Shown here: in pieces, positions 1 through 64,000 of the stretch
How the letters are laid out: each line of letters opens with the position of its first letter
How positions within the stretch are numbered: position 1 is the stretch's first letter
Assembly (NCBI RefSeq): GCF_000518185.1
Contig: NZ_KI912397.1
Location: forward strand, 1 to 64,000
Source: Bartonella clarridgeiae ATCC 51734
Lineage (GTDB): Bacteria > Pseudomonadota > Alphaproteobacteria > Rhizobiales > Rhizobiaceae
Length of the DNA stretch: 64,000 nt
Direction of reading: 5' to 3'
The notes under the pieces: model-generated
Databases searched by the model: none
Told to the model about the DNA's origin: nothing
What the model saw: only the letters and a program-made list of their open reading frames with translations
Position numbers and translations under genes: made by a program

Positions 1-9
1 TTATTTCAT

Positions 10-1185
10 TTATTCAATGATTTTAGATACGATACCAGCCCCAACGGTACGGCCACCTTCTCGAATTGCAAAACGGAGCTTCTCCTCCATTGCAATCGGC
101 ACAATCAAAGAAACATCCATAGCGACATTATCACCTGGCATAACCATTTCTGTGCCCTCAGGCAACGTAACTATACCGGTGACATCTGTCGTACGAAAAT
201 AAAATTGCGGACGATAATTCGTGAAAAACGGTGTGTGACGACCACCTTCATCTTTCGTTAAAATATAGGCCTCAGCTTTAAACTTAGTATGCGGCGTAAC
301 AGAACCAGGCTTTGCCAACACCTGACCACGCTCAATCCCTTCACGATCAACACCACGAAGCAAAGCTCCAATATTATCACCAGCCTGACCTTGATCCAAA
401 AGCTTACGAAACATTTCAACCCCGGTGACTGTCGTCTTAGACGTAGGACGAATACCGATAATCTCTATTTCTTCACCAACTTTAATAACACCACGCTCAA
501 CACGACCTGTAACAACCGTACCACGACCAGATATGGAAAATACATCTTCAATAGGCATCAAAAACGGTTGATCAACTGGACGTTCAGGTGTCGGTATATA
601 CTTATCAACTTCACTCATCAAAAGACGAACGGAATCTTCCCCTATACTCTTATTAGAATCCTCAAGGGCTGCTAAAGCTGACCCTTTAACTATGGGAATA
701 TCATCCCCAGGAAAATCATATTTCGATAAAAGTTCTCGAACCTCAAGTTCAACAAGCTCTAAAAGCTCTGCATCATCAACCTGATCAACTTTATTTAGAA
801 AAACAACAATCGCTGGAACACCAACCTGACGTGCCAACAAAATATGCTCCCGAGTCTGAGGCATAGGACCATCCGCTGCAGAAACAACCAATATAGCTCC
901 ATCCATTTGCGCAGCCCCTGTAATCATGTTCTTAACATAATCCGCATGACCAGGACAATCAACATGGGCATAGTGACGACTCTCCGTTTCATACTCAACA
1001 TGCGCAGTAGATATCGTTATACCACGAGCACGCTCCTCAGGGGCTGCATCAATTTGATCATATGCTTTAAATTCACCAAAATACTTCGTAATCGCTGCTG
1101 TCAATGAAGTCTTCCCATGATCAACGTGACCAATCGTACCTATATTAACATGCGGCTTCGTACGTTCAAATTTGCTCTTTGCCAT
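10..1185 (-). CDS. tuf: Elongation factor Tu
   Basis: EF-Tu, the GTPase that delivers aminoacyl-tRNA to the ribosomal A site. The 391-aa protein has the full family length. The G1 loop GHVDHGKT is near residue 19, DCPGH (G3) near 76 and NKVD (G4) near 131, followed by the two beta-barrel domains and the usual C-terminus ending in VSKIIE. The ATG start follows a purine-rich stretch. It is the last gene of the str operon, about 75 bp downstream of fusA. Many alphaproteobacteria carry a second tuf copy elsewhere, which this window cannot show. Identification is certain. Confidence 0.98.
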
Positions 1186-1260
1186 TTGAGCTCTCCATTT
1201 TTTTGTTCAAATCATGAACTAAGTTAAAGTTAATATACGATCACAAATTACGTATATTGA

Positions 1261-3345
1261 TTACGCGTATCTTTTCTGAATCTCCTGCGCTACAGCTAAA
1301 GGAACTGGCTCATAATGATCAAATTGCATCGTATATTGAGCTCGCCCCTGACTCATTGATCGAAGTGTATTTACATAACCAAACATATTTGCCAAAGGAA
1401 CCATTGCATTTACAACTGTCGCAATACCACGGACTTCAGTACCTGAAATCTGACCTCGACGAGAATTTAAATCACCAATTACATCACCAACATAATCTTC
1501 CGGCGCTACAACCTCCACCTTCATAATTGGTTCAAGAAGTTGAGCACCAGCTTTTTTTGCACCTTCCCGAAATGCTGCACGCGCAGCAATCTCAAAGGCT
1601 AAAACAGAAGAATCAACATCATGATAGCCACCATCAATCAAAGTAGCTTTTACACCAAGCATAGGAAATCCGGCAAGAGGACCTGACCCCATAACACTTT
1701 CAATACCTTTTTGAACACCTGGAATATACTCTTTAGGGACAGCACCACCAACAATTTTTGATTCAAAAATGAAATCATCGCCCCCATGAGGTTCAAAAAT
1801 AATTTTTACACGAGCAAATTGCCCAGCACCACCAGACTGCTTCTTATGAGTATAATCAATTTCAGCAACCTTCGTTATCGATTCACGATAAGCCACTTGA
1901 GGCTGTCCGACATTAGCTTCAACCTTAAATTCACGCCGCATACGATCAACAATAATATCAAGATGAAGCTCACCCATTCCAGCAATAATCGTCTGACCAG
2001 ATTCCTCATCCGACTTAACACGAAACGAAGGATCTTCCGCAGCCAAACGATTAAGAGCAAGACCCATTTTTTCTTGATCCGCCTTTGTTTTCGGCTCAAT
2101 AGCAATTTCAATAACAGGTTCAGGAAATTCCATCCGCTCCAAAATAACAGGCTTCAAAGGATCACAAAGAGTATCACCCGTTGTTGTCTCCTTAAGACCA
2201 GCAAGAGCAACAATATCACCTGCAAATGCCTCTTCAATATCCTCACGAGAATTAGAATGCATCTGAAGCATACGTCCCAAACGCTCTCTTTTTCCCTTTA
2301 CAGTATTTTCAAGAGAAATACCTTTTTGAACCTTACCAGAATAAATGCGACAAAAAGTCAATGACCCAACAAACGGATCATTCATAATTTTAAAAGCAAG
2401 CATAGAAAGCGGAGCTTCATCTGAAGATTCACGCGTTGTTTCAGCCTCAGTCTTAACATCAATACCACTAATAGCTGGAACATCAACCGGAGAAGGAAGA
2501 TAAGAAACAATAGCATCTAAAAGTGGTTGAACACCTTTATTTTTAAAAGCTGTACCACAAAGAACCGGATGAAATTGAACTTCTATTGTTCCTTTACGAA
2601 CAAGAGCAACAAGCTGCTCCTTGGTTGGCATAACCCCCTCTAAATAAGCTTCTGTTGCAGCTTCATCAACTTCAACAGCCATCTCAATCAATTTTTCTCG
2701 GTATTCTTCTGCCTTTTCCTTTAATTCAGCAGGTATCTCACTTACCGTAGCTGAAGCTCCAATGGAACCATCCCATTTCAACGCTTTCATCTCGATAAGA
2801 TCAACAACACCTTCAAAATCATTTTCAGCACCTATCGGCAATTGCAGAACAAGCGCCCTAGCACCTAACCGAGAAGCAACCATTTCTACACTACGATAGA
2901 AATCGGCCCCAATTTTATCCATCTTATTAACAAATATCATACGGGGCACATGATACTTCTCAGCCTGCCGCCAAACAGTTTCTGTTTGAGGCTCCACTCC
3001 TGCATTCGCATCCAACAACGCTATAGCACCATCAAGAACACGCAAAGAGCGCTCAACTTCAATTGTAAAATCAACGTGACCAGGTGTATCAATGATATTA
3101 AAGCGGCGCTTCCGACCATCATGTCCTTTCCAAAAAGTAGTCGTCGCAGCGGATGTAATTGTAATACCACGCTCCTGCTCCTGCTCCATCCAATCCATCG
3201 TAGAAGCACCATCATGCGTTTCACCAATTTTGTGATTCTTACCAGTATAGAACAAAATACGCTCAGTCATCGTGGTCTTACCGGCATCAATATGCGCCAT
3301 AATACCAAAATTACGATAGTCCTCAATTTTATATTCGCGAGCCAT
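1261..3345 (-). CDS. fusA: Elongation factor G
   Basis: EF-G, the translocation GTPase, also used with RRF in ribosome recycling. The G1 motif AHIDAGKTT, the G3 motif DTPGHVDF and the G4 motif NKMDK are all present, followed by domains II to V of a standard bacterial EF-G. The reading frame opens 33 bases further upstream, but the conserved N-terminus [20 protein letters not shown] places the start at 3345, giving 694 aa. It sits 33 bp after rpsG and ahead of tuf in the same transcription unit. Nothing unusual is visible. Confidence 0.97.
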
Positions 3346-3378
3346 TCTTTTTTGCCTTAGATTTTTTTCTAAATACAC

Positions 3379-3849
3379 CTACCAGCGATAATGAGAAAAT
3401 GCACGATTAGCTTCAGCCATACGATGAACATCTTCCCTCTTTTTCACTGCAGAACCACGATTATTAGCAGCATCAACCAACTCACCAGAAAGGCGATCAA
3501 TCATTGTTGTTTCATTTCGCCCACGCGCCGCCGCAATCAACCAACGAATAGCTAAAGCCTGACGCCGATCAGGACGGACATCAATTGGGACCTGATAAGT
3601 CGCACCCCCAACACGACGCGAACGAACTTCAATATGCGGAGCTATATTTTCCAACGCCTGATGAAACACAGCAACAGGATCTGTCTTAACCTTATTCTCA
3701 ACAGAATCAAGCGCACCATAAACAATACGCTCAGCTACTGACTTTTTACCATCAAACATAATGGCGTTCATAAATTTCGCAATAACCAAATCACCGTATT
3801 TAGGATCTGGATTAATTTCACGTTTTTCTGCTCTATGGCGACGGGACAT
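3379..3849 (-). CDS. rpsG: 30S ribosomal protein S7
   Basis: Primary 16S rRNA-binding protein that organises the head of the 30S subunit. At 156 aa it has the exact bacterial length. It begins [20 protein letters not shown] and carries the conserved [16 protein letters not shown] segment. It follows rpsL by 17 bp and precedes fusA, so it is co-transcribed with both. In enterobacteria S7 is the translational repressor of this operon; that control is not demonstrated here. Confidence 0.98.
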
Positions 3850-3866
3850 TGGCTTTGTCTCTCAAT

Positions 3867-4238
3867 TTATTTTGGACGCTTTGCGCCATACTTAGAACGA
3901 CGCTGTTTACGATTTTTGACACCCTGAGTATCAAGCAAACCACGAACAATGTGATATCGAACCCCAGGCAGATCCTTTACACGACCACCACGAATCATCA
4001 CAACAGAGTGCTCCTGAAGATTATGCCCCTCACCAGGAATATAACCAATTACCTCAAACCCATTCGTCAAACGAACTTTCGCAACTTTACGAAGAGCAGA
4101 ATTCGGCTTCTTCGGTGTCGTTGTATATACACGCGTACAAACGCCACGCTTTTGCGGATTCTCTTGAAGAGCAGGAACCTTATTGCGTTTAACTGGCACT
4201 ACTCGTGGCTTTCTAATCAACTGATTTACGGTAGGCAT
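3867..4238 (-). CDS. rpsL: 30S ribosomal protein S12
   Basis: Decoding-centre protein, the classical streptomycin target. With the start at [12 protein letters not shown] the protein is 123 aa, the standard length. The open frame extends 21 codons further upstream, but a strong ribosome-binding site (GAGGAAGG) lies just before this ATG. The decoding loop [18 protein letters not shown] carries Lys in KPNSA, the wild-type streptomycin-sensitive state. The conserved [13 protein letters not shown] loop follows. It is the first gene of the str operon. Confidence 0.98.
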
Positions 4239-4702
4239 GCAACCTTCCTCTTTAAACAATCTGCATTCGTCGTACCCACTTGGGCTTCCATTACCATACA
4301 TTTACTCCGATAATATCCAGAATAAATACATAGTTCATAATACAAAATCGGGCATGACTGTATAAAACAGTTTACCCGACTACTAGCATAGGAGGCAATA
4401 GCCTCTTGCATTAGCATTTTCTTTAAATCTTACAAACTTTCCTTAAGATGAATTCAAAATCACCCTAATCCTTAATCACTTTCATACTGATTGCGATAGC
4501 TTCTAATAGCGGGAACACATACGTTCGTCAAGTACTAAACATCAGAAAAATTTGCAAAATTAAAAATTCAATTGAGCAAAAAAGCTAATACACAAAATAA
4601 TAAGCTCACACGACAAAATGACTACAATATATTGGGGGTAATTGCATAATACTCAACAGAACGACTTGCTAATTACACACCTGATACTTAAAACTAAACA
4701 AC
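4239..4702. other. Divergent intergenic region, str operon leader / xthA upstream
   Basis: There is no gene here. The segment separates the leftward str operon from rightward xthA and must hold the promoters of both. I could not single out a convincing -35/-10 pair by eye. An inverted repeat at 4349-4378 is listed separately. Confidence 0.5.
4349..4378 (-). promoter_or_regulatory. Inverted repeat in the rpsL leader
   Basis: The arms CGGGCATGACTG and CAGTTTACCCG flank a 7-base AT loop, giving an imperfect hairpin about 110 bases upstream of rpsL. On the minus strand the second arm is followed by ATTTTGTATT. It could be a leader hairpin of the str operon or the terminator of a gene outside the window read in the same direction. 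The pairing is visible; the function is inference. Confidence 0.35.
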
Positions 4703-5485
4703 ATGAAAATAGCAACATGGAATATAGCTGGTATAAAAGCGCGACATGAAACATTATGTAAATGGCTAAAACAGAATCAACCCGATATAGTTTGCTTACA
4801 AGAAATTAAAAGTGTTGATGAGAATTTCCCGCGTGATACAATTGAAAGTTTAGGCTATCATATAGAAACGCATGGACAAAAAAGCTTCAATGGTGTTGCA
4901 ATTCTCTCCAAAAAAGTACCTGATGAAATTATTCGTCGATTACCAGGTGATAATAATGATAAGCAAGCACGTTATATTGAAACTGTTTATTCAACAAATA
5001 AAGGAAGTATTCGTGTTGCTTCCCTCTATCTTCCAAATGGCAACCCTATCAATAGCGAGAAATACCTTTATAAAATGGAATGGATGAAGAGATTCTATAC
5101 ACATGCAAAATCGTTACTTGCATATGAAGAACCTCTAATCCTCGCTGGTGACTATAATGTCATTCCGACCCCATTAGATGCAAAAAATCCCCAAGAATGG
5201 AGCAATGATGCTTTATTCCTTCCACAAATAAGACAAATATTTCAATGTATTGTTCATTTAGGTTTCTATGACGCTATTCGATGTGTTACAGACACTCCAT
5301 CGTTTAGTTTTTGGGATTTTCAAGCTGGTGCATGGAAAAAAAATAATGGTATACGTATTGACCATTTATTATTATCGCCAGAAGCCGCAGATCAACTGAT
5401 TTGTGCGTACAGCCAAACAGAAATGAGAGGACATCAAAAACCATCAGACCACATTCCCATTTGGGTCCAACTCAACTGCGATTAA
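4703..5485 (+). CDS. xthA: Exodeoxyribonuclease III
   Basis: Class II AP endonuclease and 3'-5' exonuclease of base-excision repair (EEP superfamily). The protein is 260 aa. It opens MKIATWNIAGIKAR with the metal-site Asn. LQEIK (Glu near 34) follows, then GDYNV (Asp and Asn near 150) and the closing SDHIPIW Asp-His pair, so the Mg-binding and catalytic residues are intact. It lies divergently from rpsL and upstream of the amino acid transporter with a 150-bp AT-rich gap, so it is probably its own unit. Confidence 0.95.
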   Translation: MKIATWNIAGIKARHETLCKWLKQNQPDIVCLQEIKSVDENFPRDTIESLGYHIETHGQKSFNGVAILSKKVPDEIIRRLPGDNNDKQARYIETVYSTNKGSIRVASLYLPNGNPINSEKYLYKMEWMKRFYTHAKSLLAYEEPLILAGDYNVIPTPLDAKNPQEWSNDALFLPQIRQIFQCIVHLGFYDAIRCVTDTPSFSFWDFQAGAWKKNNGIRIDHLLLSPEAADQLICAYSQTEMRGHQKPSDHIPIWVQLNCD

Positions 5486-5632
5486 TGAAATATAATTTTT
5501 GTTTGATGGGATATATAAAAAATGGATATATAAAAAAAATCCCACCTAAAATAATAAATATGCTACATCACATATCGAAATATATCCTGAATAAAGCAAA
5601 AAGAATAAAGAAATAAAAAAATGGAGGAAATA

Positions 5633-6538
5633 ATGAGAAAATCACTTTTAATATTTATTGTAGTAATTTCTATGGGGTTAACGAGCATTGCTCATGCTAC
5701 AAATGATACACTTGAGAAAATTAAAAAAACAGGAGAAATCACTTTAGGTGTTCGCGAATCATCAGGTCTAGCTTATGCACTTGGTAATGGTAAATATACA
5801 GGATTCCATACGGAAATGGCGGAACGTATCATTGATGATATCTCAAAAAAAATTGGTAAACCAATCAAAGTTAATTATCTTCCCATTACATCACAAAATC
5901 GAATCCCTCTACTGAAAAACGGTACTTATGATTTTGAATGTGGATCTACAACAAATGATTCTGCTCGTAGTAAAGAAGCTGCATTTGCATATACAACCTA
6001 TGTTGAATCAGTTAAAATTGTTGTAAAGAAAAATTCTGGCATTAAATCTATTGACGATTTAAATGGCAAAACAGTTGCAACAACCACTGGTACGACAGCT
6101 GTACAGCTCATCCGTAAAAATAAACGTCAAAAAAACATTCATTTTAAAGTCGTGAATGGTAAAGACCACGGAGATAGCTTCCTATTATTAGAATCCGGTC
6201 GAGCTGATGCATTTGTCATGGATACATCAATTCTCTCTGCAAATATCGCTAAATCAAAAAATCCATCCGATTATATAATTCTTGACACTACACTCTCCGT
6301 TGAACCTATCGCTTGTATGCTCCGCCTAAATGACAAAAACTTTGAACAGGTCATTAACGATAGCATCGTACGTCAAATCAATGATTCATCACTCGAAAAA
6401 CTCTATAATAAGTGGTTCATGGAACCAATTCCCCCTACAAATACTATCATCAATCTTCCTCTATCTAAAGAAACTCAATATGCTTGGGAGCACCCAAATA
6501 ATAAACCACGGGAAAATTATATAGAAAACAAGCTATAA
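5633..6538 (+). CDS. gltI: Amino acid ABC transporter, periplasmic binding protein (GltI-like)
   Basis: Solute-binding component of a polar amino acid (glutamate/aspartate type) importer. A signal peptide is clear: MRKSLLIFIVVISMGLTSIAHA, then mature ATNDTLEKIKKTGEITLGVRESS, typical of the SBP_bac_3 family. The frame opens four codons earlier, but GGAGG sits between that ATG and the one at 5633, so 5633 is chosen (301 aa). The ligand-site pattern GTTAVQ...DAFVMD is present. It is first in a four-gene set with two permeases and an ATPase. Substrate specificity is inferred from overall resemblance to E. coli GltI. Confidence 0.88.
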   Translation: MRKSLLIFIVVISMGLTSIAHATNDTLEKIKKTGEITLGVRESSGLAYALGNGKYTGFHTEMAERIIDDISKKIGKPIKVNYLPITSQNRIPLLKNGTYDFECGSTTNDSARSKEAAFAYTTYVESVKIVVKKNSGIKSIDDLNGKTVATTTGTTAVQLIRKNKRQKNIHFKVVNGKDHGDSFLLLESGRADAFVMDTSILSANIAKSKNPSDYIILDTTLSVEPIACMLRLNDKNFEQVINDSIVRQINDSSLEKLYNKWFMEPIPPTNTIINLPLSKETQYAWEHPNNKPRENYIENKL

Positions 6539-6553
6539 AATCATTACAAGAAA

Positions 6554-6587
6554 ATGATTATACTCCTTACAAATTGAGTATAATCAT
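6554..6587 (+). other. Perfect 12-bp hairpin between binding-protein and permease genes
   Basis: ATGATTATACTC (6554-6565) and GAGTATAATCAT (6576-6587) are perfect inverted repeats around a 10-base loop. They sit 15 bases after the gltI stop and about 90 bases before gltJ. There is no long T tract, so it is not a textbook terminator. Intercistronic hairpins in this position in ABC importer operons commonly protect the upstream mRNA, giving more binding protein than permease. That role is inferred. Confidence 0.55.
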
Positions 6588-6677
6588 ATTCTAAATTTTC
6601 AATACACTTAGCATACATCAATATGGCTGATTTATTCTCTCTAATTAGCAGCTGATTAACTTGAGGAAAATCAATTA

Positions 6678-7430
6678 ATGGACTTCTCGTTCCTTTGCAC
6701 AGATGATCTTAATCATACATTAGTAGCCGGGTGCCTCGGAACTCCTGGCATAAGTCATACCTATTTGGATACACTCCTCGATGGTTTTAAAAATACAGCA
6801 ATATTATCTATTTATTCATTGATATTGGCTGTATTTGTTGGTGTTATTATAGGAATGATACGTACCCTGCCCAAGACTTCCATTATTAATAGCTTTCTGC
6901 GTGCTATTGGTGCTTTTTGGGTAGAAACTATGCGTAATATTCCTTTACTTGTACAAGTATTTTTATGGTATTTTGTTGTGCCTAAAATTTATCCACCCGC
7001 AATGAATTTCCCACCCATTTTATTAATAACCTGTGCTTTAGGTTTTTTTACATCCGCACGTATCGCAGAGCAAATTCGCTCCGGTATTGAATCTATTCCC
7101 TCTGGGCAACGTTATGCTGCTATGGCAATGGGATTTAATACTTATCAGAGTTATCGTTACATCATATTACCACGTGCTATTCGTACAATCATGCCACCAC
7201 TCACTTCAGAAGCAATGGGCATTGTGAAAAATTCATCTATAGCATTCGCTGTTTCTATTAATGAGCTAATGCAATTTCAATATCAAACGATTGAAGAAGT
7301 AAGTCATGTTTATGAAAATTATCTTCTTGTTACAATCCTTTATATTCTTATATCCCTATTCATATTTGTCATCATGACAATAATTGAGAGAATAATTAAA
7401 ATTCCCTGTTTTCAAAAAGAGGGGCGTTAA
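6678..7430 (+). CDS. gltJ: Amino acid ABC transporter permease (GltJ-like)
   Basis: Inner-membrane permease subunit of the polar amino acid importer, 250 aa with several hydrophobic segments. The cytoplasmic EAA loop that contacts the ATPase is seen in EQIRSGIESIPSGQRYAAMA...ILPRAIR. WVETMRNIPLLVQVFLWYF is a signature of the GltJ/HisM family. The ATG at 6678 has TGAGGAAAA upstream. It is followed after 2 bp by the second permease, with which it would form a heterodimer. Confidence 0.9.
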   Translation: MDFSFLCTDDLNHTLVAGCLGTPGISHTYLDTLLDGFKNTAILSIYSLILAVFVGVIIGMIRTLPKTSIINSFLRAIGAFWVETMRNIPLLVQVFLWYFVVPKIYPPAMNFPPILLITCALGFFTSARIAEQIRSGIESIPSGQRYAAMAMGFNTYQSYRYIILPRAIRTIMPPLTSEAMGIVKNSSIAFAVSINELMQFQYQTIEEVSHVYENYLLVTILYILISLFIFVIMTIIERIIKIPCFQKEGR

Positions 7431-7432
7431 CT

Positions 7433-8140
7433 ATGGTAATAGAATTTATAAACTCTTATTCTCCTTTTAATTTTTCAGAATTTGATTTTTCGTTTTTTAC
7501 TTTTGATATATTCTGTTCTTATATTTTATCAGGTTTACTTTTTAGCGTTTTTCTAACGATTGTTACAACCGTATTTGGTCTTATCTTCGGCATATTATTG
7601 GCAATGATGCGTCTTTCTTCCGTTAAACTGCTTTCTACACTTTCTATAATTTACATTACTGCCATGCGATCAATACCGCTTGTAATGGTTATTTTATGGT
7701 TTTTTGTGCTTCTGCCTTTTATAACAGGTACATCAATCGGTGCTAATAAATCAGCATTAATTACTTTTACTGCATTCGAAGCTGCTTATTTTGCCGAAAT
7801 TATGCGCGCTGGCATACTTTCAATTTCGCAAGGACAAAAACAGGCAGGTCAAGCTCTCGGAATGACGTATTGGCAAAATATGCGCATTGTCATTCTTCCT
7901 CAAGCTTTCAGAAATATGCTACCAGTCTTTTTAACACAAATTATTATCCTGTTTCAGGATACAACACTTGTCTATGCAATCAGTGGCAATAGCCTTTTAA
8001 ATGGCTTTGATATTGTTTCTAACAATTTCGGTGTAAAGCAAGAAGCTTATATTTTAGCCGCAATTTTCTATTTTGTTATCTGTTTTACATTATCGCAGAT
8101 AGTTTTACTCTTGCAGAAAAAAATATCCATTATTCGCTAA
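7433..8140 (+). CDS. gltK: Amino acid ABC transporter permease (GltK-like)
   Basis: Second permease of the importer, 235 aa and strongly hydrophobic. Family marks are [16 protein letters not shown] and the EAA loop [23 protein letters not shown] followed by [11 protein letters not shown]. The start overlaps the preceding gene's translation zone: GAGGGG lies inside the end of gltJ, so the pair is translationally linked. An ATPase gene follows after 10 bp. Confidence 0.9.
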
Positions 8141-8150
8141 CAGGGGGAAA

Positions 8151-8900
8151 ATGATGTCTACTCATATGATCGAAATGAAAAATGTTTCTAACTGGTATGG
8201 CGAAGTTAACATTCTTAAAAACTGTACAACCAATATCAACAAAGGAGAAGTGGTTGTAGTTTGTGGACCGTCAGGATCAGGTAAATCAACCCTCATAAAA
8301 ACCATTAATGCCCTAGTACCTTTTCAAAAAGGTGAAATTTGGATTGATGGCATACCAGTTCATTCAAAACAAACCAATTTATCCAAATTGCGTAGCCATG
8401 TAGGAATGGTGTTTCAACATTTCGAGCTTTTTCCACATTTATCCGTCATGGAAAATTTAACTATTGCACAAATTAAAGTTTTAAAACGCAGTAAAAAAGA
8501 AGCGCTTGAGCGTGGCTTATTATATCTTGAACGCGTTGGACTTGTAGAACATAAAGATAAATATCCTGGTCAGCTTTCTGGAGGACAACAACAGCGTGTT
8601 GCCATTGCACGTTCTTTAACTATGGATCCACTTGTTATGCTCTTTGATGAACCAACTTCTGCTTTAGATCCAGAAATGGTAGGTGAAGTATTAGATGTCA
8701 TGATAGGCTTAGCAGAAGAAGGTATGACAATGATTTGTGTTACTCACGAAATGAGCTTCGCTCAAAAAGTATCAAAACGTATAATTTTTATGGATAAAGG
8801 GATGATTCTCGAAGACTGTTCATCTGAAGAATTTTTCTCTGATCCACAAGCTAGAACGCCACGGGCTCAAGAATTTTTATCAAAAATTCTTAATCATTAA
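8151..8900 (+). CDS. gltL: Amino acid ABC transporter ATP-binding protein (GltL-like)
   Basis: ATPase of the importer, 249 aa. Walker A is GPSGSGKST (near residue 40), followed by the Q-loop [10 protein letters not shown], the signature LSGGQQQR, Walker [14 protein letters not shown] and the switch His in [15 protein letters not shown] precedes two adjacent ATG codons; either may start. It is the last gene of the operon. No terminator hairpin is obvious after it. Confidence 0.94.
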
Positions 8901-9380
8901 TCATTACATTGTAATTCAGATTATATCGATGATAGATTATAAATAAACTAAATTTTTAACTGAGGTTTTTTAAGAATTGTTATTTTTAAATAAAATTAAC
9001 AATTCATGATATTGTTATATATTATATTTATCTAAAAGTAGCAAAATGAATTCTTAAATGGACAAATCCAATATCGATCTTGCGCATTGATTATTTAAAT
9101 AAGACCTAATCAATATTGTTACATACAAGTTTTTTCCTAAAATATTATATTTGCAAAAATAGTGTGTGAGCAGAAAGATCGCTTTTTTCAATTACAAATA
9201 AAAATTATTATCCTCTGGTATAAGATTTTTTTCTCCTTATTAATTTTCACTTTAACAGTGTCGAGATATTTATTAATTTATGAGTTTCCACTTAATCATA
9301 AATTTAGTCACGGATGTAAATGCATGAAGTATCAAAAAAGCTATCCAAAATATTTTTTTAAAATGGACATAAAATTTGAG
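8901..9380. other. AT-rich intergenic region without a recognisable gene
   Basis: About 480 bases between convergent gltL and valS. I see no coding signature on either strand and no clear terminator stem. Confidence 0.6.
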
Positions 9381-12104
9381 TTAAACTAGCCTCTCTAAAG
9401 CAATAGATACTTTCTTTTTTGCGTCATATAGCTCTGTAATTCTTTTACGTTCAAGCTCAACAATTTCTTGTTTTGCATTTGCTATGAATTTCGGATTATT
9501 TAATTTAATTGATATTTTCTCAATATCTTGTTCAATTTTACCCATATCTCTTTTCAAACGAATGCGTTCAGCATCTAAATTAATCAACTGCCCTAATGGT
9601 AAACAAAAAATTGCATCTCCCAAAATTATTTGAGCTGATATAGCAGGAACATGATCAGAAAAATGGATTTCTCCAATACGTGCTAATCTTTTAAGAATAG
9701 CCCCATAACGGTGTACACGCTCTTGAATTACCTGCCCTCCTTCTAAAATTACGAGAGGTGCTAGCGCACTTGCTGGAACATTCATTTCAGCACGCACAGA
9801 ACGAATACCACTAACTACATCAATAATCCAACTAATATCATTTGCAGCTTCTTCATCTTTAAATGTAACTTGTGGCCATTGCATCAATGCTAATATATTC
9901 TCACGCTTCATGTCTTGCATCGCTGTAAGAGACCACAACTCCTCTGTTACATGAGGCATAAAAGGGTGGAGAAGTTTATAAACTTCATCAAGGACCCAAG
10001 CTGTACATGCTTGTGCTTCCTTTTTAGAATCTTCATCCGAACCTTGAAACACAGGTTTAAGAAGTTCAAGATACCAATCGCATAATGCATTCCAAATGAA
10101 TCGATATAGTGCGTGAGCAGCATCATTAAATTTATAGTTTTCAATACCCTTAGTAACTGCTGAAACAGTTTTGGATAATTCTGTTAAAATCCAACGATTA
10201 AATGCAAGTTTCGTTTTTTCTGGTTTGAAAGATAAATCATGCCTAACACCATTCATTTCCGCAAATCGAGTGGCATTCCACAATTTCGTAATAAAATTAC
10301 GATAGCCTGCAACACGCGAGGGATTAAGTTTTACATCACGACCTTGCGCCGCCATAATAGCTAAAGTAAAACGTAATGCATCTGCACTATATTGATCAAT
10401 TAGTTCCAACGGATCAACAATATTTCCCTTTGATTTTGACATCTTCGCGCCATGCTGATCCCGCACGAGAGCATGTACATAAACGGTTGGGAAAGGTACT
10501 TCTCCCATAAAGTGTATACCCATCATCATCATACGAGCAACCCAGAAAAAAATAATATCAAATCCAGTGACCGATAGAGATGTTGGATAAAAATTCGTTA
10601 ACTCCATCGTTTTATCAGGCCAACCTAGCGTTGAAAAAGGCCAAAGAGCAGATGAAAACCAAGTATCCAAAACATCCTGATCACGTGTTAACTGAACTGT
10701 TTTACCATAATAAGATAAAGCCGAATCTAAAGCCTCTTTTTCACTTTTTTCAACAAAAATCATGCCATCAGGACCATACCAAGCAGGTATCTGATGTCCC
10801 CACCATAATTGGCGAGAAATACACCAAGGCTGAATATTCTGCATCCAATTGAAATAAGTTTTCTCCCAACTAGCCGGAATAAATTTCGTTTTCCCTTGGC
10901 GAACCGCCTCTATCGCTGGCTCTGCTAATTTTGCAGCATTGACGTACCACTGATCTGTTAAAAGGGGTTCAATGGGTACTCCACTTCGATCACCATGAGG
11001 AACAGCATGAAGGTGATCTTGAATAGTTACACAATAGTCTCTCTCTTCCATCCAAGAAACAATTCGATTTCGTGCAACAAAACGATCAACTTTATCTAAA
11101 TGCTCTACCAACATCTTCAATTCATCAGATAAGACCAAACCATCAAAAAACGCCTCATTATCACGCAAAAAAATCTCAGCCTTTTGCGTTAAAATATTAA
11201 TTAAGCGTAAATTGTACCGCTGTCCTACTTCAAAATCATTAAAATCATGTGCTGGTGTGATTTTTACAGCGCCACTCCCCTCTTCAGGATTGGCATAAGA
11301 ATCACCAACAATTAACAACTTGCGACCAACGAGTGGTAAAATAGCATTTTTCCCTATGAGATCTTTATAACGATCATCTTCAGGATTAACCGCAATACCG
11401 GTATCCCCAAGCATTGTTTCAGGACGTGTTGTTGCAACTGTTATAAAAGTTGTAGAATCATCCGGATCAAAAATTTTCCCTTCAAGCGGATATCTAAAAT
11501 GCCACAAATAACCTTTGATTTCTTTCAATTCAACTTCAAGATCTGAAATAGCCGTCAATAACCTTGGATCCCAATTGACTAAACGCTTGTCCTTATATAT
11601 CAACCCTTGCTTGTAAAGTGTAACAAAAACTTCAAGAACAGCCTGAGATAAACCCTCATCCATTGTGAACCGCTCACGCGACCAGTCACAAGAAACGCCA
11701 AGGCGTTTAAGCTGATTAGTAATAATTCCACCCGCTTCATTACGCCATTTCCAAACACGTTCAATAAACTTTTCTCTTCCCATTTCTTGACGTGCTGGTT
11801 CTTGACGTTCTGCAAGTTGGCGTTCAACAACCATTTGTGTTGCAATCCCTGCATGATCCATACCTGGTTGCCACAGCACATTTTTGCCTCGCATCCGTTG
11901 AAAACGCACCATAATATCCTGAATTGTCGCATTTAACGCATGCCCCATATGAAGCGAGCCTGTGACATTTGGCGGCGGAAGCATAACGCAAAAAGATTCT
12001 GCGTTTCGTTCCAAATCTATCTCTGTTTTAAAAGCTCCACATTTTTCCCATTCTTTTGCAATTCTAGGTTCTACAGAGGCAGCATCATAGTTTTTTTCTA
12101 GCAT
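9381..12104 (-). CDS. valS: Valyl-tRNA synthetase
   Basis: Class Ia aminoacyl-tRNA synthetase charging tRNA-Val and editing mis-acylated Thr. The HIGH-type motif is in PPPNVTGSLHMGHALN near residue 50. The CP1 editing domain includes TTRPETMLGDTGIAVNP. KMSKSKGN is near residue 560, and the C-terminal coiled coil contains LDAERIRLKRDMGKIEQDIEKI. An in-frame GTG lies three codons earlier at 12113, but ATG at 12104 (MLEKNYDAASVEPRIAKEWE) matches the family start and gives 907 aa. It is downstream of a PopZ-like gene, a frequent rhizobial arrangement. Confidence 0.96.
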   Translation of the reverse strand: MLEKNYDAASVEPRIAKEWEKCGAFKTEIDLERNAESFCVMLPPPNVTGSLHMGHALNATIQDIMVRFQRMRGKNVLWQPGMDHAGIATQMVVERQLAERQEPARQEMGREKFIERVWKWRNEAGGIITNQLKRLGVSCDWSRERFTMDEGLSQAVLEVFVTLYKQGLIYKDKRLVNWDPRLLTAISDLEVELKEIKGYLWHFRYPLEGKIFDPDDSTTFITVATTRPETMLGDTGIAVNPEDDRYKDLIGKNAILPLVGRKLLIVGDSYANPEEGSGAVKITPAHDFNDFEVGQRYNLRLINILTQKAEIFLRDNEAFFDGLVLSDELKMLVEHLDKVDRFVARNRIVSWMEERDYCVTIQDHLHAVPHGDRSGVPIEPLLTDQWYVNAAKLAEPAIEAVRQGKTKFIPASWEKTYFNWMQNIQPWCISRQLWWGHQIPAWYGPDGMIFVEKSEKEALDSALSYYGKTVQLTRDQDVLDTWFSSALWPFSTLGWPDKTMELTNFYPTSLSVTGFDIIFFWVARMMMMGIHFMGEVPFPTVYVHALVRDQHGAKMSKSKGNIVDPLELIDQYSADALRFTLAIMAAQGRDVKLNPSRVAGYRNFITKLWNATRFAEMNGVRHDLSFKPEKTKLAFNRWILTELSKTVSAVTKGIENYKFNDAAHALYRFIWNALCDWYLELLKPVFQGSDEDSKKEAQACTAWVLDEVYKLLHPFMPHVTEELWSLTAMQDMKRENILALMQWPQVTFKDEEAANDISWIIDVVSGIRSVRAEMNVPASALAPLVILEGGQVIQERVHRYGAILKRLARIGEIHFSDHVPAISAQIILGDAIFCLPLGQLINLDAERIRLKRDMGKIEQDIEKISIKLNNPKFIANAKQEIVELERKRITELYDAKKKVSIALERLV

Positions 12105-12269
12105 CTTATCCACTTATTCATAACATCGCTGAAAAAACAACTTATGGTCAAAATACCCAACCACATTACATGCAAACACTACTTATCTAAAATGGCTTTG
12201 TAAAACTATACATGAACTCTGATAATCAAATTAAATGCCAGACTGCAAAAATAATGAGTTTAAAAGCTC

Positions 12270-12815
12270 TTAAGGTAAATTTTTAAGGGTTTTGACAATC
12301 TCTTCACGTAGGATTTTTTCAAGTAAAATAGGCAATTGACATTGCAACCATTCTGCTATGGCTGGACGCAATACATCTCTTGCAACCTTTTCAGCAGAGG
12401 AAACAACATACGCAGATAATTCTACACAATCAGAAGATGTATTTTTTTTCTGTGACACAAACGCCTCATCATATTGTTTTACTTTATGAATAGAATCTTG
12501 CTCTTCAGAGGAAAGCTTTACCCTTTCCATATCGATATTATCTTCTAATTTTGTATCAGCTTTTAAAGAAGAAACTCTATCTTCAGCAGAAAAACCAATA
12601 CGATCAGCCAAAGCCTTCATCGCATCATCGACAGATAAAGTCCTATCATAAATACTTTCTGATGACATTATTGAACTCTTTGCAGAAGCATTTTCTGCAA
12701 TGGATTCACTTGAAAAATCATCAGACCGAACTGAATTCTCTTCAATTATTTCACGGATAGATGTCAAAATCTCATCCATATTTGGCTCATGTAACGCATT
12801 TGAACTCTGTACCAT
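12270..12815 (-). CDS. PopZ/DUF2497 family protein
   Basis: Polar organising protein family (DUF2497), 181 aa. The conserved N-terminal helix MDEILTSIREIIEE starts near residue 13. An acidic, Ser-rich, probably disordered middle follows. The C-terminal oligomerisation helices include VARDVLRPAIAEWLQCQLPILLEKILREEIVK. In Caulobacter PopZ anchors the centromere and polarity factors at the cell pole; in Rhizobiales it marks the growing pole. That role is assigned by family and context (tolC-popZ-valS order), not proven here. Confidence 0.85.
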   Translation of the reverse strand: MVQSSNALHEPNMDEILTSIREIIEENSVRSDDFSSESIAENASAKSSIMSSESIYDRTLSVDDAMKALADRIGFSAEDRVSSLKADTKLEDNIDMERVKLSSEEQDSIHKVKQYDEAFVSQKKNTSSDCVELSAYVVSSAEKVARDVLRPAIAEWLQCQLPILLEKILREEIVKTLKNLP

Positions 12816-13058
12816 ACTTAAAACCCTCTCAAAAACGCAAAAACAAATAAACTAATATTTTACTGTAGCAAAAGAATGACGAAATTAACACATCTCTTCA
12901 TCTTAAATATGATACTACACACAACTTTTTTCCAACGTGATACAAAATTTTATTTAGGCAAAACATATTTCCAATATCAATAATTAATTTACAATCTACT
13001 CGTTTATGAAAGCTAAAATCATCCCAGCGGTAAAAATTACCGACTATATACTCGATCC

Positions 13059-14351
13059 TCAGCGAACATATTTAATCGTTTTCAAACCCAAATAATTTGC
13101 AGTCAATTTACCAATAGAATATTGAACATTATAGCTCGCAATTACAACATCACATTCTGCAGCTATTAGTGCAATCTGAGCGTTAATTAACTGGGTTTGA
13201 GAATTTAAAACATCCAGTGTAGTTGCCTGCCCTACACGATTTTCTTGAATACGACCTTTAAAAGCAATGTCAGCAGCACGAACACTCTCGCGATAAGCTG
13301 CAACAGATGCACGTGCACCTTCTAGCTGAAACCAAGCAGAAGTGAGCGCCTGTTTCACATTACTTTGGGCTAAATCAAATTGAAAATAAGCTTGCCTATA
13401 TTGTTCTTTTGCCTGGCGAATCTGCGCAGACATACGTCCCCCTTCAAAAATTGGAAAACTAAGTGAAAGCCCTACTGATTGAGAAACTCCATCTTCCCCA
13501 GGTCCCCTATAAATTCGATTATAAGATGTTGTTGCAGATAAATCAACTTTAGGAAGCAATGCTCCTTCTTTGGCTTTGACATTATAAAAACTAGAATCAA
13601 TTAAATATCTTGCATAAAGAATCGCTGGATGCGTAACAATACTAATTTGATAACCAGCATCAAGATTCACTGGTAATTCTCTTGCCACCAGTGGACGTTC
13701 TAATTTTGCAGGATCAACGCCAATTACTTGCCGATAAATTGCTTCTGCTGATTTTATATTAGCATGAGCAATACTGAGCTCAGAAACAGCAACAGAACGA
13801 GCTGCTTGTGCTTGGGCAAAATCAACACGTCCTCCTTCTCCTACTTCAAGTTTTGCTTTATCTGAACGCACTTGCTCTTCAAGGGCAATCAAATTTTTTC
13901 GACGAAGATCAGCAATACGACGCGCTTTGTATACATTAGCATATGCTATTACAACATCGAGAAACATATTTTGCTCAACATTACGAAAATATTCACGTTG
14001 CGCTTTCATTTTTAATTTAGCTGAAAAGAACGTATTTTGTGTGATAAAACCATCAAATAATCTTTGATTTAACCTTATTCCTATAAATCCAGAATTACTA
14101 TAAGGAGCTGTAACAGCTTTGTTTCGACCATAGCTTCCAATCCCTTCAATTTTTGGTAAAAAGCCTGAGCCTGCAATAACTACATCATCATTTGATATTC
14201 GCACAGCCGCGCGCTCACTATTCAATTTAGCATTATACAGATAAGCTTTAGCAAAAGCATCCATCAATGTATCAGCGTAAGCTAATTCAAAGACAGAAAT
14301 GCAAAAAATCAGAAATAAACATACTTGAAGTTTTTTGTTTATTTTAAACAC
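13059..14351 (-). CDS. tolC: TolC family outer membrane channel protein
   Basis: Outer-membrane/periplasmic tunnel for type I secretion and efflux, 430 aa. The signal peptide ends near LAYADTLMDAF. Two repeats of the TolC helical hairpin are seen, with TLDVLNSQTQLINAQIAL in the second and LNQRLFDGF and LSFPIFEGGRMSAQIRQA as strand markers. The start codon is GTG at 14351, with AGGA about 9 bases upstream; no in-frame ATG precedes the signal peptide. It lies between the pcm-like and PopZ genes. Confidence 0.92.
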   Translation of the reverse strand: MFKINKKLQVCLFLIFCISVFELAYADTLMDAFAKAYLYNAKLNSERAAVRISNDDVVIAGSGFLPKIEGIGSYGRNKAVTAPYSNSGFIGIRLNQRLFDGFITQNTFFSAKLKMKAQREYFRNVEQNMFLDVVIAYANVYKARRIADLRRKNLIALEEQVRSDKAKLEVGEGGRVDFAQAQAARSVAVSELSIAHANIKSAEAIYRQVIGVDPAKLERPLVARELPVNLDAGYQISIVTHPAILYARYLIDSSFYNVKAKEGALLPKVDLSATTSYNRIYRGPGEDGVSQSVGLSLSFPIFEGGRMSAQIRQAKEQYRQAYFQFDLAQSNVKQALTSAWFQLEGARASVAAYRESVRAADIAFKGRIQENRVGQATTLDVLNSQTQLINAQIALIAAECDVVIASYNVQYSIGKLTANYLGLKTIKYVR

Positions 14352-14410
14352 AATATAAATCCTAAACTAATCATACTACTCTTTTTATCTATTCATAAAA
14401 AAAATCAGCA

Positions 14411-15085
14411 TTAAAAAACAAAATTAGGGATTTTTAAAAATCCAGATAAGGGTTTCACAGAAAGATTAAAACCACGACAAGCCGAAATAGTGCTCTCTTT
14501 TTTTATATAGATTCGTGCAACACCAGCATTACCATATCCTTCAACCACAACAAGGCGCCCGCCTTCTCTCATTTGATCAAAAATACCATCAGGAATGAAA
14601 TCAACAGAACCTTCAATAAGAATTACATCATAAGGTCCTTTAACAGTATATCCCTTCTCTAAGGTCCCATGAACGACCATCACATTATCACACTGATTAC
14701 GCTCCAAAATCTTAACAGCCTGTTCTACAAGTACCTTATTGCTTTCTAATGCAATAACAGATTTCGCAAGTTTTGAAAACAATGCAGCACAATAACCACT
14801 ATTTGCACCAATATCCAAAACAACATCTGATGATTTTACAGCTGCCAGTTGTAACAATTTTGCTAAAGATGCAGGTCTCATTAAATGACGTGCAGATAAA
14901 TCATTCTGCGCAGGCAACAAAACAATATCAGTATCACGATAACTTAAATCTCTAATATTTTCTGGAACAAAATCTTCACGTGGCACTGTTAAAAATGCTT
15001 CGAGAACCAACAAATCAGTTACATCTACTGTACGAATTTGATTGTCAACCATTTTGCGGCGAAGTTCTACAAAATCTATTACCAT
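14411..15085 (-). CDS. pcm: Protein-L-isoaspartate O-methyltransferase family protein
   Basis: SAM-dependent methyltransferase of the PCMT family, 224 aa from ATG 15085. It carries MVDNQIRTVDVTD, VPREDFVPE, and the SAM-binding motif DIGANSGYCAALFSKL. The frame extends 17 codons further upstream, but GAGAGAAG lies just before 15085 and family members begin with this MVDNQIR region. In rhizobia this PCMT-like gene stands directly before tolC, as here. Whether it repairs isoaspartate in proteins or has another substrate is unknown, because this subgroup diverges from enzymatic Pcm. Confidence 0.82.
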   Translation of the reverse strand: MVIDFVELRRKMVDNQIRTVDVTDLLVLEAFLTVPREDFVPENIRDLSYRDTDIVLLPAQNDLSARHLMRPASLAKLLQLAAVKSSDVVLDIGANSGYCAALFSKLAKSVIALESNKVLVEQAVKILERNQCDNVMVVHGTLEKGYTVKGPYDVILIEGSVDFIPDGIFDQMREGGRLVVVEGYGNAGVARIYIKKESTISACRGFNLSVKPLSGFLKIPNFVF

Positions 15086-15308
15086 CACTAGTCTTCTCTC
15101 CCATACGCAATAAAAGCCCCAACAAAGCAGTAACAATTAAGACATGAACATCTTCTACTACTATCGGTTTGACAAATAAAGCATGCTACAGTCAATAATT
15201 AAGATCCTCATTGCACCAATTTTAATGTACACGACATTCTACTTGCTACTCGCTACTAGGTACGAAAGCAGCTCATTTGAGATTTTGAGAATTATCAATC
15301 AAAATAGC

Positions 15309-15382
15309 TGGAGGCCTCGCCCGGAATCGAACCGGGATACAAGGATTTGCAGTCCTCTGCGTAACCATTCTGCCACGAGGCC
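15309..15382 (-). tRNA. tRNA-Cys (GCA)
   Basis: The acceptor arm GGCCTCG pairs with CGAGGCC, the discriminator is T and CCA is encoded. The anticodon loop reads CTGCAAA with anticodon GCA. The T-arm loop is GTTCGATTC-like with the stem CCCGG/CCGGG. It lies between the pcm-like gene and tRNA-Asn, on the opposite strand to the latter. Confidence 0.96.
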
Positions 15383-15570
15383 TCATTAAAAATGTAAAGA
15401 TCGTCAATAAGGGAAGGCAAAGCATCCGTCAAGGCAAAGAAGCTTTTTCTAACCTTTTTTCATTCATTCAACATTGTAATTTTGATATTTAAAAAATTAA
15501 AGTAATTTTTCTCTTTGCAAATCAACATTGCTTTGCTATAGCCTTTGTAATTTAGGTGATTATATACTGT

Positions 15571-15645
15571 TCCCCGGTAGCTCAGTGGTAGAGCAACCGG
15601 CTGTTAACCGGTTGGTCGCTGGTTCGAATCCGGCCCGGGGAGCCA
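15571..15645 (+). tRNA. tRNA-Asn (GTT)
   Basis: The acceptor arm TCCCCGG pairs with CCGGGGA, followed by G and an encoded CCA. The D arm is AGCTCAGTGGTAGAGC, the anticodon stem CCGGCTGTTAACCGG has anticodon GTT, and the T arm has GGTTCGAATCC. A complete cloverleaf with no intron. Confidence 0.97.
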
Positions 15646-16435
15646 TATATTTTTATAGAACGCGTAACTTAATTTATTGATATTTTTAAAGATGAGGGAC
15701 GATACATAAAGATAAGGGAATAAAATCTTAAATTTTCTTCTACAATGTATCGCGAATCAATACTTTTGTGAATTGTTTTATCGTTTTTATAAACTCTTTA
15801 ATCTTTGTGATTTGATTTTTTGGACATTTTTCCAAACATATTATTGGGCATTTTGTTTGTTACGCTGTAAGATTTGTTTTGCCAAATTTAGTCTGATGAC
15901 AGTAAAGTCTTTTCGCTCTAAATAAATTGAAGACCAATCGGTACAAGAATCACATTCATTTGTCGCTTACCCATTGAGCAAGATTAAGCAAGCATGTCGG
16001 CATTTTAATTTTAATTTCATTTTCTACTTCCAGCCACGTTATTGCTCTCTTTACAATTTTTTCTATTTGTTTTTTTATGTTTAACGTCTTTCCAAAATAA
16101 AAAAACTCTTGCTAAAGTTATAAAAAAGTGGCCAAAATCGCTATCATCAATAGCACCAATAGTGAGAATGGTGGACTTAAATGACACTACAATATACAAA
16201 GTAAACTAATTTCATATTAAGAAAAACACAACAGCATAACAGCGTATTTTTTTGCTTATTGCACCTAGATAATAGTTTTATATCTAACACTGTACGGTAT
16301 TAAGTTTTAGTAATGCTTTGTAAACCTGCGCTACATAATTTCACTAACTTTCAGAACAGAATGACTTCGCATATTTTGTTTTTTTATGTTATTAATCGAA
16401 AGTTTTTACTTTGTGATTGTGCAATTTTACCAGTG
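15646..16435. other. Spacer after tRNA-Asn with one unconvincing small frame
   Basis: About 790 AT-rich bases. A 60-aa frame on the minus strand (16017-16199) has no recognisable family, no good ribosome-binding site and an ordinary random composition. I regard this stretch as probably non-coding or decayed. Confidence 0.5.
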
Positions 16436-17686
16436 CTACTTAAATTTTTTCCAACCTTTAGACCTTTTTAAATGGCGTTCCTTATTATCTTCTCGCTTAT
16501 GAGTTTTCGGTTCAGGTAGCTTTTCCGGCAATGCTGCAAACTGAGGAGGAATTTCTTTGCGTGTTAATTTTATACGAATCAAGCGCTCTATAGCAGACAA
16601 ACGTGCCCGTTCTACCTTTTCATCAAAAAGCGTAATAGCATCACCAGACGCACCATTACGTCCGGTACGACCAATACGATGCACATAACTTTCAGCGTTA
16701 TCTGGCAAATCATAATTAATAACATGGCTAATTCCCGGTATATCAATACCACGTGCAACAATATCAGTTGCAACCAAAATTCTTACCAATCCTTCACGAA
16801 AATCTTTTAATGCACACTGCCGAGCATTTTGTGATTTATTTCCATGGATTGTCGCAACAGAATATCCTGTTTTTTTCAAACTACGCGCAACAGAATCAGC
16901 TCCATGTTTAGTACGTATAAACACAATAACTGAAGCCAAAGCAGGATTTGTCAAAAGTTTACTCAAAACACTTTTTTTTTCACTTGTAGAAACACAATAC
17001 AGCACTTGAGTAATTTCTACAGCAGTGGTTCCCTGAGGAACAACTTCTATTTTTATCGGTTTCTTAAGTAAATTATCTGCAAGCACATTAACTTCTTTTG
17101 GCATTGTAGCAGAAAAAAGTGCTGTTTGACATTTTTTATGCAGAAAGTTTGCAATTTGTCGCACATCACTAATAAAACCCATATCTAACATACGATCAGC
17201 CTCATCTAGAACAAAAAAACGTGACTGAGAAAGATCAATATATTTACTACGGATAAGATCCATTAAACGTCCAGGTGTTGCAATTAAAATATCCACCCCC
17301 TTTGCCATCCGTTTAATTTGTATCAAACGCGACATTCCACCTAAAATCAAACACGTTGAAAGATGAGTTCCTTTTGCAACAGCACTAATTGCTTCTTCAA
17401 TCTGAACAGCAAGCTCACGTGTAGGAACCAAAATTAAAGCTCGTGCAGTTTTAGGATGACGCTTATCACCTAAAGTTAAAATTCGGTTCAAAATAGGTAA
17501 ACTAAATGCCAATGTTTTTCCAGAACCAGTTTGTGCAATCCCTAAAACATCATGTCCTTTTAACATTACTGGAATAGCTTGTGCTTGAATAAGCTTAGGT
17601 TTGCTCATACCAGCATTAAATAGGTTTTTAATTAAAAGAGAGGACAAACCTAGTTCTGCAAAAACATTTTCTTTACTTATACTCAA
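16436..17686 (-). CDS. rhlE: DEAD-box RNA helicase (RhlE-like)
   Basis: ATP-dependent RNA helicase, 416 aa. Motifs in order: Q-motif region FAELGLSSLLIKNL, Walker A AQTGSGKT (near 57), PTRELAVQ, GGMSRLIQ, TPGRLMDL, DEAD (near 160), SAT, ARGIDIPGISHVINYDLP and HRIGRTGR. A basic C-terminal tail (KEIPPQF, then Lys/Arg-rich) is typical of RhlE. No ATG is available at the N-terminus; the likely start is TTG at 17686 (SISKENVFAELG), with AGGGAAAG upstream. The role is probably ribosome assembly or RNA turnover. Confidence 0.9.
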   Translation of the reverse strand: MSISKENVFAELGLSSLLIKNLFNAGMSKPKLIQAQAIPVMLKGHDVLGIAQTGSGKTLAFSLPILNRILTLGDKRHPKTARALILVPTRELAVQIEEAISAVAKGTHLSTCLILGGMSRLIQIKRMAKGVDILIATPGRLMDLIRSKYIDLSQSRFFVLDEADRMLDMGFISDVRQIANFLHKKCQTALFSATMPKEVNVLADNLLKKPIKIEVVPQGTTAVEITQVLYCVSTSEKKSVLSKLLTNPALASVIVFIRTKHGADSVARSLKKTGYSVATIHGNKSQNARQCALKDFREGLVRILVATDIVARGIDIPGISHVINYDLPDNAESYVHRIGRTGRNGASGDAITLFDEKVERARLSAIERLIRIKLTRKEIPPQFAALPEKLPEPKTHKREDNKERHLKRSKGWKKFK

Positions 17687-17955
17687 AATAAAACTTTCCC
17701 TAGCTCGATAATTATCAATAAATCACAAGCTAAACCGCAACATTCAAAAACTCACGCAATAGAAGAGTAGAGTCCTAATATTTAACTTTGTGGACCAACG
17801 CTTTAAATAAAAACAAGCTGCAAAATACTCCATTTGAGCATTTTATCAAAATAAGGTATATAAAATACTTTTGTGCAAAGATTTAAAATCAACACAAACG
17901 CTTCAATAGCAATATCATTGAATTAAAATAAAAAGCAAGCATTTTGCAAAATTAT

Positions 17956-18486
17956 TTATTTTTCTATTACTATTTCCTTAGGCATATTCATTCGATTAAA
18001 ATCAGGATAAATCTCTAAAAAGATTGTATTTTGTATAGTCTTCTGTCCCCCATAAACTAAAGACCATTTAGCATTATCAAAAATCGCTAAGGTTTTATAT
18101 TTTATGATACGATCCTTTGTCTCAATCATAGTTGGAATCAAAGCATAAAAAATATCTTTATTAATTTGCTTATAGTCTATTTCTGTTTCATCTAAATGAT
18201 AAGCATCAGCAGGCAGACTTTCAAACTGAATACGGAGTTTCTCGAGGAAATTATTGCGTAAACTATCCTCTGTTGTGTTTAACCGACGTGCCATTTCTTT
18301 ATAAAGCCGATCAGGCATGTGAGTAGCAATAATAGAAAAATTTCTATTTTTCACAGCATTATTAATATCAACAACTAAACTTGAAAGTGCAGTTTTTTGC
18401 ATTATTGTTGGTTCAGCTACTACATTATATGCTCCAATGCCTAATAATAAAAACACACTCAGCATAAAACAAAAAATGGATTTCAC
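17956..18486 (-). CDS. Hypothetical exported protein
   Basis: 176 aa. I do not recognise the family. It has an N-terminal signal peptide (hydrophobic core FCFMLSVFLLLGIGAY, probable cleavage after VVAEP or VVA) and no other membrane segment, so it is probably periplasmic. The mature part mixes helices (DINNAVKNRNFSIIATHMP) and strands (FYALIPTMIETKDRIIKYKTLAIFDNAKWSLVYGG), resembling a small NTF2-like or DUF-type fold, but that is only an impression. The start is GTG at 18486, with AAAGGAT nine bases upstream. It stands alone between decayed spacers. Confidence 0.75.
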   Translation of the reverse strand: MKSIFCFMLSVFLLLGIGAYNVVAEPTIMQKTALSSLVVDINNAVKNRNFSIIATHMPDRLYKEMARRLNTTEDSLRNNFLEKLRIQFESLPADAYHLDETEIDYKQINKDIFYALIPTMIETKDRIIKYKTLAIFDNAKWSLVYGGQKTIQNTIFLEIYPDFNRMNMPKEIVIEK

Positions 18487-19636
18487 TTTTTATATCCTTT
18501 TGTTCAAAAAATTTTCAAATTACAAAATCAAATAACTCTTGATCGTCTGCAATATTACGATATGATTAATAAAAATCTTTAAATTTTCCCTATAAAATAT
18601 AGAAATTAATATTTTTTTGAAAAAATAATTAATACAGAATCAAAATTTCTAGCTGACTTCTTTAAAGATACTAAAAATATACAAAATATCATCATCAGAA
18701 TGATGATAATTGAACTGAAAACTACTTAAACTAGAACGTTGTGAAAAACTAAAAATAAAATATCTCCCTGAAAATATAAAATCGGTCCTTTAATATCTCG
18801 AAAATGTTCAAAATTAAAATTACCATCAGAAACAATTAGAAGAATCTTTTTCCTTAAATTCTTGATGAAAAATACTTTTCAGAGCATCAATCGACAAAAA
18901 ATCAGCTATTTCAAGAACAATACTTCCAAAATTCAGCATTTCAAATTATTGAAAACAAATTCGATTTTTAAAAACTATAATAATAAATCTAGTAAAACTG
19001 CTCCAATATATCATAATTTAATGGACTAATTTCAGCTACAATAGCCTCATCTACAAAGTGTATCGATATTTTCAATTTGACAGATTTACTTAAACAAAGA
19101 AATCAACTTTCAACTCCTTTTAGCCCAACAAAGTGAAACTCTGTTTGTCAATCACATTAACATAACAAATTACTTACACCACTAACCAAATCAGTTCCTC
19201 CTACAAATACAATAATCAGATCTAGCTCGTTTATTTTCATTGATTTATTAGAAAGCAGCTTAGCATAAAATTTGTCGTTTGCTACTTATCAAGAATTTTG
19301 GAAACAAAATTGAAAGCATTACAAATTTTATATGCCATGTACAGCTATTAAATCTTTATGTTTCAAATAAACATCTGCATCATATTTTTAACCAAAAAAG
19401 CCATTTCATTGAGACAGCATTTCAAAAATTATGTAAAGCCATCATAGTTTTAGTTATATCCTAAACAAATTTACTCATAGCGTGAATTTATTTTCTCATA
19501 ACATAAATATCACACAGATTTCCTTTAATCATAGGTTATAAATTTTCTGTCAAAAATTTTATTAAAAGTTGAACACTTTATCTTTTAATTATTAATCCTT
19601 GATTCAATAAAAGATATGCCTTATGGAAAACTGTCC
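18487..19636. other. Decayed, AT-rich region upstream of tRNA-Leu
   Basis: About 1.15 kb without an intact gene. On the minus strand several codon-like stretches survive between stops. One near 18780-18870 would read IVSDGNFNFEHFRDIKGP and another near 19200-19235 would read ELDLIIVFVGGTDLVSG. They suggest a dead gene of roughly 0.7 kb, but I cannot name its family. Confidence 0.4.
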
Positions 19637-19722
19637 GCGGACGTGATGAAATCGGTAAACATAGCAGACTTAAAATCTGCCGGCCTAAAGCCTTGCGGGT
19701 TCAAGTCCCGCCGTCCGCACCA
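19637..19722 (+). tRNA. tRNA-Leu (TAA)
   Basis: The acceptor arm GCGGACG pairs with CGTCCGC, followed by A and an encoded CCA. The anticodon loop is CTTAAAA with anticodon TAA. A long class II variable arm (CCGGCCTAAAGCCTTGC) and T arm GCGGGTTCAAGTCCCGC complete the molecule. It marks the left edge of the accessory zone. I found no convincing direct repeat of its 3' end downstream that would prove integration at this site. Confidence 0.97.
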
Positions 19723-20308
19723 TTTTCTTAGATTTTTCCTTATTTTTCAATAAGCTATCTCAGAATTAAAAATAAACCACCTTTTGTAAAGACATTATAA
19801 CGCTATCAGGTAGGATTTAGTTCTGAAAAATTGCGAATCAAAAATTCTTAATACAGCAAATTACTTAGGTATTTATCACGTACTATAAACATCTTTCATA
19901 TTAGGAATGGCTTGAGAAAATATTCAAAAGTTAGGTTAAGTTGTAGAAAGTCCCAAAGCATCAAAGAATAATTTATATCTTTTTTTAGCATTATTTATAA
20001 GCTAATCAAATGAAACTACTTATAAGGTTTATATTTCTTATGATACCCAAAATATCCCATAGAATCGATTGTTAGTATATCAAATTCGCATCCTCGCAAC
20101 ATTCTTTTATCCTATTAGTTAAATCACAAATAATATAACAATAACCACACTTTCCTTGTAAGGATATTGTAAGCACACCATCACATCCAATAAAATTGCT
20201 ATATGCGATAAATGCACAATTATATAGAATGAGAGCCCACAACAACCTGAAGGTTTAATCCCAGCCCTTATTTTTTTCAAAATTGATAATTTAATTAGAG
20301 ATTTATAC
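19723..20308. other. Spacer between tRNA-Leu and the YopJ-family gene
   Basis: About 590 AT-rich bases with no gene I can support. Many stops occur in all frames, and no integrase remnant was recognised. Confidence 0.5.
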
Positions 20309-21223
20309 TTATCTCATTAAAGATTTATATTCATAAATCCTTTTCTTATGTGGCGAACAAGACACTTTTTTATCATCTATAACAACTGAGTTCTTATCAA
20401 ACCTCTCAAAAATAACTTCATCCTTCTTGTTAACAATTTCATGTTTAGCTTCCGGATTTGATTTTATATACTCATTAAGTCGGTTTACACTTTGCGTATG
20501 TTTGTAAAAAGTGACTGGAAGATACTTATCTAACTGATCATAAGATACAAAAAAAGTATCTGATTTATATAAGACACCGTTAATATTATCTCTATGTAAT
20601 CTTTCTAATTTATCAGATTCACAATAAAGCTTTTTAGCTAAAGCCAAACTAATAATTCCACATTCAGAAGAACTCCGTTGAATATCCATTTCCACTACAG
20701 AAAAATGACAAGGTAATTGACTTCTCTCAAGAGCTATTTTTACCTCGATTGCTAGCATTGCCGGTTTCATATGCCTGAATGATACAGGTTCAAATAATAT
20801 CAAAGATGTCTTATTATTAACAGTTTGATGATCAATTACTGAAAAATGAATTCTGTCATTCCCTACGTTAACTATCAATCTGGAAGATTGAATCTCATTA
20901 TCTATTGTGTTTTGTATTAATACAGGAACATCTTCAGGTGTTGCAGAAAATTTAAGGTTCATCAGTGGATATTTTTTGTTTGCTTTCTCTATCAGAGCAG
21001 GCATCATTTCGAGATCCAACTCTTCATAACACATATCAAACCAACTACCATGAGTAATGTCATTCTCTAGACGTGCAATATTAATTTTTAATGATGAATC
21101 TTTCCAAAAGATAAAATTGTATTTTTTCCTAAGTATAGCTTTTTCCTTTTGCTCAGATACAACATTGTTTTTATTTTGTTTTGAACAACGAATTTTATTT
21201 AGTAAATCTCTTAGTTTGAGCAT
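20309..21223 (-). CDS. YopJ-family Ser/Thr/Lys acetyltransferase effector, copy 1
   Basis: 304 aa, member of the YopJ/C55 family, effectors that acetylate host kinases. The catalytic triad is visible: His126 in IHFSVIDHQT, Glu145 in LILFEP, and Cys188 in RSSSECGIISLALAKKL. The spacing (19 and 43 residues) is nearly that of YopJ (His109, Glu128, Cys172). The C-terminal part YLPVTFYKHTQSVNRLNEYI...ERFDKN also follows YopJ. The triad looks intact, so it is probably active. The start is ATG with GGAAAT upstream. No secretion domain of Bep (BID) type is present. A paralogue lies at 27722-28585 in the same orientation. Confidence 0.9.
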   Translation of the reverse strand: MLKLRDLLNKIRCSKQNKNNVVSEQKEKAILRKKYNFIFWKDSSLKINIARLENDITHGSWFDMCYEELDLEMMPALIEKANKKYPLMNLKFSATPEDVPVLIQNTIDNEIQSSRLIVNVGNDRIHFSVIDHQTVNNKTSLILFEPVSFRHMKPAMLAIEVKIALERSQLPCHFSVVEMDIQRSSSECGIISLALAKKLYCESDKLERLHRDNINGVLYKSDTFFVSYDQLDKYLPVTFYKHTQSVNRLNEYIKSNPEAKHEIVNKKDEVIFERFDKNSVVIDDKKVSCSPHKKRIYEYKSLMR

Positions 21224-21427
21224 AAATTAATTTCCATATTCAGAATTACCATTGGAGAACTAATTTCACATTGTGGTTTTACAATGTTGTGCATTAATCT
21301 CTTCCTCGTTCTAGAAAACGAAGAGATAAAGTTTTTCTTTGAAAACTAAGTTACTTTCGTGATAGATTTTTTAAACTTGGTTCATAAACTGTTAACAAAA
21401 GATCCATAATTTAGAAAATTCTAAATT

Positions 21428-21649
21428 TCAAAAATCTCTCATAATTGTCAGAATCTTAATGGCATTTGGCATTTCATCTTGAAGTTTTGTAATTAAAGCC
21501 TTTTCTATCATGCCCATAATTCTGAACAGAACCTTACAGTCTTTATATTTAATGTCTTCATGATTGGAAAGCTGAAACAATTTTATCCATAAACCACATA
21601 AGAAGCAGTCGATACTGTCACCATTGTACACCTCTGTGAATTTATTCAC
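21428..21649 (-). CDS. Small hypothetical frame, probably a remnant
   Basis: 73 aa from a GTG start. It reads as plausible protein (MGMIEKALITKLQDEMPNAIKILTIM) but matches no family I know. It lies just downstream, on the same strand, of decayed coding segments at 21.7-22.1 kb and may be their C-terminal piece. Low confidence that it is expressed. Confidence 0.3.
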   Translation of the reverse strand: MNKFTEVYNGDSIDCFLCGLWIKLFQLSNHEDIKYKDCKVLFRIMGMIEKALITKLQDEMPNAIKILTIMRDF

Positions 21650-24600
21650 TCAGGTATGCTAATCCTTTAGGTTATGTTTAATTGAAGAAATGACTTGCCC
21701 CATTTGATTTTAAATTATAATCGTAGGACAGTCTATAAGATCTTTCTTGGTTTTTATCTTGTAAGATAACAAAAAAGCGCCTGAAGCACAACGAGAAACC
21801 CAATCATGACTATGCAAGTAATTCGTTCAATCTTTTGGTAGCATTATACCTTGGCCACTTCAATGAAACCAAACAAACCAACAGAGCATTTTAAACTTTC
21901 AAACGCTTCTACTGTTAAAATTAATTCAGCAATAATATTGTCTTTCCTCTCTATTTGTCCCTATAAAAAAGCCTATCATTTATCATTCACTGTAGCTTGA
22001 GTACTCTATCTATGTCGCCACTACTTGCTTTGCAAGTCGTTCCCATTCGATAAAGTACTGTCATACCTGTTTACCTTTTTCATTACGCTCTAACTATGAA
22101 AAGTTCTTTTGCCATATTCAAAGCGATATAACAGTCTACTACTTTAACAACTTTAGATTCCGTCCTTCCAGATTTTTGGAATAATAAATCTTACACCCTT
22201 ATGAAATCGAAATCTTTATCCTCCTCAAATTTTTATTGAAAGATATACTCTTTCATCCAGGTAGAAAAACCTTTTCCTACTTGCAAAAACGCATGCAACT
22301 CACGTGCGTTAAACGTTTAAACAATTTCTTAATCAATCGCTTATTCCGATATCTTTATAAGAATATTCATGAGAACTCCTAGTTATTAGATATTTTGATT
22401 GACACCCTAAAAAAGTGTCAAGCACTCAAAACACGTAACTAGCTAATAGTTACGCTTTCCTCACAAAGGTATTTTATAGCGCAACTGCACCCAACGAAAT
22501 TATCATATACTATCTAAGTCAAAATCTTTTAAATTTTCGCAGAGAAAAAATTATTTTATCAATCTATCCGCTATATGTTTAAGTTGTTTTTTAGGCCTGA
22601 TTCATTCATAGAATATTATCACAAATGATAAAATCACTCTGTTAGCACTAAGCATAACAGCTTAAGAACATAATCTAGTGTCTTCTATTGCGACATTCCT
22701 GATAAGTGAGTTGATGTCGTATATTTTAGTGGTTAATCTTTCGTGAGTAAGTTTTTCATTAGCATTTGACATTTCTGATTTGAATGTAACAAATGCAATC
22801 AAGATGTTTTTTTGTTTTTCAATAGAGAATTTACCTTTATGAACTCTTGAAAAACATGATCTCCCATTTTTAAATGAGCGCACTTAGGAAATTCTCTTCC
22901 TTGAATGAAATCATAAAGCAAGATTGCTTTTTTCCAAAATTTTGTAGACTACATTGATTTTAGTTTCTCTTGAATTAAAATTTTTTAGAGACAATGGTAA
23001 AGATAAGTCAATAATATCTATTTCGAAAAACTGTGTTATTGCCTTTCCGTTTTTTTATTTTCTAATTAGTTTCTTTATCTGATAGCTATAAGAGATACCA
23101 TGCGAAAATTCACAATTTCTACACTAGAAGCTATCATTTTTGCTTTCGGATCAGCGCCAAGATAACCAATTAAATTACTTTATTAAACGTTTTTGTAGAT
23201 ATTCACCATATTTACACTGCACAAAAAAATATTATAATAATTTATACATTATTATTCAATAATATAAAAATATTATTTAAATAAATACATTAATTTTTAT
23301 AAAAGTGAATAAATTTAATTAAAATAAATTTTTAAAAATTTGATTTTATACAATTTTTATCTTTTTATTGAGTAACTTGTAATTAAGCATCTTTCTAGGT
23401 ACTTGCCCTCTCATAAATCCACGCTTTTACCTGCACTTTGGTAATATAATTTACAGCCTCAGGAATATCATACTGATAAGTGTCTTAAAACTCTTGTGTG
23501 CCATCTTTATGCTTATAAAAATACTCAACAGCCCCAATATCCCATGTTAGATGACTCACCATTATTTTTATGAACTTTTTGCATTTGAGATTTACGCCGT
23601 GTTAAATGGAAATGTTTTAAAATCTGCATGTTTTCTCTCATATTTTTGCATCATGTTCCATTTTCTCAAATTTGACTGCACAATGCATTTCTTTCTCTAT
23701 AAATTTGGATCAAAAATTATCAAATCGCTTTCTATGGTGTTGTTTATATCGATTTATAAAGTATATCTAATTTAAATCTGATCAGTATTTTTACGCAGAA
23801 GCTGAAAATCTATGTCTTTTACAGTGTGTAAATGCTAACTTCTAAATAAGCGTAAGCGGCTTCAAAGCTTACTCTTGCCATTTATCCCAGTTTTTTTTTA
23901 AGACTCTTCATGATACGATCTGCATACTTTCACATCTCACTTTCAAAAAGTTTTCATAGTAATTATATAATTTACCTGCGGACAGCATAAATGTCAGATT
24001 TAAACCATCCACTTTAACTTTCAACGGATTTTTAGTTCCCATTTGGAACGCCCAGCTTCTTATGCCTTCAAGCGTATAAAAATATACAAATGCTATAATT
24101 TTCCATTTGAACCCAGTTGACTTTAAACCCACTCGAAAAAACAAAAAATGTCGTTTTAATTTCTTTTTCTGTACTTTTTTCTTAAAAGTTTAAGATACAC
24201 CATTGCTAAGGACGTAACTTTTTATGCAAATCGATAGTTTTTATATCAAGAGCCAAAAAAACAGTAATTATCTCGTCATTCTCAAACAAAAATTTGTATA
24301 CACTGTTTACATTTTTAATCTCAAACCTGTGTTGTGCATATCTCCACCCATGTTGTTACCCTACTTGATAAAAACTTTCCATAACGTTTTTCCTTTTTTA
24401 GCTTTTCAACCACATTATGCATCCAGCTAGCTAGTTTTCTAGCTAATCACACTTGGTGACATCTTTTCCTATCTTGGCTACCTAAATAAACTTGAAATTT
24501 AGCAACCTCTGCTTTCACAGGCTCTGGAAGCGTACCTTTCTATATCGCCAAAACCGTAATTAGGCTCAAAATCAGCTAGTAATTAAACAACAGCTATTCA

Positions 24601-25621
24601 GCTTGAGAATTTTTCCCCTTTTTAGAAACGTTTTCTTACTTATGAGTACAGGCTAACTCTTGAACAACGTCATTAAGAATTTTTGAAAGCACTTATTCTT
24701 ATGAAACTATTGATAGCAATTTTTCTAACTCATCCACCACGTCAATACGCCATAAGGTATAGAGCATCATAAACGAAATCGATTTTTTACTCATGAACAG
24801 GTGATTGATTTTCTGATGAGCGCTCAATTGCATTTAAAAGCTTCTCACAATCACGAGGCTCTTTTTGCTCACGAACCTGATCCTTTAGTTTCAAAAACCT
24901 CAAAAGTCTTTTTTTTTATTTATTATAATGATAATTTTAATTTTTTCTTCTTATTATAATTGTTAATGTTATTTTATTGTAGCAATGACCTCATCATGAT
25001 TTTCTGATGAATTCCCTTTATGCTTATTTTCTTTCGTAGCAGCTTTTATGGCTTTTTCTAAAAACCTACTAGATTCTCATTGCAATTTTTTAATTGTGCT
25101 TCGACTTGTGTATTCCATAAATTTTCATTTAAGTGATAATTAATTCTTTCAAATGATTTTAAAAGTTTGTATTAAATAACCAACGATGTGTATTAAAATA
25201 AAAGTATCTTCACATATTAGTAAAGCATTGAATGCACTTACATAGTTTTCTCACCATCCGCTTCATTTTTTATAAATCACCCTCCTCAGATAGTTTAAGA
25301 ACTAACTTTTAATTATCCTTTGGTAATACCATCACAACACTATCAAATAGAATCTGATCATGGCAAAAAACTGCGGATCAAACTCTCCTTTGTATTTATA
25401 AAAATTTCGCTACTTCAATAAAATCAAATGCGCTATCTGAACGTTTCAAACCTTCAAACACTTTTGCTTTGAATTCAGAAATTAAACCTAATCATAGCAA
25501 ACTTTTTTGCCATGTTTCAAGTGATATAATGCTTTACGCTTAGCTCTGCTGATCTTGAGAGTTGTTTCAAAAATCCCTCATAAATATTTAATGAAGATGC
25601 AAAAGCACGCATTTTAACAAG
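21650..25621 (-). pseudogene. Zone of decayed coding sequence between effector genes
   Basis: About 4 kb with no intact gene but many minus-strand fragments interrupted by stops and frameshifts. Two diverged copies of one gene can be aligned. 21853-21940 corresponds to 25408-25485 (FGFIEVAK versus FDFIEVAK; AFESLK versus VFEGLK). 22089-22140 corresponds to 25488-25540 (YIALNMAKEL versus a broken YIT-NMAKKF). Other fragments read as EYFYKHKDGTQEF...IPEAVNYITKVQVKAWIYE (about 23400-23540), LPEPVKAEVAKFQVYLG (near 24500) and LKDQVREQKEPRDCEKLLNAI (near 24850). A 73-aa frame at 22662-22883 is probably also debris. Parent families are not identified; old effector copies are plausible from position. 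Confidence 0.55.
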
Positions 25622-27307
25622 TTAACAAGTCATATTCATTGCATTTAACCGTTTCATTCTGGCCACTTGCAATTGTCTCTGCATTTCTTTGATTTTCTTA
25701 ATAGTTCTTATAACAGTTTTTGCTTTACTTACTGATGTACCAATACTTTGAGCGAAATGCTCATAGTTATCATCATTGAGTGCTTTACATTCACATGGAG
25801 AAAGACGAGAATTAACCTTAGCCATAAAATTACAGAGATCTTTATTAAAAGACAAAAGAGCTACTGATTTTAAAGCTTCTTGCCACATATTTTCTGGCAA
25901 ATTAAGAATGCGCTGAACTACCTGGCTGGGCATTTTTACCGCTTGTTTACAACGTTTTTGTTTTTCTTGATGCTCCTTTAAAATTGCATTTTTAGAAGCT
26001 TCTACAACATTCCCATAATCTTCAATTGCATTACCAAGTTTATAAAGATTCTCCTCAACTTTTTGTATGCCGGATCCTCTATGCTTATTCTGATTGTATG
26101 CCGGATCCTCTATGCTTATTCCGATATTCGAAAATTTAATAATAGATTCAGAAGAATCTATAATTTGTTTAGCAAACATTTTAGCAAAACTCGGCTCTGC
26201 ATTAATCATGTCTATAGTTTCTTCCAACCTTTTTGAATCGCCATAAACAAGTTTTGAATAATGTTTAATTTTCTCCCGTTGTGCTTGAACAGAGACATGT
26301 TTTACAATCTTTTCAATAATTTCATCTTCCGTCAAAGTAGCTATTTTTTCCTCTGGGATAAAAATGTTTTCAAGATTTGCAGTTTTTGCAATGGTAAAAG
26401 TGAGCTTGTCATCAAGCTTTAATGCCCTTAATTGTTCTGGTGTAAAATAATCTTTATTGCATACGATGCAAACATCTTGCATTTCTATTGTAATGAAATC
26501 TGAACCAAAGCTTTTACAATACCCCGTATAGGTCACATCTTCTTTTGGTACCATAACGATCTGACATCCCAACTTTAAAAGATCAACCTCATTCATATCG
26601 CTCATGAATTGCTTTAAAATACGCCGCTTCTCTGGATTGGAAATATCTTCAAACATATGTTGCATAGGCTCTAAATTTCTATCTTGCATTGCCTTAACAC
26701 TCACATACTCCATACGTTTTGTTGTCACGACAGAGAAGTCAAGCGTATGACCTGCAGCTTCGGCAAGTTTTAAAAAAAACATTCGTTGTGTGCGTCCATT
26801 ACCTTCTCTAAAAGGATGTGTATAATTGATAGAAGCAAATAATTCTGCTGCATGATAGACAAATTCTTCACGCGATAAACCTTGTAAATTATTCTTCTCG
26901 ACAAGTATTCGGTCTATCTTTGCTAAGTTTTGCTGAATCTTTTTACCAACTGCGAAATACATATTGGAATTGCTCTTTTTCATCTTTAACACCACGGCAC
27001 TTGTGCCATCTGAAAATGCAAATGGAACATCACGAGTGTGTCCAGCCCATTCAAACGTATTCTCAAATAAGCGTTTATGCAAATATTTTAGATAGGTAGA
27101 ATCAAACCGTTCTGGACAAGGTTCCTTCATCAAATTAACGACTGCTTTTGCTGAATCATGGGCACATCTCGACTCCAAACTTTTAAAATCCGTGATTCCA
27201 TATTTATTTTTCAGCACATTACTATTAGGATAGACGTAATTGTAAGGTGAGAATAGGTCAGGTTGTTGTAGCGTTACCGTTATACTTACTCGCTTTGACT
27301 CTTTCAT
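25622..27307 (-). CDS. Bartonella effector protein with Fic, OB and BID domains (BepA-like)
   Basis: 561 aa, a substrate of the VirB/VirD4 type IV secretion system by architecture. Fic domain about 30-225 with the complete motif HPFREGNGRTQR at 164-175 (catalytic His164, phosphate-binding GNGR), so AMP transfer is expected. OB-fold linker about 235-320. BID domain about 330-540, ending in a basic tail (RTIKKIKEMQRQLQVARMKR), the usual T4SS signal. The N-terminus NVLKNKYGI and AGHTRDVPFAFSDGT are BepA/VbhT-like. ATG 27307 has AAGG seven bases upstream. No class I Fic antitoxin gene is visible upstream. A 31-bp tandem duplication around residues 394-415 is discussed separately. No virB/virD4 gene is in the window. 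Confidence 0.92.
   Translation of the reverse strand: MKESKRVSITVTLQQPDLFSPYNYVYPNSNVLKNKYGITDFKSLESRCAHDSAKAVVNLMKEPCPERFDSTYLKYLHKRLFENTFEWAGHTRDVPFAFSDGTSAVVLKMKKSNSNMYFAVGKKIQQNLAKIDRILVEKNNLQGLSREEFVYHAAELFASINYTHPFREGNGRTQRMFFLKLAEAAGHTLDFSVVTTKRMEYVSVKAMQDRNLEPMQHMFEDISNPEKRRILKQFMSDMNEVDLLKLGCQIVMVPKEDVTYTGYCKSFGSDFITIEMQDVCIVCNKDYFTPEQLRALKLDDKLTFTIAKTANLENIFIPEEKIATLTEDEIIEKIVKHVSVQAQREKIKHYSKLVYGDSKRLEETIDMINAEPSFAKMFAKQIIDSSESIIKFSNIGISIEDPAYNQNKHRGSGIQKVEENLYKLGNAIEDYGNVVEASKNAILKEHQEKQKRCKQAVKMPSQVVQRILNLPENMWQEALKSVALLSFNKDLCNFMAKVNSRLSPCECKALNDDNYEHFAQSIGTSVSKAKTVIRTIKKIKEMQRQLQVARMKRLNAMNMTC
26063..26124 (-). repeat. 31-bp tandem duplication inside the Bep gene
   Basis: Two head-to-tail copies (26063-26093 and 26094-26124) differ at one base. 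Because 31 is not a multiple of three, the copies are read in different frames: GISIEDPAYN from one and QNKHRGSGIQ from the other. Upstream Fic/OB and downstream BID are both in frame only with two copies present. Confidence 0.9.
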
Positions 27308-27721
27308 AGTTGAAACCTTATATATTTTATAAAAATGCTAAATTTCTATAGTAAATAATCTCCCCCCTTGTGTATCCTTCTAAAATTTAAGTATTTTAGT
27401 AAAAAAACCTTCCCCCGCACACAGATTAATGACTGTATCCACTGGTCTGCAATACCATTACAAATTGTCTTGAGAATTATAAAATGACTAATTAATATTT
27501 TTCACGAACTCTGCCTTGCTGCTTAATTGGCTTGCATAAATAAAAAACGTAGCTTTTATTCTCTATACTATTTACCATCTTGACACAAATACCTACAAAA
27601 GTAACTCCCTTCCTTTGACAGGCAAGATAGTGCAAAAATCAAATGAATTCACAAAAATTAACACATCGGAAATATACATATCGCTTTTCATTCACATAAG
27701 CTAATAATAACTAAAATTTCA
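27308..27721. other. Spacer upstream of the Bep gene
   Basis: 414 bases between the start of the Bep gene and the stop of the second YopJ-family gene. I looked for a small antitoxin frame carrying the inhibitory (S/T)xxxE(G/N) helix and saw none. The Bep promoter must lie here, but no clear consensus was picked out. Confidence 0.5.
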
Positions 27722-28585
27722 TCATCTTATTAATGATCTATATTCAGAAATCCTTTTTCTATGTGATGAAACAGATACATTTTTCTTATTGACCACAATT
27801 GAATTTCTATCAAACCTTTCAAAAATAGTTTCATTTTTTTTATTAATAATTTTATTTGCAGCCTCTGGATTCGATTTCACATATTCATTAATACGACTGA
27901 TACCTTGTGCATGTTTGTAAAAAGTAACTGGAAGATATGTATCCAACTTATCATAAGGTAAATATGACTCGCAATCACATAAAACACCGTCAATATTATC
28001 TTTGTGTATTCTTTCCAACTTTTCTGCCTCATGATACAGCTTTTTAGCAAGAGCCAAACTAAAAATTCCACACTCAGAGAAACTTCTCTGAATATCCATT
28101 TCCACAATGGAATAGTAACAAGAAGGCAATTGGGAAGCTTCAATGACTCTTTTCATTCTCGATATAAGTATCTTTGAAATCTTATGATCAAGTTTTGTAG
28201 CCTCAAATAATACCAAGGAAGTCTTGTCATCGATGGTTTTTAAGTCAATTACCACAAAATGGGGCATACTCCTATTCAGTATATTCGTTATAAACCTTGA
28301 AGATTGAATCCCATCATCGATAGTTTTTTGTACTGATACGCAAAGATCTTCAAATGTCATAGCAAGTTTAAGATTCATCTCTGGATATTTATTGTTTGCC
28401 TGCTTTACAAGAGCAGGCATCATTTTAAAATCTATATCCATATAACCTTTTGTCATCCAACTACCATCAATGATATCACTCTCCAAACGAGTAATAAGAC
28501 CTTCTAATGCCTCTCTTGCGATATCATTTTCCTCAGTTATGAATGAATCACTGGCTCGATCAATTGAATTGAATAACCGCAACAT
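27722..28585 (-). CDS. YopJ-family Ser/Thr/Lys acetyltransferase effector, copy 2
   Basis: Paralogue of the gene at 20309. The frame is open from a TTG at 28711, but I place the start at ATG 28585. Its upstream context AATATGGGAATTAATGCT matches AATATGGAAATTAATTT before copy 1. This start also puts the triad at His109 (PHFVVIDLKT), Glu128 (LVLFEA) and Cys172 (FSECGIFSLALAKKL), the same numbers as YopJ. Length is then 287 aa, close to YopJ. The C-terminal half (LDTYLPVTFYKHAQGISRINEYVKSNPEA) is conserved. The triad is intact, so activity is likely. It lies directly upstream of the Bep gene on the same strand. Confidence 0.9.
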   Translation of the reverse strand: MLRLFNSIDRASDSFITEENDIAREALEGLITRLESDIIDGSWMTKGYMDIDFKMMPALVKQANNKYPEMNLKLAMTFEDLCVSVQKTIDDGIQSSRFITNILNRSMPHFVVIDLKTIDDKTSLVLFEATKLDHKISKILISRMKRVIEASQLPSCYYSIVEMDIQRSFSECGIFSLALAKKLYHEAEKLERIHKDNIDGVLCDCESYLPYDKLDTYLPVTFYKHAQGISRINEYVKSNPEAANKIINKKNETIFERFDRNSIVVNKKNVSVSSHRKRISEYRSLIR

Positions 28586-28828
28586 AGCATTAATTCCCAT
28601 ATTAAAATCGAGTTTAATATTGATTTTTGTACTAATTAAATGACATCTTGCATTAAAAAACTCCACGACTGAAAAGATAAAAAGATGAAGCCATGTTTTA
28701 AATTTAAGCAATTTTCATTATAGATCTTGCTACAATTCCATTTTTTTTCAACTTAAAATCTCGAGAAGATGGACATATATAAAAATAAAATCGAAAAAAC
28801 ATATGACTCTTTCAATTAATAAGATAAA

Positions 28829-29704
28829 TCAAAATTTATAAGCCACACCAACAGAGAAACCATTGGATTTATATTTAATTGTAAATCTCTCCTTCGTAAA
28901 TTCCTTGTTATTAAAATCTGAATAACGGTATTCCGCGCGTAAAATAAGATTGTCAGTCACTGCAAGATCTAAACCACCACCAATGGTAAAACCAATCATT
29001 GTCTTTTTTTCAGACTCCATAGAAAAATCTAATTGTGATGATTGTGATGATTGTGATGATTGTGATGATTGTCTTATTCCAGTTTTAAGAGTTTCCTGTG
29101 TTACTGTTTCCATTACATAAACATCTTTAAGATGTGTATAAGCAACACCACCAGCAACATAAGGCATAATACGATCAAAACCAAACCCGATACGAACTCG
29201 TGTAGCACCAACCCATTTTTGTTTTAAAGTTTGCTTTAAACTAATAAATTGCTCAAGTGAAAAACCTGGAAATATTTTATTACTAACGTTATCCTTATTA
29301 CTAACGTTATCCATCTTTCGTAAAGCCATTACAAAACTGTCCATATCGACAGATTTTTCATCCTTTGCACCAGACCAATTAATATCTGTATCAAAACCTA
29401 GAACAAGCCCATTGTTGACATCAAAACTTGCACCTGCATAAAGACCACCTATAACACCTGAAAATTTAGGTGACGGATTATTTTTAAATAAGAGTTTTTG
29501 TCTTTCACCTTGAGTAGACATATAGGAAGTACTCGGACCTTCAAAACCACCAACATGCCCACCAAAATAAATACCTGTCCATGAAAAGTGAGGAGGAGAA
29601 ATGACCGTTGGAATGGTAGATGACTGATAAGGAATTACAAAATCTGCTGCCTGTGCTTCAGAAACTAAAAGTAATGCAAAAATAGATGTTGTTAAACGTT
29701 TCAT
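28829..29704 (-). CDS. Outer membrane beta-barrel protein (Omp25/Omp31 / hemin-binding protein type)
   Basis: 291 aa from ATG 29704 (GGAG upstream); the frame opens 22 codons earlier but the signal peptide MKRLTTSIFALLLVSEAQA fixes the start. The mature protein opens ADFVIPY, then WTGIYFGGHVGGFEG, typical of rhizobial Omp25/31 and Bartonella Hbp proteins. It ends with strands AEYRYSDF and FSVGVAYKF with a terminal Phe. Bartonella Hbp proteins bind hemin; that is family knowledge only. Two in-frame tandem duplications (SSQ repeats and a doubled DNVSNK) fall in likely surface loops. Confidence 0.87.
   Translation of the reverse strand: MKRLTTSIFALLLVSEAQAADFVIPYQSSTIPTVISPPHFSWTGIYFGGHVGGFEGPSTSYMSTQGERQKLLFKNNPSPKFSGVIGGLYAGASFDVNNGLVLGFDTDINWSGAKDEKSVDMDSFVMALRKMDNVSNKDNVSNKIFPGFSLEQFISLKQTLKQKWVGATRVRIGFGFDRIMPYVAGGVAYTHLKDVYVMETVTQETLKTGIRQSSQSSQSSQSSQLDFSMESEKKTMIGFTIGGGLDLAVTDNLILRAEYRYSDFNNKEFTKERFTIKYKSNGFSVGVAYKF
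29032..29072 (-). repeat. 9-bp tandem repeat encoding Gln-Ser-Ser units
   Basis: Unit ATTGTGATG occurs four times plus a partial copy, read as SSQSSQSSQ on the minus strand. In frame, so copy-number change would lengthen or shorten a loop of the outer membrane protein without breaking it. Confidence 0.9.
29277..29312 (-). repeat. 18-bp tandem duplication encoding DNVSNK twice
   Basis: Two identical 18-bp copies (29277-29294, 29295-29312) inside the outer membrane protein gene, in frame. Confidence 0.9.
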
Positions 29705-30351
29705 ATAAAACTCCGAAAAATCTACAGAAAAAAAGCTACAATAAATACATAATGATACATATTTTTTCAAAAAAATATGTAGTAAAAATAATACAATTAC
29801 AAAAAATAATAATAAAATATTGCTGAAATTTATGACTTTTTATAATTCTGCACTGAATCACTCAAGTATTAATCAATATTATTTTTTTATTTTATTAATA
29901 ACGTAATGATCTTTAAAAACTATAATCTAATTAAAAAATAATTTTTTCAATTGCTTAAAAAGATAATTAATAAAGTATTCTCTGTACTTTCCATTACTAT
30001 CAGATAATTAATATCAGAAATTAGGATTTTTAATAAATTAAATATACTATACTCAAAATGAAATTAATTTACATTTAGAAAGCTATTTAAAAATATTACC
30101 TGTCATATCTTAATTAAAATTGTAAAATTATTTTATTCAAGTCTGATCTCAATCAATATTTTCCAGATCTCGCGCCTAATATTTCTATGCTTCTGATATA
30201 GAAATTAATAATTTAATGGTTAATAAGTCATTACACAATAATATAGTGCTTTTCGGCAATTTCATCAGAGTATTTAGATACTAAAATATAATCTATAACC
30301 TATCATTACACTTTCTTGAATAGATATCTAAATATTAAATAGACAAAAAAT
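29705..30351. other. Very AT-rich spacer at the right edge of the accessory zone
   Basis: About 650 bases between the outer membrane protein gene and pdxJ. No gene, repeat or terminator that I can support. Confidence 0.55.
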
Positions 30352-31086
30352 TTATACCAATAACTGAATGAAACGCTGAACAGTTTCATGCATCCCATAT
30401 TCTAATGCATCGGCGATAAGTCCATGGCCAATAGAAACTTCATTAATCCAAGGGATCCGATTAACAAGAGCAGGAAGATTAGCAATTGTCAGATCATGAC
30501 CTGCATTAATATCTAATTTTAATTCCCTTGCATTTTGTGCTGCTAAAACTAATTTATCTAATTCCTGTGTTTGTTTTTTTTCATCATTAAACGCACCACC
30601 ATAGGGTCCAGTATAAAATTCTATACAATCAGCACCAATAGCTTTAGCAATATCGAGACTATCTAAAACTGTATTAGCAAATAATGACACGCGAATATTT
30701 TTTTCTTTTAAACGCTGAATAATAGGTGCTAAAAATTCTGCATTGCTAGCAAAATCCCAACCATGATCAGAAGTTGGCTGATCTGGAGCATCAGGAACAA
30801 GAGTAATCTGATCAGCATATTTTTCTGCTAAATTTAAAAATGTATCACTTGGATAACCTTCAATATTAAATTCAGCATTAGGAAAAGAATTATTCATTAA
30901 AAAACGTATATTTGGTAAATCAACAAAACGGATATGTCTTTCATCCGGACGTGGATGAACTGTCAAACCTGCTGCACCGGCAGAAAGTGCTATATATCCA
31001 ATATTTTCAATGCTTGGCCATGGAAGATTACGCCTATTGCGCAAAACAGCAACAGCATTAAGATTAACTGAAAGTTTTATTGCCAT
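30352..31086 (-). CDS. pdxJ: Pyridoxine 5'-phosphate synthase
   Basis: Last ring-forming step of DXP-dependent vitamin B6 synthesis: condenses 1-deoxy-D-xylulose 5-phosphate with 3-amino-2-oxopropyl phosphate. 244 aa, full length. Family segments: [52 protein letters not shown] and DINAGHDL, ending [14 protein letters not shown], so phosphate and active-site loops are present. The ATG start is clear. Confidence 0.96.
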
Positions 31087-31163
31087 ACACTATACCACTT
31101 CTATAATATTAACGTTAAAAAGAAATATCTTAGCATAATACCAAACAATAAAATATTCTTGCG

Positions 31164-32285
31164 CTATCGAACAATTGTTAAGCGCTCTGCTGCTCGTGTA
31201 ATTCCCGTATAAAGCCAACGTGCGTACATATCACGAAATGCAAAACTTTCATCAAATAAAACTACATTATCCCATTGAGAGCCCTGAGCTTTATGGACAG
31301 TTAACGCATATCCATAATCAAAATCATCATATCTTTTTTTTAATTGCCATGAAACTTGATTATCAGGATTCTCAAAAATTGCTTTTAGAAGTTTAATTTT
31401 TGCCACGCCACGTTCACTATCTTCTGGCTTAATAATAAGATTTATACCTGGTCTTACAGTCTCTTTTTGTGAAGTCATAACTTTCCATAAAGATCCATTC
31501 AACAAGCCTTTATTAGGATCATTTCGTAAACATACAAGTTTGTCTCTAACCTGCGGACAATCCGTTGTAAATCCTTTTAACTCACGTAAACGTTTATTAT
31601 AAAGATGACGTGTTCGATTAATTCCTACTAAAAGCTGATCAGCTTCCATTACTAATTGTCGACTAACCTCTTTACGAGTAATAACACACGCTGAACCATA
31701 ATCTCCATAAGCAATATCACGTCCCTCACGCACATCCATAGCTAAACGAATAATTGGATTATCACGTGCTTGTCTATGAATTTCTGATAACAGAAAATCT
31801 GGCGCGTTCTCAGAAAAAAAACCACCCCCCGATATGGGAGGTAACTGACCAGGGTCACCAAGAACAAGAATTGGGGTTCGAAAACTCATTAAATCACGCG
31901 CTAATTGCTCATCAACCATTGAGCACTCATCAACAATAACAAGTTTAGCTTGCGCAACTGGACTTTGTCGATTTAATGCAAACGTTGGAGCAAGGGATGT
32001 TTTACCCGTTACTTCATCAGAAACTTCTTCTTCACCGCGAGGGCAATAAATCAATGAATGAATAGTACGAGCATTACTCGCCCCCTTAGAACGTAAAACT
32101 TGTGCCGCTTTACCTGTGAATGCAGTAAATTGAACAGAACCATCAACTGTTTCAGCAAAATAGCGAGCAAGTGTTGTCTTTCCGGTTCCTGCATAACCAA
32201 AAAGACGAAAAACAGGCGACTTCCCATTTTTCAACCATGCGGCGACAGCCTTTAATGCATTATCCTGTTCTGTTGAAAACTGCAT
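31164..32285 (-). CDS. ATP-dependent RecD-like DNA helicase
   Basis: Superfamily 1B helicase, 373 aa. Walker A FGYAGTGKTTLAR near residue 28, Walker B VDECSMVD, motif III GDPGQLPP, and the C-terminal UvrD_C_2 segment ALTVHKAQGSQWDNVV followed by YTGITRAAERL. This short form lacks the extra N-terminal domains of RecD2 and is common in alphaproteobacteria and phages. Function in repair or replication-fork handling is inferred from the family. Confidence 0.9.
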   Translation of the reverse strand: MQFSTEQDNALKAVAAWLKNGKSPVFRLFGYAGTGKTTLARYFAETVDGSVQFTAFTGKAAQVLRSKGASNARTIHSLIYCPRGEEEVSDEVTGKTSLAPTFALNRQSPVAQAKLVIVDECSMVDEQLARDLMSFRTPILVLGDPGQLPPISGGGFFSENAPDFLLSEIHRQARDNPIIRLAMDVREGRDIAYGDYGSACVITRKEVSRQLVMEADQLLVGINRTRHLYNKRLRELKGFTTDCPQVRDKLVCLRNDPNKGLLNGSLWKVMTSQKETVRPGINLIIKPEDSERGVAKIKLLKAIFENPDNQVSWQLKKRYDDFDYGYALTVHKAQGSQWDNVVLFDESFAFRDMYARWLYTGITRAAERLTIVR

Positions 32286-32574
32286 GACCTATAAAATAAG
32301 ATTCGCATAAAAAGTGCAAGCACTCTAAAAATAAAACCACTATAAGAAACAGTTTTTATCTGTATAATATTCTCTAAGCTATAATTCACTATTGCCATAC
32401 CTATTGGCATATTCTATGGCAGTTAAAACCTATAGAACATTAATAAACTAATCAATTTTCAAATCTTCAATCATTTCAAAAATGAAGTGACTAAAATAAA
32501 ATTTTAAATCTGGATTGTAATGTTTTTCACTTTTCATACAAGTACTTGTTCTTCAATAGAAATAATATAGACTA

Positions 32575-34240
32575 CTACTATAGTTAACCTCATCAGAAAA
32601 TAACATATAATTATCCATATACTTAGATAAGATTATTGGAAAATAATTTACAGAACTGTTGATACAATAATCAAATAAAATTAGCTTATCACAATTAATA
32701 ACCTGTTTAATTTTATCATCAAACTCATCTGAACTTAAACAACGAATTCCAACAGCTTCATAAGCCTCTACTAATTTAACAAATCTGGCATTACTCCTGT
32801 GTAAAAATGAGAAAGACGATTATCATATAGTAATTATTGCTGCCATTACATTAGCACACCACAACGCTGTACTAAATGTTCAAAATAAAATTTTGGAGAT
32901 ATTAACTGCATTGCTATTACAAGTTCCTGAATATCGATCTGAATTAAAGCTTCACTGACAATATATAACACTGCCATAAGGATGTACGACTTAACACCAA
33001 TAGCATAAGAAAAAACATAATCTATTGCTCCAAATCCAACAGATGTTATCTAACTATCTAATGCTTTGGTTCATCAAATAATAATATTGACCACCCTCAC
33101 TCTGGTTTACCCAACCCCAGATGTAATATAATACGAGTTTTTTATAAGCACATAAAGCTGATCAATTAATTGTAGCATTAACGTTTTCTTTTCAACGAAT
33201 CCTAGCGTATTACACACCCGCCAGCGATTAATTTCCACCCACCACTCAATTAAAGCTTTCTTTATTAATCCTGATTATTTCCGATGTAAACATTGTACTA
33301 TCTCTTTCAAGATACAGGCTGCATTCCAATAAGTGCAACATCTAATCTTACTGTATTCTTGATAAAAGAAGGATCAATACCAACGTGAATAATCGGCACA
33401 TAAATAGCAAAATTAAATCGTCCAGCGTACGATCATCAAACCGTACATCAACAGTCACCATAAAATCACAGTCATGTAATGTCATATTAGCTTCATAAGT
33501 CCCATCCATCGCAAACCAATTTTACCACAAGAAAAGTAAGTACCAAACCTAATTAATATGGAAGTAATCGAAAAATCTTCCAATTTTACCAAACCACATA
33601 ATAACTGCACAGCTTCAAAACCTGATGAAATAATACCCCACCAGAGTAAATAACAGGCTTTTAAAAGAGAAACAGTATATTTAACAGCCTTCCCTCCCTT
33701 TTATAAACGCATAGATATCATACCTTGAGGTATTTTATTAAATATCTGAAGCAAATTTTATATCTTTAGGAATGTCAATAAAAACTAGTCCCAGACGACC
33801 AATTGAGGAATATAAGCTTCATGAATAAGCTATAGCAAGATCATTCACATTTGTAACTAACCAATTCTTTTTCGTATATGATCTGCAATACTAACTGTAT
33901 CTAACTTTTGGACAATCATTTATTTCAGTCAACATTGTAGTTACCTAACCAGAAAACAAACAATCAATGTTGCATCTATTAATGCATTCTGCAGAGGAAT
34001 ACAGCATTGATCACAAAAGAAGCAGAAGTTACACACATCACAGAAATCTTCCCTACATTACAAGCATAACCCTTATATCATAACCTGCTATTCGCTCATG
34101 ACGTACTAAAATACACTGAAATGAAACTTGTTGATAAATTGCATTAAATACTAAAAACAGCACCACAAGAATAACAAAAATATGTTTCATTCTCTTATTA
34201 AATTAAGAGCTTGAATCGTCATTTCAGTCCCTGACATTAT
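32575..34240 (-). pseudogene. ilvI: Decayed acetolactate synthase large subunit gene
   Basis: No intact frame, but consecutive minus-strand fragments follow an acetolactate synthase from end to end: MSGTEMTIQAL at the start (ATG 34237), ILVRHERIAGYACNVGKISV, then [44 protein letters not shown] with [47 protein letters not shown] and PDFVKLVEAYEAVGIRCL. Stops and frameshifts separate them. The gene once made acetolactate for valine, leucine and isoleucine synthesis. It sits directly upstream of miaA's neighbour space, where ilv genes lie in related rhizobia. No ilvH remnant was recognised in 32286-32570. Confidence 0.92.
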
Positions 34241-34520
34241 TTTCCCATCTACACTCTATTCTGCTCTTGGCTAATTCTTCATTTTCCCTCAATCATTCCA
34301 CAAAAAAATAAATAAAGGCTTATAAAAAGCCTACTGATATGAGAAGAAACATCATATGACCGACTATATTTCAAATAATGCATGTTATAGTCAAAACACT
34401 ATCGTATGGATAGAATCCTAATTTTATCGATGCTATTATTTATTAATAAAAATTATCTTTAAAAAATTTTTTTCTAAAATATTCTCTCCTCTCTGAGTTA
34501 TCCTCAAGCGCTTAATATTT

Positions 34521-35396
34521 TTATGCAGCAATAATCTTCCATTCCCCATTCAATTGATTACGAAACCACGTCATTTGCCTTTTTGCATATCTCCTAGTTT
34601 GTTTTTTCGCTGTTTCAATAGCATTTTCAAAACTTAAATATCCATCTAAATAAGCTATAAGTTCAGGTAAACCAATAGCTTTCATCGCTGGCAATAAAGG
34701 AGAAAGCATAAGCTGCCTTATAGCAAGCACCTCCTGTAAAACTCCTTGTTCAACCATATTATCCAATCTCTTATTGATTCTCTCATAAAGCTGCTGACGT
34801 GGTGGAATGAGAAGAATTTTTTCTAAACAATCCTTTGCAATCAAAGATGTAGTTTTTTGCTTCTGCCACCAACTGAGCGTTCTGCCAGTCACATCATAAA
34901 CTTCCAAAGCACGTATAATGCGTTGACCATCTTGTTCAACAATACGCTCGGAGAGTGCAGCATCAACATGCAATAACTGACGATAAAGGCTCTCAGCTCC
35001 CTCTTCTTGAAGTCGACGTCGCCATTTCTGCCTACAAATATCTGGAATATGAGGAATTTCTGAAAACCCTTCCAAAAGCGCACGAAAATAGAGCCCTGTT
35101 CCACCAACAAAAATAATTGATTGCGATGTAATTACATTTAAAAGTTTTTCGACATCACGTAACCATTGTCCTACAGAATAACTAAGAGAAGGATTCACAG
35201 AACCATAAAGATAATGTGGAACAATCGTAGTATCAGCTTTTGTCGGCCGTGCTGTCAAAATGTTTAAAATATCATAAACCTGCATTGAATCGGTATTAAC
35301 AATGACAGCATTTTTTTCCTGAGCCATTTTCAATGCAAGTTTTGACTTACCGCTTGCAGTTGGGCCAGCTATCAATGTAACTGTTCTTCGCGTCAT
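34521..35396 (-). CDS. miaA: tRNA dimethylallyltransferase
   Basis: Adds a dimethylallyl group to A37 of tRNAs that read UNN codons. 291 aa. The P-loop GPTASGKSKLA is near residue 11, then NTDSMQVYDILNILTARP, HYLYG, FVGGTGLYFRALLEG and the anticodon-binding insert; the C-terminal YAKRQMTWFRNQ is diagnostic. The ATG start is clear. It is transcribed in the same direction as the DegP-type protease and Hfl genes upstream, as in related genomes. Confidence 0.96.
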   Translation of the reverse strand: MTRRTVTLIAGPTASGKSKLALKMAQEKNAVIVNTDSMQVYDILNILTARPTKADTTIVPHYLYGSVNPSLSYSVGQWLRDVEKLLNVITSQSIIFVGGTGLYFRALLEGFSEIPHIPDICRQKWRRRLQEEGAESLYRQLLHVDAALSERIVEQDGQRIIRALEVYDVTGRTLSWWQKQKTTSLIAKDCLEKILLIPPRQQLYERINKRLDNMVEQGVLQEVLAIRQLMLSPLLPAMKAIGLPELIAYLDGYLSFENAIETAKKQTRRYAKRQMTWFRNQLNGEWKIIAA

Positions 35397-35472
35397 AAAA
35401 AGGAATGCCTTTATCTTTTTCCTGCAAACATCACTGTTATTGACATCAGTAACACATAAGGAAATTAAAATA

Positions 35473-36963
35473 TCAATCCATTTGGATTGTTACAAATCGC
35501 AATTCCCCATCTGGACGAGCAACTACAAATAAAGCATTTTTACGCCCAGCTTCACGTAATTTATGAAAACGCTTTTTGGCATCCTCAATTGTTTTGATTG
35601 CAATCTGATTAACATCAACAATCACCTCACCAACGCGAATACGCTTCTTATCAGCTACACTATTTTGTGCAACAGATGTTACAATCAATCCATTAAGTTT
35701 ATCTGCAATTGAATAACGCTGACGCAAGTCAGCTGTCAATTCTGATAATGTCATTCCCATAAACTGCATTGTCATCTTTTCTGGGAAACTATCACCTTTT
35801 TCATTATCAGAGTTTTCCGTTATATTTTCATCTGAATCTGTTTCAACCAAACGACCAAGTTTAACTTTGACTATTTTTTCTTGCCCATCACGCAAAACCG
35901 TAACATTAACTACTTCCCCTTCTGAAACTTCTGCTACTAAACGCGGCAAATCATGTGCATTTTTAATTTTGGTATTTCCAAAACCAAGAATAACATCACC
36001 AACATGCAACTGACTATTATCAACTTCTGCATTTTCTATTTTACCTGCAACTAATGCTCCAATAGCTTTATCTAATTTTAAATTTTTGGCAATATCATCT
36101 GTAACTGGTTGAATCCGAATAGCTAGCCAACCACGCTTTACTTCTCCAAAATCACGCAACTGATTGATAACAGAAAGAGCCATATCAGATGGTATAGCAA
36201 AGCCAATACCAATTGATCCACCGGAAGGAGAAACAATCGCTGTATTAATTCCAATCACCTCACCATTTCTATCAAATAGCGGGCCTCCAGAATTACCTCT
36301 ATTAATCGCCGCATCTGTTTGAATAAAATTATCATAAGGTCCAGCATTAAGGTCACGATTACGTGCAGAAATAATTCCAACCGTTACACTACCACCAAAA
36401 CCAAAGGGATTACCTATAGCCATAACCCAATCACCAATACGTGCTTTTTCTGAATTACCAAAACGTACAGCTTTTAATTTTTTCCCCTCTGGTGCAACCT
36501 GAAGCAAAGCCAAATCTGTTTTGCTATCTTTTCCAAGCAATTTTGCCTTTAGCTTTGTGCCATCAGTAAAATTAACTTCAATATCATCAGAATCAACGAT
36601 AACATGATAATTTGTAACGATAAGTCCTTTTTGTGCATCAATTACAAAACCTGATCCTAAAGAACGAATTTTTTGAAATTGGCTATCTTTCTTATCACCT
36701 TCAGGTGTAAAAAAATCATCAAAATATTCTTGTAATAATGAATCTTTTGGGATAACGGGTGAAGAAGTATCTTCATCCTGTTCAGTCCCATCAACCATTT
36801 GTGCTGTAGAAATATTCACTACAGTATCTAAAAGCGTTGCAACTAAATCAGGCACTGATAACGATGTATCTTTTTCCAAAATAACATTGGACCAACCTAT
36901 TGACGCCAATAAAAACAACACCATAGAGGTAGTGACCATTATAGCAAAACGCTTAAGAAACAT
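35473..36963 (-). CDS. Do-family periplasmic serine protease (DegP/HtrA type)
   Basis: 496 aa. N-terminal signal/anchor MFLKRFAIMVTTSMVLFLLASIGWS; trypsin-like domain with His120 (TNYHVIV), Asp150 (KTDLALL) and Ser225 (GNSGGPLF); two PDZ domains, the first with GWLAIRIQP, the second with NGLIVTSVAQNSVA. An acidic linker (ETDSDENITENSDNEK) joins them. The loop QTDAAINRGNSGGP is canonical. It degrades or refolds envelope proteins. Located after hflK-hflC, a standard alphaproteobacterial order that pairs membrane and periplasmic quality control. Confidence 0.94.
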   Translation of the reverse strand: MFLKRFAIMVTTSMVLFLLASIGWSNVILEKDTSLSVPDLVATLLDTVVNISTAQMVDGTEQDEDTSSPVIPKDSLLQEYFDDFFTPEGDKKDSQFQKIRSLGSGFVIDAQKGLIVTNYHVIVDSDDIEVNFTDGTKLKAKLLGKDSKTDLALLQVAPEGKKLKAVRFGNSEKARIGDWVMAIGNPFGFGGSVTVGIISARNRDLNAGPYDNFIQTDAAINRGNSGGPLFDRNGEVIGINTAIVSPSGGSIGIGFAIPSDMALSVINQLRDFGEVKRGWLAIRIQPVTDDIAKNLKLDKAIGALVAGKIENAEVDNSQLHVGDVILGFGNTKIKNAHDLPRLVAEVSEGEVVNVTVLRDGQEKIVKVKLGRLVETDSDENITENSDNEKGDSFPEKMTMQFMGMTLSELTADLRQRYSIADKLNGLIVTSVAQNSVADKKRIRVGEVIVDVNQIAIKTIEDAKKRFHKLREAGRKNALFVVARPDGELRFVTIQMD

Positions 36964-37130
36964 ATTTTTACCTATAATATACGTTAGCCAACACTGCTAA
37001 AATATCATTAAACCCATTTATATGAAACTAGTACGCCCTCTACAAGATCATACCACTTTCATCATTAAAGAAAAAAGAAAAAAATCTCAGATCAAGTTTT
37101 CATAAAACAACATAATCTTATGACGGCTTT

Positions 37131-38054
37131 CTATTTATCAATCACCACCTTATTATCCAAAACCTCTACAGGTAAAAACGCCTTATTTGCTTGTGGGGGA
37201 TTACGGAAATAAAAAAAGAAGTCCTCTTTTGGTGAAATCACCATCGACGTGTTTTCTAAGTTCTTGTATTGTTCCATTGCTAACCAAAAATCGTAAAATG
37301 ATGGATTAGCTTTTCGTGCATTCAATAAAAGACGAATACTTTCAGCCTGCCCTTCACCGCGAGTGATTTCAGCATCACGTTTTGCTGCTGCTACGATTTC
37401 CTCATATTTACGATTAGCTTCCGCAATAATGCGATCCCGTTCTTGCTGACCACGAGCACGAATATCTTCTGCAGCCGCCTCACGCTCAGCCGCCATTTGT
37501 CGATATACATCCTCTGAAACAGCATCTGTTAAATCAGTTTTGCGAATACGTACATCAACAATAGTAATACCTAAAGAGCCTGCATCTACAGAAAATTGGC
37601 GTTGTACTTCAGCCATCATTGCTCCACGTTCATCTGATAAAGCGGCTCTAAATTCTCGCTTACCATAAACAGCACGCAAAGCATCAATAAAACGCGGTGC
37701 AAGGTTTTCACGTGCAGCAATCTGTGGACGGCCAGATGCAATACGCTGTAAAAATAGTTTAGGATTCGTAATACGATAAATAAAAAATGCATCCACTTCA
37801 TAATATGCACCACCTCGAACCTGCACAGATTGCGTAGGCAAATCATAGCGCAACAATCGATTATCAATAATAATTATATGATCAAAAAAAGGAATTTTAA
37901 AATAAATACCAGGTTTAGGCTCCACATTAACGATCTGTCCAAAGCGTTTAATCGCTACTTGTTGACGAGGATAAACAATAAAAACAGACATCCATAAGGC
38001 TACAAAAATAAATATTATAATCCCCAAAATAAAAAAGAAACGAGATTGCTGCAT
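37131..38054 (-). CDS. hflC: FtsH protease modulator HflC
   Basis: SPFH/prohibitin-family membrane protein, 307 aa. One N-terminal transmembrane helix (FFILGIIIFIFVALWMSVFIV), the PHB domain (QQVAIKRFGQIV...EPKPGIYFKIPF) and an Ala/Glu/Arg-rich coiled coil (MAAEREAAAEDIRARGQQERDRI broken up here for length). It forms a complex with HflK that cages FtsH. The gene begins one base after the hflK stop, so they are co-translated. Confidence 0.96.
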   Translation of the reverse strand: MQQSRFFFILGIIIFIFVALWMSVFIVYPRQQVAIKRFGQIVNVEPKPGIYFKIPFFDHIIIIDNRLLRYDLPTQSVQVRGGAYYEVDAFFIYRITNPKLFLQRIASGRPQIAARENLAPRFIDALRAVYGKREFRAALSDERGAMMAEVQRQFSVDAGSLGITIVDVRIRKTDLTDAVSEDVYRQMAAEREAAAEDIRARGQQERDRIIAEANRKYEEIVAAAKRDAEITRGEGQAESIRLLLNARKANPSFYDFWLAMEQYKNLENTSMVISPKEDFFFYFRNPPQANKAFLPVEVLDNKVVIDK

Positions 38055-38055
38055 A

Positions 38056-39189
38056 TTAGTATCCCCTAGAAACGTCAGAATCTAACCGCACTGTAGGACG
38101 TTCTGATTTTGTTGTTATTGTTTTATTTGGTGAACTGGACAGCAATTCGTTCAGAGGTAAATAAGATACCGCTGGAGAAGCTGTCTGATCCAAAACCACT
38201 TTTCTTGGAGAAGAAAGAATACGCCCCATAGTTTCCATATAAAGACGATAGCGAGCAGCCTCCGGCGCAATTGCAGCTTCACGCGCTATAGCTCGAAAAC
38301 GTTCAGAACGCCCTGTTGCTTCTTCAATCATCTGCGCCTTTTCACCTTTTGCGATTTCTCGTGTACGTGAAGCCTCACCATTAGCTAAACCCATCTTAGT
38401 AAAATGCACACGATTACCTTCTTCAATCATTCGCCCACGTTCCTGTTCTGCCTGTTGAACAGAATTAAATGCAGCAGCAACTTTAGTAGGAGGAGCAGCT
38501 TCACTGATTGAGACACGATTTATTTCAACACCGAGTTGGTACTTATCTGCAGTCAATTGAATAATTTTTTTGACATCATCAGCCACTTCTTCTTTCTTAT
38601 CACGTAACACATCATCAACTGGCCGTGAACCAATCACCTCACGCATTGCACTTTCAGCAACTTGGCGAACTGTACCTTCCTGATCATTCACATTAAACAA
38701 AAACTGGCTGGGACTTGAAATCCGATAATATACAGAAAAATTAACATTAACAATATTCTGATCACTCGAAAGCATCAAGCCTTCACTTTGTTGCAACTGA
38801 CCAGACTGACCACCAATAGCAATGTTTTTTTCTGTTAGAGGCACTTTCATATAGGTTTCAATCGGCCAAAAATGAAAATGTAGACCATCACTGATAATCC
38901 CTTCTTTAGGAATACCAAAACGCAATTCCACTGCTTGTTCATTTTGCTGAACGATGTAAATAGATTGGAAAAACCATAAAAGCAAAGCAAGTAGAAATAA
39001 TATAATGAAAATGCTATTGCCACCAAACCGCTTGAGCTGATCCTGCCCTTTACGGAAAATATCATCAATATTAGGACCGTTACCACTGCCAGAACCGAAA
39101 GGCTTTTTAGGTGGTAATTTTTTATCCCCATCGAGTTTATTTCTATCGCCACTCCATGGGCCATTGCCATTTTGATTTGTCCAGGGCAT
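38056..39189 (-). CDS. hflK: FtsH protease modulator HflK
   Basis: 377 aa from ATG 39189, preceded by GAGGTGATA; the frame opens 11 codons earlier but MPWTNQNGNGPW is the conserved HflK start. Gly/Asn-rich cytoplasmic N-terminus, one transmembrane helix (IFIILFLLALLLWFFQSIYIV), PHB domain (AVELRFGIPKEG...GLHFHFWPIE) and a helical region with VQQAEQERGRMIEEGNR. It partners with HflC in control of FtsH. Confidence 0.96.
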   Translation of the reverse strand: MPWTNQNGNGPWSGDRNKLDGDKKLPPKKPFGSGSGNGPNIDDIFRKGQDQLKRFGGNSIFIILFLLALLLWFFQSIYIVQQNEQAVELRFGIPKEGIISDGLHFHFWPIETYMKVPLTEKNIAIGGQSGQLQQSEGLMLSSDQNIVNVNFSVYYRISSPSQFLFNVNDQEGTVRQVAESAMREVIGSRPVDDVLRDKKEEVADDVKKIIQLTADKYQLGVEINRVSISEAAPPTKVAAAFNSVQQAEQERGRMIEEGNRVHFTKMGLANGEASRTREIAKGEKAQMIEEATGRSERFRAIAREAAIAPEAARYRLYMETMGRILSSPRKVVLDQTASPAVSYLPLNELLSSSPNKTITTKSERPTVRLDSDVSRGY

Positions 39190-39321
39190 TATCACCTCAT
39201 TTAAATTAATGTTATTAATCAAAGTCTAATAATTTACAAAACTTGATCCTTGATCTCAGTTTAAAGTGCTTATTATCTTCTTACAATAATGAATGATAAA
39301 TCTTTCATATATTTTAAACGA

Positions 39322-39831
39322 TCATTTCCGTTCATAAATCACAAAACGTGTTGGATAATTGTCTTTATCACTTTCTGGAATATATTGTGTTTTAACAATA
39401 GTCCACTTTTCTTTATCAAAAACAGGAAAAAAACTATCACCTTCAATACAAGCTAAGATCTCAGTAAGAAATATTTTATCAGCTATCTGCAAACCTTGTT
39501 GAAAAATTTCACCACCACCAATAATAAAAATTGCATCCGCACCACTCTGACAAGCTACCTCTTCTGCAATATTACAAGCTTGAGATAAAGAATGAGCAAT
39601 AACAGCACCTTCAGAGATCAATGTACGATTACGAGTAATGACAATATTCGTGCGATCTGGTAAGGGATGTCTAAGAGAATCCCAAGTTTTCCGTCCCATA
39701 ACAATGGGCTTATTTAAAGTTAAAGCTTTAAAACGTTGCAAATCTGTTGACAAACGCCAAGGCATTGCACCTGCACGACCTATAACACTGTTTTGCGAAA
39801 CAGCTGCAATTAAACAAATTGGAAGAGTCAT
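39322..39831 (-). CDS. folA: Dihydrofolate reductase
   Basis: Regenerates tetrahydrofolate with NADPH. 169 aa. [20 protein letters not shown], with Asp30 in [11 protein letters not shown] as the substrate-binding acid, [10 protein letters not shown], and [12 protein letters not shown] for the cofactor. The ATG overlaps the thyA stop by four bases (ATGA), so the two are coupled, matching their shared pathway: thymidylate synthase makes dihydrofolate and this enzyme recycles it. Confidence 0.97.
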
Positions 39832-40622
39832 ACTGCCACCGGTGCTTTGATATGTGGCAGAGCTTCATAATTAAGCAATTCAAAGTCCTCAAATGTAAAA
39901 GAAAAAAGATCTTTCACTGCTGGATTTATAAGCATCAATGGCAAAGCACTCGGTGTACGAGATAATTGCTGTTCTGCTTGTTCAAAATGATTCAAATAAA
40001 GATGAGCATCGCCAAAAGTATGAATAAAATCTCCTACTTGTAAATTGGTTATTTGAGCAATCATCATTGTCAACAATGCATAAGAAGCAATATTGAATGG
40101 AACACCTAAAAAGATGTCGGCCGAACGCTGATAAAGTTGACAAGATAATTTACCAGCAGCAACATAAAATTGAAATAGACAATGACAAGGAGGTAAAGCC
40201 ATTTCGTCTATCAATGCAGGATTCCATGCTGATACAATTAAGCGACGTGAATCAGGATTTTTTTTAATCATAGTCAAAAGATTACTTATTTGATCAATAT
40301 GGCGCCCATCTGGTGCAGGCCACGAACGCCACTGATAACCGTAAATAGGACCAAGATCCCCTTCTTTGTCAGCCCATTCATCCCAAATGGATACGCCGTG
40401 TTCTTTTAACCATGCAATATTTGTATCACCTTTAAGAAACCACAAAAGCTCGTAAATAATCGAACGTAAATGTAATTTTTTCGTTGTCAACAGTGGAAAT
40501 CCGTCCTGTAAATTAAACCGCATCTGATACCCAAAGACCGATCGCGTCCCAACACCCGTTCGATCCAAACGGTCAATCCCATTTTTCAAAACATGGAATA
40601 AGAGATCAAGATATGCTTTCAT
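39828..40622 (-). CDS. thyA: Thymidylate synthase
   Basis: Converts dUMP to dTMP with methylene-tetrahydrofolate. 264 aa, the same length as the E. coli enzyme. [12 protein letters not shown] phosphate loop near 20, catalytic Cys146 in [12 protein letters not shown], Arg pair and [20 protein letters not shown] near 165-185. The C-terminus PHIKAPVAV is the conserved lid. First gene of the thyA-folA pair. Confidence 0.98.
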
Positions 40623-40803
40623 ATTAATGTTTATGACCGATTCTACATATTGTATAAAATAGAAATTTTAAAATTTATAAAAATACAATGCAATAAGCAT
40701 CAAAATGACCTTTCTTACAGGCAATTACCATTATACGATTGAATTTTGATGGTTCAAATTGTAAAAAGCAAACTGTAAGTAACTTAAAAAGAGGGATCTC
40801 TCC

Positions 40804-42111
40804 ATGGAGAATGAAGAAACTTTAGCACTATATGACGCGAAAAAACGTATTTTGTCTATCATATCTAGCGCATCGGGTAATTTAGTAGAGTGGTATGACT
40901 TTTATGTTTATTCATTTACTTCAATTTATTTTGCATCGCAATTTTTTCCTTCAGATGGCAACATTATACTCCAACTTTTTAAAGCTGCTATAGTTTTTTC
41001 TATTGGCTTTCTTATGCGTCCAATCGGTGGATGGCTCTTTGGATTCATTGCTGATCGTTATGGACGCAAACGCTCAATGCTTATTTCTGTTTTTATGATG
41101 TGTGGTGGTTCGTTCTTAATTGCCGTACTTCCTACCTATGAAACTATTGGAACCTCCGCAGCAGTCCTTTTACTTTTACTCCGAATGCTTCAAGGACTTT
41201 CTGTTGGTGGTGAGTATGGAACAACAGCAACTTATATGAGCGAAATTGCCCTTAAAAATCGCCGAGGTTTTTTTAGTTCCTTCCAATATACTACGCTGAT
41301 TGGGGGTCAACTTCTTGCCAGTCTTGTTATATTTATTTTAGCGTTTTATCTCACAGAGAATCAACTAAAAGCATGGGGTTGGCGTATCCCATTTGCTATT
41401 GGTGGATTAGGAGCTATTGTGGCGATTTATCTCCGTCGTTCACTTCATGAAACAACAACAAAAGAAAGTCGTTCTAAAGAACAAGCTGGTAGTATTAGAG
41501 AACTTTGGCGCAACCATCGAAAAGCCTTTTCTTTAGTGGTTGGTTTTACAGCTGGAGGATCACTAACATTTTATACCTATACAACTTATATGCAAAAATA
41601 TCTCATTACCACTACTGGATTTGATAAGCATACAGCTACAACTATAATGACTGCTGCACTGTTTGTTTTTATGTTACTTCAACCAGCATTTGGCGCTTTA
41701 GCTGATAAAATTGGAACAAAAACCTCACTTCTCATTTGGAGTTCCCTATCTGTGATTTTCACGATTCCTGGACTTCAAATCATTGGTAATACTGATAATT
41801 TATGGGTTGCCTTATCAACCCTTATTGTAATGTTATGCATTATCAGTTTTTATACATCCATCTCTGGTATCGTAAAAGCAGAAATGTTCCCATCATCAAT
41901 ACGAGCAATGGGTGTTGGTTTATCTTACGCCATTGCTAATGCATTATTTGGTGGATCAGCTGAATCCGTAGCACTTTTATTAAAAGATATTGGATATGAA
42001 TTTGTCTTTTATCTTTATATAACTGGCATGATGATTATTGCATTCATTGCAGTTCTTTTGATGCCTGATGCTCGAAAAAGCGGATATCTTCAAGGTGAAG
42101 GCATTCACTAA
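40804..42111 (+). CDS. kgtP: Alpha-ketoglutarate permease (MFS, MHS family)
   Basis: Proton-coupled dicarboxylate importer, 435 aa, twelve hydrophobic segments. It follows E. coli KgtP closely: [41 protein letters not shown] (MFS loop 2-3), [52 protein letters not shown] and [13 protein letters not shown]. The ATG at 40804 has AGAGGGA upstream. It is divergent from thyA and closed by a terminator at 42131. 2-Oxoglutarate transport fits a host-dependent bacterium that lives on amino and organic acids. Confidence 0.9.
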
Positions 42112-42130
42112 ATATTTTCATATTAAACAA

Positions 42131-42157
42131 AAAAGTCCAAAAAATTTGGACTTTTTC
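42131..42157 (+). terminator. Rho-independent terminator after kgtP
   Basis: The stem AAAAGTCCAA / TTGGACTTTTT with a short AAAATT loop and trailing T run lies 20 bases after the stop codon. It may also act on the opposite strand for the decayed DUF2853 gene. Confidence 0.85.
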
Positions 42158-42192
42158 GTAATCATGATATAAGAATTCAGTGTTAAAATTAT

Positions 42193-42499
42193 TTAAATTT
42201 TATCAAATGCGTTTACTTGTTTGGCTATCAGATAGTAAAAAGTCACACGATTTTTTCTATGATTTCCTGACATAATTTCAGGGACTTTTGAAACAATTTT
42301 TTTGCTTTTTCCTTATCAACATCCAATACATCTTGAGCCCATTTCTCAACACGCTCCAATTCTTTTTGATCTGAAATGGAAACCAATGATGCATCCTGAT
42401 GACTCATTATCAAAATTAAACGACGTCTAAGTCGTTCTATTGCAGCTTCATCAGGACTTGCATCATATACAATTTAATATCTGCTAGATTATTCATCAT
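42193..42499 (-). pseudogene. Frameshifted DUF2853 family gene
   Basis: Minus-strand fragments in three frames join into one small protein: MNNLADIKLY from the start near 42496-42499 (AGAAGGAT upstream), then SPDEAAIERLRRRL, SHQDASLVSISDQKELERV, EKAKKLF, and finally GNHRKNRVTFYYLIAKQ with a stop at 42193. The pieces DASLVS and NRVTFYYL are the family marks of DUF2853. Two frameshifts, one after residue 9 or so and one near the C-terminus, make a normal product impossible. Function of the family is unknown. Confidence 0.8.
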
Positions 42500-42660
42500 T
42501 TTGCAATCCTTCTAACAAGCGGTAACTATATACCGCCGCATCATATTTCTTCTAAATAATTAGAGGATTTAAAATATTAACAATCCCCCCTTTTCTAAAA
42601 ATTATTCTTCGTTTATATTTAAAAAGCTGTCTTTCAGCTATGGTAATAAATGGACAATGA

Positions 42661-42958
42661 AATAAACCAATTGGACCCGGGGGCGGTACCCGGCGCCTCC
42701 ACCAAAGTATAATCAACAAAGATTATATTTTTATGGGGGCGAAACAGGATCGACAAGGGTGTAAAGATTGCTCTTTTACTCGGCATTGTACCACCGTTAT
42801 CGGGCTAGATGAATAGTTGCAAATGACAACTATGCGGAGGCACGTCTCATCGCTGCTTAAGCGATGCGAAGGCTTCAAATTAAGTCTTAAACCGTCGCAG
42901 GTTTAAGCGGGGTTCGAAGGCACCTGGCAACAGAAGCCTTCACTTTTAGGCCCGTCTA
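42661..42958 (+). ncRNA. ssrA: tmRNA, circularly permuted two-piece form
   Basis: Ribosome-rescue RNA. The acceptor (3') piece comes first, ending CGCCTCCACCA at 42704. After a 30-base spacer the 5' half begins GGGGGCGAAACAGGATCGAC at 42735. GGGGGCG and CGCCTCC form the seven-pair acceptor stem. The tag frame at 42819-42860 reads ANDNYAEARLIAA followed by TAA, the alphaproteobacterial form. The permuted order and the spacer to be excised are typical of alphaproteobacteria. The outer ends are approximate. Confidence 0.93.
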
Positions 42959-43112
42959 TATTTGATTTATCAAACAGTACTTAAAATAAATTGGTGTTTT
43001 TCTTAATTAATTAGGTGCATAGTAAATAAAATATTGCTAGCTTTAAAAAACATGTTATTGGACTGTATTAGTGATATTCAATTACTGCACAAATTAAAAG
43101 GAATAAACTTCG

Positions 43113-43658
43113 ATGGTTCAAGATCAGATCCGTTACGATATTCTTGTTCAGGATGCGCTTCGCGGAGTCATCCGTAAAGTTTTATTAGAAGTAGGCAAAG
43201 CAGGTCTCCCAGGTAATCATCATTTTTTTATTACTTTCTTAACAAATGCACCAGGAATAAAAATTTCCCCTCGGCTTCAAGAGCGCTATCCTGATCAAAT
43301 GACCATTGTATTGCAGCATCAATTTAGAGATCTAAGTGTATCAGAAACTGCTTTTGAAGTAACACTCTCCTTTGGAGAAATTACTGAAAGACTGGTTATC
43401 CCTTTTAATTCTATCCAGGTCTTTTACGACCCTACAGCAGCTTTTGAAGCAGCTTTTGATCTCCCCTCTAACCTCACTTCTGGAGAGAATGAAAGTTCAG
43501 AAAATACTTCGTGCACCCCTGTTATTCCTTCAAATAAACAAAAAAAGGAAAATGTATCTACAAAACTATCAAATCTCAAAAAGGATAAAGAACCATCAAA
43601 TAGTGATTCGAAGCAAAGTGCTGATATCGTTTCCTTGGACTCCTTCCGCAAAAAATAA
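43113..43658 (+). CDS. sspB: ClpXP adaptor SspB, alphaproteobacterial type
   Basis: Binds the tmRNA-encoded degradation tag and delivers substrates to ClpXP. 181 aa: folded N-terminal domain (IRYDILVQDALRGVIRKVL, NHHFFITF, PGIKISPRL, MTIVLQHQF) to about residue 120, then a Ser/Lys-rich disordered linker and a short C-terminal motif ADIVSLDSFRKK that fits the ClpX-binding tail. It starts about 155 bases downstream of ssrA, so adaptor and tag are genetic neighbours. The ATG has AAAGGA 9-10 bases upstream. Confidence 0.9.
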   Translation: MVQDQIRYDILVQDALRGVIRKVLLEVGKAGLPGNHHFFITFLTNAPGIKISPRLQERYPDQMTIVLQHQFRDLSVSETAFEVTLSFGEITERLVIPFNSIQVFYDPTAAFEAAFDLPSNLTSGENESSENTSCTPVIPSNKQKKENVSTKLSNLKKDKEPSNSDSKQSADIVSLDSFRKK

Positions 43659-43670
43659 ATGAAGTACCCT

Positions 43671-43853
43671 ATGGTTGAAACAATTAATCTTCGTCAATTT
43701 CGAAAACAGAAAAAACGTACAGAACGAACTATTCATGCAGAAGAAAATCGCCATCGTTTTGGACGAACAAAACTTGAAAAACTTTTTGATAAAAAAGAAA
43801 CTCTAAAAGCTCAAAAATTTCTTGATCAAAATCGTCTCTCTAGTGATGAATAA
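43671..43853 (+). CDS. DUF4169 family small basic protein
   Basis: 60 aa from ATG 43671 (MVETINLRQFRKQKKRTER); an alternative ATG lies four codons upstream, immediately after the sspB stop. Highly charged and helical, with NRHRFGRTKLEKL matching the family core (N-R-x-x-FGRTK-x-E-K). Such genes commonly follow sspB in Rhizobiales. Function unknown. No membrane segment or signal peptide. Confidence 0.75.
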   Translation: MVETINLRQFRKQKKRTERTIHAEENRHRFGRTKLEKLFDKKETLKAQKFLDQNRLSSDE

Positions 43854-44208
43854 AAATAAACAAGAATGATACTATTAATTAGTTAAAAGCAATTTTCTCT
43901 AAAAGTTTTTTTATTTCATCAAAAAATGTGATTTTTTTATAATTATCAGTGTAATTTCATATTGAGAAAAGCCTTACCCGTCTTTACGTTGCAATTTTTT
44001 TATGCACCCATTATAATCAAAGAATAAAATAAGCTTGCAGCTTTATTTACGCATATATGTCCTTGATAGCTTCTTACATTACAACATTATTCTTTACCTT
44101 TTCTTGTAATCTCTATGCCTTTATTTAACTTAGCATGTTGCGTTTTTTTTAAAGAAATAATTTTTATCGAGCGTTCAAATCAAAAAAAATACTAGACAAA
44201 ATTATAAA
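43854..44208. other. Spacer upstream of the uvrD-type helicase gene
   Basis: 355 AT-rich bases with no recognisable gene. Confidence 0.5.
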
Positions 44209-46662
44209 ATGAGTGACTTTTCCGATCATATAACGTCTTTTAAAAATGATGTCTCTTCTTATAAGCCTGAAAATAATTCCAGCTTAGTTAATCATACTTC
44301 AGTAGAAAGAAGAACAACGCAATACGAACCTGAATATTTAGAAAAGCTTAACCCAGAACAGAAACAAGCTGTCATAAACACAGAGGGTCCGATTTTAGTT
44401 CTTGCGGGTGCTGGTACTGGAAAAACTCGTGTTCTTACTACCCGTATTTCTCATATTTTACATCTCGGTCTTGCTCATCCTAAGCAAATATTGGCCGTTA
44501 CTTTTACCAATAAATCCGCACATGAAATGAAAATGCGTATTGGTGAACTTATCGGTAAAACTGTTGAAGGTATGCCTTGGCTTGGAACATTTCATTCTAC
44601 TGGTGTAAAGATTTTACGCCGCTATGCAGAGCTTGTTGACTTAAAAAGCAACTTTACAATTCTTGATCGTGACGATGTTATTCGTCTTTTAAAACAGCTC
44701 ATTCAAGCCGAAGGATTGGATGATAAGCGTTGGCCAGCACGTAACTTAGCAATGATGATTGATTCTTGGAAAAATCAAGGACTTTCGCCAAACCATATAT
44801 CAGAAGGCGATTCTTATTCTTTTGGAAATGGCATGGGACGACAACTTTATCGCAGTTATCAAGATCGACTAAAAAGTCTCAATGCCTGTGATTTTGGTGA
44901 TCTTTTGCTGCACCCTATTTTCATCTTTCAACATAACCCAGATATTCTTCGTGAATATCATGATAAATTTCGCTATATTCTTGTAGATGAATACCAAGAC
45001 ACAAATACAGCACAATATCTCTGGCTCCGCCTTTTAGCTCAACGCCATGAAAAACAAGTCAACCTTTGTTGTGTAGGAGATGATGATCAATCTATTTATG
45101 GATGGCGCGGTGCAAAAGTCGATAATATACTGCGCTTTGAAAAAGACTTTTCTCCTGCAAAAATTATTCGCCTAGAACGTAATTACCGCTCTACATCACA
45201 TATTTTAAAAACTGCTGCTCATCTCATTTCTCATAATCAGGATAGGCTTGGAAAAACACTTTTTTCTGATCAAACAAATAGTGACGATGCAAAAGTGAAA
45301 ATTCATGCTGCATGGGATTCAGAAGAAGAGGCCCGCGCTATCGGAAAAGAAATTGAACAAGCACAACAAAATGGACATTTATTAAATCATATAGCCATAT
45401 TAGTGCGAGCATCATTTCAAATGCGTGAATTTGAAGATCGTTTTGTCACACTTGGTCTCAACTATCGCATTATTGGTGGTCCACGCTTTTATGAACGAAT
45501 GGAAATACGTGATGCTTTGGCTTACTTACGTGTTGTTGTTCAACCAGCTGATGATCTGGCTTTTGAACGTATTATCAATACGCCCAAACGCGGTTTAGGA
45601 AACACAACACTTCGTCATCTTTATGATAGTGCCCGTGCACGCTCCATTCCCCTCTTTGTTGCAGCCACCGAACTAATTGCAACGGATGAGCTAAAACCAA
45701 AAATACGCAATGCTTTACGAAATGTTGTGGAAAATTTCCGCCACTGGCAAGGTATGCTACAACATACACCACACACGGAGCTTGCTGAAACAATACTTGA
45801 TGCTTCAGGCTATACAACAATGTGGCAAGAAGATCGTTCACCAGAAGCGCCAACACGATTAGAAAATCTTAAAGAAATGATCCGTTCTATGGAACAATTT
45901 GAAAATCTTCCTAGTTTTTTAGAACATGTTTCACTGGTTATGGATTCTGAAAGCAATGAAAATACAGATGCAGTTAATATCATGACCCTTCATTCCGCTA
46001 AAGGACTTGAATTTGAAACAGTCTTCCTTCCTGGTTGGGAAGAAGGTCTCTTTCCTCATCAGCGCTCATTAGATGAAGGTGGCCGTTCAGGATTAGAAGA
46101 AGAACGGCGACTTGCTTATGTAGGACTAACAAGAGCAAAAAAATACTTGCACATATGGTGTGTATCCAATCGACGAATTCATGGACTTTGGCAATCTACA
46201 CTTCCTTCCCGTTTCCTCAATGAATTACCCAAAGAACATATAGAAGTAACAGAAATCGAAACATCTTATGGTGGTTATGGTCAAGCACGATTCAAAGGCC
46301 AAAATCCTTTTTATAATAATTACTCAACATCAGGATGGCAACATGCTCAGAAAAATCAAACAGAGGCAACAGATAATAATTGGGGAAAACGACCATCTGT
46401 TCAGATTGAGCGAATTGGTTATGGTGATGACATTAATCCAAATATTGGGATAACCAGAATTCGCCAACAAAAAAATATTGAAGGAAAGACCATTGAGAAA
46501 TCAATTTCTGATACACTCTCAGCTTTCTCTATAAATGATCGGATTTTTCATATAAAATTTGGTTATGGTCAAATTTCAGCAATAGATGGCAACAAACTAA
46601 CTATCTCCTTCGATAAAGCCGGAGAAAAGCGTGTTCTTGATAATTTTGTAACAAAAGCTTAG
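44209..46662 (+). CDS. uvrD: UvrD/PcrA-type ATP-dependent 3'-5' DNA helicase
   Basis: Superfamily 1A helicase for excision repair, mismatch repair and removal of roadblocks. 817 aa. LNPEQKQAV and Walker A LAGAGTGKTRVL near residue 67, TFTNKSAHEMK, Walker B ILVDEYQDTN, motif III GDDDQSIYGWRGA, RLERNYRS, VNIMTLHSAKGLEFETVFLPG and VGLTRAKK. The C-terminal tail carries a PcrA-like Tudor-type element (FSINDRIFHIKFGYGQISAIDG). Its last ~400 bp exist again in decayed form at 49975-50400. Confidence 0.95.
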   Translation: MSDFSDHITSFKNDVSSYKPENNSSLVNHTSVERRTTQYEPEYLEKLNPEQKQAVINTEGPILVLAGAGTGKTRVLTTRISHILHLGLAHPKQILAVTFTNKSAHEMKMRIGELIGKTVEGMPWLGTFHSTGVKILRRYAELVDLKSNFTILDRDDVIRLLKQLIQAEGLDDKRWPARNLAMMIDSWKNQGLSPNHISEGDSYSFGNGMGRQLYRSYQDRLKSLNACDFGDLLLHPIFIFQHNPDILREYHDKFRYILVDEYQDTNTAQYLWLRLLAQRHEKQVNLCCVGDDDQSIYGWRGAKVDNILRFEKDFSPAKIIRLERNYRSTSHILKTAAHLISHNQDRLGKTLFSDQTNSDDAKVKIHAAWDSEEEARAIGKEIEQAQQNGHLLNHIAILVRASFQMREFEDRFVTLGLNYRIIGGPRFYERMEIRDALAYLRVVVQPADDLAFERIINTPKRGLGNTTLRHLYDSARARSIPLFVAATELIATDELKPKIRNALRNVVENFRHWQGMLQHTPHTELAETILDASGYTTMWQEDRSPEAPTRLENLKEMIRSMEQFENLPSFLEHVSLVMDSESNENTDAVNIMTLHSAKGLEFETVFLPGWEEGLFPHQRSLDEGGRSGLEEERRLAYVGLTRAKKYLHIWCVSNRRIHGLWQSTLPSRFLNELPKEHIEVTEIETSYGGYGQARFKGQNPFYNNYSTSGWQHAQKNQTEATDNNWGKRPSVQIERIGYGDDINPNIGITRIRQQKNIEGKTIEKSISDTLSAFSINDRIFHIKFGYGQISAIDGNKLTISFDKAGEKRVLDNFVTKA

Positions 46663-47108
46663 TACAACTAACTAAAAGTTATCTTTCCAAATAGAAATTT
46701 AATTTTCAATCGTATTTTAATTATAAGTCATTGATTTATAAAGATAGTTCACTATTTTTCATGCCTATAAGAACAATAAAATATTACAGACCCTTTGCAC
46801 ATATCCGTTGCTTTTGCACATATCCGTTGCTTAAGTGACAAACTAAGAAAAATAGAAAATCTCTGTTTTTTCTTAAATAATTTTGTATGATAATCATCCT
46901 TGCTTAAGCAGAGGAAATGTCTATCCTATTTTAGGAAGAAATTTGCAACAAAATTGCATACTAATTTTTAGCATAAAAAACATAATAAAATCAACATCTA
47001 TCAAATTTCACATTTTTTATAAGCTTTTCACTCTCTTTTTTGCAACAAACAACACCGCAAACCAGTAATATCACTTAAACCGTACCATTCTCAAAAGTTC
47101 TAACACCG
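46663..47108. other. Spacer between uvrD and YGNA protein 1
   Basis: About 445 bases between convergent genes. It contains a 19-bp tandem duplication (listed separately) and sequence also found, decayed, at 50350-50480. No gene seen. Confidence 0.6.
46794..46831. repeat. 19-bp tandem duplication
   Basis: TTTGCACATATCCGTTGCT occurs twice head to tail in the spacer downstream of uvrD. Confidence 0.85.
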
Positions 47109-48170
47109 CTATAAACCTCTGTAATGCTTTTTTATAAAAGATTTGGAACGGTCATGAATTTCCTTTGTGTTAATTTGATTATTATTGGAAATTTCGTTGT
47201 TATCTGAAATATTGATACCAGTATAAATTTCAGCATTGCCGTTAATTATAATATTTTTGGAAATCTTGGCATTACCATAAACTCTGGCATTACCATAAAC
47301 CTCAGCATTACCATAAACTCTGGCATTACCATAAACCTCAGCATTACCATAAACTTTGGCATTACCATAAACCTCAGCATTACTATAAACTTTGGCATCA
47401 CCGCAAATCTCAGCTCTGCCAGAAACATTAGCATTACCATAAACCTTACTATTTTCACAAATACTGGCATAACTAAAAACCCTAGCATTGCCACAAACTT
47501 CAACATTACCGAAAACCTCAGCACATCCCAAAACTTTTGCCTTATTCCAAATTTCAGCATTACCATAAACTTTAGCATTGCCACAAACCTCAGCATCATC
47601 CAAAACTTTGGCATTTTCAAAAATTTCAGCATTGCCATAAATTTCAGCATTGCCATAAATTTCAGCATTGCCATAAATTTCAGCATTGCTATAAACTTTG
47701 GCAGCACTACTAATCTTAGCATTACCAAAAACTTTCACATGGCCATTAACCTTGGCATTACCAAAAATCTGAGCATTGGCAAAAATCGAAGCATTATCTC
47801 CAACCACAGCATTACCATGAATCCTAACATCATCTTTAATCTCAGCATTATCACAAACCTTAGCATTATCACAAACCTTAGCATTATCACAAACCTTAGC
47901 ATTGCCAGAAACATAAGCTTTGGCGTAAACGCAAGCATCACTATCAACCCAACAATCGCCTTCATGAGACAAATTCGTTTCATTTGCAATAAAACCACCA
48001 AGGCTACCTGCCCTTATATATCCAAAGTCTCTAAGAGCCATAATACGGTAAAGTTTATGAGAACCGATCGTAATCACTTCGTCTGTAAGTTTATACTTTT
48101 TGAAAAAAGTATCATCAGCTTGAGAATTGCTCCTATCAAATAGATTCTCTAATATCTGCAATATTTGCAC
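47109..48170 (-). CDS. YGNA hexapeptide-repeat protein 1
   Basis: 353 aa. A conserved N-terminal module (FKKYKLTDEVITIGSHKLYRI, ALRDFGYIRAGSLGGFIA, ETNLSHEGDCWV) is followed by about 35 six-residue repeats of the pattern Y-G-N-A-(E/K/R)-V, then a short basic tail ending FIKKHYRGL. Period-six repeats with small residues at fixed positions predict a left-handed beta-helix. There is no signal peptide. The listed start is a GTG. Upstream codons in another frame (SDNWGNISANIADI) resemble the N-termini of the two paralogues, so the true 5' end is probably frameshifted. Function unknown. Confidence 0.75.
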   Translation of the reverse strand: MQILQILENLFDRSNSQADDTFFKKYKLTDEVITIGSHKLYRIMALRDFGYIRAGSLGGFIANETNLSHEGDCWVDSDACVYAKAYVSGNAKVCDNAKVCDNAKVCDNAEIKDDVRIHGNAVVGDNASIFANAQIFGNAKVNGHVKVFGNAKISSAAKVYSNAEIYGNAEIYGNAEIYGNAEIFENAKVLDDAEVCGNAKVYGNAEIWNKAKVLGCAEVFGNVEVCGNARVFSYASICENSKVYGNANVSGRAEICGDAKVYSNAEVYGNAKVYGNAEVYGNARVYGNAEVYGNARVYGNAKISKNIIINGNAEIYTGINISDNNEISNNNQINTKEIHDRSKSFIKKHYRGL

Positions 48171-48449
48171 TAATATTACCCCAATTATCTGATTGCTTAA
48201 AAACGTTTTTAAAGGAAAATTTTTTTATTTCCCCACAAAATCCTTTTCTAAAAGGCCAAAAAATAAACTTATACTTATAAAGACGTAAAATTGTAAAACT
48301 AAATTAAAGAATATTCCCTAAGTTGATGACACCGTTAAAATTGCTAACAACGGTATAGTGTACAGTGATACGCTAATAGACAACAGCACTTGCAATGTAA
48401 AAACAGTATTGATTTTACTAAATTGCTATTTTCAACAGCTTTAACACTT

Positions 48450-49853
48450 TCATAAACATAAGCTGTGATTTTTAGATTTAGTTTGATGGATTTTGACATC
48501 ATTATGAATTTCCTTCTTATTAATCTGATCACTAGTAGAAATTACAACGTTATCTAAAATCTCAGAACCATAAACTTCAGCAATACCTTGAACTACAGAA
48601 TCGCCACAAACTTGAGCTTTTCCGTGAACCTTAGCAAAATTAAAAATTCCGGCATTACCATAAACCTTAGCATTCCCATAAACTTCAGCATGGCCACGAA
48701 CTATAGCATTACCTGAAACCTCAGTATTGCCAAAAACACTGGCATCACCAAAAACCCGAGCGTTTCCATAAACTCTGGCATTACCAAAAATCCCACCATT
48801 GTCATAAATACGGGCATCGCCATAAATCTCAGCACTATTAAAAATCTCAACTTTACCGCAAGTTTGAGCATTATCATAAATATGGGCATTACCATAAACA
48901 TTAGCACTGCCTAATACTTTAGCATTGCCAGACACCTTAGCATTGTCAAACACCTTAGCGTTTTCAGCAACTTGAGCACAACCATAAACCTTAGCATTAT
49001 TATAAATCTCAGCCTTACCATAAATCATGGCATCACCACCAATCTTAGCATGACCCGAAACTTTAACTTTTTCGTAAACTTTAACATTTTCATGAAGCTT
49101 AGCATTTTCACAAACCTGAGCATCACCCCAAACTGCAGCATTGCCGTAAACCGAGGCATTATCAAAAATCATGGCACAGCCATAAATCTTAGCATTATCG
49201 TAAATCTCTACATTATTGAAAACTGTAGCATAACCACAAATGCAAGCATCACCATGAATCCTGGCATTGCCAGAAATCTGAGAGCTGTCATAAACTGCGG
49301 CATTGTCATAAATCTGAGCACTGGCCAAAACCCTAGTATTGCCAAAAATCTGAGCCTGTCCATAAATTTTGGCATCATGCCAAACCCCAGCATCACCATA
49401 AACTCTTGCATTACCACAAACTTCTGCATCATCAAAAATCTGAGCATCGCCAGAAACACGAGCTGTTTCGTAAACTCGAGCATCATAATTAACCCAACAA
49501 TGGCCTTCATGGGATAAATTAGTTTCATCTGCAATAAAACCACCAAGATCACCTGCCTTTACATGTCCAAAATCCCTAAGGGCTCTAATGCGATAAAGCT
49601 TATGAGAATTGATCGATATTTCTTCGTCTGTGAGTTCATATTTCTTTAAAGTAGCATTAACAGAAACCTTATTTTCATCGATAACCTGAGCATGACCAGG
49701 TACAACCTGAAAATTATCTTCATCGGATAAATTCCTTGCATCTTCACTAATATTACCTAAGTCATCTACAATGAGACGTTTAGAGACCTTAAAAGTTTTA
49801 GTTTGATCACCCACTTCGGCATCAACTACTTTTTTTTCATCTTTCTCGAACAT
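48450..49853 (-). CDS. YGNA hexapeptide-repeat protein 2
   Basis: 467 aa with an intact N-terminus (MFEKDEKKVVDAEVGDQTK). An acidic, probably disordered leader of about 70 residues precedes the shared module LKKYELTDEEISINSHKLYRI...GHVKAGDLGGFIADETNLSHEG. Then come some 53 hexapeptides (VYGNAR, IYDNAK, VFGDAS and the like) and a tail KSKNHSLCL. The spread of residues at the first two positions is wider than in protein 1, so the array is older. The ATG at 49853 has AGGGAAAT upstream. No signal peptide or membrane segment; cytoplasmic or exported by an unknown route. Confidence 0.85.
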   Translation of the reverse strand: MFEKDEKKVVDAEVGDQTKTFKVSKRLIVDDLGNISEDARNLSDEDNFQVVPGHAQVIDENKVSVNATLKKYELTDEEISINSHKLYRIRALRDFGHVKAGDLGGFIADETNLSHEGHCWVNYDARVYETARVSGDAQIFDDAEVCGNARVYGDAGVWHDAKIYGQAQIFGNTRVLASAQIYDNAAVYDSSQISGNARIHGDACICGYATVFNNVEIYDNAKIYGCAMIFDNASVYGNAAVWGDAQVCENAKLHENVKVYEKVKVSGHAKIGGDAMIYGKAEIYNNAKVYGCAQVAENAKVFDNAKVSGNAKVLGSANVYGNAHIYDNAQTCGKVEIFNSAEIYGDARIYDNGGIFGNARVYGNARVFGDASVFGNTEVSGNAIVRGHAEVYGNAKVYGNAGIFNFAKVHGKAQVCGDSVVQGIAEVYGSEILDNVVISTSDQINKKEIHNDVKIHQTKSKNHSLCL

Positions 49854-49904
49854 GAAGAATTTCCCTATTTAATCTCTAAAAAATTACATATTTTCACCAT
49901 ATCT

Positions 49905-49932
49905 CTCATAATGTTTTTTTATAAAATGTCAA
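49905..49932 (-). promoter_or_regulatory. Candidate promoter of YGNA gene 2
   Basis: TTGACA (49932-49927), 16-bp spacer, TATGAG (49910-49905), about 50 bases before the ATG. The -10 is weak. The arrangement matches the stronger promoter ahead of YGNA gene 3. Confidence 0.5.
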
Positions 49933-49974
49933 AATGTTTTTTAATGCATGAAATTATGTATTAATTTCTAAATT

Positions 49975-50400
49975 AAAGAAACACTTTACGGTGGTTATGG
50001 CCAAACACACCTCAAAGGTCAAAATCCCTTTCGTAATAATTATTCAACGCTAAGATAGCAATGTCTCGGAAAAACAAACGATAGCGACATTTAAATACTT
50101 GAAGAAAATTATCAGCTTTTGTTATGGTAATATTAATCCAAAATTAGGATGACCAAACTCCGTCAACAAAAAATATTAAAAGAAAGATTATTGCAAAATC
50201 AATCTTTTTGGCATATCCTTAACTGTCTCTAATAAATGATCAGATTTTCATATAATGGGTTATGGGTCAAATTTCATCAATAGATAAACTTTCTTGTCGG
50301 ATAAAACGTGAGAGAAGCCTATTTCTGATATTCTGATATTATTGCATCAAAAAAATTTAGTATAACACACTATAAAGTTATCTTTCCCAATAAAAGCCTA
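49975..50400 (+). pseudogene. Decayed duplicate of the uvrD 3' end
   Basis: The stretch from TACGGTGGTTATGGCCAA onward follows 46265-46690 of uvrD base by base with many substitutions and small deletions: GGTGGTTATGG, TCAAAGG(T/C)CAAAATCC, AATAATTA(T/C)TCAAC, then the CAACAAAAAATATT and GATCGGATTTTTCATATA regions. Stops and frameshifts abolish coding. The following ~90 bases (AAGTTATCTTTCC, TTTATAAA(G/A)ATAGTTCA) also match the sequence after uvrD. Confidence 0.88.
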
Positions 50401-50492
50401 ATTTACAACAACTCAACCACAGCTTAATGATAATTAATGATAAATCTATTGTTTATAAAAATAGTTCATCATATTCATCGGCTTTAACACCC

Positions 50493-52028
50493 TTATAAAC
50501 CTAGATAATGGCCTTTAAATTTAGTTTCACAAATTTTAAAATCGCTATGAATTTTATTAATTTGATCATTATTGAAAATTTCAGTGTTATTTAAAATACT
50601 GATATTACCAAAAATATTAGCATCGCCGTGAACCCGCGCATTGTCATAAATCTTGACATCACCACAAACTTTAGCACAACCATAAATCTTAGCATTTCCA
50701 AAAATATTAGCATTGCCGTAAAGCTGTACATTGTTATAAACACAAGCATTACCATAAACCTCAGCGTTACAAAAAACCCTGGTATTACCATAAATTTGGG
50801 CAGCATCAAAAATTCTAGCACTACCTAAAACCGAAGCGCGACCGAAAACTTTTGCATCATTATAAACACTAGCGTTACGATAAATCTTAGCCTCATCGTA
50901 AACTTGAGCGTTGCCATAAACACAGGCATCACCACAAACCCTAGCTAGACCGAAAATTTTTACATTACCACGAACATCAGCATTACAACAAATCTTAACT
51001 TTATCGTAAACTTGAGCATTGCCATAAACACAAGCACCACCAAAAACCTTAGCACCACCAAAAACCTTAGCATTATTAAAAATTTTGGCATTCTCGCTAA
51101 TCTTAGCATTGCCATAAATTTCAGCTTTATCGTAAACTATAGAACTGCCGCAAATTAGCGCATCATCATAAACTTTGGCATAATCATAAATTTTAGCATT
51201 CCCAAAAATCTCAGCTGCACCAAAAATCTCAGCTTCATCGAAAACCTGAGCATCATCAGAAATGCAGGCATAATCATAAATCTTAGCATCTCCAAAAACA
51301 CTTGAATTGCCACAAATTACAACTCCATCGCGAATCTCAGCTCTACCAAAAACTGTGGCACTACCAAAAATCTCAGAGTTACCAAAAACTTTGGCATTTC
51401 CACAAACCTGAGCCAAATCAGAAACCTCGACATTACCACAAACATCAGCACAGCCAGAAATTATGGAATTACCATAAATCTCAGCATTACCATAAACTTG
51501 AGCACTATCACAAATCTCAGCGTTATTACCAACCTTAGAATCATCAAAAACCCTAGCACTACCATGAACTTCTGCAAAATCATAAATCCCAGCATTACCA
51601 GAAACATGAGCTGCTTCGTAAACTCGAGAAAAATCATAAACCCAACAATTCCCTTCGTGGGATAAATTTGTTTCATTTGCGATAAAACCGCCAAGATCAC
51701 CTGCTTCTACATCTCCAAAATCTCTAAGAGCTATAATGCGATAAAGTTTCTCAGAATTGACCAATATTGACTCCTCTGTAAGTTCATATTTCTTGAAAAA
51801 ACCATTACCGCGAACCTTATTTTTATCGTAGATCTGAGCGTGATCGGTAGCAACCTGCAAATTTCCTTCATCGAATAGATTGTCTATGTCTTCAATAACA
51901 TCACTCAAATCATTTGAACGGATACGTTTAGAGTTCTGCTTAGAGTTCTTAAGAACTTTAGTGATGCAATCAGAGCCTTTATCATCATCAACTCTTATTT
52001 TATCTATAGATTTATATTTTTTGGACAT
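50493..52028 (-). CDS. YGNA hexapeptide-repeat protein 3
   Basis: 511 aa, the longest of the three. Charged leader MSKKYKSIDKIRVDDDKGSD to about residue 80, shared module FKKYELTEESILVNSEKLYRI...GDVEAGDLGGFIANETNLSHEG, then roughly 57 hexapeptides (YGNAQV, FGNAKI, YDEAKI) and a tail KFKGHYLGL close to that of protein 1. ATG 52028 with GAGAA upstream and a strong promoter at 52107-52134. It stands next to the decayed uvrD tail exactly as protein 1 stands next to the real one. Function unknown; similar modules occur, as I recall, in prophage-encoded repeat proteins. Confidence 0.85.
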   Translation of the reverse strand: MSKKYKSIDKIRVDDDKGSDCITKVLKNSKQNSKRIRSNDLSDVIEDIDNLFDEGNLQVATDHAQIYDKNKVRGNGFFKKYELTEESILVNSEKLYRIIALRDFGDVEAGDLGGFIANETNLSHEGNCWVYDFSRVYEAAHVSGNAGIYDFAEVHGSARVFDDSKVGNNAEICDSAQVYGNAEIYGNSIISGCADVCGNVEVSDLAQVCGNAKVFGNSEIFGSATVFGRAEIRDGVVICGNSSVFGDAKIYDYACISDDAQVFDEAEIFGAAEIFGNAKIYDYAKVYDDALICGSSIVYDKAEIYGNAKISENAKIFNNAKVFGGAKVFGGACVYGNAQVYDKVKICCNADVRGNVKIFGLARVCGDACVYGNAQVYDEAKIYRNASVYNDAKVFGRASVLGSARIFDAAQIYGNTRVFCNAEVYGNACVYNNVQLYGNANIFGNAKIYGCAKVCGDVKIYDNARVHGDANIFGNISILNNTEIFNNDQINKIHSDFKICETKFKGHYLGL

Positions 52029-52080
52029 AGTAAAATTCTCTTATCTAGTCTCTACAAAATTTTGTGTGCTCTCTAAATCT

Positions 52081-52116
52081 TTTGTTTTATTATAATACTT
52101 TGTTTTATTATAATAC
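52081..52116 (-). repeat. 18-bp tandem duplication overlapping a promoter
   Basis: TTTGTTTTATTATAATAC occurs twice head to tail (52081-52098, 52099-52116). Each copy supplies a TATAAT -10 box on the minus strand; only the distal one has a well-spaced -35. Confidence 0.85.
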
Positions 52117-52134
52117 AAAGTGATTTTTTGTCAA
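52107..52134 (-). promoter_or_regulatory. Promoter of YGNA gene 3
   Basis: Consensus TTGACA (52134-52129), 16-bp spacer and consensus TATAAT (52112-52107) on the minus strand, about 80 bases before the ATG. One of the best sigma-70-type matches in the window. Confidence 0.75.
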
Positions 52135-52327
52135 AAATACCAAAATGTTCTTATTTTTTTTTGAATAAATTATACGAAACACCGTACCCAATCTTTATAT
52201 TGGATAGGATGTTTTCATAGTAATAGTATTTGCATACTCATCAACATACATCCTTTGCCTGCCAAAACAGTGATTGCAAAATTAAGTTATAAGCATTATA
52301 ATTTTTCATATTTAAGAGAGTCAACCT

Positions 52328-52921
52328 ATGAAAAATATAATACGCATATTGGGGTTAACGATTGTATTTCTTGCTAGTGTTTTTACGTATGATACGTTTA
52401 GGAATAAACCCCTAGGTGAGAATTTCACACTCACTGCTTCTAATGGTAAAATTGTTACTGAAGCGGACATCCGAAGCAAATCTTCAGTAATCTTTTTTGG
52501 CTACACTATGTGCCCTGATACCTGCCCTACTACACTTGTGGATCTTAATCGGTGGCTTACAGCAATTGGTCCAAATGTCGATAAATTAAATGTATGGTTC
52601 GTCACTGTTGACCCTGAACGCGATACACCAGAAGTGCTTCGTGAATATTTAAGCAATTTTACTGATAAAATCATTGGTATAAGTGGAGACCCTAACGCAG
52701 TTCATAAAATGGTTAGCTCTTTTAATATTGTTGCTGAAAAAGTACCCGGAACAGATGATGACAACTATACCTATAATCACACAGCAGCAATTTTCTTGCT
52801 TAAAAAAGGTGGAAAACTAGCTGGCGTTATTCCATATAATGTCGAAGAAAATAATAACAAATTAAAAGATGATATCGCTATTACACGACTTAAAAAACTC
52901 GTTTCAAATTCGGCTTACTAA
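52328..52921 (+). CDS. SCO1/SenC family copper chaperone
   Basis: Thioredoxin-fold protein that delivers copper to the CuA site of cytochrome c oxidase. 197 aa. One N-terminal membrane anchor (IIRILGLTIVFLASVFTYDTF), copper ligands Cys62 and Cys66 in FFGYTMCPDTCPTTL, and His151 in YNHTAAIFLL, so the complete binding set is present. VTVDPERDTPEVL is a family mark. ATG with AGAGAG upstream. prmA begins 12 bases after its stop. Confidence 0.94.
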   Translation: MKNIIRILGLTIVFLASVFTYDTFRNKPLGENFTLTASNGKIVTEADIRSKSSVIFFGYTMCPDTCPTTLVDLNRWLTAIGPNVDKLNVWFVTVDPERDTPEVLREYLSNFTDKIIGISGDPNAVHKMVSSFNIVAEKVPGTDDDNYTYNHTAAIFLLKKGGKLAGVIPYNVEENNNKLKDDIAITRLKKLVSNSAY

Positions 52922-52933
52922 TTAAAGAATAGT

Positions 52934-53803
52934 ATGTTGCAACAAATTCGTCTGTACTGTACATTTTTTAAAAATGAGGCAGAACAATTTTACACTCTTG
53001 TGGAAACAGTCTTTGAGGAGGAAGGTTATCCTGTTGCTCTTACAGAAATAGATGAAAAAAATGCTATTTATGAGATTTCGCTTTATGTTGATCAAGCAAA
53101 CCAAGAAAGTGCTTTCCAACAATTTTCACGTGCTCTTGCAATAGATCCAGATAAAATTAACATAGAAATTTTACCCAATATTGATTGGGTAAAACAAAGT
53201 CTTGAAGGACTGAAACCGGTACGTGTTGGTCCTTTTTTTCTTCACGGTAGCCATGAACGACAAAACATTCCACCTAATGTTTTGCCCATTGAAATTGAAG
53301 CTAATCAAGCTTTTGGTACAGGTCATCATGGAACGACATTTGGTTGTTTAGAAATGATTACCAAAGTAATGCAAAATGAAAACCCGCAAAATGCCCTTGA
53401 TCTTGGTACGGGTAGCGGGATATTAGCTATTGGTATCGCTATGCTCAAACCTATTGCTGTACTTGCAGCTGATATAGACCCAATAGCCATTCAAGTAGCA
53501 CAACATAATATTAGCCTCAATGGTGTCACAGAACATGTTACAGCTGTTACAGTCACAGGTTTGAACGATGATAGAATCTCATTATGCACCCCTTTTGATC
53601 TTATCGTTGCCAATATCCTTGCCAATCCTTTAATCGAACTTGCAAAAGATATGGCACAAGCATTGCGAAAAGATGGATCTATTATATTGTCTGGGATCCT
53701 TGAAGAACAGCACAATGATGTTTTAAAAGCTTATGTCAAACAAGGCCTAAAACATATTGAGACATATCTTCAGCAAGGATGGGCTACTTTGCATCTGAAA
53801 TAA
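52934..53803 (+). CDS. prmA: Ribosomal protein L11 methyltransferase
   Basis: Trimethylates ribosomal protein L11 using SAM. 289 aa. N-terminal L11-recognition domain, then AFGTGHHGTTFGCLEM, the SAM-binding motif ALDLGTGSGILAIGIAML and FDLIVANILANPLIEL (the N-I-L-A motif). ATG at 52934. The next gene begins just 17 bases after its stop, so sco1, prmA and the aminopeptidase gene form one unit. Confidence 0.94.
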   Translation: MLQQIRLYCTFFKNEAEQFYTLVETVFEEEGYPVALTEIDEKNAIYEISLYVDQANQESAFQQFSRALAIDPDKINIEILPNIDWVKQSLEGLKPVRVGPFFLHGSHERQNIPPNVLPIEIEANQAFGTGHHGTTFGCLEMITKVMQNENPQNALDLGTGSGILAIGIAMLKPIAVLAADIDPIAIQVAQHNISLNGVTEHVTAVTVTGLNDDRISLCTPFDLIVANILANPLIELAKDMAQALRKDGSIILSGILEEQHNDVLKAYVKQGLKHIETYLQQGWATLHLK

Positions 53804-53820
53804 AAGAAAAGAACATCATT

Positions 53821-55647
53821 ATGTATCAATCTTTTGAAACAATAACAAATCCTGCTTATGCTGCAGAGCGTGTTGCAGCTCTTCGTAAAGAATTTGATCG
53901 CTTTGGACTAGATGGCTTTCTAGTACCACATACAGATGAACATCAAGGAGAATATGTTCCTAAACATGCTCAACGTCTTGGCTGGCTAACTGGATTTACT
54001 GGATCAGCTGGTATAGCATTGATTTTAAAAGACAAAGCAATCATATTTACAGATGGGCGTTATAAACTTCAAGTTCGTCAGCAAACAGATTCTCGTATCT
54101 TTTATTATGAAGATTTAGCGACCTGCTCACTAGCACAATGGTTTGAGAAAAACAGACAAAAGCTTTCAATTGGCTTTGATCCATGGCTTCATACCATTAC
54201 TGCTACAGCCATATTGAGACAAGCATTAGAATTGAAAATAGGTGGAAAACTTATAGAAAGCCAACCCAATCTCATCGATCTTATTTGGGATGATAAACCA
54301 AAATTTCCACAAACTCCTTTATCAATTCATCCTCTTAAATACGCGGGATATAACAGCGATGAAAAGCTGTCACGAATTCGCAAAAACATAAAGAAATCTG
54401 GTGCAAATGCCTTTATTCTAACGGATCCATCTTCTATTGCATGGACATTCAATATACGTGGTAATGACGTTGCTAATACACCCTTTTCCCTTTCTTTTGC
54501 TATAATTTTAGTCAAAGAAAAACCGACTTTATTTATTGATAGTAAAAAAATTGGTAATGAGCAAAAACAATATCTGGAACGTTATGCAAAATTATATGAA
54601 CCAGAAAAACTTATTTCAAATATCAAAGATCATATTCAAAAAGGTACTGTTTTTGCTTTAGATCCATTGTTAACGTGCGAAAAATTACGCACCGTTATTG
54701 AAGAAAAAGGCGGATCTTTTATTACACTGACTGATCCTGTTATCTTACCACGTGCCATTAAAAATACTACAGAACTCAATGGCTCACGCAAAGCACATTT
54801 AAGTGATGGTGTAGCACTTACCCGTTTTTTTTCTTGGCTGGATAGACAAAGACCAGGTACAATTAATGAAATTGCTGCTGCCAAAAAATTAGAAAAATTT
54901 CGTATCATGACAGCACAGAAAATGGGAATGAAACTCGAAGATCTTTCATTTGATACCATTTCAGCAGCAGGTAAAAATGCTGCAATTATTCATTATCATG
55001 TAACCACTAAAACAAATAGGCTGTTAAATGCTGGTGAGCTTTATCTTGTTGATTCAGGTGGACAATACCGAGATGGTACAACAGATGTCACCCGTACAGT
55101 AGCAATTGGAAATGTTGGAGAAGAAGAAAAACGCTGTTTTACACTTGTCCTCAAAGGCATGATTGCTCTTTCAAGTGCAAGATTTCCTAAAGGTACACGT
55201 GGACAAGATATTGATGTTTTAGCACGCAGTGCATTATGGAAAGCTGGTTTTGATTATGCACATGGCACTGGTCATGGAGTTGGTTCTTATCTCTCTGTTC
55301 ATGAAGGACCACAAAATCTTTCACGCTATGGAAGCCAAGAACTTATTCCCGGTATGATTATTTCGAATGAACCCGGATATTACCGTGAACAAGCTTTTGG
55401 TATTCGTATTGAAAATTTGATGATTGTCAAACCAGCTCAAAAAATTGCCGATGGCGATATAGACATGCTATCATTCGAAACACTTACAAATTGTCCTATT
55501 GATCGACAATTAATCCTGATAGAGCTTTTAACAACACAAGAGAAACAATGGCTTAACGACTATCACGCCCATGTTTACCAAGTTAATGCACCCTACCTTA
55601 ATAAAGAAGATAAAAAATGGCTTAAAAAAGCTACAATGCCTCTTTGA
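53821..55647 (+). CDS. pepP: Xaa-Pro aminopeptidase (M24B family)
   Basis: Cleaves N-terminal residues ahead of proline. 608 aa, the long three-domain form with two creatinase-like N-terminal domains (DGFLVPHTDEHQGEY) and a C-terminal pita-bread domain. Metal ligands: Asp in LVDSGGQYRDGTTDVTRT (two), His in GTGHGVGSYLSVHEGP, Glu in ISNEPGYYRE and Glu in GIRIENLM. All are intact. The frame overlaps prmA upstream, but MYQSFETITNPAYAAERV at 53821 is the natural start. Confidence 0.92.
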   Translation: MYQSFETITNPAYAAERVAALRKEFDRFGLDGFLVPHTDEHQGEYVPKHAQRLGWLTGFTGSAGIALILKDKAIIFTDGRYKLQVRQQTDSRIFYYEDLATCSLAQWFEKNRQKLSIGFDPWLHTITATAILRQALELKIGGKLIESQPNLIDLIWDDKPKFPQTPLSIHPLKYAGYNSDEKLSRIRKNIKKSGANAFILTDPSSIAWTFNIRGNDVANTPFSLSFAIILVKEKPTLFIDSKKIGNEQKQYLERYAKLYEPEKLISNIKDHIQKGTVFALDPLLTCEKLRTVIEEKGGSFITLTDPVILPRAIKNTTELNGSRKAHLSDGVALTRFFSWLDRQRPGTINEIAAAKKLEKFRIMTAQKMGMKLEDLSFDTISAAGKNAAIIHYHVTTKTNRLLNAGELYLVDSGGQYRDGTTDVTRTVAIGNVGEEEKRCFTLVLKGMIALSSARFPKGTRGQDIDVLARSALWKAGFDYAHGTGHGVGSYLSVHEGPQNLSRYGSQELIPGMIISNEPGYYREQAFGIRIENLMIVKPAQKIADGDIDMLSFETLTNCPIDRQLILIELLTTQEKQWLNDYHAHVYQVNAPYLNKEDKKWLKKATMPL

Positions 55648-55851
55648 TTTTTAAACACGCACCCTTAAATTAAATATTTAAATAAAAAGCTCCAAGAAAG
55701 TTAATTTTCATTCCAGAGATAGAGTGAAAAACACAAGCGATACTCTAATTTCTTGAAATCAGAGGTTAAGGATTATCAGCCAGTTTTGCTAGGGTTTTTA
55801 AAAAAACTGACAAGAGGTCATCAGATATAAAAATGAACTAATCCTTTCTTT

Positions 55852-58800
55852 TTAAAATTGGTAGCGTATTCCGCCGGAAACACTTGTACCAGAAAAACCT
55901 GCTTTAGTGAGTTTATGTTTATATAACAAATCACCATGAAGCACTATTTTAGAAAGCAATTGGGCATGAACACCTAAACCTGCTTCCACTGTAGAACCAA
56001 ATGCTCCTAACTGAAAAGCATCTTTAAAATGCACTATCCGTTTATTTTCATAATTATGGGCAAAATGAAATTTGCTATAAAAAGAAACAATACGTCCTTC
56101 TTCAGACCCCATCATAGTTTTAGTGAAACGACCACCAATACTTGCAATCCATTGGTTATGATTTCCTAAATCAATATCAAACCGATCAATATCACGAGCC
56201 TTGTCAAACATCACAGACTGATAAATAACTTGCAGCTGTGGCTCAACAACAAATCCATCATAATTCGTTAAAATAGCTTGACCTCCCATTAAAGAAGAAC
56301 TCAGAAGTTCACCCCTTAACGTCGCTGTTTTCCCTCGAACCAAAGTCGAAACATCACCTTTAAAGGAACCACAAGACATAACTCCATTCACATAAAAGCC
56401 TGTATCATACTGTAAGTGAGCATAAAGCTTTCCTGACCATTTATTAAATATACTCTTCTGACTTTGTTCAACAACATAAGGCTGAAGAGAAAGGCTACTA
56501 TAAGTTCCTATAGCTCCCAAAGACAAAGCACTATGCTTACTCTCTAACGTCTTTAATACAACACCTGCCATCATAGCATTATAGTCAAGATCAGCGCTAT
56601 AACCATATTCAAAAACAGTCAAATTTGAAGCATAGCGATAATTACTACCATAACCATGTATGAAAAAGTTTGCCTTTCCATTGTGCCCAGTTTCATTGGT
56701 CCCATTGTGCGTAGATTCTAATAGTTCATAGTGATTATTTATATCTACCAAATTCGCATGGAATAAAGCATGAGGCAAGACTAAATAACTTGGAAGCTGT
56801 GGCACAACTACCGGCACTCTTTTTTCAGGTAAGCCTGGCTTCTGGAAACGTCGAGGTTTAAATGATGCAAGGTCTAATGACATAGGTTTTAAAAAAGGGA
56901 GAAAACTAATATATTCAATCTGAAGACGATAATCCCAAAAAGGCTTACTAGATTTACTGTCTCTATTTTCTCTTTCCTCATTATTTCCAACCAATTTTTG
57001 TTTTGGATCCGCCGCCCCTAAAGCAGAACTTGGACCATAAGCATAAAGACGATATTGATAAGGTAAATTATACAAGGTGATATAATCATTAAATAATTTA
57101 AAAGAATCTTCCTGAGCTGCTCCAGAAACCTGAATAATAGAAATACCCTTGTTATTATTTTTTGCACCTCGACCTATTTCGTCTCCTGGACTTCCTGAAA
57201 CAGCTAAAACATGAACTGTAGTAGTACCAGATACGTCTCCATGAATTAAAAGGCGATCCGTCTTTTGACGAGCAATCTCCCCTCCTTGATTTAGATAAGT
57301 ATTAATATAAAGTTCTGCATTGCCCTGCGCTGTATAAACAGTGCCGCTCCCTTTACCAATACGGAGCGTTTGATAAATATTGGATGTTGGCTTTTCAAAA
57401 ATAATGCTACTATCTGAAAGGATCATAGTAGAAATAGATGAATCTGTAACACTCAAATCTTTCGAAGGTTGCTGTTTCCTTTTTGTCAAAGTCCATGTCG
57501 AATGATTTTTTAAATGCAAATTTGCTATAGCTCCATTAGTAATTAAAGAACCACCTTCCAGTTTAGATCCATCAGCCTCAACTTTTACAACGCCACTATT
57601 AGCTTGTAACAAAAGATTGCCAGAAAGAGTTGCATTCTCTGACAATTTAAAGGTGAGATTATGGGTATTATCAGACTTATCACTATAAATAACCGCACTT
57701 TTGGGAACAGAAAAATTTGTTTTCTTCAAAGAAACAACTATACTATTGTGATTTTCTAGAGATTTTCTATTATTTCCATTAGAAATGTGATTTTCTGGAG
57801 ATTTTCCATTAGAAGATTGGCTCTTCTTATCCGAATAATGTAAATACATGCCATAAAATTGAGCACTATTTACTTGAATATTTGCACTATCAATATCAAC
57901 CTCTATTGGTCCTGAAGCTTTTTTTTCTTCTCTAGACCCTCCAACGTCAAATACCAGACCATGCGCATATTCTAGAGTAACATTTCCCTCCTCCATCTTA
58001 AAAACACTATCTGGATGTATGTGAATAGCAGTTTGAACAGTAGAAGAAAATATAGCATGCTGACGGTTAACAGTATCACTGCCTTTAACATTATTACGAA
58101 TAGTAATATTTTCTAAAATAACCTCTCCTGTATCTATATAAACTGCATTACCTGCCGTAAAAGTAATGTCTCCCTTGTTTTCATCTCCCATCATAATAAT
58201 AGAAGCATTTTCCTTATTTAAAAGACCGACTCCCTTATCACCTACTGTAATGCTTACATCCTCTAACCCAATATAAGCTCTATTACCATGAGAATAAACA
58301 GCAACCTCACTATCTTTAATTGATCCCGATGTTATGTATATTATACTATCGGCTTCAGCATTAAGACCTACTGTTAGGTCTTTCAAGGTTGCTTCACCTA
58401 CAGTAACTGCTCCCTGTTGTTTTACCCACACACCATATATATGCTCAGTACCTTTAGGCTGCTCACTCTTTTGTACTGGACCAAAAATCTTCATATCGTC
58501 CACATCAATAACAGTGCCCAATTCCGACGCATATATTGCAACTACCCCTTCATTTAGTGCAGCTAACTCTTCATTGTTGTTTTTACTGTTATTTTTTTCT
58601 TTCTTCTTTTTTGAACTATTGCAATTTTTCTGATCGGATTTGCAACAAAAGGCTTCACTTTTATTAGGTATACTACATGTTATATTTTTTATTGTACGGA
58701 CCTTTATATTTCCATCGTCTCTATAAATTTCTGCAACAAAAGCACGATCGTCCGATTCTATTTTACGAGGAACTTTAGTTTTCGGATAAACAGTATCAGC

Positions 58801-58866
58801 TATAAAAAGAGAAGAGAAAAGAAGAGAAAAGAAGAGAAAACTTGCAGCATATTTAATATTTACCAT
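55852..58866 (-). CDS. Autotransporter (type Va secretion) surface protein
   Basis: 1004 aa from ATG 58866; a TTG 12 bases upstream is in frame but unlikely. Signal peptide with hydrophobic core FLFFSLLFSSLFIADTV. The passenger has a Cys-containing, Lys/Asn/Ser-rich segment (residues about 65-100) and then parallel beta-helix-like sequence (GVVAIYASELGTVIDVDD, ITVGDKGVGLLNKENASIIM). A pertactin-like region (RIGKGSGTVYTAQGNAELYIN, DRLLIHGDVSGTTTVHV) precedes the C-terminal barrel (about 740-1004) ending GGIRYQF with terminal Phe. It resembles the inducible Bartonella autotransporters (Iba type). Role in adhesion is inferred. A 10-bp repeat lies in the signal peptide. Confidence 0.9.
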   Translation of the reverse strand: MVNIKYAASFLFFSLLFSSLFIADTVYPKTKVPRKIESDDRAFVAEIYRDDGNIKVRTIKNITCSIPNKSEAFCCKSDQKNCNSSKKKKEKNNSKNNNEELAALNEGVVAIYASELGTVIDVDDMKIFGPVQKSEQPKGTEHIYGVWVKQQGAVTVGEATLKDLTVGLNAEADSIIYITSGSIKDSEVAVYSHGNRAYIGLEDVSITVGDKGVGLLNKENASIIMMGDENKGDITFTAGNAVYIDTGEVILENITIRNNVKGSDTVNRQHAIFSSTVQTAIHIHPDSVFKMEEGNVTLEYAHGLVFDVGGSREEKKASGPIEVDIDSANIQVNSAQFYGMYLHYSDKKSQSSNGKSPENHISNGNNRKSLENHNSIVVSLKKTNFSVPKSAVIYSDKSDNTHNLTFKLSENATLSGNLLLQANSGVVKVEADGSKLEGGSLITNGAIANLHLKNHSTWTLTKRKQQPSKDLSVTDSSISTMILSDSSIIFEKPTSNIYQTLRIGKGSGTVYTAQGNAELYINTYLNQGGEIARQKTDRLLIHGDVSGTTTVHVLAVSGSPGDEIGRGAKNNNKGISIIQVSGAAQEDSFKLFNDYITLYNLPYQYRLYAYGPSSALGAADPKQKLVGNNEERENRDSKSSKPFWDYRLQIEYISFLPFLKPMSLDLASFKPRRFQKPGLPEKRVPVVVPQLPSYLVLPHALFHANLVDINNHYELLESTHNGTNETGHNGKANFFIHGYGSNYRYASNLTVFEYGYSADLDYNAMMAGVVLKTLESKHSALSLGAIGTYSSLSLQPYVVEQSQKSIFNKWSGKLYAHLQYDTGFYVNGVMSCGSFKGDVSTLVRGKTATLRGELLSSSLMGGQAILTNYDGFVVEPQLQVIYQSVMFDKARDIDRFDIDLGNHNQWIASIGGRFTKTMMGSEEGRIVSFYSKFHFAHNYENKRIVHFKDAFQLGAFGSTVEAGLGVHAQLLSKIVLHGDLLYKHKLTKAGFSGTSVSGGIRYQF
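58811..58840 (-). repeat. 10-bp tandem repeat (three units) in the autotransporter signal peptide
   Basis: Unit GAAGAGAAAA occurs three times exactly, coding for part of FLFFSLLFSSLF. Loss or gain of one unit changes the frame about 10 codons after the start. Confidence 0.92.
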
Positions 58867-59339
58867 TACAAAACTCAATAAAGTTTCAAATATTTAAAAT
58901 CGTTTAAACACATTATGAGCTATATAATAGCAATAAATACATTTCAAGTTATTATTATAACATAAAGTATCTTTATTACATTAAGCTAAAAAGAATAGTA
59001 AAAATTTTTTAATGAATAGCGCTAAGTTTTAAACCATAATTATTAAACTTGCTCTTTAGAGCGATATCAGTATTTAATTTTTGATTATTTTAAACCAATT
59101 TAACTTTTCATGATGATAATTTTACATATACCAGTTTGACAAAATCTATATTCCAAATCGAATGTATAAGTTACTCTTTAAACAGGTCACTATAGATTAT
59201 GTTCTTAGTAACCCAATATACTTATAAAATATTATAAAAAAACAGATAAAACGCTATGATGTCTAAATACAAAGACCTTTTCAGTTCTTCTGGGATTTAA
59301 GAAAACTAACAAAGATCAAATATAAGAATTCACTAATCC
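58867..59339. other. Spacer upstream of the autotransporter gene
   Basis: About 470 AT-rich bases with no gene recognised. The autotransporter promoter is expected here; no clear consensus was picked out. Confidence 0.5.
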
Positions 59340-59470
59340 CCTCTTTTATGATAGCTTATTCCACCGCAATACTTGTTCCAAACAAAACTGCTGTAATTAA
59401 CTGATGCTGATACACCAAATCACTATTAAAGACTATATTAGCAAATAATTTAGCATAAACAATGGCCTTC
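59340..59470 (-). pseudogene. Remnant of a second autotransporter barrel
   Basis: Minus-strand reading VYAKLFANIVFNSDLVYQHQL...AVLFGTSIAVE aligns with the last 40 residues of the neighbouring autotransporter (VHAQLLSKIVLHGDLLYKHKL...AGFSGTSVSGGIRYQF). A frameshift destroys the final strand, and no passenger region remains. This is the 3' end of a lost duplicate. Confidence 0.8.
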
Positions 59471-59555
59471 TATTCCATCATTGAAGACAATAATTATATT
59501 CACATAAAATTAAATATAAGATATGCTTAAAGTGCTAAATATCTAAAAATTATTA

Positions 59556-60416
59556 TTAAAATAACTTTGGAAAATTACCACTAATCGCTGCTTTGGTTAT
59601 CAACCAATAACGATGAAGCAATAATGAAGTCGTATTGCCGTGAAAAACTTTTGCTCCCAACTGTATTGTTTTTTGCAAAGATGCCGGCGTAACTGCTAAT
59701 GGGAGAAATGCTGGTTTAAGCGTTTTAGGCAAAACAACAGAATGCTCATAAAACTTAAGATAGTAATCTCGCGATAACGCTACCATAGCCTCAATAATCT
59801 GCTGTTTTTGTTCATCATTAATGCAATTGGAATCTAACTCTCCCCTATTCATCCCCAAAGCCTCTAACATATCGGCAGGAAAATAACATTGATATCGTGA
59901 TTGCATCAATGAAAAAAGACGTAATATACCACTTAATGCTTGAGCTATCCCCCCATATTTACAAGCATCTGTGAAATTTGGTGCCACATCAAAATCTAAT
60001 ATCTGGCAAGACAGTTTCAATATTGTACTTGCTGTTTTACTACAATAAGTCTCAAGATCATGAATAGTTATTATTGGATTATGGTAAAGATCAAAAATAC
60101 GCGCATCGCAATAATGTAAAAAAGCGGTTTTCGGTAATTTAAACAAAGTAATTGTTTTTAATAAATCACTTAAAACGGGATTATTCTCACTATTTTGTAT
60201 TTCATCATTAGCAATAGAATCACGCCACCAACGTAATCGTATCTCACCAATAAGCGGATCACGTACACTTTCGCGAATACGAGCAACTTCTGCATTAAAA
60301 GCGTAAAGAGCAGCTAATGCTCTACGTTTTTGTTTGGGTGCAAATAAAACTGATATATAACGATCACGATCTGTATTACGTAAAATATCAAGACAATAAG
60401 GAAGAAAATTTATCAT
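59556..60416 (-). CDS. Phytoene/squalene synthase family protein
   Basis: 286 aa, all-helical isoprenoid synthase fold: DRDRYISVLFAPKQKRRALAALYAFNAEVARIRE and IRLRWWRDSI. The typical DxxxD motifs are not well kept: the first is replaced by NAEVARIRE, the second region reads CKYGGIAQALSG. It is therefore closer to the NDUFAF6 group, linked to respiratory complex I assembly, than to carotenoid enzymes. It overlaps the Mth938-domain gene by four bases, so the two are translated together. Confidence 0.82.
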   Translation of the reverse strand: MINFLPYCLDILRNTDRDRYISVLFAPKQKRRALAALYAFNAEVARIRESVRDPLIGEIRLRWWRDSIANDEIQNSENNPVLSDLLKTITLFKLPKTAFLHYCDARIFDLYHNPIITIHDLETYCSKTASTILKLSCQILDFDVAPNFTDACKYGGIAQALSGILRLFSLMQSRYQCYFPADMLEALGMNRGELDSNCINDEQKQQIIEAMVALSRDYYLKFYEHSVVLPKTLKPAFLPLAVTPASLQKTIQLGAKVFHGNTTSLLLHRYWLITKAAISGNFPKLF

Positions 60417-60808
60417 TCTATTGCAAATAATAATGCAGCAACCGCACGATCTTCAGCCAAGAGAACATTAAACGTACGTACTGCAGCTCCTGTGCTCATT
60501 GTATCTGTCGAAATATGCTTTTCCCATAAAAGAAACCGTAACTTTTCGGGTAAGGGCAACAATTCGAGTCCAGTACCTATCAATAAAATCTCAATCTTAT
60601 CTGCTTCTTCCACAACACGAGAAATATTATCCTGTGTAGGAATAGGCCCTTTCATATCGATACCATAAATACCTGATGGTAAACAAATAATAGAACCTTT
60701 GTGAGACATATCTGCGAAACGAAATCCCCCATTCCCATAAGCATCAATAGATGCACGTCCCGGAAAATGCGCTTCACGAATTTGAATTGCATATGACATA
60801 ACAGACAT
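60413..60808 (-). CDS. Mth938-like domain protein (NDUFAF3/DUF498 type)
   Basis: 131 aa. Family marks: YGNGGFRFADMSHKGSIICLPSGIYG, LLIGTGLELLPLP and the tail TGAAVRTFNVLLAEDRAVAALLFA. Eukaryotic NDUFAF3 is a complex I assembly factor; bacterial members often lie beside sec genes. Either of two ATGs (codon 1 or 4) may start. It overlaps the phytoene synthase-like gene (ATGA), forming a pair that corresponds to two mitochondrial complex I assembly factors. Confidence 0.85.
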   Translation of the reverse strand: MSVMSYAIQIREAHFPGRASIDAYGNGGFRFADMSHKGSIICLPSGIYGIDMKGPIPTQDNISRVVEEADKIEILLIGTGLELLPLPEKLRFLLWEKHISTDTMSTGAAVRTFNVLLAEDRAVAALLFAIE

Positions 60809-61290
60809 CTTTTATTTTTGGAAACCCAATTGCATTTTTCTCTCCTAAATCAGCATAGAAACAATAATAAAAACTAACGAATAAGCAGGGATCATAACAT
60901 TTTAACAAAGACACGTAAAATCTTTAATATCAATCCACCAAAATAAGAAAGAGGGCAATACCCTAAAATATTGCAAATAATATCAAAAAGTTTGCAATAA
61001 AATGTAATGAAAACACATATCATAAACAGAGAAAGTTATCTCAATCTATTTTCTTCAAAAAATTTGATCGTATCATATACAGCAAGCACATTAGAGTAAT
61101 AAATAATTACAAACTGCTATAATATTTCATCAATTAAATTAGTTTTTTTAAAAATAACCTATAAAAAACAAATAGAGGTAAAATACCATTTATCAATTAT
61201 CAAGCTACTTAATAAAATATAATGGCCCTTATACAAAAAGCCATTACGTATCCGTAAAAGTAATGTTTAAAAGAATCATATAAATCATAA
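60809..61290. other. Spacer between yajC and the Mth938-domain gene, where secDF might be expected
   Basis: About 480 AT-rich bases. No secD or secF sequence, nor any fragment of one that I could recognise on either strand. Confidence 0.55.
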
Positions 61291-61749
61291 CTACGTTTTC
61301 TGTTTATTTTTCTTTTGTACAACTTTTTTTATTTTAGTAGCAGACATATTTTTCTTTATTCCAACCTTATCTTCAGAAGTTTTGGATGCTTTTATCTTAG
61401 TGCTAGGTTTTGATTTTTCTTCCGATAGTGGTTCACCTTTAACCCGAACATCAGCTAATGTTGAACGAATAACGCGAATACGTATACCTTCACCAATTTC
61501 AACTTCTAACTCGCCACTCCCATCATAAACTTTTGTAACTTTACCAAGAATACCTCCACCCGTCACAACTGTATCTCCACGACGCACAGCATTAAGCATT
61601 TCCTGCCTCTTTTTCATTTGCGCACGCTGTGGACGAATGATCAAAAAATACATGATTGCAAAAATTAAAATGAAAGGGACAAAGGTAATAAATGATGCTC
61701 CATTCGAAGTATCACTTATAGCCTGAGCGTAAGCGTTAGTAACCAACAT
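61291..61749 (-). CDS. yajC: Preprotein translocase subunit YajC
   Basis: Small inner-membrane partner of SecDF. 152 aa, longer than the ~110 aa of E. coli. One transmembrane helix (FITFVPFILIFAIMYFLIIRP), then QRAQMKKRQEMLNAVRRGDTVVTGGGILGKV, the YajC core. A Lys-rich C-terminal extension (KIKASKTSEDKVGIKKNMSA) is extra. GGAG precedes the ATG. No SecD/SecF gene follows, unlike the usual order. Confidence 0.93.
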   Translation of the reverse strand: MLVTNAYAQAISDTSNGASFITFVPFILIFAIMYFLIIRPQRAQMKKRQEMLNAVRRGDTVVTGGGILGKVTKVYDGSGELEVEIGEGIRIRVIRSTLADVRVKGEPLSEEKSKPSTKIKASKTSEDKVGIKKNMSATKIKKVVQKKNKQKT

Positions 61750-62407
61750 TTTTATCTCCTATAGATTAAACTTCAAGTATCTCTTACTTCACTAAAATAA
61801 GTTTTTGACTCATAAGAAGAAAGCTCATTTAGATACTGTAAAACTACATCATACAGTTGTAACTTTTTCAAAGGAAATAAAGCTTTAAGAACAAGAAAGC
61901 AACGAACAAAAATTAAAAAAATTTATTTCGTTTTTCTGTATATCATTTAAATATCAACTTTTCCCTAAATTAATTATCAGAATATTTTAAAACTTTTTAT
62001 TCTAAATACAGCAATCATTACATTTTTCGTATATTTTTACTGATTTCCTCAATTGTTTTTAAATAGCTTTCTTCAAAAAACGTGTACTCTTAAGTTGTGT
62101 TCTCCTTAGACGTTCCAGCCGATCATCAGGAAGATACTCTTAACTCTATTCAAAAGGAGAGAATTTGTATTTTCTTATTATCTTAGATAACAAGATCCTT
62201 TTATATCCCCCCCAAAAAACCAAAAGTAAAAACTTCCGAAGACTATAAATTCAGAACTTCACAATACAAATAATAATGTGGGATTTTCAGACACGATTTT
62301 TGAAATACTGTCAATAGAAAAATACTACATATTGATATAATCTACATGAATCATCTACAGTTTAAGAGGTTTACAAATCGATTATCAACAAAAGGGATGC
62401 CATCTAT
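61750..62407. other. Spacer with traces of a lost gene
   Basis: About 660 bases. A minus-strand fragment near 62060-62140 reads EYLPDDRLERLRRTQLKSTR before stops and may be the tail of a decayed gene. No intact gene. Confidence 0.4.
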
Positions 62408-62707
62408 ATGAAATTAGTGTTACTTTCAAAAACAATAACAATAAGTACCCCCTTAGCTTTCGTTATGTGTAGTATTGGAATATGGGTTACTTGTTCGATT
62501 TTTTTCAATTGTTTTCTCTTGAAACCGACATTTATTACTCACGCTCTCATCATTTCTTGTATCATCTCTTTTATTGTGATACTTTTAAAATCATGGTTCA
62601 CAGCTTTTTTCATAGTTGGAATAGTAAGCTGCGGAGGTAAACTTATGAGTCCTTTATTCAATCAGGTGCTCTTACTGTGGTTCACTGTAGAACTTTTAAT
62701 GCAATAG
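62408..62707 (+). CDS. Small hypothetical membrane protein
   Basis: 99 aa, not recognised. Three hydrophobic stretches (TPLAFVMCSIGIWVTCSIFF, ALIISCIISFIVILL, WFTAFFIVGIVSCGG) predict an integral membrane protein. ATG with AAAGGGATG about 10 bases upstream. It stands alone between decayed spacers and could be a remnant of a larger transporter. Whether it is expressed is open. Confidence 0.4.
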   Translation: MKLVLLSKTITISTPLAFVMCSIGIWVTCSIFFNCFLLKPTFITHALIISCIISFIVILLKSWFTAFFIVGIVSCGGKLMSPLFNQVLLLWFTVELLMQ

Positions 62708-63342
62708 TTTTTCACACTTTTATAAAAATTGATAGTTTAAAAAACTATTCATGAAAGGTTTCAAGATCACACAAAGTGAATTAATATTTTTGTCAATTTT
62801 AACGCTTGAACATGATATTATCAAATCTACTTGACTATTCATTTAAAATACTTGTTAAAATCTCTATGAAAGTTATACCATAGCTTTATTCAGAATCGGC
62901 ATTTCAGAAACTCTCAAGCTTAAAAGAACGACTATATAAATACGCAACTGTGACTTTCATTGACAACGATGTCTCCACGAGATCACAAACCTATAAGATC
63001 TGATTCGTGTTCGTGCTTTGTTAGCTTCTTCCTATGCGCAAAATTTAAGAGTAATCGGGTTAGAATAGCCTACTCTCTTAACAATAAGAAATAAACAACG
63101 GGAAATGACTCTCTTATCCTACTATTAGATGAATGATTAGCCTCGACAAACCCATAATACTTGACAACTGAAATGCTATTTCAGCTAATCACTTTGTTTA
63201 TTAACATTACAAACTAACATAATCTAATAAGTAATAATATTCAAAACAGTCAAACAAGAACTTACAAAACATTATAATAAAGCTTATATTTGTAACCAAA
63301 GCAAGCGAATTCATATGAATTTAAATTATTTCGATAACCAAC
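62708..63342. other. Decayed spacer
   Basis: About 635 bases. A plus-strand stretch near 62990-63070 reads DLIRVRALLASSYAQNLRVIG, which looks formerly coding, but it is broken on both sides. No gene is supported. Confidence 0.4.
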
Positions 63343-64000
63343 TTAGTTTTCTAAATATTCAGCAGGATCGACAGGTATAGAATTTTTACGGACCTCAAAA
63401 TAAACACGCGGTGTTTTAGCATCTCCTGAAAAACCCGATTTCGCAATTTCATCACCACGGCGGACCCTTTGTCCTCTATTAACAATAAGCTTACTATTAT
63501 GCCCATAAATAGTAATAATATTGTTTTCGTGCCGAATCATGACAACGTTACCAAGCTTTTTCAACCCATCACTTGCATAAATAACAACACCATTTTCCGC
63601 AGCTTTTACTGATGATCCTTCAGGCACTGTAATATCTATTCCTCGATTAACTGCAGTTCCTTTCTTTTGACCAAAGTGACTCAACAAACGTCCTCGTACT
63701 GGCCATCGCATTTTAGAAATACCTGTCGATTGTGGAACTACAATATCATTTGGATCAGTAACTCGATCTGATGAATCATTTATGGACTTATGTGTTGTTG
63801 CCTGTGCAAGAGAATTTTTCTCAATGTCTAACATATTGTTTTTTACCGCAGGCGCAGTCTTTATAGGCGCTTCATATACAGAAGCAGGAGTTTTTTTCTG
63901 TTCAACAGAAGACACATTCTTAGACTGAGATGAAAATACCTTTTTTGATACATCTGAAGTACTATCTTGAACATTTGAAGCCATCTTTGTACTTCGATCT
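63343..64000 (-). CDS. M23/LytM-domain murein hydrolase activator, NlpD-like (partial at window edge)
   Basis: C-terminal part only; the frame stays open to the window end, so the start lies outside. A Ser/Ala/Lys-rich linker leads to a LytM domain (MRWPVRGRLLSHFGQKKG...GIDITVPEGSSVKAAENGVVIYA, GNVVMIRHENNIITIYGHNSKL). The first zinc His is absent (VNRGID instead of HxGxD-type HRGxD), and the last HxH is YFE (VYFEVRKN), so it is probably not catalytic. NlpD, EnvC and DipM are similarly degenerate and activate amidases. Position beside yajC fits the rhizobial nlpD-yajC order. Confidence 0.88.
   Translation of the reverse strand, partial: DRSTKMASNVQDSTSDVSKKVFSSQSKNVSSVEQKKTPASVYEAPIKTAPAVKNNMLDIEKNSLAQATTHKSINDSSDRVTDPNDIVVPQSTGISKMRWPVRGRLLSHFGQKKGTAVNRGIDITVPEGSSVKAAENGVVIYASDGLKKLGNVVMIRHENNIITIYGHNSKLIVNRGQRVRRGDEIAKSGFSGDAKTPRVYFEVRKNSIPVDPAEYLEN

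Follow-up and report, generated by a model that had tools for sequence, protein, structure and literature searches.

Three tandem Bartonella genes belong by sequence to a phage-borne family of YdcK-type beta-solenoid proteins

We analyzed a 64,000-nt stretch of the Bartonella clarridgeiae ATCC 51734 genome (hereafter, the window), whose minus strand contains three intact open reading frames: p1 (353 aa), p2 (467 aa) and p3 (511 aa). Judged by sequence profiles, all three are members of a phage-borne family of YdcK-type beta-solenoids (PF18836; phrog_5070), which is already known, with crystal structures of a relative (PDB 2f9c/2pig). A first-pass annotation had given no known function for this arrangement in Bartonella; the view that it lacks known relatives was not supported, and the genes belong to the YdcK/phrog_5070 family, which occurs in phages and in Bartonella plasmids and prophages. 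This places a puzzling repeat protein in a large phage family whose database entries give no function. On balance, we consider it probable that p1, p2 and p3 are phage early-region solenoids that the host has kept and that serve in its cytoplasm as non-enzymatic scaffold rods, and a scaffold or fiber-like rod is indeed the most natural guess. They would offer a natural case of phage-family genes retained in host chromosomes.

The cluster is led by p3, which has an ATG start (50493..52028; minus strand, as for all features described here; supported by the ORF, the PF18836, phrog_5070 and YdcK matches and the hexad register). Its N-terminal extension (residues 1–77; 51798..52028) is predicted to be disordered (pLDDT <50 over these residues). 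It is followed by an N-module (residues 78–129; 51642..51797), a predicted beta-hairpin cap defined by the module alignment, the structural model and a phrog_20149 match, and by an array of 61 well-formed hexads or about 20 turns (50535..51641; Tandem Repeats Finder, register and model). The paralogue p2 also has an ATG start (48450..49853; ORF, profile matches and hexad register), with its N-module at 49494..49652 and 53 well-formed hexads at 48492..49493; p2 and syntenic relatives present an N-terminal extension similar to that of p3. Most of this extension is absent from p1, which has a GTG start (47109..48170; ORF, profile matches and alignment), an N-module at 47949..48104 and 41 well-formed hexads, many of them near-perfect YGNA units, at 47175..47948. 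The p1 and p2 modules were located by the module alignment and the module-family search, and their arrays by Tandem Repeats Finder and the register. Tandem Repeats Finder detected the arrays of all three genes independently, with periods of 18, 36, 54 or 108 nt. The register assigned 46, 57 and 63 hexads to p1, p2 and p3, of which 41, 53 and 61, respectively, are well formed, and the arrays are nearly uninterrupted (one, three and two breaks of the six-residue step, respectively).

The first-pass annotation had described three paralogues sharing an N-terminal module, and this was confirmed: compared with the p3 module, that of p2 is 76% identical and that of p1 73%. The picture of a constant module with variable arrays was also borne out, and the solenoid changes its length and surface by repeat turnover and paralogue recombination while the cap is more constant. 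The annotated repeat counts (35, 53 and 57) come close to the number of well-formed hexads but are low for p1. The C-terminal ends (SFIKKHYRGL in p1, TKSKNHSLCL in p2 and TKFKGHYLGL in p3) are loosely conserved, and the HY.GL form, which had been proposed as a conserved tail, is found in p1 and p3 but is absent from p2.

Family membership was supported by several profiles. The PF18836 repeat scored 45.5, 77.7 and 54.4 bits across the three proteins (gathering score 30), and phrog_5070 was matched with E values of 1.4e-142, 1.2e-139 and 1.4e-141, the best stretch spanning most of its 182 positions. The phrog_5070 profile is not specific, as it also matched in 6 of 14 well-known control genomes; the module family matched in one of the 14. 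Among PDB sequences, p3 as a single query matched YdcK 2f9c (E 2.4e-21), and a 29-member profile with the p3 segment first aligned its positions 7–166 to residues 2–177 of 2f9c (whole-sequence E 5.1e-41), which indicates that the N-module is homologous to the N-terminus of YdcK. YdcK (Salmonella/E. coli; 2f9c, 2pig; NF040481; PF18836) is thus the best sequence match among solved structures and likewise presents an N-module followed by a hexapeptide beta-solenoid. In contrast to YdcK, the arrays of p1–p3 reach up to 61 hexads, p2 and p3 carry the disordered N-terminal extension, and the C-terminal tail is locus-specific; scores of 126.4, 137.5 and 158.3 bits do not reach the cut-off of 350 of the YdcK equivalog NF040481.

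Family members were found in 86 of 50,697 phage records, such as Streptococcus phage Sfi19 (orf229) and Mannheimia phage 587AP2 (gp43), and in 22 records of a plasmid collection, of which seven are from Bartonella; plasmid pBT01 carries the family at five places. Locus context indicates that Bartonella prophages also contain members. A query made of the p3 module plus array matched in 43 of 61 Bartonella genomes, and, of 150 genomes of the order, three contained the module family, the genome studied here among them. Phage proteins of phrog_5070 and phrog_20149 present the same module and array, but the window genes are longer and no recognizable prophage surrounds them. The 96 module ORFs collected from the 72 loci scanned are 221 aa long at the median, a set in which about two ORFs come from the window's own group and some are truncated by contig ends. 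Annotations of the phage relatives include hypothetical protein, polymer-forming cytoskeletal protein, acyltransferase and glycerol kinase. A recognized Bet/Erf annealing recombinase was present at 18 of the 72 loci, and in 16 of these 18 the module gene lies just upstream of it on the same strand. In a set of Bartonella prophages the family gene is next to a recombinase cassette. Phages of several bacterial groups repeat this proximity to recombinase genes, which provides a handle on the family; among the matches listed in one open-access library, we found nothing on the function of the YdcK-type family or on a link to recombinases.

A role as a tail or surface fiber was also considered. In the 14 phage records examined, no annotated head, tail or fiber gene adjoined the relative, many neighbors being labeled hypothetical; at two Bartonella loci (L085 and L057), tail or portal genes lie 0.8–2.3 kb away on the other strand. 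We rejected this role on three grounds: cellular genes flank the window locus, the proteins have no strongly hydrophobic stretch, and those 14 records lack annotated structural neighbors.

The window locus (locus A, between uvrD and sco1) and two further loci (B and C) have the same flanking genes in all five related Bartonella genomes. Locus A was found in 5 of 59 genomes, and the sco1 genes of these five are 88–91% identical, nearest of all (other genomes, at most 80%). In a midpoint-rooted tree of 134 modules, the A, B and C groups (9, 4 and 2 tips; support 0.93, 0.99 and 0.98; one locus-B and three locus-C modules were missed by the pattern used) were not joined to each other. One relative carries a recombinant gene.

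The strongest competing explanation, which we find unlikely though not negligible, is that mobile elements left these genes behind as cargo that does nothing for the host. Such relics would have kept open frames because the 18-nt repeat code contains few codons prone to become stops and because repeat recombination purges lesions. Three observations favor it. Whole-gene dN/dS was 0.64–1.12 in six locus-A comparisons, which denotes fast, close to relaxed evolution, although these simple pairwise counts on protein alignments are rough in arrays and inflated by unaligned hexads. Loci A, B and C are each interrupted in Bartonella sp. AR 15-3, which makes them dispensable; decay in other strains, which the first-pass annotation had named as evidence against its proposal, is thus seen in one of the five genomes, while the other four are open at locus A. 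Finally, the Bet gene, the only prophage gene sought in the genome studied here, was recovered as a short fragment with two stops. Against this explanation, four genomes have open frames at loci A and B, and two have them at locus C, which is partly masked in G005 and G044, so that its integrity there is only partly visible. In the absence of selection, each lineage would be expected to have accumulated roughly 4–16 nonsense hits (4.7 for p1 to 15.4 for p3, an estimate based on half the synonymous divergence, with the value assumed for p2 and locus B), and on this rough estimate intact frames appear to exceed the chance expectation. The N-module (35 codons) is mostly under purifying selection, with dN/dS of 0.15–0.31 in seven of nine comparisons; the two others, p1 versus G015 (1.20; five changes) and locus C (0.87), are not purifying. 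A promoter-like TTGACA box also precedes the leading locus-A gene in all five genomes. In the window it belongs to a sigma-70-like candidate, TTGACA-16-TATAAT, located 78 nt upstream of p3 (52107..52134, minus strand), which scored 12/12 in a consensus scan; only 2 of 982 half-overlapping 260-nt stretches reached this score, and both may be the p3 site. A second candidate, TTGACA-16-TATGAG (10/12), lies upstream of p2 (49905..49932, minus strand), a score reached by 89 of the 982 stretches.

Retention as scaffold rods could be explained by the following scenario. The ancestor of the five genomes would have captured three family members from mobile elements. At the uvrD-sco1 locus, the captured gene would then have been tandemly duplicated, its array extended past the length usual in prophages, and a disordered N-terminal extension gained. 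The resulting p1, p2 and p3 would be rigid cytoplasmic non-enzymatic rods with some 14, 18 and 20 turns, respectively, associating via the conserved module/cap end. The module would thereby bind a partner that is itself conserved, and the array would determine the reach and expose a side surface that changes fast. In phages, the rod would work at an early stage, next to the ssDNA-annealing recombination cassette. A bolder proposal, which we regard as a long shot, is that YdcK-type solenoids are a hitherto unrecognized accessory part of these cassettes, where they would be coupled to annealing proteins of unrelated families (Bet, Erf, RecT and Rad52-like), and that one Bartonella group captured them three times, lengthened the arrays and uses the rods to engage or poison the recombination machinery of incoming phages (superinfection control). 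DNA mimicry by charge was rejected: p1–p3 are mildly acidic (net charge −4, −15 and −15), whereas five locus-B and locus-C proteins are basic (+3 to +9), so there is no conserved charge.

The first-pass annotation had also predicted a left-handed beta-helix. The solenoid type was supported, and AlphaFold2 predicted for p3 a solenoid periodicity with pLDDT >90 over the middle. On the hand, homology and prediction diverge. LbH enzymes are left-handed, and homology to YdcK by sequence implies a left-handed array, but the AlphaFold2 arrays fit right-handed helices more closely and are apparently right-handed, both models lying 9–14 Å rmsd from YdcK and LbH enzymes. With Foldseek at E up to 0.001, the first model matched nothing and the second matched only YdcK (four chains); with VIA-align, no LbH enzyme besides YdcK was among the best 50 listed for the first model. 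We do not count these two negative results against the LbH fold, and LbH enzymes appeared with mirror-like rmsd for the second model. The predicted right hand may be an artefact, and the genes provide an example of conflict between AlphaFold2 and homology; AlphaFold2 is described as over-predicting confident solenoids for repeat sequences (PMC11795689).

Because of this hand, we retained as a doubtful alternative a bactofilin-like polymer, i.e., a right-handed triangular beta-helix forming end-to-end filaments. The AlphaFold2 array resembles the bactofilin BacA, and PF04519 was matched modestly above its gathering score of 27.9 (36.5, 35.8 and 30.4). However, the Foldseek pairing is weak (rank 46, E 6.3, 4.8 Å), and YdcK, which at the sequence level is the nearest relative with a solved structure, has been described as trimeric and LpxA-like (PMC4372379). 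The family profile matched YdcK and then mostly LpxA, LpxD and gamma-carbonic-anhydrase relatives, with no bactofilin-named chain among 59 matches (E up to 0.01). Moreover, a bactofilin has one domain of about 110 aa (PMC12448750), whereas the window arrays of 41–61 hexads (about 246–366 residues) are two to three times longer.

It is improbable that p1–p3 are translocated or surface-exposed host-interaction proteins with a basic locus-A C-terminal tail acting as a type IV secretion signal and an array varying under host pressure. Such signals often consist of a small number of positively charged or hydrophobic residues at the C-terminus (PMC8714903), the last 12 residues carry a net charge of +1 to +4 in eight locus-A proteins, and effector-like genes are found elsewhere in the window. 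This basic end is not special, however, as five locus-B and locus-C proteins also end with +1 to +3, without the locus-A tail pattern. No match to the BID domain PF18543 was found in p1–p3 at E up to 1, nor any strongly hydrophobic stretch by hydropathy (maximum 19-residue Kyte-Doolittle mean 0.87–1.04), in agreement with the signal peptide annotated as absent. The same library identified PF18543 in a Fic protein of the window.

Finally, a hexapeptide acyltransferase with a long array is very improbable: LpxD, LpxA and NeuD models were matched (E to 6e-15) and PF00132 was above its cut-off in p1 only, but all listed NCBIfam acyltransferase matches in p1–p3 were far below their cut-offs, and the near-unbroken arrays leave no obvious loop for substrate binding. 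NeuO is similarly prophage-encoded, with a hexapeptide LbH and a length-variable repeat tract (PMC3046976). In NeuO, however, the variable part is a heptad tract that the crystal structure does not resolve and that precedes a fixed enzyme (PMC3046976), whereas in p1–p3 no enzyme domain was seen and it is the solenoid itself that varies.

The first-pass annotation described three open reading frames in which a common N-terminal module is followed by a hexapeptide array, and the ORFs, their coordinates, the module and the arrays were all borne out on checking the sequence. The three genes, p1 (47109–48170), p2 (48450–49853) and p3 (50493–52028), lie on the minus strand, are separated by 279 and 639 nt and encode proteins of 353, 467 and 511 aa. 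Two plus-strand genes, which we take from their sequences to be uvrD/pcrA-like (44209–46662) and sco1-like (52328–52921), flank this cluster (locus A). The arrays follow the hexad pattern V/I-Y/F-G/D-N/D-A-K/E, with 41 of the 46 hexads assigned by register well formed in p1, 53 of 57 in p2 and 61 of 63 in p3. A charged N-terminal extension precedes the module in p2 and p3 and is mostly absent from p1.

All three proteins scored above cut-off for both the YdcK beta-solenoid repeats and the bactofilin models of Pfam, and their PHROGs matches were phrog_5070 (about 1e-140) and phrog_20149 (the 53-position module family). In NCBIfam, they were near YdcK, yet far under the equivalog cut-off. YdcK crystal structures were matched by p3 alone at 2.4e-21 and by a profile of 29 relatives at 5.1e-41, the next matches of the profile being mainly LpxA, LpxD and gamma-carbonic-anhydrase chains; at E up to 0.01, this profile matched 59 distinct sequences. 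The Pfam, PHROGs, NCBIfam and structure matches therefore place p1–p3 in a recognised family without a known function. YdcK appears as a predicted enzyme in one listing (PMC2831072) and is called trimeric LpxA-like where it served as a modelling template (PMC4372379). Across 14 well-known control genomes, phrog_5070 also matched in six whereas the module family matched in one, which makes the module the better marker.

A 103-aa query spanning module and array matched in 43 of 61 Bartonella genomes, four of which gave more than 60 matches, a count in which repeats can yield several matches per gene. By contrast, no more than 3 of the 150 genomes searched across the order contained the module family, the genome studied here being one of them. 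The family was also found in 86 of 50,697 phage records and in 22 of 72,556 plasmid records (seven from Bartonella, and some of the 22 chromosome-sized). The five family places of pBT01 are five adjacent hypothetical genes, at least about 1.7 kb from a restriction-modification gene, and the single place on pBGR3 is about 1.6 kb from parA. Many of the 72 loci in our genome scan hold at least two module genes in tandem, so such paralogues are typical of the family. Six module genes lie within 7.5 kb on one contig of a Saccharibacteria MAG (L118, 4501–11907), and others occur at Saccharibacteria loci L074, L108 and L123. In Pasteurella bettyae (L113, 5134–10678), Sir2-like and DUF262-like neighbours, identified by eye, flank two module genes. 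The record of Vibrio phage 1.139.B (L140, 4041–4382) annotates the repeat DNA of two adjacent genes, one of them the solenoid gene, as six CRISPR spacers; repeats that code for hexapeptides were probably miscalled here.

A Bet- or Erf-type annealing protein was recognised at 18 of the 72 scanned loci, with a RecE/YqaJ-type exonuclease at 17 and an integrase at 12 of these; the module gene lies on the same strand, 61–1021 bp upstream of the best annealing-protein match, at 16 of the 18 (the exceptions, L077 and L079, are 2.4–3.0 kb away on the opposite strand). These loci are related to one another and so are not independent. No Bet/Erf-type gene was recognised in the flank examined at the other 54 loci, which include non-Bartonella loci, short contigs and cases of another setting, close to portal, terminase or tail genes (L057, L085). 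Among 14 annotated phage records, six have a protein annotated as RecT, Erf or Rad52 in the flank; two have Erf directly 3′ of the module gene, and one has RecT, then an exonuclease directly followed by the module gene. Three further records contained, by Pfam, AAA_24 (two records), which can mark Sak4-type annealing proteins, or a PD-(D/E)XK nuclease with an ssDNA-binding protein (one record), and five had no annealing-type gene recognisable in the flank. At an Anaerotruncus locus (L111), a YqaJ nuclease lies about 1.5 kb downstream of the module gene, preceded by an ORF that is annealing protein-like by eye and has no Pfam match. The link of the family to annealing-recombinase cassettes is a strong lead, not proof.

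The window itself contained, between 40001 and 60000, no homologue of prophage Bet, Erf, exonuclease, integrase, RuvC, portal, terminase, tail or Ant, and searching the whole genome for Bet returned nothing but a short fragment that carries two stops. Locus A is occupied by three genes in B. clarridgeiae and G015, and by one in G005, Bartonella rochalimae (G044) and Bartonella sp. AR 15-3 (G059), where it is interrupted. These five genomes, for which 'lineage 3' would be the label, are the nearest in sco1 (88–91% identity vs at most 80% for others). In all five, a TTGACA box lies 5′ of the leading gene, with a promoter-like partner that ends 52–78 nt ahead of the start; the box 5′ of p3 belongs to a perfect sigma-70 consensus. 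By eye, the leader ahead of the start codon is similar in four locus-A genes compared and dissimilar in five prophage-type genes compared. Both flanking genes were on a single contig in 59 genomes of the genus; of these, 42 have a uvrD–sco1 gap of at most 936 bp (not read, shorter than p1), 11 with a 2.4–4.0 kb gap have no family match anywhere in the genome, and the 23-kb gap of G027, when read, contained no module. In B. rochalimae (L049, 6255–11001), a 1582-aa open frame with an aminopeptidase P-like start sits between the solenoid gene and sco1 and runs to the locus end, a local rearrangement.

Two other chromosomal sites, locus B (prs-like–yfiH-like) and locus C (tsaD-like–holA-like), carry a short and a long family member, respectively, at matching positions in each of the five related genomes. 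The locus B frame is open in G000 (B. clarridgeiae), G015, G005 and G044, and that of locus C in G000 and G015; both are interrupted in AR 15-3, and partial masking leaves the integrity of locus C not fully visible in G005 and G044. In a midpoint-rooted tree of 134 modules, which are short and from which the search pattern left out one B and three C modules, clades A (9 tips, support 0.93), B (4 tips, support 0.99) and C (2 tips, support 0.98) were not joined together. Because these clades are distinct, the three loci apparently represent three separate captures.

Module dN/dS (35 codons) was 0.15–0.31 in seven of nine comparisons, the others being 0.87 at locus C and 1.20, from few changes, between p1 and its G015 counterpart. 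Whole-gene values were 0.64–1.12 at locus A and 0.39–0.66 at loci B and C, compared with 0.13–0.33 for sco1, uvrD and prmA. The arrays are open despite a rough expectation of 4–16 nonsense hits per lineage, which argues against neutral drift. In G015, the middle gene has the look of a recombinant: over the final 433 bp it shares 99.5% identity with gene a, and over the initial 382 bp its closest match is gene c (87%). The DNA that follows p3 includes 213 bp similar to the DNA following p1 (65%), which would be expected had the tandem copies arisen together with their flank.

Such helices rise about 4.8 Å per turn. With three hexads per turn, as one description of the beta-helix has it (PMC3046976), the arrays of p1, p2 and p3 would form rods of roughly 66, 85 and 97 Å. 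No enzyme model exceeded its cut-off in searches of the three proteins, and neither an export-like stretch nor a BID domain was found in them. Since these signs are absent and a more constant cap is joined to a fast-changing, length-variable rod, a role as cytoplasmic scaffold or spacer would fit best, and the setting of the family in phages suggests that it first acted beside ssDNA annealing. The three proteins belong to a family that is known yet uncharacterised, and their setting is unusual for three apparent captures into the chromosome, for the extended arrays and for the lead to phage recombination cassettes.

Near the solenoid locus, an autotransporter gene with AC_1 autochaperone and beta-domain matches (55852–58878, minus strand) has a relative at the equivalent position in both G015 and AR 15-3. 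Elsewhere in the window, a Bep-like gene with Fic and BID (intracellular delivery) domain matches (25622–27307, minus strand) lies between two minus-strand YopJ-family serine/threonine acetyltransferase genes (PF03421; 20309–21223, E = 1e-70; 27722–28711, E = 2e-72), and an alphaproteobacterial (permuted) tmRNA gene (RF01849) lies at 42587–42944 on the plus strand.
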